From assembly GCA_017420455.1 (NCBI GenBank), contig JAFOJB010000247.1, positions 1 through 12,919 on the forward strand: a stretch of 12,919 nt of DNA. Direction: 5' to 3'. This stretch comes from Blautia sp. (lineage in GTDB: Bacteria > Bacillota > Clostridia > Lachnospirales > Lachnospiraceae). This document shows, one piece after another, positions 1 to 12,919 of this stretch. How positions within the stretch are numbered: the stretch's first letter is position 1; each line of letters opens with the position of its first letter. The position numbers were made by a program, and so were the translations under genes. Under the pieces are notes generated by a model. It made no database searches, had not been told where the DNA came from, and worked only from the letters and a program-made list of their open reading frames with translations.

Positions 1-435
1 CACGACCACGATCACGATCACGACCATGATCACCATCATGATGATCATGATCATGACCATCACCATGATCATGAGGAAGGCCATGAGCATCATCATCACT
101 ATGATGAAAACGGTGTCTGCAGCTGCGGCCATCATCATCACGACCACGATCACGATGCGGACGAGATCTTCCAGAGCTGGGGCAGGGAGACCGTACACAA
201 ATATACGAAGGAAGGCCTGGAGCAGAAGCTGGCCGCGCTTGCCGATGAGAGCCAGTACGGCCTGGTGCTTCGGGCAAAGGGAATGCTGCCGGCAGAGGAT
301 GGAACATGGATTCACTTCGACATGGTTCCGGAGGAAACCGAGGTACGCGAAGGAGCACCGGATTTTACCGGCCGTCTGTGTGTGATCGGTTCGAAGCTGA
401 ACGAGGAAAACCTCGCCAGACTTTTTGAACTGTAA
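1..435 (+). CDS. COG0523/CobW-type G3E GTPase, C-terminal part (5' end outside window)
   Basis: Frame 1 is open from the window edge to TAA at 433-435, giving 144 residues of a protein whose N-terminal GTPase domain lies upstream. The first ~51 residues are a linker of alternating His and Asp with about 25 histidines, interrupted by a CSCG motif (residues ~40-43). A compact domain follows, with an IHFDMVPEE stretch and a GRLCVIGSKLNEENLARLF ending. This layout (GTPase, His-rich loop, CobW C-terminal domain) is typical of COG0523 metal chaperones that bind and deliver zinc, cobalt or nickel; the His tract is the probable metal buffer. The following gene is a second G3E protein, so a metal-homeostasis operon is likely. 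The metal cannot be read from the sequence, and no Zur-type operator is visible because the promoter is outside the window. The family call rests on the linker and C-terminal domain only. Confidence 0.85.
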   Translation, partial: HDHDHDHDHDHHHDDHDHDHHHDHEEGHEHHHHYDENGVCSCGHHHHDHDHDADEIFQSWGRETVHKYTKEGLEQKLAALADESQYGLVLRAKGMLPAEDGTWIHFDMVPEETEVREGAPDFTGRLCVIGSKLNEENLARLFEL

Positions 436-456
436 TAGAAACGGTGATCCAGGAAT

Positions 457-520
457 ACAGCCCTGCCGCGCCTGTACGGCGGGGCTGTGACATGGCGTAC
501 GCCTGGAAATAACGCCAGGT
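457..520 (+). other. Structured intergenic region (two hairpins) between the GTPase genes
   Basis: A 12-bp stem is formed by ACAGCCCTGCCG (457-468) and CGGCGGGGCTGT (477-488), with one G-U pair and an 8-nt loop. It is followed by overlapping alternatives: the palindrome GGCGTACGCC (494-503), TGGCGT (493-498) with ACGCCA (512-517), and CCTGG (502-506) with CCAGG (515-519). There is no T-run, so it is not a standard terminator. It may be an mRNA processing or stability element, or a partial terminator controlling the second GTPase gene. Its function is unknown. Confidence 0.5.
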
Positions 521-632
521 ATAAGAGGAGACAGATTTATTCCGGGTCGACCGTATTTTTGGCCGATTCTGCAAAATCGTCATCCGGCTGCTTTGTATGT
601 CAGTATATTCTTGCGAAGAAGAGGAGAACAAA

Positions 633-1586
633 ATGGAAGAGACCACAGTTCCCATTTATCTGATCAGTGGATTTCTGGAAAGCGGGAAGACAACATTCCT
701 CAGCTTTACTCTTGACCAGGACTATTTTCAGATAGAGGGCAAGACCCTCCTGATCCTTTGTGAGCAGGGAGAGGAGGAGTATGACAGCAAAAGACTCGGC
801 CTCAGCAACATTGTCGTGGAGGTCATTGAAAAGGAAGAGGACCTGACGACAGAACGGCTGAACGCCATGGACATTGTGCACAATCCCGAACGGGTCGTCA
901 TAGAATACAACGGAATGTGGCTGGTCAGCAAGTTTGAACAGATGGAGCTTCCGAAGGGCTGGGGCATAGAGCAGGAAATTACCTGTGTGGACGCCAGCAC
1001 CTACCAGGTCTATGTAAACAACATGAAGTCCATCTTCATGGATATGGTCCGGAACGCCGATATGGTCGTGTTCAACCGCTGCAAGGAGGGAGATCCGCTT
1101 CCTTCCTACCGGCGTCAGGTAAAGGTGGCCAACCAGCGCGCTGAGGTCATCTTCGAGGATGAGGAGGGAGAAATGGGTGACATCTTCCAGGACGAGATGC
1201 CCTTCGACATGGACGCGCCGGTGATCGAAGTGCTTCCGGAGGATTACGGCATCTGGTTCTGCGATGCCATGGATCATCCGGACAATTATGAAGAAAAAAC
1301 TGTCCGCTTTAAAGCACGGGTTGTACGGCCGAAGAACAGTCCCAGGGACTGCTTTGTTCCCGGCAGGACAGCCATGACCTGCTGTGCGGCGGATACCACA
1401 TTTCTCGGATTTCTCTGCAAGTATGACCAGGCGGAAGAGCTTTCTCCCGGACAGTGGGTGGAGGTGACGGCAAAAGGCGCTGTGGAGAGACGAAAGGAAT
1501 ACCACGGAGAAGAAGGACTGGTACTGTATGCTGAAAAAGTGGAAGGCTGCGAACCTCTTCCGGATGAAATGGTTTACTTCAACTGA
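633..1586 (+). CDS. Divergent G3E-family GTPase fused to a DUF1980/YcgQ-C-like domain
   Basis: The protein has 317 residues. ATG 633 is chosen because GAGGAG (621-626) lies 6 nt upstream; an in-frame ATG at 597 has no such site. Residues 13-21 read GFLESGKTT, the Walker A loop of CobW-type GTPases, and E91-Y-N-G94 fits the family's ExxG switch motif. The canonical GCxCC metal-binding segment is absent: the equivalent region (about 59-70) reads NIVVEVIEKEED. The base-recognition NKxD is degenerate (N148-R-C-K). From about 205 to 317 the protein resembles the C-terminal domain of YcgQ/TIGR03943 (DUF1980), with FVPGRTAMTCCAAD at 241-254 including the vicinal C250-C251. DUF1980 proteins usually accompany a COG0701-type permease, and COG0523 genes often neighbour them, so a metal-related role is inferred. 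It lies downstream of a COG0523 gene and 16 nt upstream of pth. Confidence 0.8.
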   Translation: MEETTVPIYLISGFLESGKTTFLSFTLDQDYFQIEGKTLLILCEQGEEEYDSKRLGLSNIVVEVIEKEEDLTTERLNAMDIVHNPERVVIEYNGMWLVSKFEQMELPKGWGIEQEITCVDASTYQVYVNNMKSIFMDMVRNADMVVFNRCKEGDPLPSYRRQVKVANQRAEVIFEDEEGEMGDIFQDEMPFDMDAPVIEVLPEDYGIWFCDAMDHPDNYEEKTVRFKARVVRPKNSPRDCFVPGRTAMTCCAADTTFLGFLCKYDQAEELSPGQWVEVTAKGAVERRKEYHGEEGLVLYAEKVEGCEPLPDEMVYFN

Positions 1587-1602
1587 TGGAGGAGACGGCA
1601 GG

Positions 1603-2178
1603 ATGATTTTGATCGCAGGCCTCGGAAACCCCGGAAACAAATATCAGGGAACCAGGCACAACGTAGGCTTTGACGCCGTGGACCTCCTGATTGAGAAACA
1701 CCATATTCCCCAGAGCGGAGTAAAGTTCAATGCCATGTATGGAAAGGGAACCATTGAAGGGCAGAAGGTGGTGGTGATGAAGCCGCTGTCCTTTATGAAT
1801 CTCAGCGGCGGTCCGATCCAGCAGATGGCAGCGTATTTCAGGATCGATCCCGCAAAGGATCTGATCGTTCTGCACGATGATATCGACCTTTCTCCCGGAC
1901 AGCTGCGCGTGCGCCCTTCCGGCAGCGCGGGCGGACACAACGGAATGAAGGATATCATACGGGCTCTCGGTACGGAGAGCTTTACGCGTGTCCGGATCGG
2001 CGTAGGAGCAAAGCCCAGGGACTGGGATCTTGCGGACTATGTACTGTCACGTTTTACAGATTCCGACAGGAAGCTGGTGGATGAAGCCATAGCGGACGCC
2101 TGCGGTGCGGTGGAAACCATCGTCTCGGAAGGCGTAGATGCCGCCATGAATACCTATAACAGAAAGAAAAGCAAATAA
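1603..2178 (+). CDS. pth: Peptidyl-tRNA hydrolase
   Basis: This 191-residue cytosolic enzyme cleaves the ester bond of peptidyl-tRNAs dropped from ribosomes, recycling tRNA. The N-terminus MILIAGLGNPG is the family signature (N9). TRHNVGFD supplies the catalytic His (H19), HDDIDLSPG carries the conserved Asp (D92/D93), and GSAGGHNGMKD carries the substrate-contacting Asn (N113). Length matches bacterial Pth (about 185-195 residues). ATG 1603 is preferred because GGAGGAG (1588-1594) is 8 nt upstream and the protein begins exactly at the conserved motif; an in-frame upstream ATG at 1528 would overlap the preceding gene. The 16-nt gap to the upstream GTPase gene implies cotranscription. A Rho-independent terminator follows, then mfd, which is a common Firmicute order. 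Confidence 0.97.
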   Translation: MILIAGLGNPGNKYQGTRHNVGFDAVDLLIEKHHIPQSGVKFNAMYGKGTIEGQKVVVMKPLSFMNLSGGPIQQMAAYFRIDPAKDLIVLHDDIDLSPGQLRVRPSGSAGGHNGMKDIIRALGTESFTRVRIGVGAKPRDWDLADYVLSRFTDSDRKLVDEAIADACGAVETIVSEGVDAAMNTYNRKKSK

Positions 2179-2259
2179 CATTGCCGTGCGAAGCCTTGCC
2201 GATGGAAAACACAGACAGTTCCATAACGGCCGGGCACTGCAGTTTGATCACAGCTCATA

Positions 2260-2285
2260 AGCCATCCCTGCCGGATGGCTTTTTT
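2260..2285 (+). terminator. Rho-independent terminator between pth and mfd
   Basis: The perfect 8-bp stem AGCCATCC (2260-2267) / GGATGGCT (2273-2280) has a CTGCC loop and is followed by a T-run to 2285. The mfd ribosome binding site begins about 10 nt later, so no promoter fits between them. The hairpin therefore either ends the pth transcript with partial read-through into mfd, or acts as an attenuator in an mfd leader. Confidence 0.8.
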
Positions 2286-2308
2286 GCAGAAAAAGGCGGA
2301 GACAGAGA

Positions 2309-5300
2309 ATGATGAAGACCTTTACAATGCCGCTGAAGGAAATGGCGGAATATGAAGAGATCTGTTCCCGGCTTCGGGACAACAGAGGGATTCTGGAGAT
2401 CTCCGGGTGCATGGAATCCCAGAAGGTACATATGATGTATGGACTTTCCGGATTTTTTCCATTTCACCTGATCCTGGCAGAGGACGAAAGAAGAGCCAGG
2501 GAGATCTATGAGGATTACCGGTTCTATGACAATAAAATATATTATTATCCTGCCAGGGACCTGCTTTTTTTCGAAGCCGATATCCACGGAAATCTCCTGA
2601 TCCGCCAGAGAATGCAGGTGATCCGGGCACTGCTGAATGAAGAAAGCATAACCGTGGTCACCACCATCGACGGCTGCATGGACTATCTGGCCTCATTGGA
2701 GAAGATCCGGAAACGCCTGCTTACCCTGAGCCTTGAGAGCACCGTGGAAATGGCTGAATTCCGGAAGGAGCTGGTCGGACTTGGGTATGAAATGACCGGA
2801 CAGGTGCAGATGCCGGGACAGTTTTCTGTCCGCGGCGGGATACTGGACGTATATCCGCTTACGGAGGAAAACCCGGTACGTATCGAACTCTGGGGAGACG
2901 AGGTGGATTCCATACGGTATTTTGATCCGGAAAGTCAGAGATCCCTGGAAAATCTGGAGGACATTACCATCTATCCGGCTATTGAGCAGCCGGAAGAGAA
3001 AAAGGGAATGTCCTTTCTGGATTATTTCCCTGTGGAGAAGACACTGATTTTTCTGGATGAACCGAACCGTCTTGTGGAAAAGGGAACAGAGGTTTCGGAG
3101 GAATACGAACAGAGCCGTAAGCACCGGGAGGAAAAGGGAAGCGCATTTGTTTCCGGAAACTGGCTCTGCGATTTTTCCTCCGTCCAGAAAAAGCTGAATA
3201 AAAACAACTGTGTCGCCCTGTGTGCCCTGCATCCGCAGCAGGACCGGTGGAAGTTCACATCCCGGTATAACATCACGGCCCGGTCGATCACCTCTTATAA
3301 TGGAAGCTTCGCGCTTCTGGTAAAGGACCTGAAGACGCTCAGGAGCCAGGGCTACCGGATTGCTCTCCTTTCCGGTTCCAGGACCAGGGCAGAGAGACTT
3401 TCCAGGGATCTGCTGGAAGAAGATGTCCTGGCTTTTTACGGGAAGGATTACGACAGAGAACTGCAGCCGGGAGAGATCATGGTCATGTACGGCCATGCGC
3501 GGCATGGCTTTGAGTATCCGCTGCTGAAGTTCGCGGTGATCAGCGAGACCGATATCTTCGGGCAGGAGCAGAAGCCGAAGAAAAAAAGAAAGAACTATAA
3601 CGGCAGGAAGATCCGGGATTTTTCGGAGCTGTCCATCGGAGAATATGTGGTGCACGAGCGGCATGGTCTTGGAATCTACCGGGGAATTGAGAAGGTGGAG
3701 GTAGACAGGATCGCCAGGGATTATATCAAGATCGAATACCAGGGCGGCAGCAATCTGTATATTCTGGCGACCCAGCTGGACGCGCTGCAGAAATATACCG
3801 GACAGGAGGGACAGAAACCCCCGAAGCTGAACAAGCTGGGAGGACAGGAATGGAACCGTACAAAGCAGAAGGTACGGGGAGCGGTGAAGGATATCGCCAA
3901 CGAGCTGGTGAGCCTGTACGCCGCCAGGCAAAAGGGCGAGGGCTATGTCTGCGGACCGGACACGGTGTGGCAGAGGGAATTCGAGGAGATGTTTCCCTAT
4001 GAGGAGACGGAGGACCAGCTGGCAGCCATCGAGGATACCAAGCGGGACATGGAAAGTACGAAGATCATGGACCGGCTGATCTGCGGCGACGTAGGATACG
4101 GCAAGACGGAAATTGCCCTGCGGGCTGCTTTCAAGGCAGTGCAGGAAAGCAGGCAGGTAGTGTATCTGGTACCTACTACCATCCTGGCCCAGCAGCACTA
4201 CAATACCTTTCTCCAGAGGATGAAGGAGTTTCCGGTACGGGTGGATCTGATGTGCCGTTTCCGGACCCCTGCCCAGCAGAAGAAGACCATAGAAGACCTG
4301 AAAAAGGGACAGGTAGACATCGTGATCGGAACCCACCGGGTCCTGTCGAAGGATGTACAGTTCAAAAACCTGGGTCTTCTGATCATCGATGAGGAGCAGC
4401 GCTTCGGCGTCGCCCACAAGGAAAAGATCAAGCAGCTGAAGAAGGATGTGGATGTGCTGACGCTTACCGCGACACCTATCCCCCGGACGCTCCACATGAG
4501 CATGATCGGGATCCGGGATATGAGCGTTCTGGAGGAACCGCCCATGGACCGGCTTCCCATCCAGACCTATGTGATGGAGTACGACGAGGAGACGGTCCGG
4601 GAGGCCATCAGCAGGGAGCTCCGCCGGGGCGGCCAGATCTACTATGTGTACAACCGGGTCAATGATATTGCAGATATCACCAGAAAGCTCTCAAAGCTCC
4701 TGCCTGAGGCCAGGATCGATTTCGCCCACGGTCAGATGAGCGAGAGGGAGCTGGAGCAGGTGATGTACAGCTTCGTGAACGGGGAGCTGGATGTGCTGGT
4801 GTCCACGACCATCATAGAGACCGGACTGGATATTTCCAACGTAAATACCATGATCATCCACGATTCCGACCGTTATGGACTTTCCCAGCTGTACCAGCTG
4901 CGCGGCCGGATCGGAAGATCGAACCGTACTGCCTACGCCTTTCTGATGTACCGTAAAAACCGGATCCTTAAGGAGACGGCGGAGAAGCGTCTTACCGCCA
5001 TCAAGGAGTATACGGATCTGGGGAGCGGGTTCAAGATCGCCATGCGGGACCTGGAGCTTCGGGGAGCCGGCAACCTCCTTGGCGCGCAGCAGCACGGCCA
5101 TATGCATGCGGTAGGATACGACCTTTACTGTAAAATGCTGGCGGAGGCCGTACAGGAGGCAAAGGGCGAGGAGACCATGGAGGATTTCGAGACGACTATC
5201 GATCTGTTCATCGACGCGTACATCCCGGAATCCTACATTCAGAATGAATACCAGAAGCTGGATCTCTACAAACGCATCGCAGGTGTGGAGAATGAGAATG

Positions 5301-5650
5301 ATTACGACGAGATGCTGGAGGAACTGATCGACCGGTTCGGGGAGCCGCCGAAGGCAGTGCTGAATCTGCTGTCCGTGGCCCGTCTGAAGGGAGAAGCCCA
5401 TCTCTCTTATATCACGGAGATCAAGCAGCTGGACAAGGATGCGGATAAGAGCCAGTCTCCCAGGATCCGCATCACCACCTACGAAAACGCGAAGCTCGAC
5501 CCCGCAGTTATCCCGCCCCTCCTGGCAAAGTACAACCGCCGTCTCCAGCTGGAGGCCGTAAAGGAAGCGAAGTTCTTCTTTCTTCCCCAGGGGAATCTGA
5601 TCGACGCGCTGCTGACCTTCTGCAGAGAACTCCGCGGGACAGAGGGATAA
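2309..5650 (+). CDS. mfd: Transcription-repair coupling factor Mfd
   Basis: This 1113-residue protein is slightly shorter than the E. coli (1148) and B. subtilis (1177) enzymes. Mfd is a DNA translocase that displaces RNA polymerase stalled at lesions and recruits UvrA. The N-terminal ~350 residues form the UvrB-homology module ([20 protein letters not shown] from about 174). The RNA-polymerase-interacting CarD-like domain lies near 435-505 ([15 protein letters not shown] from 443). The RecG-like helicase core has Walker [10 protein letters not shown] (593-601), Walker B DEEQ (694-697), a [12 protein letters not shown] motif, and the translocation/arginine-finger region ending in LRGRIGR (864-870). 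A C-terminal D7-like domain follows (LDLYKRIA onward). ATG 2309 and the adjacent ATG 2312 are both compatible with the GGCGGAGA site upstream. No domain is missing. It is preceded by a terminator, and no clear promoter is seen in the 130-nt gap after pth. Confidence 0.98.
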
Positions 5651-5666
5651 CTTTTTAAGAATATTC

Positions 5667-5695
5667 TTGCGTAATTCATGAAAAAAGATTATACT
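5667..5695 (+). promoter_or_regulatory. Sigma-A-type promoter for the foldase lipoprotein gene
   Basis: The -35 TTGCGT (5667-5672), a 17-nt spacer and the -10 TATACT (5690-5695) fit the housekeeping consensus well. Transcription should start near 5702, giving a leader of about 95 nt. The palindrome AAGAATATTCTT (5657-5668) overlaps the -35 and AGTGT-AC-ACACT (5703-5714) covers the predicted start; either could be a regulator site, but none is recognised. Confidence 0.7.
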
Positions 5696-5797
5696 GGGTA
5701 ATAGTGTACACACTGGCAGGGGAGAACTGTGCTCTTTTTTACGTTCTTTACAGGCCGGATGTGAATATTACCCTTAGCAATGGAGGAATGAAATACC

Positions 5798-7558
5798 ATG
5801 AGACATAATATGAAGAAGATCGCTGCACTTACCGTAGCGGCAGCTATGGTGTGCTCCCTGGCGTCCGGATGCGGCGCTTCAAAGCTTGACGGTACGAAGA
5901 CGGTTGTCACAGTAAACGGAACAGAAATCCCGATGGGTGTCCTGAGTGTGGCAGTACGTTCTGAGCAGGCACAGATGGAAAACATTTACAAGATGTATTT
6001 TGGGGCAGGAATGAGCATCTGGGACGGGGCCGATGAAGAAGAAGGCACCTACGGCAATGCTACCGTCAAAAATATACTGAAGCAGCTGGAGCTTGGCGTC
6101 ATCAGCAAGGAAAAGGCTTCGGAATATGGTGTGGAAATTCCGGAGGAGCTGTCTTCTTCTATGAAGGAAGCCGCAAAGGCCTTTATGGCGGCAAACAGCG
6201 AAGAAACTCTGGCTGAACTTGCCGTGACAGAGGATCAGGTAGTTCAGTACCTGGAACTGGAGACTTACCGTGATATGGTATATCATGAGTATGTGGAAAG
6301 AGCGGAAGTGGTTGTCACGGATGAGGAGGCAAATCAGACATCCTTCCTGTATACGTCCATTCCGGTAGATGCGGACGAAGAGACTGCGGAAGAGGAAGAA
6401 GAGACAACCGCGGAGCCTGCAGAGGCAGTCGAGACCCCGAAGGCAGAGGAAGAAACCGCAGAGGCAGCCGAGACCCCGAAAGCAGAAGAAGAGGCAGCGG
6501 AGGCACCTGCAGAGGTCAGCGCAACACCGGAAGCAGAGGAAGCCGCAGAGCCCAGTGTAACGCCGGAGGCAGAGGAAGCCGCAGAAGTCAGCGTGACACC
6601 TGAGGCAGAGGAAGCCGCAGAGCCCAGCGCAACACCTGAGGCAGAGGAAGCCGCAGAGCCCAGCGCAACACCGGGGGCAGAGGAAGCTGCAGAAGTCAGC
6701 GTGACGCCTGAGGCAGAGGAAGCTGCAGAAGTCAGCGTAACACCGGGGGCAGAGGAAGCCGCAGAAGTCAGTGTTACTCCTGAAGCATCTGTAACACCTG
6801 CAGTGGTCAGTGTAGTTCCGGAAGTTTCAGAGGCACCTGCAGAGGAAGAAGCTCCTGCCATTACAGCTGCAGAGAAGGCACAGAAAGTCCTGGAAGTGTA
6901 CAACGGGAACACGGATGCAGACCAGACAGCGCTGCGCGAAGCTGTTCAGGCCGTGGATGATTCCCTCTATGTATATTCCGGACATTTCACAACCGCGTCA
7001 GAGGACAATGACACCTCTTATCCGGACGCGGTTCTGGAAGTTCTGAGATCTCTTACCGATGGACAGGTTGGCACGGAAGTGATCGAGACAGAGGACAACC
7101 TCTATGTGGTACGGCTTGAGAAGGTCCTGGATGAAGATCAGACAGAATCCACCAGAACCTCTCTGGAAAATACCAAGAAGCAGGATGCTTATACAGAAGA
7201 GTCTGACAAATGGATCGCAGATGCCAGCATCAAGGTTGCAGATAAGGTTCTGAAGAAACTGACGCTGACAGATAAGCATACCTTCACCGTAATTACTCCG
7301 GAGCCTGAAGAGACGGAGGAAGCAGACGGTGAGACCGTAGAGGATTTTGACGAAGAAGCCGTGGAAGTCATTGACGACATGGAAGATACTGCGGAGGAAG
7401 CCGGTGAAATCGTAGAAGACGCAGCTGATGCGGCAGAAGATACCGTTGACGCAGCCGCTGAAACAGCAGCGGAAGCTGCAGAGACTGCAGAGGAAACCGC
7501 CGATGCAGCAGCGGAAACTGCAGAGACAGCAGCGGATACCGGGAAAGCATCTAACTGA
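5798..7558 (+). CDS. PrsA/SurA-like parvulin-type foldase lipoprotein with acidic repeat insert
   Basis: The protein has 586 residues. GGAGGA (5782-5787) precedes ATG 5798. A lipoprotein signal peptide (MRHNMKK, hydrophobic core, SLASG|C) predicts cleavage before C25 and anchoring on the outer membrane face. Residues ~33-178 (TVVTVNGTEIPMGVLS onward) resemble the SurA/PrsA N-terminal chaperone region. A first parvulin strand (NQTSFLYTSIPVD, 179-191) is followed by a low-complexity acidic insert (about 191-354) with seven tandem 12-residue repeats. The parvulin-like sequence then resumes (TAAEKAQKVLEVY from 356; AVLEVLRSLTDGQVGTEVI from 411; NLYVVRLEKV). Residues 500-586 form a Glu/Ala-rich, probably helical tail. 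Family members help exported proteins fold, some by prolyl isomerisation; activity here is uncertain because the PPIase domain is interrupted and degenerate. It has its own promoter and terminator, and its place after mfd is common in Clostridia. Confidence 0.82.
   Translation: MRHNMKKIAALTVAAAMVCSLASGCGASKLDGTKTVVTVNGTEIPMGVLSVAVRSEQAQMENIYKMYFGAGMSIWDGADEEEGTYGNATVKNILKQLELGVISKEKASEYGVEIPEELSSSMKEAAKAFMAANSEETLAELAVTEDQVVQYLELETYRDMVYHEYVERAEVVVTDEEANQTSFLYTSIPVDADEETAEEEEETTAEPAEAVETPKAEEETAEAAETPKAEEEAAEAPAEVSATPEAEEAAEPSVTPEAEEAAEVSVTPEAEEAAEPSATPEAEEAAEPSATPGAEEAAEVSVTPEAEEAAEVSVTPGAEEAAEVSVTPEASVTPAVVSVVPEVSEAPAEEEAPAITAAEKAQKVLEVYNGNTDADQTALREAVQAVDDSLYVYSGHFTTASEDNDTSYPDAVLEVLRSLTDGQVGTEVIETEDNLYVVRLEKVLDEDQTESTRTSLENTKKQDAYTEESDKWIADASIKVADKVLKKLTLTDKHTFTVITPEPEETEEADGETVEDFDEEAVEVIDDMEDTAEEAGEIVEDAADAAEDTVDAAAETAAEAAETAEETADAAAETAETAADTGKASN
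6512..6787 (+). repeat. 36-bp in-frame tandem repeat (seven units plus a partial eighth)
   Basis: Seven consecutive 36-nt units (6512-6763) encode E-(V/P)-S-(A/V)-T-P-(E/G)-A-E-E-A-A, and a partial eighth unit follows. Units differ at a few positions, such as GAGCCC/GAAGTC and CCGGGG/CCTGAG, giving EPS or EVS and PEA or PGA variants. The period is a multiple of three, so copy-number changes would keep the foldase reading frame. Less regular (E/A)TPKAEEE(T/A)AEA copies precede it from about 6420. Confidence 0.95.
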
Positions 7559-7651
7559 TCTGTCACCCAGGACGGTAAAGCATGAAAGTAAGCGTTCATA
7601 TTTATCGCCGTGAAAATGCCCTTGCGGCATTATCAATTTGATAATATTATA

Positions 7652-7700
7652 AAAAACCTCCGGACGAATGAAGATATCATCACCTGGTCCGGAGGTTTTT
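7652..7700 (+). terminator. Strong Rho-independent terminator after the foldase gene
   Basis: AAAAACCTCCGGAC (7652-7665) pairs perfectly with GTCCGGAGGTTTTT (7687-7700), a 14-bp stem around a 21-nt loop. The A-tract on one side and T-tract on the other make it potentially bidirectional. A smaller inverted repeat, ATTATCA-ATT-TGATAAT (7629-7645), lies just upstream and is unexplained. The element separates the foldase from the AAA gene. Confidence 0.85.
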
Positions 7701-7829
7701 CAGCATTTATATGATGTACTCTGCAGATGGAATTATCATTCGAGCGCGTTTATAAAGCCGTAGTTATGATGATTCCTGAGAATGCCTGTGCATGAACAGT
7801 CCTGAGTCTGAAGAGGGGGAGACTGATTT

Positions 7830-9509
7830 ATGAAAATACCTGTCGGGAAAGAAGATTTTGACGAGATCCGAAGAAATCATGATTATTATGTGGATAAAAC
7901 AGAACTGCTTTACCGGCTGGCAGAGGGAACAGGCAATGAGGTGACACTCTTCACCCGTCCCCGCCGTTTCGGAAAAACATTGATGCTGAGTATGATGGAA
8001 AGCTTTTTCAGTATCCAGAAAAAGGACAGTCACGAAGTTTTTGATGGTCTGGATATCATGAAGCATGAAGAATTCTGTGACAAATGGATGAACCAGTATC
8101 CTGTTCTGAATGTGACGCTGAAAGGTATTGAGGCGCTTTCTTTTGAAGAAGCCTACAAATTACTGCAGGTTAAACTGTCGGATCTATGTAAGAAACATAC
8201 CTCTCTTCTGGAAAGTGATGCAATCGACGCAGACGATAAAGAAATTTTCCGGAATCTGAAGGATCGGAAGGCATCACCGGAAATTGTGAAAGGTTCTTTA
8301 AAGACGATCATGCGGATGATGGCTGCCTGCTATGGAAAACCGGTAATTCTGCTGATCGATGAATATGACGTTCCTCTGGCGAATGCGAGCGAGATGGATT
8401 CGAAAGAAAACGGATACTATCAGAAGATGCTCGACGTGATTCGGGGAATGTTTGACGCGGCGCTTAAAACGAATGAATATCTGAAGTTTGCTGTTGTGAC
8501 AGGATGTCTGCGGATAGCTAAAGAAAGTATTTTTACAGGGACAAACAATTTTATGTCCTGTTCGGTTCTCGATGACATCTTTTCAGAGTATTATGGATTT
8601 ACGCAGAAGGATGTGGACAAGATCCTGAAAGATGCGGACAGAACAGAAAAAGCGGAGGTGATACGGGCCTGGTATGATGGATATGTTTTTGGAAACACAC
8701 ATGTCTACTGCCCCTGGGATGTGACAAATTATATTGCGGCACTTCTGCAGAAGGAAAACGCGAATCCAAAAAATTACTGGAAGAATACAAGCCACAATGG
8801 AATTCTTCTGACTTTTGTGAAACGAACAGATTTTGATGTGAGCGATAAGTTTGAAGCGCTTATGAACGGAGGCACTGTTCTTCAGACAATTTCAGATGAA
8901 CTGACTTATGATACGCTTCACGAATCGGAAGAAAATCTGTGGAGTGTCCTTCTGATGACCGGGTATCTTACAAAGGCTGATCCCGAAGCTGAGGGCAATA
9001 CTGTGGAACTGAAAATACCAAACGAGGAAATTCAGCATATTTTCGAAGAAACGGTTGTAAGATTCTTTAAAGACTCTCTTTCCCTGGATCGGTCAAAGCA
9101 GAAAGAGTTGATGGAAGCTCTTTGGAAAGGGGATGAAGAAACCGCCTCACAGAAAATGACGGACATCCTTTTTGAAACCATCAGCTACCATGACTACCAT
9201 GAGGACTATTATCATGCATTTTTGACAGGCATCATTTCCGGTCTTGGATATGCGGTGAAATCAAATCAGGAGAATGGTCTGGGAAGGTCGGATATTGATG
9301 TGAGAGAAAAACGGAGAAAACGTGGAATGCTTCTGGAGGCAAAGAAATCGGATAAAGAAGAGAATATGCTTAAGGATGCACTGGAAGGAAAAAAACAGAT
9401 TCTGGATAAGGAATACCTGAGGGGATTTGACGGATTTGAGTCTGTAGTCTGCTATGGAATTTCGTTTTTCCAGAAAAAAGCGCTTGTCAGGAAACTTCAA
9501 TTTCAGTAA
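7830..9509 (+). CDS. AAA-ATPase-like protein with C-terminal PD-(D/E)XK nuclease-like domain
   Basis: The protein has 559 residues; AGAGGGGGAGA upstream of ATG 7830 sets the start. The N-terminus (MKIPVGKEDFDEIR, YYVDKTELL) and RPRRFGKT (43-50, Walker A) are hallmarks of the AAA-ATPase-like family (PF09820). Walker B is LLIDEYDVPL (D177, E178), and VTGCLRIAKESIF (223-235) is the family's conserved sensor-like motif. The C-terminus carries a PD-(D/E)XK-type core: GLGRSDIDV (D488/D490) followed by LLEAKKS (E503, K505). All nuclease-core residues are present, so the gene looks intact. This family is abundant and often multicopy in gut Clostridia and Bacteroidetes; its function is not established, and a DNA-directed accessory or defence role is only inference. 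Codon use is more AT-rich than in neighbours, suggesting acquisition. A weak promoter candidate is TGGAAT (7728-7733)/TATAAA (7751-7756). Confidence 0.92.
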   Translation: MKIPVGKEDFDEIRRNHDYYVDKTELLYRLAEGTGNEVTLFTRPRRFGKTLMLSMMESFFSIQKKDSHEVFDGLDIMKHEEFCDKWMNQYPVLNVTLKGIEALSFEEAYKLLQVKLSDLCKKHTSLLESDAIDADDKEIFRNLKDRKASPEIVKGSLKTIMRMMAACYGKPVILLIDEYDVPLANASEMDSKENGYYQKMLDVIRGMFDAALKTNEYLKFAVVTGCLRIAKESIFTGTNNFMSCSVLDDIFSEYYGFTQKDVDKILKDADRTEKAEVIRAWYDGYVFGNTHVYCPWDVTNYIAALLQKENANPKNYWKNTSHNGILLTFVKRTDFDVSDKFEALMNGGTVLQTISDELTYDTLHESEENLWSVLLMTGYLTKADPEAEGNTVELKIPNEEIQHIFEETVVRFFKDSLSLDRSKQKELMEALWKGDEETASQKMTDILFETISYHDYHEDYYHAFLTGIISGLGYAVKSNQENGLGRSDIDVREKRRKRGMLLEAKKSDKEENMLKDALEGKKQILDKEYLRGFDGFESVVCYGISFFQKKALVRKLQFQ

Positions 9510-9567
9510 GGACTGATCCGGAAATAACTGTCTCGAATTGCCTGTCTTTTTGTCCGATAGCACACAG

Positions 9568-9607
9568 CAAAAATCATTTACATAACCCGCTATGCGTATG
9601 ATTTTTG
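9568..9607. terminator. Possible bidirectional terminator between convergent genes
   Basis: CAAAAATCAT (9568-9577) pairs perfectly with ATGATTTTTG (9598-9607) across a 20-nt loop, with T-runs on either strand inside the stem. The right arm can instead pair with AACAAAAATC (9621-9630), forming a second 10-bp hairpin, GATTTTTGTT / AACAAAAATC, with an 11-nt loop. An outer imperfect pair, 9524-9535 with 9641-9652, encloses both. The position between the AAA gene and the DUF4317 gene fits termination in both directions, but the stems are AT-rich. Confidence 0.45.
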
Positions 9608-9668
9608 TTGTGCACTCCCGAACAAAAATCCTGCGTAATCCGGGACAGTCATTTTGCACGGAAATCAT

Positions 9669-10787
9669 TTATCTGACGGGTACTCCGTTGACTTCTACTT
9701 CCCCTTCCATGGGGATGATCAGGCACTTCCGGCCATCGATGACCCTGGTTTCAATAAGGGAAGCCTTATCGGGGGTGACGCTGATCTGGATTTCCGGGAT
9801 CTTCACCTCGATCTTTCTGGTATTGGTGATGTTGGCGGCCATCAAAGACTGGTTCTCTCCGGCATTCAGGTCGTACTGCTCATCGAAGCCCTCCAGCTGC
9901 TCCTCAGTGACACCGCTGTCCTGCAGGATCCTTCTGACCTCCGGCTTTGTAAGGACCACCGGTTCCGGTTCTTCCTTCTGGGCTTCGATGATCTCGTTCA
10001 GCTTCTCGTGGATGGAAACGATGGTCTCGTAACTGCAATCCTCTCCCAGCGTATCGGAAAGAAGGTTGTTGAAGGAATCCTTCTGTCCGGAAGGGGAGAG
10101 AGGAGGTTCGCACCCCAGCAGATCCATGGCAAACCCGGAATGCAGTTCCTCCGGCTTCTTCGCGTAATACAGAAGCCCGTGGATATCCGTACTGCGGTCA
10201 TTGAAAAGCGGAAAGAGGAAACCGACATCCGGCATCTCCACGATCCAGTCCCGGATCCGGTCCTGAATACTGTTGGTTTCTTCATTATAGCAGAGCCCTG
10301 CTTTGGAAAGATTTACCGGGCAGATGCTCATCATCAGATAGCTGTACACCTCGTCGGAAGCGTCAAACATTTCCAGTCCGTCGGAGGTTTTCCCGGGAAT
10401 GTCGTAAACGCAATGGATCAGGATGATAAAATAGTTTTCCGCGTAATCATAAGTGCTGATAACCTTGTCATAAAATTCCTCCAGAAGTTCATCCTCCTCA
10501 AGACGGCTTTTCCGCAGGCGCATCAGGAATTCCTGGGTGCCTCCTTCGGCTTCCTGCTCCATGGGAAATTCCATGTTCAGCAGATTTTTCCCCGGCGTCC
10601 CGGAGAGGGTCTTCCTGAAAATGTCAAAATACTTGAATATTTCTTCCTCGGAAAGGGACAGAAAAGCCTCCTTCATCTCCGTCTTTTTCTGCTTCTCCCC
10701 GTCCACATAGCAGCCGCAGATCCTGGTGATGGTGCAACGGTCCGGCGTGAACTGCTTCTTTATTTCCGCGATTTCCTTTTTATTCAT
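9669..10787 (-). CDS. DUF4317 family protein of unknown function
   Basis: The protein has 372 residues. The start MNKKEIAEIKKQFTPDRC at 10787 is chosen because GGGAG lies 7 nt upstream; the in-frame ATG at 10793 would leave only 1 nt of spacing. The N-terminus, with TRICGCYVDGEKQKK shortly after, matches the DUF4317 family of Clostridia. There is no signal peptide or membrane segment, so it is probably cytosolic. A central region (YAENYFIILIHCVYDIPGK, SYLMMSICPVNLSKAGLCY) is hydrophobic and conserved-looking. A Glu-rich helical stretch precedes a KPEVRRILQDSGV segment, and the C-terminus forms short strands (KIEVKIPEIQISVTPDKAS). No catalytic motif is recognised; C19 and C21 (positions approximate) in RICGCY are the only notable paired cysteines. 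It is monocistronic here, with its own promoter and converging on the AAA gene. Confidence 0.88.
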   Translation of the reverse strand: MNKKEIAEIKKQFTPDRCTITRICGCYVDGEKQKKTEMKEAFLSLSEEEIFKYFDIFRKTLSGTPGKNLLNMEFPMEQEAEGGTQEFLMRLRKSRLEEDELLEEFYDKVISTYDYAENYFIILIHCVYDIPGKTSDGLEMFDASDEVYSYLMMSICPVNLSKAGLCYNEETNSIQDRIRDWIVEMPDVGFLFPLFNDRSTDIHGLLYYAKKPEELHSGFAMDLLGCEPPLSPSGQKDSFNNLLSDTLGEDCSYETIVSIHEKLNEIIEAQKEEPEPVVLTKPEVRRILQDSGVTEEQLEGFDEQYDLNAGENQSLMAANITNTRKIEVKIPEIQISVTPDKASLIETRVIDGRKCLIIPMEGEVEVNGVPVR

Positions 10788-10858
10788 ATGCATACTCCCA
10801 CAGCCTGCGGCGATAAACGCCCGGCTTCCTTTCTTCGATGTCTGACAGGACGGTCTCC

Positions 10859-10887
10859 ATTGTACCATAAAAAGGGTCCCGGTTCAA
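10859..10887 (-). promoter_or_regulatory. Sigma-A-type promoter for the DUF4317 gene
   Basis: On the minus strand, TTGAAC (10887-10882), a 17-nt spacer and TACAAT (10864-10859) make a good -35/-10 pair. Transcription would start near 10852 and give a leader of about 65 nt to ATG 10787. Confidence 0.7.
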
Positions 10888-10980
10888 ACAGGAATGAAGG
10901 AACCTTCTGAAAACACATGCAGTCCCTGGCAGGCGAGGCTCTGAACAGCAACCGGCAAGGACATGACAGGAGAGAAGATA

Positions 10981-11037
10981 ATGAAAAGGATATGGACTGA
11001 ATTCTCCGCAGGATATTCTTTAACGGCAGGGACGTGA
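10981..11037 (+). CDS. Candidate 18-residue small ORF upstream of the MATE gene
   Basis: ATG 10981 is preceded by AGGAGAG (10968-10974) with a 6-nt spacer, a strong ribosome binding site. The ORF encodes MKRIWTEFSAGYSLTAGT and stops at TGA 11035-11037. No family is recognised. It lies upstream of the predicted MATE promoter, so it is not an obvious leader peptide of that transcript, and no clear promoter of its own was found. Chance is a real alternative at this length. Confidence 0.25.
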   Translation: MKRIWTEFSAGYSLTAGT

Positions 11038-11086
11038 ACGGTGGAAGGCAAAGGAAGTGACGGGAGACAGAAGGATAAAAGACGGT

Positions 11087-11115
11087 TTGCATTATGGAAT
11101 ATGTCATGATAATAT
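11087..11115 (+). promoter_or_regulatory. Sigma-A-type promoter for the MATE gene with overlapping dyad
   Basis: TTGCAT (11087-11092), a 17-nt spacer and TAATAT (11110-11115) form a good promoter. A perfect inverted repeat, GAATAT-N9-ATATTC (11097-11117), overlaps the spacer and -10, a typical place for a repressor operator. The cognate regulator is not in the window. Confidence 0.65.
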
Positions 11116-11196
11116 TCTGTCAGGAACTGTAACAGACTGATTTTCCGGTCTCTGTCCGAAGCATATTGTCAGCGCGATGAAAGGCGCTAATCAGGA

Positions 11197-12603
11197 ATGA
11201 AGAAGAACAATTATCTGGAGGAGCTTTGCCGCGGGGCGGCGCTTAGCCGTACACAGCAGCTGCAGCTGATTACCTCCTTAAGTATTCCCGCGATATTCGC
11301 TCAGATCAGTACGGTTGTGATGGACTATGCGGATCAGTCCATGGTAGGGCGTCTGGGAGCAGTTTCCTCGGCAGCCATCGGCCTTGTGGCTTCCAGTACC
11401 TGGCTGGTCTCCGGTCTCTGCCAGGCCGCCGGGGCGGGCTTTACTGTCCAGGTGGCGCACAGGATCGGAGCCGGAAAGGAGAAGGAGGCCAGAGCTCTGG
11501 TACGCCATGGGCTGTTCTGCGCGCTTTTTTTCAGTGTAGTCCTGTCGGGAATCTGCCTGCTGCTTTCAGGGTATCTCCCGGTCTTTCTGGGAGGCAGTGA
11601 AAAAATCCTGGGGGAGGCTTCCCGTTACTTTCTGGTTTTTGCGCTTTCCCTTCCGTTCATACAGCTCTCCCGCGTGTCGGCGGGGATGCTCCAGTGCAGC
11701 GGGAATATGAAAACGCCCAGCACCCTGAATATCCTGGCCTGTATTCTGAATGTGATCTTTAACTGGCTCCTTATTTTCCCTTCCGGTAAGATCGATCTTC
11801 TGGGAAAACAGATTTTCCGTCCGGGAGCAGGACTCGGCGTTACAGGGGCGGCTCTTGGGACGGCCCTGTCCAATGTGATCATCGCCTTATTGCTGCTGTG
11901 GTTTCTGCTGAAAAGATCACCGGCACTCCATCTTCGAAAGGAGGAGCCCCTCCCCTTATCCGGCAGAGAGCTGCGGACTGCCATACGGATCGCTGTTCCG
12001 GTGGGAGTCGAGCAGGCTATTATGGGGGGAGGATACGTCCTGGCGACCAGGATCATCTCTCCGCTGGGGAATATCGCCCTGGCGGCCCATTCCTTTGCTG
12101 TGACGGCGGAAAGCCTTTGCTATATGCCGGGGTATGGGATCGAGGCGGCAGTCACGACCATTGTAGGGCAGAGTCTTGGCGCTAACAGGAAAAAGGAGGC
12201 ACAGCATCTTGCCTGGTTTACCATTGGCTTCGGCATGCTGATCATGACAGGGACCGGCGTTCTTCTCTTTTTGTTCGCGCCGCAGCTGATGCGGCTACTT
12301 TCGCCGGATCCGGAGATCTGCGCTCTCGGCAGCCGGGTACTCCGGCTGGAGGCCTTCGCGGAGCCTATGTTCGCGGCATCCATCGTCGGTTCCGGGGTCT
12401 TCCGCGGCGCCGGAGATACCTTAGGACCGTCGATGATCAATTTCTGCAGCATGTGGGCGATCCGTCTGACTATGGGAGCTTTTCTGGCACCGAGATTCGG
12501 GCTTATGGGGATGTGGATCGCCATGTTTGTCGACCTCTGGGTCCGGGGAGCCCTGTTCCTGCTCCGTCTGAAAATGAAACCTGTCAGCGGATCTGCACTG
12601 TAA
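11197..12603 (+). CDS. MATE-family multidrug/toxin efflux transporter
   Basis: The protein has 468 residues, typical for MATE transporters, which use an H+ or Na+ gradient to export cationic drugs and metabolites across the cytoplasmic membrane. Hydrophobic segments throughout are consistent with 12 membrane spans in two homologous halves. The first half begins with LSIPAIFAQISTVVMDYADQSMVGRLG, matching the family TM1/loop signature; the second begins near residue 260 with IRIAVPVGVEQAIMGGGYVLATRI. GVTGAALGTALSNVI and GAGDTLGPSMI are further typical MatE motifs. ATG 11197 is the only practical start, since a TAA lies in frame at 11188-11190. The AGGA directly abuts the ATG, and the nearest usable Shine-Dalgarno (AAAGG, 11180-11184) is 12 nt away within a small hairpin, AGCGC/GCGCT (11171-11188), so translation may be weak or controlled. 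The substrate is not predictable. Both halves are complete. Confidence 0.95.
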   Translation: MKKNNYLEELCRGAALSRTQQLQLITSLSIPAIFAQISTVVMDYADQSMVGRLGAVSSAAIGLVASSTWLVSGLCQAAGAGFTVQVAHRIGAGKEKEARALVRHGLFCALFFSVVLSGICLLLSGYLPVFLGGSEKILGEASRYFLVFALSLPFIQLSRVSAGMLQCSGNMKTPSTLNILACILNVIFNWLLIFPSGKIDLLGKQIFRPGAGLGVTGAALGTALSNVIIALLLLWFLLKRSPALHLRKEEPLPLSGRELRTAIRIAVPVGVEQAIMGGGYVLATRIISPLGNIALAAHSFAVTAESLCYMPGYGIEAAVTTIVGQSLGANRKKEAQHLAWFTIGFGMLIMTGTGVLLFLFAPQLMRLLSPDPEICALGSRVLRLEAFAEPMFAASIVGSGVFRGAGDTLGPSMINFCSMWAIRLTMGAFLAPRFGLMGMWIAMFVDLWVRGALFLLRLKMKPVSGSAL

Positions 12604-12614
12604 CCCTTATAAGA

Positions 12615-12663
12615 TACAGTTCACGGCCTCACCGGCCTGGTACAGTTCACGGCCTCACCGGCC
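12615..12663. repeat. 26-bp tandem duplication
   Basis: A 23-nt segment at 12615-12637 (TACAGTTCACGG... ending CACCGGCC) recurs exactly at 12641-12663, separated by TGG. Each copy contains GGCC-TCACC-GGCC, which can form a short hairpin, so two small stem-loops lie just after the MATE stop codon. It might contribute to termination or transcript stability, or be a remnant of a longer array. Confidence 0.9.
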
Positions 12664-12734
12664 GGAGACTGATGCGTTCCCCTGGCGTTTTTGACAGACT
12701 GTGAGTCAGGAAACCTGGCGGCAGCCGGGAAACA

Positions 12735-12909
12735 GGGTGAGAAAGCTTCACCTTCCGGTGCAGAACCCCTTGAGCCTGCCTGAGGAGACAGCGCCTGCAT
12801 AGACTTAGGCGCGAAGGCTCTTCCTGAGCGTCTTAGTCTATGTTGGACGGTGGCTCCGAGGATCAGCAGGTGACGGGGTTCTGCACCGGAAGGTGAAGCT
12901 CTCTCACCC
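12735..12909. repeat. 175-bp palindromic element with 35-bp near-perfect inverted arms
   Basis: The left arm, 12735-12769 (GGGTGAGAAAGCTTC... to AACCCC), and the right arm, 12875-12909 (GGGGTTCTGCACC... to CTCACCC), are inverted copies differing at one base (12743). The 105-bp core is also palindromic: CATAGACTTAGGCGC (12798-12812) pairs with GCGTCTTAGTCTATG (12828-12842) with one mismatch and one G-U, and CCTGCCTGA (12775-12783) pairs with TCAGCAGG (12863-12870) with a bulge. The whole folds into one long interrupted hairpin. It has no coding capacity and no flanking T-run, and no obvious target-site duplication is seen. It could be a MITE/REP-like element or a structured RNA. Confidence 0.85.
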
Positions 12910-12919
12910 GTCAGCTATA

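Follow-up and report, generated by a model that had tools for sequence, protein, structure and literature searches.

Integron attC sites are imperfect hairpins that are read by their structure; their stem sequence is variable, and they are inserted without a duplication. The HEARO (IscB omega) RNA is a multi-copy structured RNA that is linked to mobile elements. The CGTC-tagged families of palindromes have 8–9 bp stems and a CCA tail and, in the cited part of the source, are reported from five phyla, Firmicutes not being among them (PMC3733652).

Here, we describe a long palindrome at the end of a 12,919-nt stretch of Blautia sp. DNA (the window). Like MITEs, the element to which the palindrome belongs is short, non-coding and present in many copies, and in the window's own genome (G000), its ends are inverted and some of its copies are flanked by 8-bp duplications. 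Unlike MITEs, it has a structured core that is conserved across genera, and its copies in a second genome (G014) have asymmetric ends and no duplication. The likeness to REPs, REPINs and CGTC-tagged palindromes lies in its dispersal, in an unpaired tag at one end and in close inverted pairs, and the right end of the G014 copies, GCGTCCG, contains the CGTC letters found in the CGTC-tagged palindromes (as described in the cited part of PMC3733652). However, it is not a GTAG- or CGTC-tagged palindrome of 20–40 bp, and it is without the 8–9 bp stem and CCA tail given in that part of the source. With attC sites, it shares hairpin features (an imperfect hairpin that would be read by its structure, a variable stem sequence and no duplication), and the arrangement is different: in this element it is the upper hairpin that is conserved and the arms that vary. 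Like HEARO, it is structured, multi-copy and linked to mobile elements; it differs from HEARO and the other Rfam families, to which the window had no match at gathering score. Taken together, the element works like a REP or a MITE, lacks the REP/RAYT features that were tested and has only part of the features of a MITE.

The Palindrome and Its Place in the Window

The two arms of the palindrome are 35 nt each and pair at 34 of 35 positions (97% complementary) across a spacer of 105 nt. On folding, positions 12720–12919 form one long rod on both strands, with an energy of −129.1 kcal/mol (z = −11.1) on the plus strand and −124.0 kcal/mol (z = −12.7) on the minus strand, and on either strand none of 200 shuffles was equally stable. 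A first-pass annotation, made from the sequence alone, had described a palindrome with 35-bp arms that folds into a rod on either strand, which is borne out by these results. It had also stated that the palindrome is not a terminator and belongs to no RNA family that it recognised; both statements hold, as no intrinsic-terminator-like site was found within 12301–12919 and none of 4227 Rfam models matched the window at gathering score. At relaxed thresholds, the window gave only two Rfam matches (E = 1.1 and 2.7), far below gathering, and the loci of 10 relatives gave none at E ≤ 1. Similarly, no sigma-70-like site was found within 12301–12919. The gene upstream of the palindrome (11197–12603) encodes a MATE-type transporter (PF01554, E = 2e-58). 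As the window is an entire contig and stops within the element, the element's right end is missing. The features at this end of the window are as follows:

12615–12637, plus strand: extra copy of the shell's left end (repeat D17, 23 nt, 100% identical)
12641–12919, plus strand: MITE-like outer shell, starting at its left terminal inverted repeat and cut off by the contig edge, with the right end falling outside (compare contig C410)
12735–12769, plus strand: left inverted arm; holds A12743, a substitution private to this copy
12771–12869, plus strand: conserved folded core, with its structure on the plus strand (cmsearch with model R1, 53.2 bits, E = 3.5e-14)
12801–12838, plus strand: apical hairpin; GCGAAGGCTCTTCCTGAGC and its stem are the best conserved letters, and this part was the first to be found in congeners
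12875–12909, plus strand: right inverted arm

Copy Number and Spread

Further copies in the host genome, proposed as a check in the first-pass annotation, were found. The query 12720–12919 matched 10 places in G000 at E ≤ 1e-4, eight of which, the window's included, are at contig ends of this assembly (593 contigs, 78% completeness); in this genome, the copies of the element mostly fall at contig ends. The right half of another copy, on contig C410, continues into a second inverted end. At the same threshold, 38 copies were counted in G142 and 32 in G014.

The apical part alone (12801–12838, query positions 82–119) was present in 5 of the 41 congener genomes searched, the window's own included; it was matched as such in G006, G008 and G014 and lay inside longer matches in G003. 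The apical pattern occurs in at least 116 stretches of GTDB contigs, and the titles among the matches listed are Lachnospiraceae, Blautia, Hominisplanchenecus, Eubacterium and unnamed Clostridia, with the exception of 14 loci titled outside Clostridia or Lachnospiraceae, which were taken as chance matches. Copies are also present in a cultured strain, Blautia schinkii DSM 10518. When the covariance model was used instead, carriers numbered at least 20 of 250 Lachnospiraceae (one genome per genus, G000 included), at least 4 of 295 genomes in a sample of the order and at least 2 of 398 in a sample of the phylum, all of these counts being lower bounds because the stricter filters applied above 40 genomes lose weak matches and few candidates are scored per genome. 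All the carriers were Lachnospiraceae, in order and phylum samples for which the number of genomes outside this family is only partly listed. The element is spread patchily through the Lachnospiraceae, and in some gut and rumen genomes of this family its copies number in the dozens; no Rfam model was found for it. Phage and plasmid records were also searched at the DNA level and contained no match, and one viral contig that carries the apical letters was set aside after the structural model gave no match in it. The hairpin motif may already be among the candidates of a large-scale effort to predict structured RNAs from human microbiomes. The literature searches made here found no prior description of the hairpin element.

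The Conserved Core

The core alignment and its model were built from 25 diverse copies, none of them from the window's genome, and pairs were counted on a hand-written structure. Built without the window copies, the model nonetheless recovered the window's core on the plus strand (53.2 bits, 12771–12869), and it also recovered a second type of copy (type B; G003, RUG14852) that is quite unlike by its letters. In the 25 copies, 96.4% of the cells were paired and two-sided changes occurred at 18 of 27 pairs; the score for pairing and covariation was reached by none of 500 shuffles, and sliding the partners abolished the signal. Furthermore, RNAalifold, run without a supplied structure, returned nearly identical helices. 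The covariance model that the first-pass annotation had suggested building thus reveals a covarying core with matches across genera, and such a covarying, conserved structure is a feature of structured ncRNAs.

The core also contains mismatches that are nearly fixed. At two places of the stem, all 25 copies have T.T; a further two stem mismatches, A.G and G.A, are kept in 24 and 21 of the 25. In the apex, 24 of the 25 copies have G.A, and all 25 have A.G. The pairs adjoining these mismatches do vary. Among the 61 of 146 collected copies that are of type A and free of insertions, the four stem mismatches were kept in 61, 58, 60 and 55 copies. When read on the plus strand, the core has 35 G.U cells compared with 5 A.C cells, of which one pair alone contributes 17 of the 35; counted by site, 9 favor G.U and 3 favor A.C, a difference that is not significant (p = 0.15), and the plus strand is therefore suggested without being proved.

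The Arms and the Question of Strand

Do the arms tell us which strand is under selection? The first-pass annotation had taken the single arm mismatch, A12743, as a hint of selection for a minus-strand transcript. However, G occupies that position in 7 of 7 readable sibling loci (8 tried), and since A12743 is private to this copy, the mismatch is uninformative on selection for a transcript. Across 82 copies, 215 mismatches were counted in 3066 arm columns (56 G.U, 55 A.C and 104 other), and neither strand is favored; the count covers 82 of 146 copies, partly related to each other, the rest being short of flank or below the alignment score limit, with the chance loci among these. Nor does the core support the hint, as its G.U cells exceed its A.C cells on the plus strand, not on the minus strand. 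A minus transcript under selection is therefore not supported.

In the 12 type-B copies, the identity of the arms is 0.96 within a copy; it falls to 0.40 when different copies are compared (0.77 at most), and shuffled letters give 0.26. The arms of different copies are thus far-diverged relatives, whereas each copy is nearly perfect in itself. We read this as arms that are kept symmetric by a DNA-level process, and template switching is, in the cited part of the source, a published way of keeping hairpins perfect (PMC8794818). Template switching could likewise contribute to the core's covariation counts, and the fixed core mismatches are what it would not preserve; we read the core as selected for the fold of one strand. 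One molecule would in this way separate a fold-selected part from arms made symmetric at the level of DNA, which makes the origin and upkeep of long perfect hairpins directly testable. Some G006 copies, such as L032 and L035, have a further palindromic insertion within their right arm.

The MITE-like Shell

In G000, the palindrome lies within an outer shell, the end motif of which (ACAGTTCACGGCCTCACC) has 168 matches in the genome at up to 3 mismatches, compared with 0 for the reversed motif. The shell ends (GTTACAGTTCACGGYCTCACC) are inverted, as are the terminal inverted repeats of a MITE, a feature that the G014 copies do not have. The ends are:

GTTACAGTTCACGG: shell ends, candidate ends of a DDE-type insertion sequence

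The inverted ends of complete shells start with GTTACAG. Their interiors vary widely, with a bare 46-bp version at one extreme and nested palindromes at the other, and the right half of another shell copy was seen in L003. In the ten shells with both ends, perfect 8-bp duplications were present in two, 6 of 8 bases agreed in one more, and seven had none; at 8 bp, the mean identity of the flanks of these 10 copies was 0.47, compared with 0.27 in the between-copy control. One of the two shells with a perfect duplication, L102, interrupts an older shell. The stretch GAAAACACATCAGTC, which is unbroken in L121 and L109, is split in L102 by the insertion, with its last 8 bases repeated behind it; such a nested insertion is the trace that a DDE-type MITE would leave. 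In the window, the left end of the shell is present twice, at 12615–12637 and 12641–12663, 26 bp apart. At L018, L121 and L011 of G000, shell copies are adjoined by a second palindromic repeat around GGGGACGGTTCTTTTGTC, which we take to be common in Firmicutes.

Ends, Tandem Repeats and Paired Copies

The copies in G014 have asymmetric ends with fixed unpaired motifs. Their stem limits read CA[GCNG...CNGC]GTCCG, in which N and its partner form a T-A, A-T or C-G pair in 27 of the 29 rows that could be used (30 rows were analyzed, with a wrong left anchor in the cut locus L257). Beyond the stem, there is partial conservation without pairing, on the left side in the letters around CGATAYA and on the right side in T..G behind GTCCG. 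No target-site duplication was found in the 30 type-A rows of G014 or, by eye, in 12 type-B copies.

Tandem repeats begin within 4 bases of the right end in 7 of the 30 G014 copies. Any tandem repeat was present in 12 of 30 copies in the 300 bases downstream, in 11 of 30 upstream and in 2 of 14 control windows (only 14 controls). Beyond its first occurrence, GCGTMCG was found 14 times in 7,613 downstream bases, compared with no occurrence on either strand in the 8,967 bases upstream or in 4,200 bases of control sequence. We offer only the suggestion that the tandem repeats are linked to the insertion or replication of the element. The copies also form close divergent pairs with cores about 110–380 bp apart, minus then plus in all nine pairs seen:

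G142, contig C1: 963434/963921, 1050505/1050782 and 2992940/2993302, close inverted pairs
Others: G066, contig C12; G270, contig C18; G003, contig C161; loci L135, L160 and L202, close inverted pairs

In G014, for example at L246, L062, L065 and L260, degenerate tandem arrays begin with the element's right end, each with a unit of its own of 17–103 bp.

The Search for a Mobilizer

No mobilizing gene was found near 95 loci or among the families tested in 16 carriers. The genes near the 95 loci formed 27 recurrent protein clusters, and the 14 largest, which were listed, were mostly generic; the 14 chance loci were excluded from this set of recurrent genes and from the 30/65 orientation count given below. 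Ten cluster representatives compared with Pfam turned out to be transporters, regulators, a Mur ligase, a carbamoyl-phosphate synthase, peptidases and one PDDEXK_2 transposase (PF12784). This last family (5 ORFs at 3 loci in 3 genomes) was the sole recurrent transposase among the ten representatives run, and we regard it as a weak lead:

Loci L135, L139 (PF12784) and L166: PDDEXK_2 transposase genes up to 3 kb from element copies, in three genomes

Three families were tried as mobilizers and rejected, as each was missing from part of the carriers and all were also present in non-carriers (16 genomes of either kind compared). Y1_Tnp (PF01797) was missing in 8 of 16 carriers, including G014 (97% complete, 32 copies); RVT_1 had no match in 6 of 16 and only a match below the cut-off in G265; and IS110 had no match in 5 of 16 and matches only below the cut-off in two more.

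A replication-strand bias is expected of IS200-type single-stranded DNA transposition. No general bias was found (30 of 65; 15 of 38), although 16 of 20 copies in G014 agreed. The orientation relative to neighboring genes, determined by simple ORF calling, was not fixed in 20 G014 copies. Furthermore, the upstream gene's 10 best homologues (49–64% identical, from 60 congener genomes) had no core in their flanks of up to 1.5 kb, and a shell end was present beside one of them. The absence of the core from these flanks would fit mobility, although it falls short of a clean empty site. Many copies with empty sites had been expected of a MITE in the first-pass annotation: the many copies were found, whereas a true empty site was not seen for any element with the core.

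Nature of the Element

Many copies, a MITE-like shell with some 8-bp duplications and a covarying core without an Rfam match indicate that mobility and structure are both present. Our explanation, to which we give a probability of about 0.6, is that the palindrome is a copy of a non-autonomous, mobile-like hairpin element that is moved in trans and is carried here inside a MITE-like shell. The element looks more like a hitchhiking mobile element of an undescribed kind than like an artefact or one RNA gene. The candidates of the first-pass annotation (a MITE, a REP-type palindrome or an undescribed structured ncRNA) bracket this answer, in that MITE-like mobility and an undescribed structure are different layers of it; the REP-type candidate, which would involve RAYT, has been weakened.

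Could the core act as an RNA? A multi-copy structured ncRNA, with a transcribed core that functions at the RNA level (in protein binding, for example) and a spread by duplication or hitchhiking, would account for covariation with fixed non-canonical pairs, for the 35 G.U against 5 A.C cells on the plus strand and for the same structure in many genera. On the other hand, the long arms are symmetric without strand preference, 12301–12919 holds no sigma-70-like site, the orientation of the 20 G014 copies to neighboring genes is not fixed, there are up to 38 copies per genome, and a single-stranded DNA fold would covary equally well; we consider such an ncRNA unlikely. An ordinary MITE with a palindromic interior, a mere deletion derivative of a DDE insertion sequence, would in turn have no cause to preserve the conserved structure of the core, and in G014 the same core is joined to other, asymmetric ends and is without a duplication. 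This makes an ordinary MITE quite improbable for the element, in spite of the inverted shell ends, the 168 matches to their motif, the 8-bp duplications at some copies and the one nested insertion into an older shell.

A REP- or REPIN-type palindrome moved by RAYT (a Y1 HUH transposase) would be dispersed, with unpaired end motifs and close inverted pairs, as is seen here in several genomes. Nevertheless, PF01797 is missing in 8 of the 16 carriers, and the element measures about 200 bp compared with the 20–40 bp given for REPs in the cited part of PMC3733652, so we hold this origin to be very improbable. To an assembly artefact at the contig edge we give practically no weight. The contig does stop within the element, and contig ends adjoin 8 of the 10 strong matches in G000; however, copies with both flanks are present in other genomes, and the 38 copies within a single 3.6-Mb contig of G142 mean that the repeat breaks the assembly and is not made by it. 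The first-pass annotation had named the lack of any second copy or homologue together with the lack of a transcript, or an artefact of this kind, as fatal to its reading, and those 38 copies speak against both.

We return to the non-autonomous hairpin element moved in trans. In G000, the shell would carry the element, and a DDE-type transposase would move the shell in trans. Elsewhere, a structure-reading enzyme encoded at another place would recognize the plus-strand core as a single strand, either DNA or RNA, and would insert the element with its two unpaired ends. The arms would stay perfect because one arm is copied from the other during replication (template switching), and not through RNA selection. 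Beyond this, the element might represent a new class of mobile hairpin, in which a structure-recognized single strand is inserted without target duplication and the arms are rewritten in each cycle, a possibility that we put forward tentatively and consider rather doubtful. If it is true, self-primed or template-switched synthesis, for example, would rewrite the arms as perfect inverted copies, and each insertion would bear its own arm sequence and leave tandem copies of the end plus flank.

Other Features of the Window

The window begins with a low-complexity coding repeat rich in His and Asp (1–156; CAT and GAT triplets) ahead of a CobW-like gene; its composition is suggestive of the end of a metal-binding protein. 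The product of the gene at 5798–7558 looks secreted and has no Pfam match at E ≤ 1e-5; within this gene, positions 6461–6856 consist of 36-nt tandem units, called as eight overlapping copies, that encode an acidic repeat rich in E, A and P. The protein encoded at 7830–9509 combines an AAA-ATPase-like domain (PF09820) with a PD-(D/E)XK domain (PF08011), and this family is often expanded in gut bacteria.
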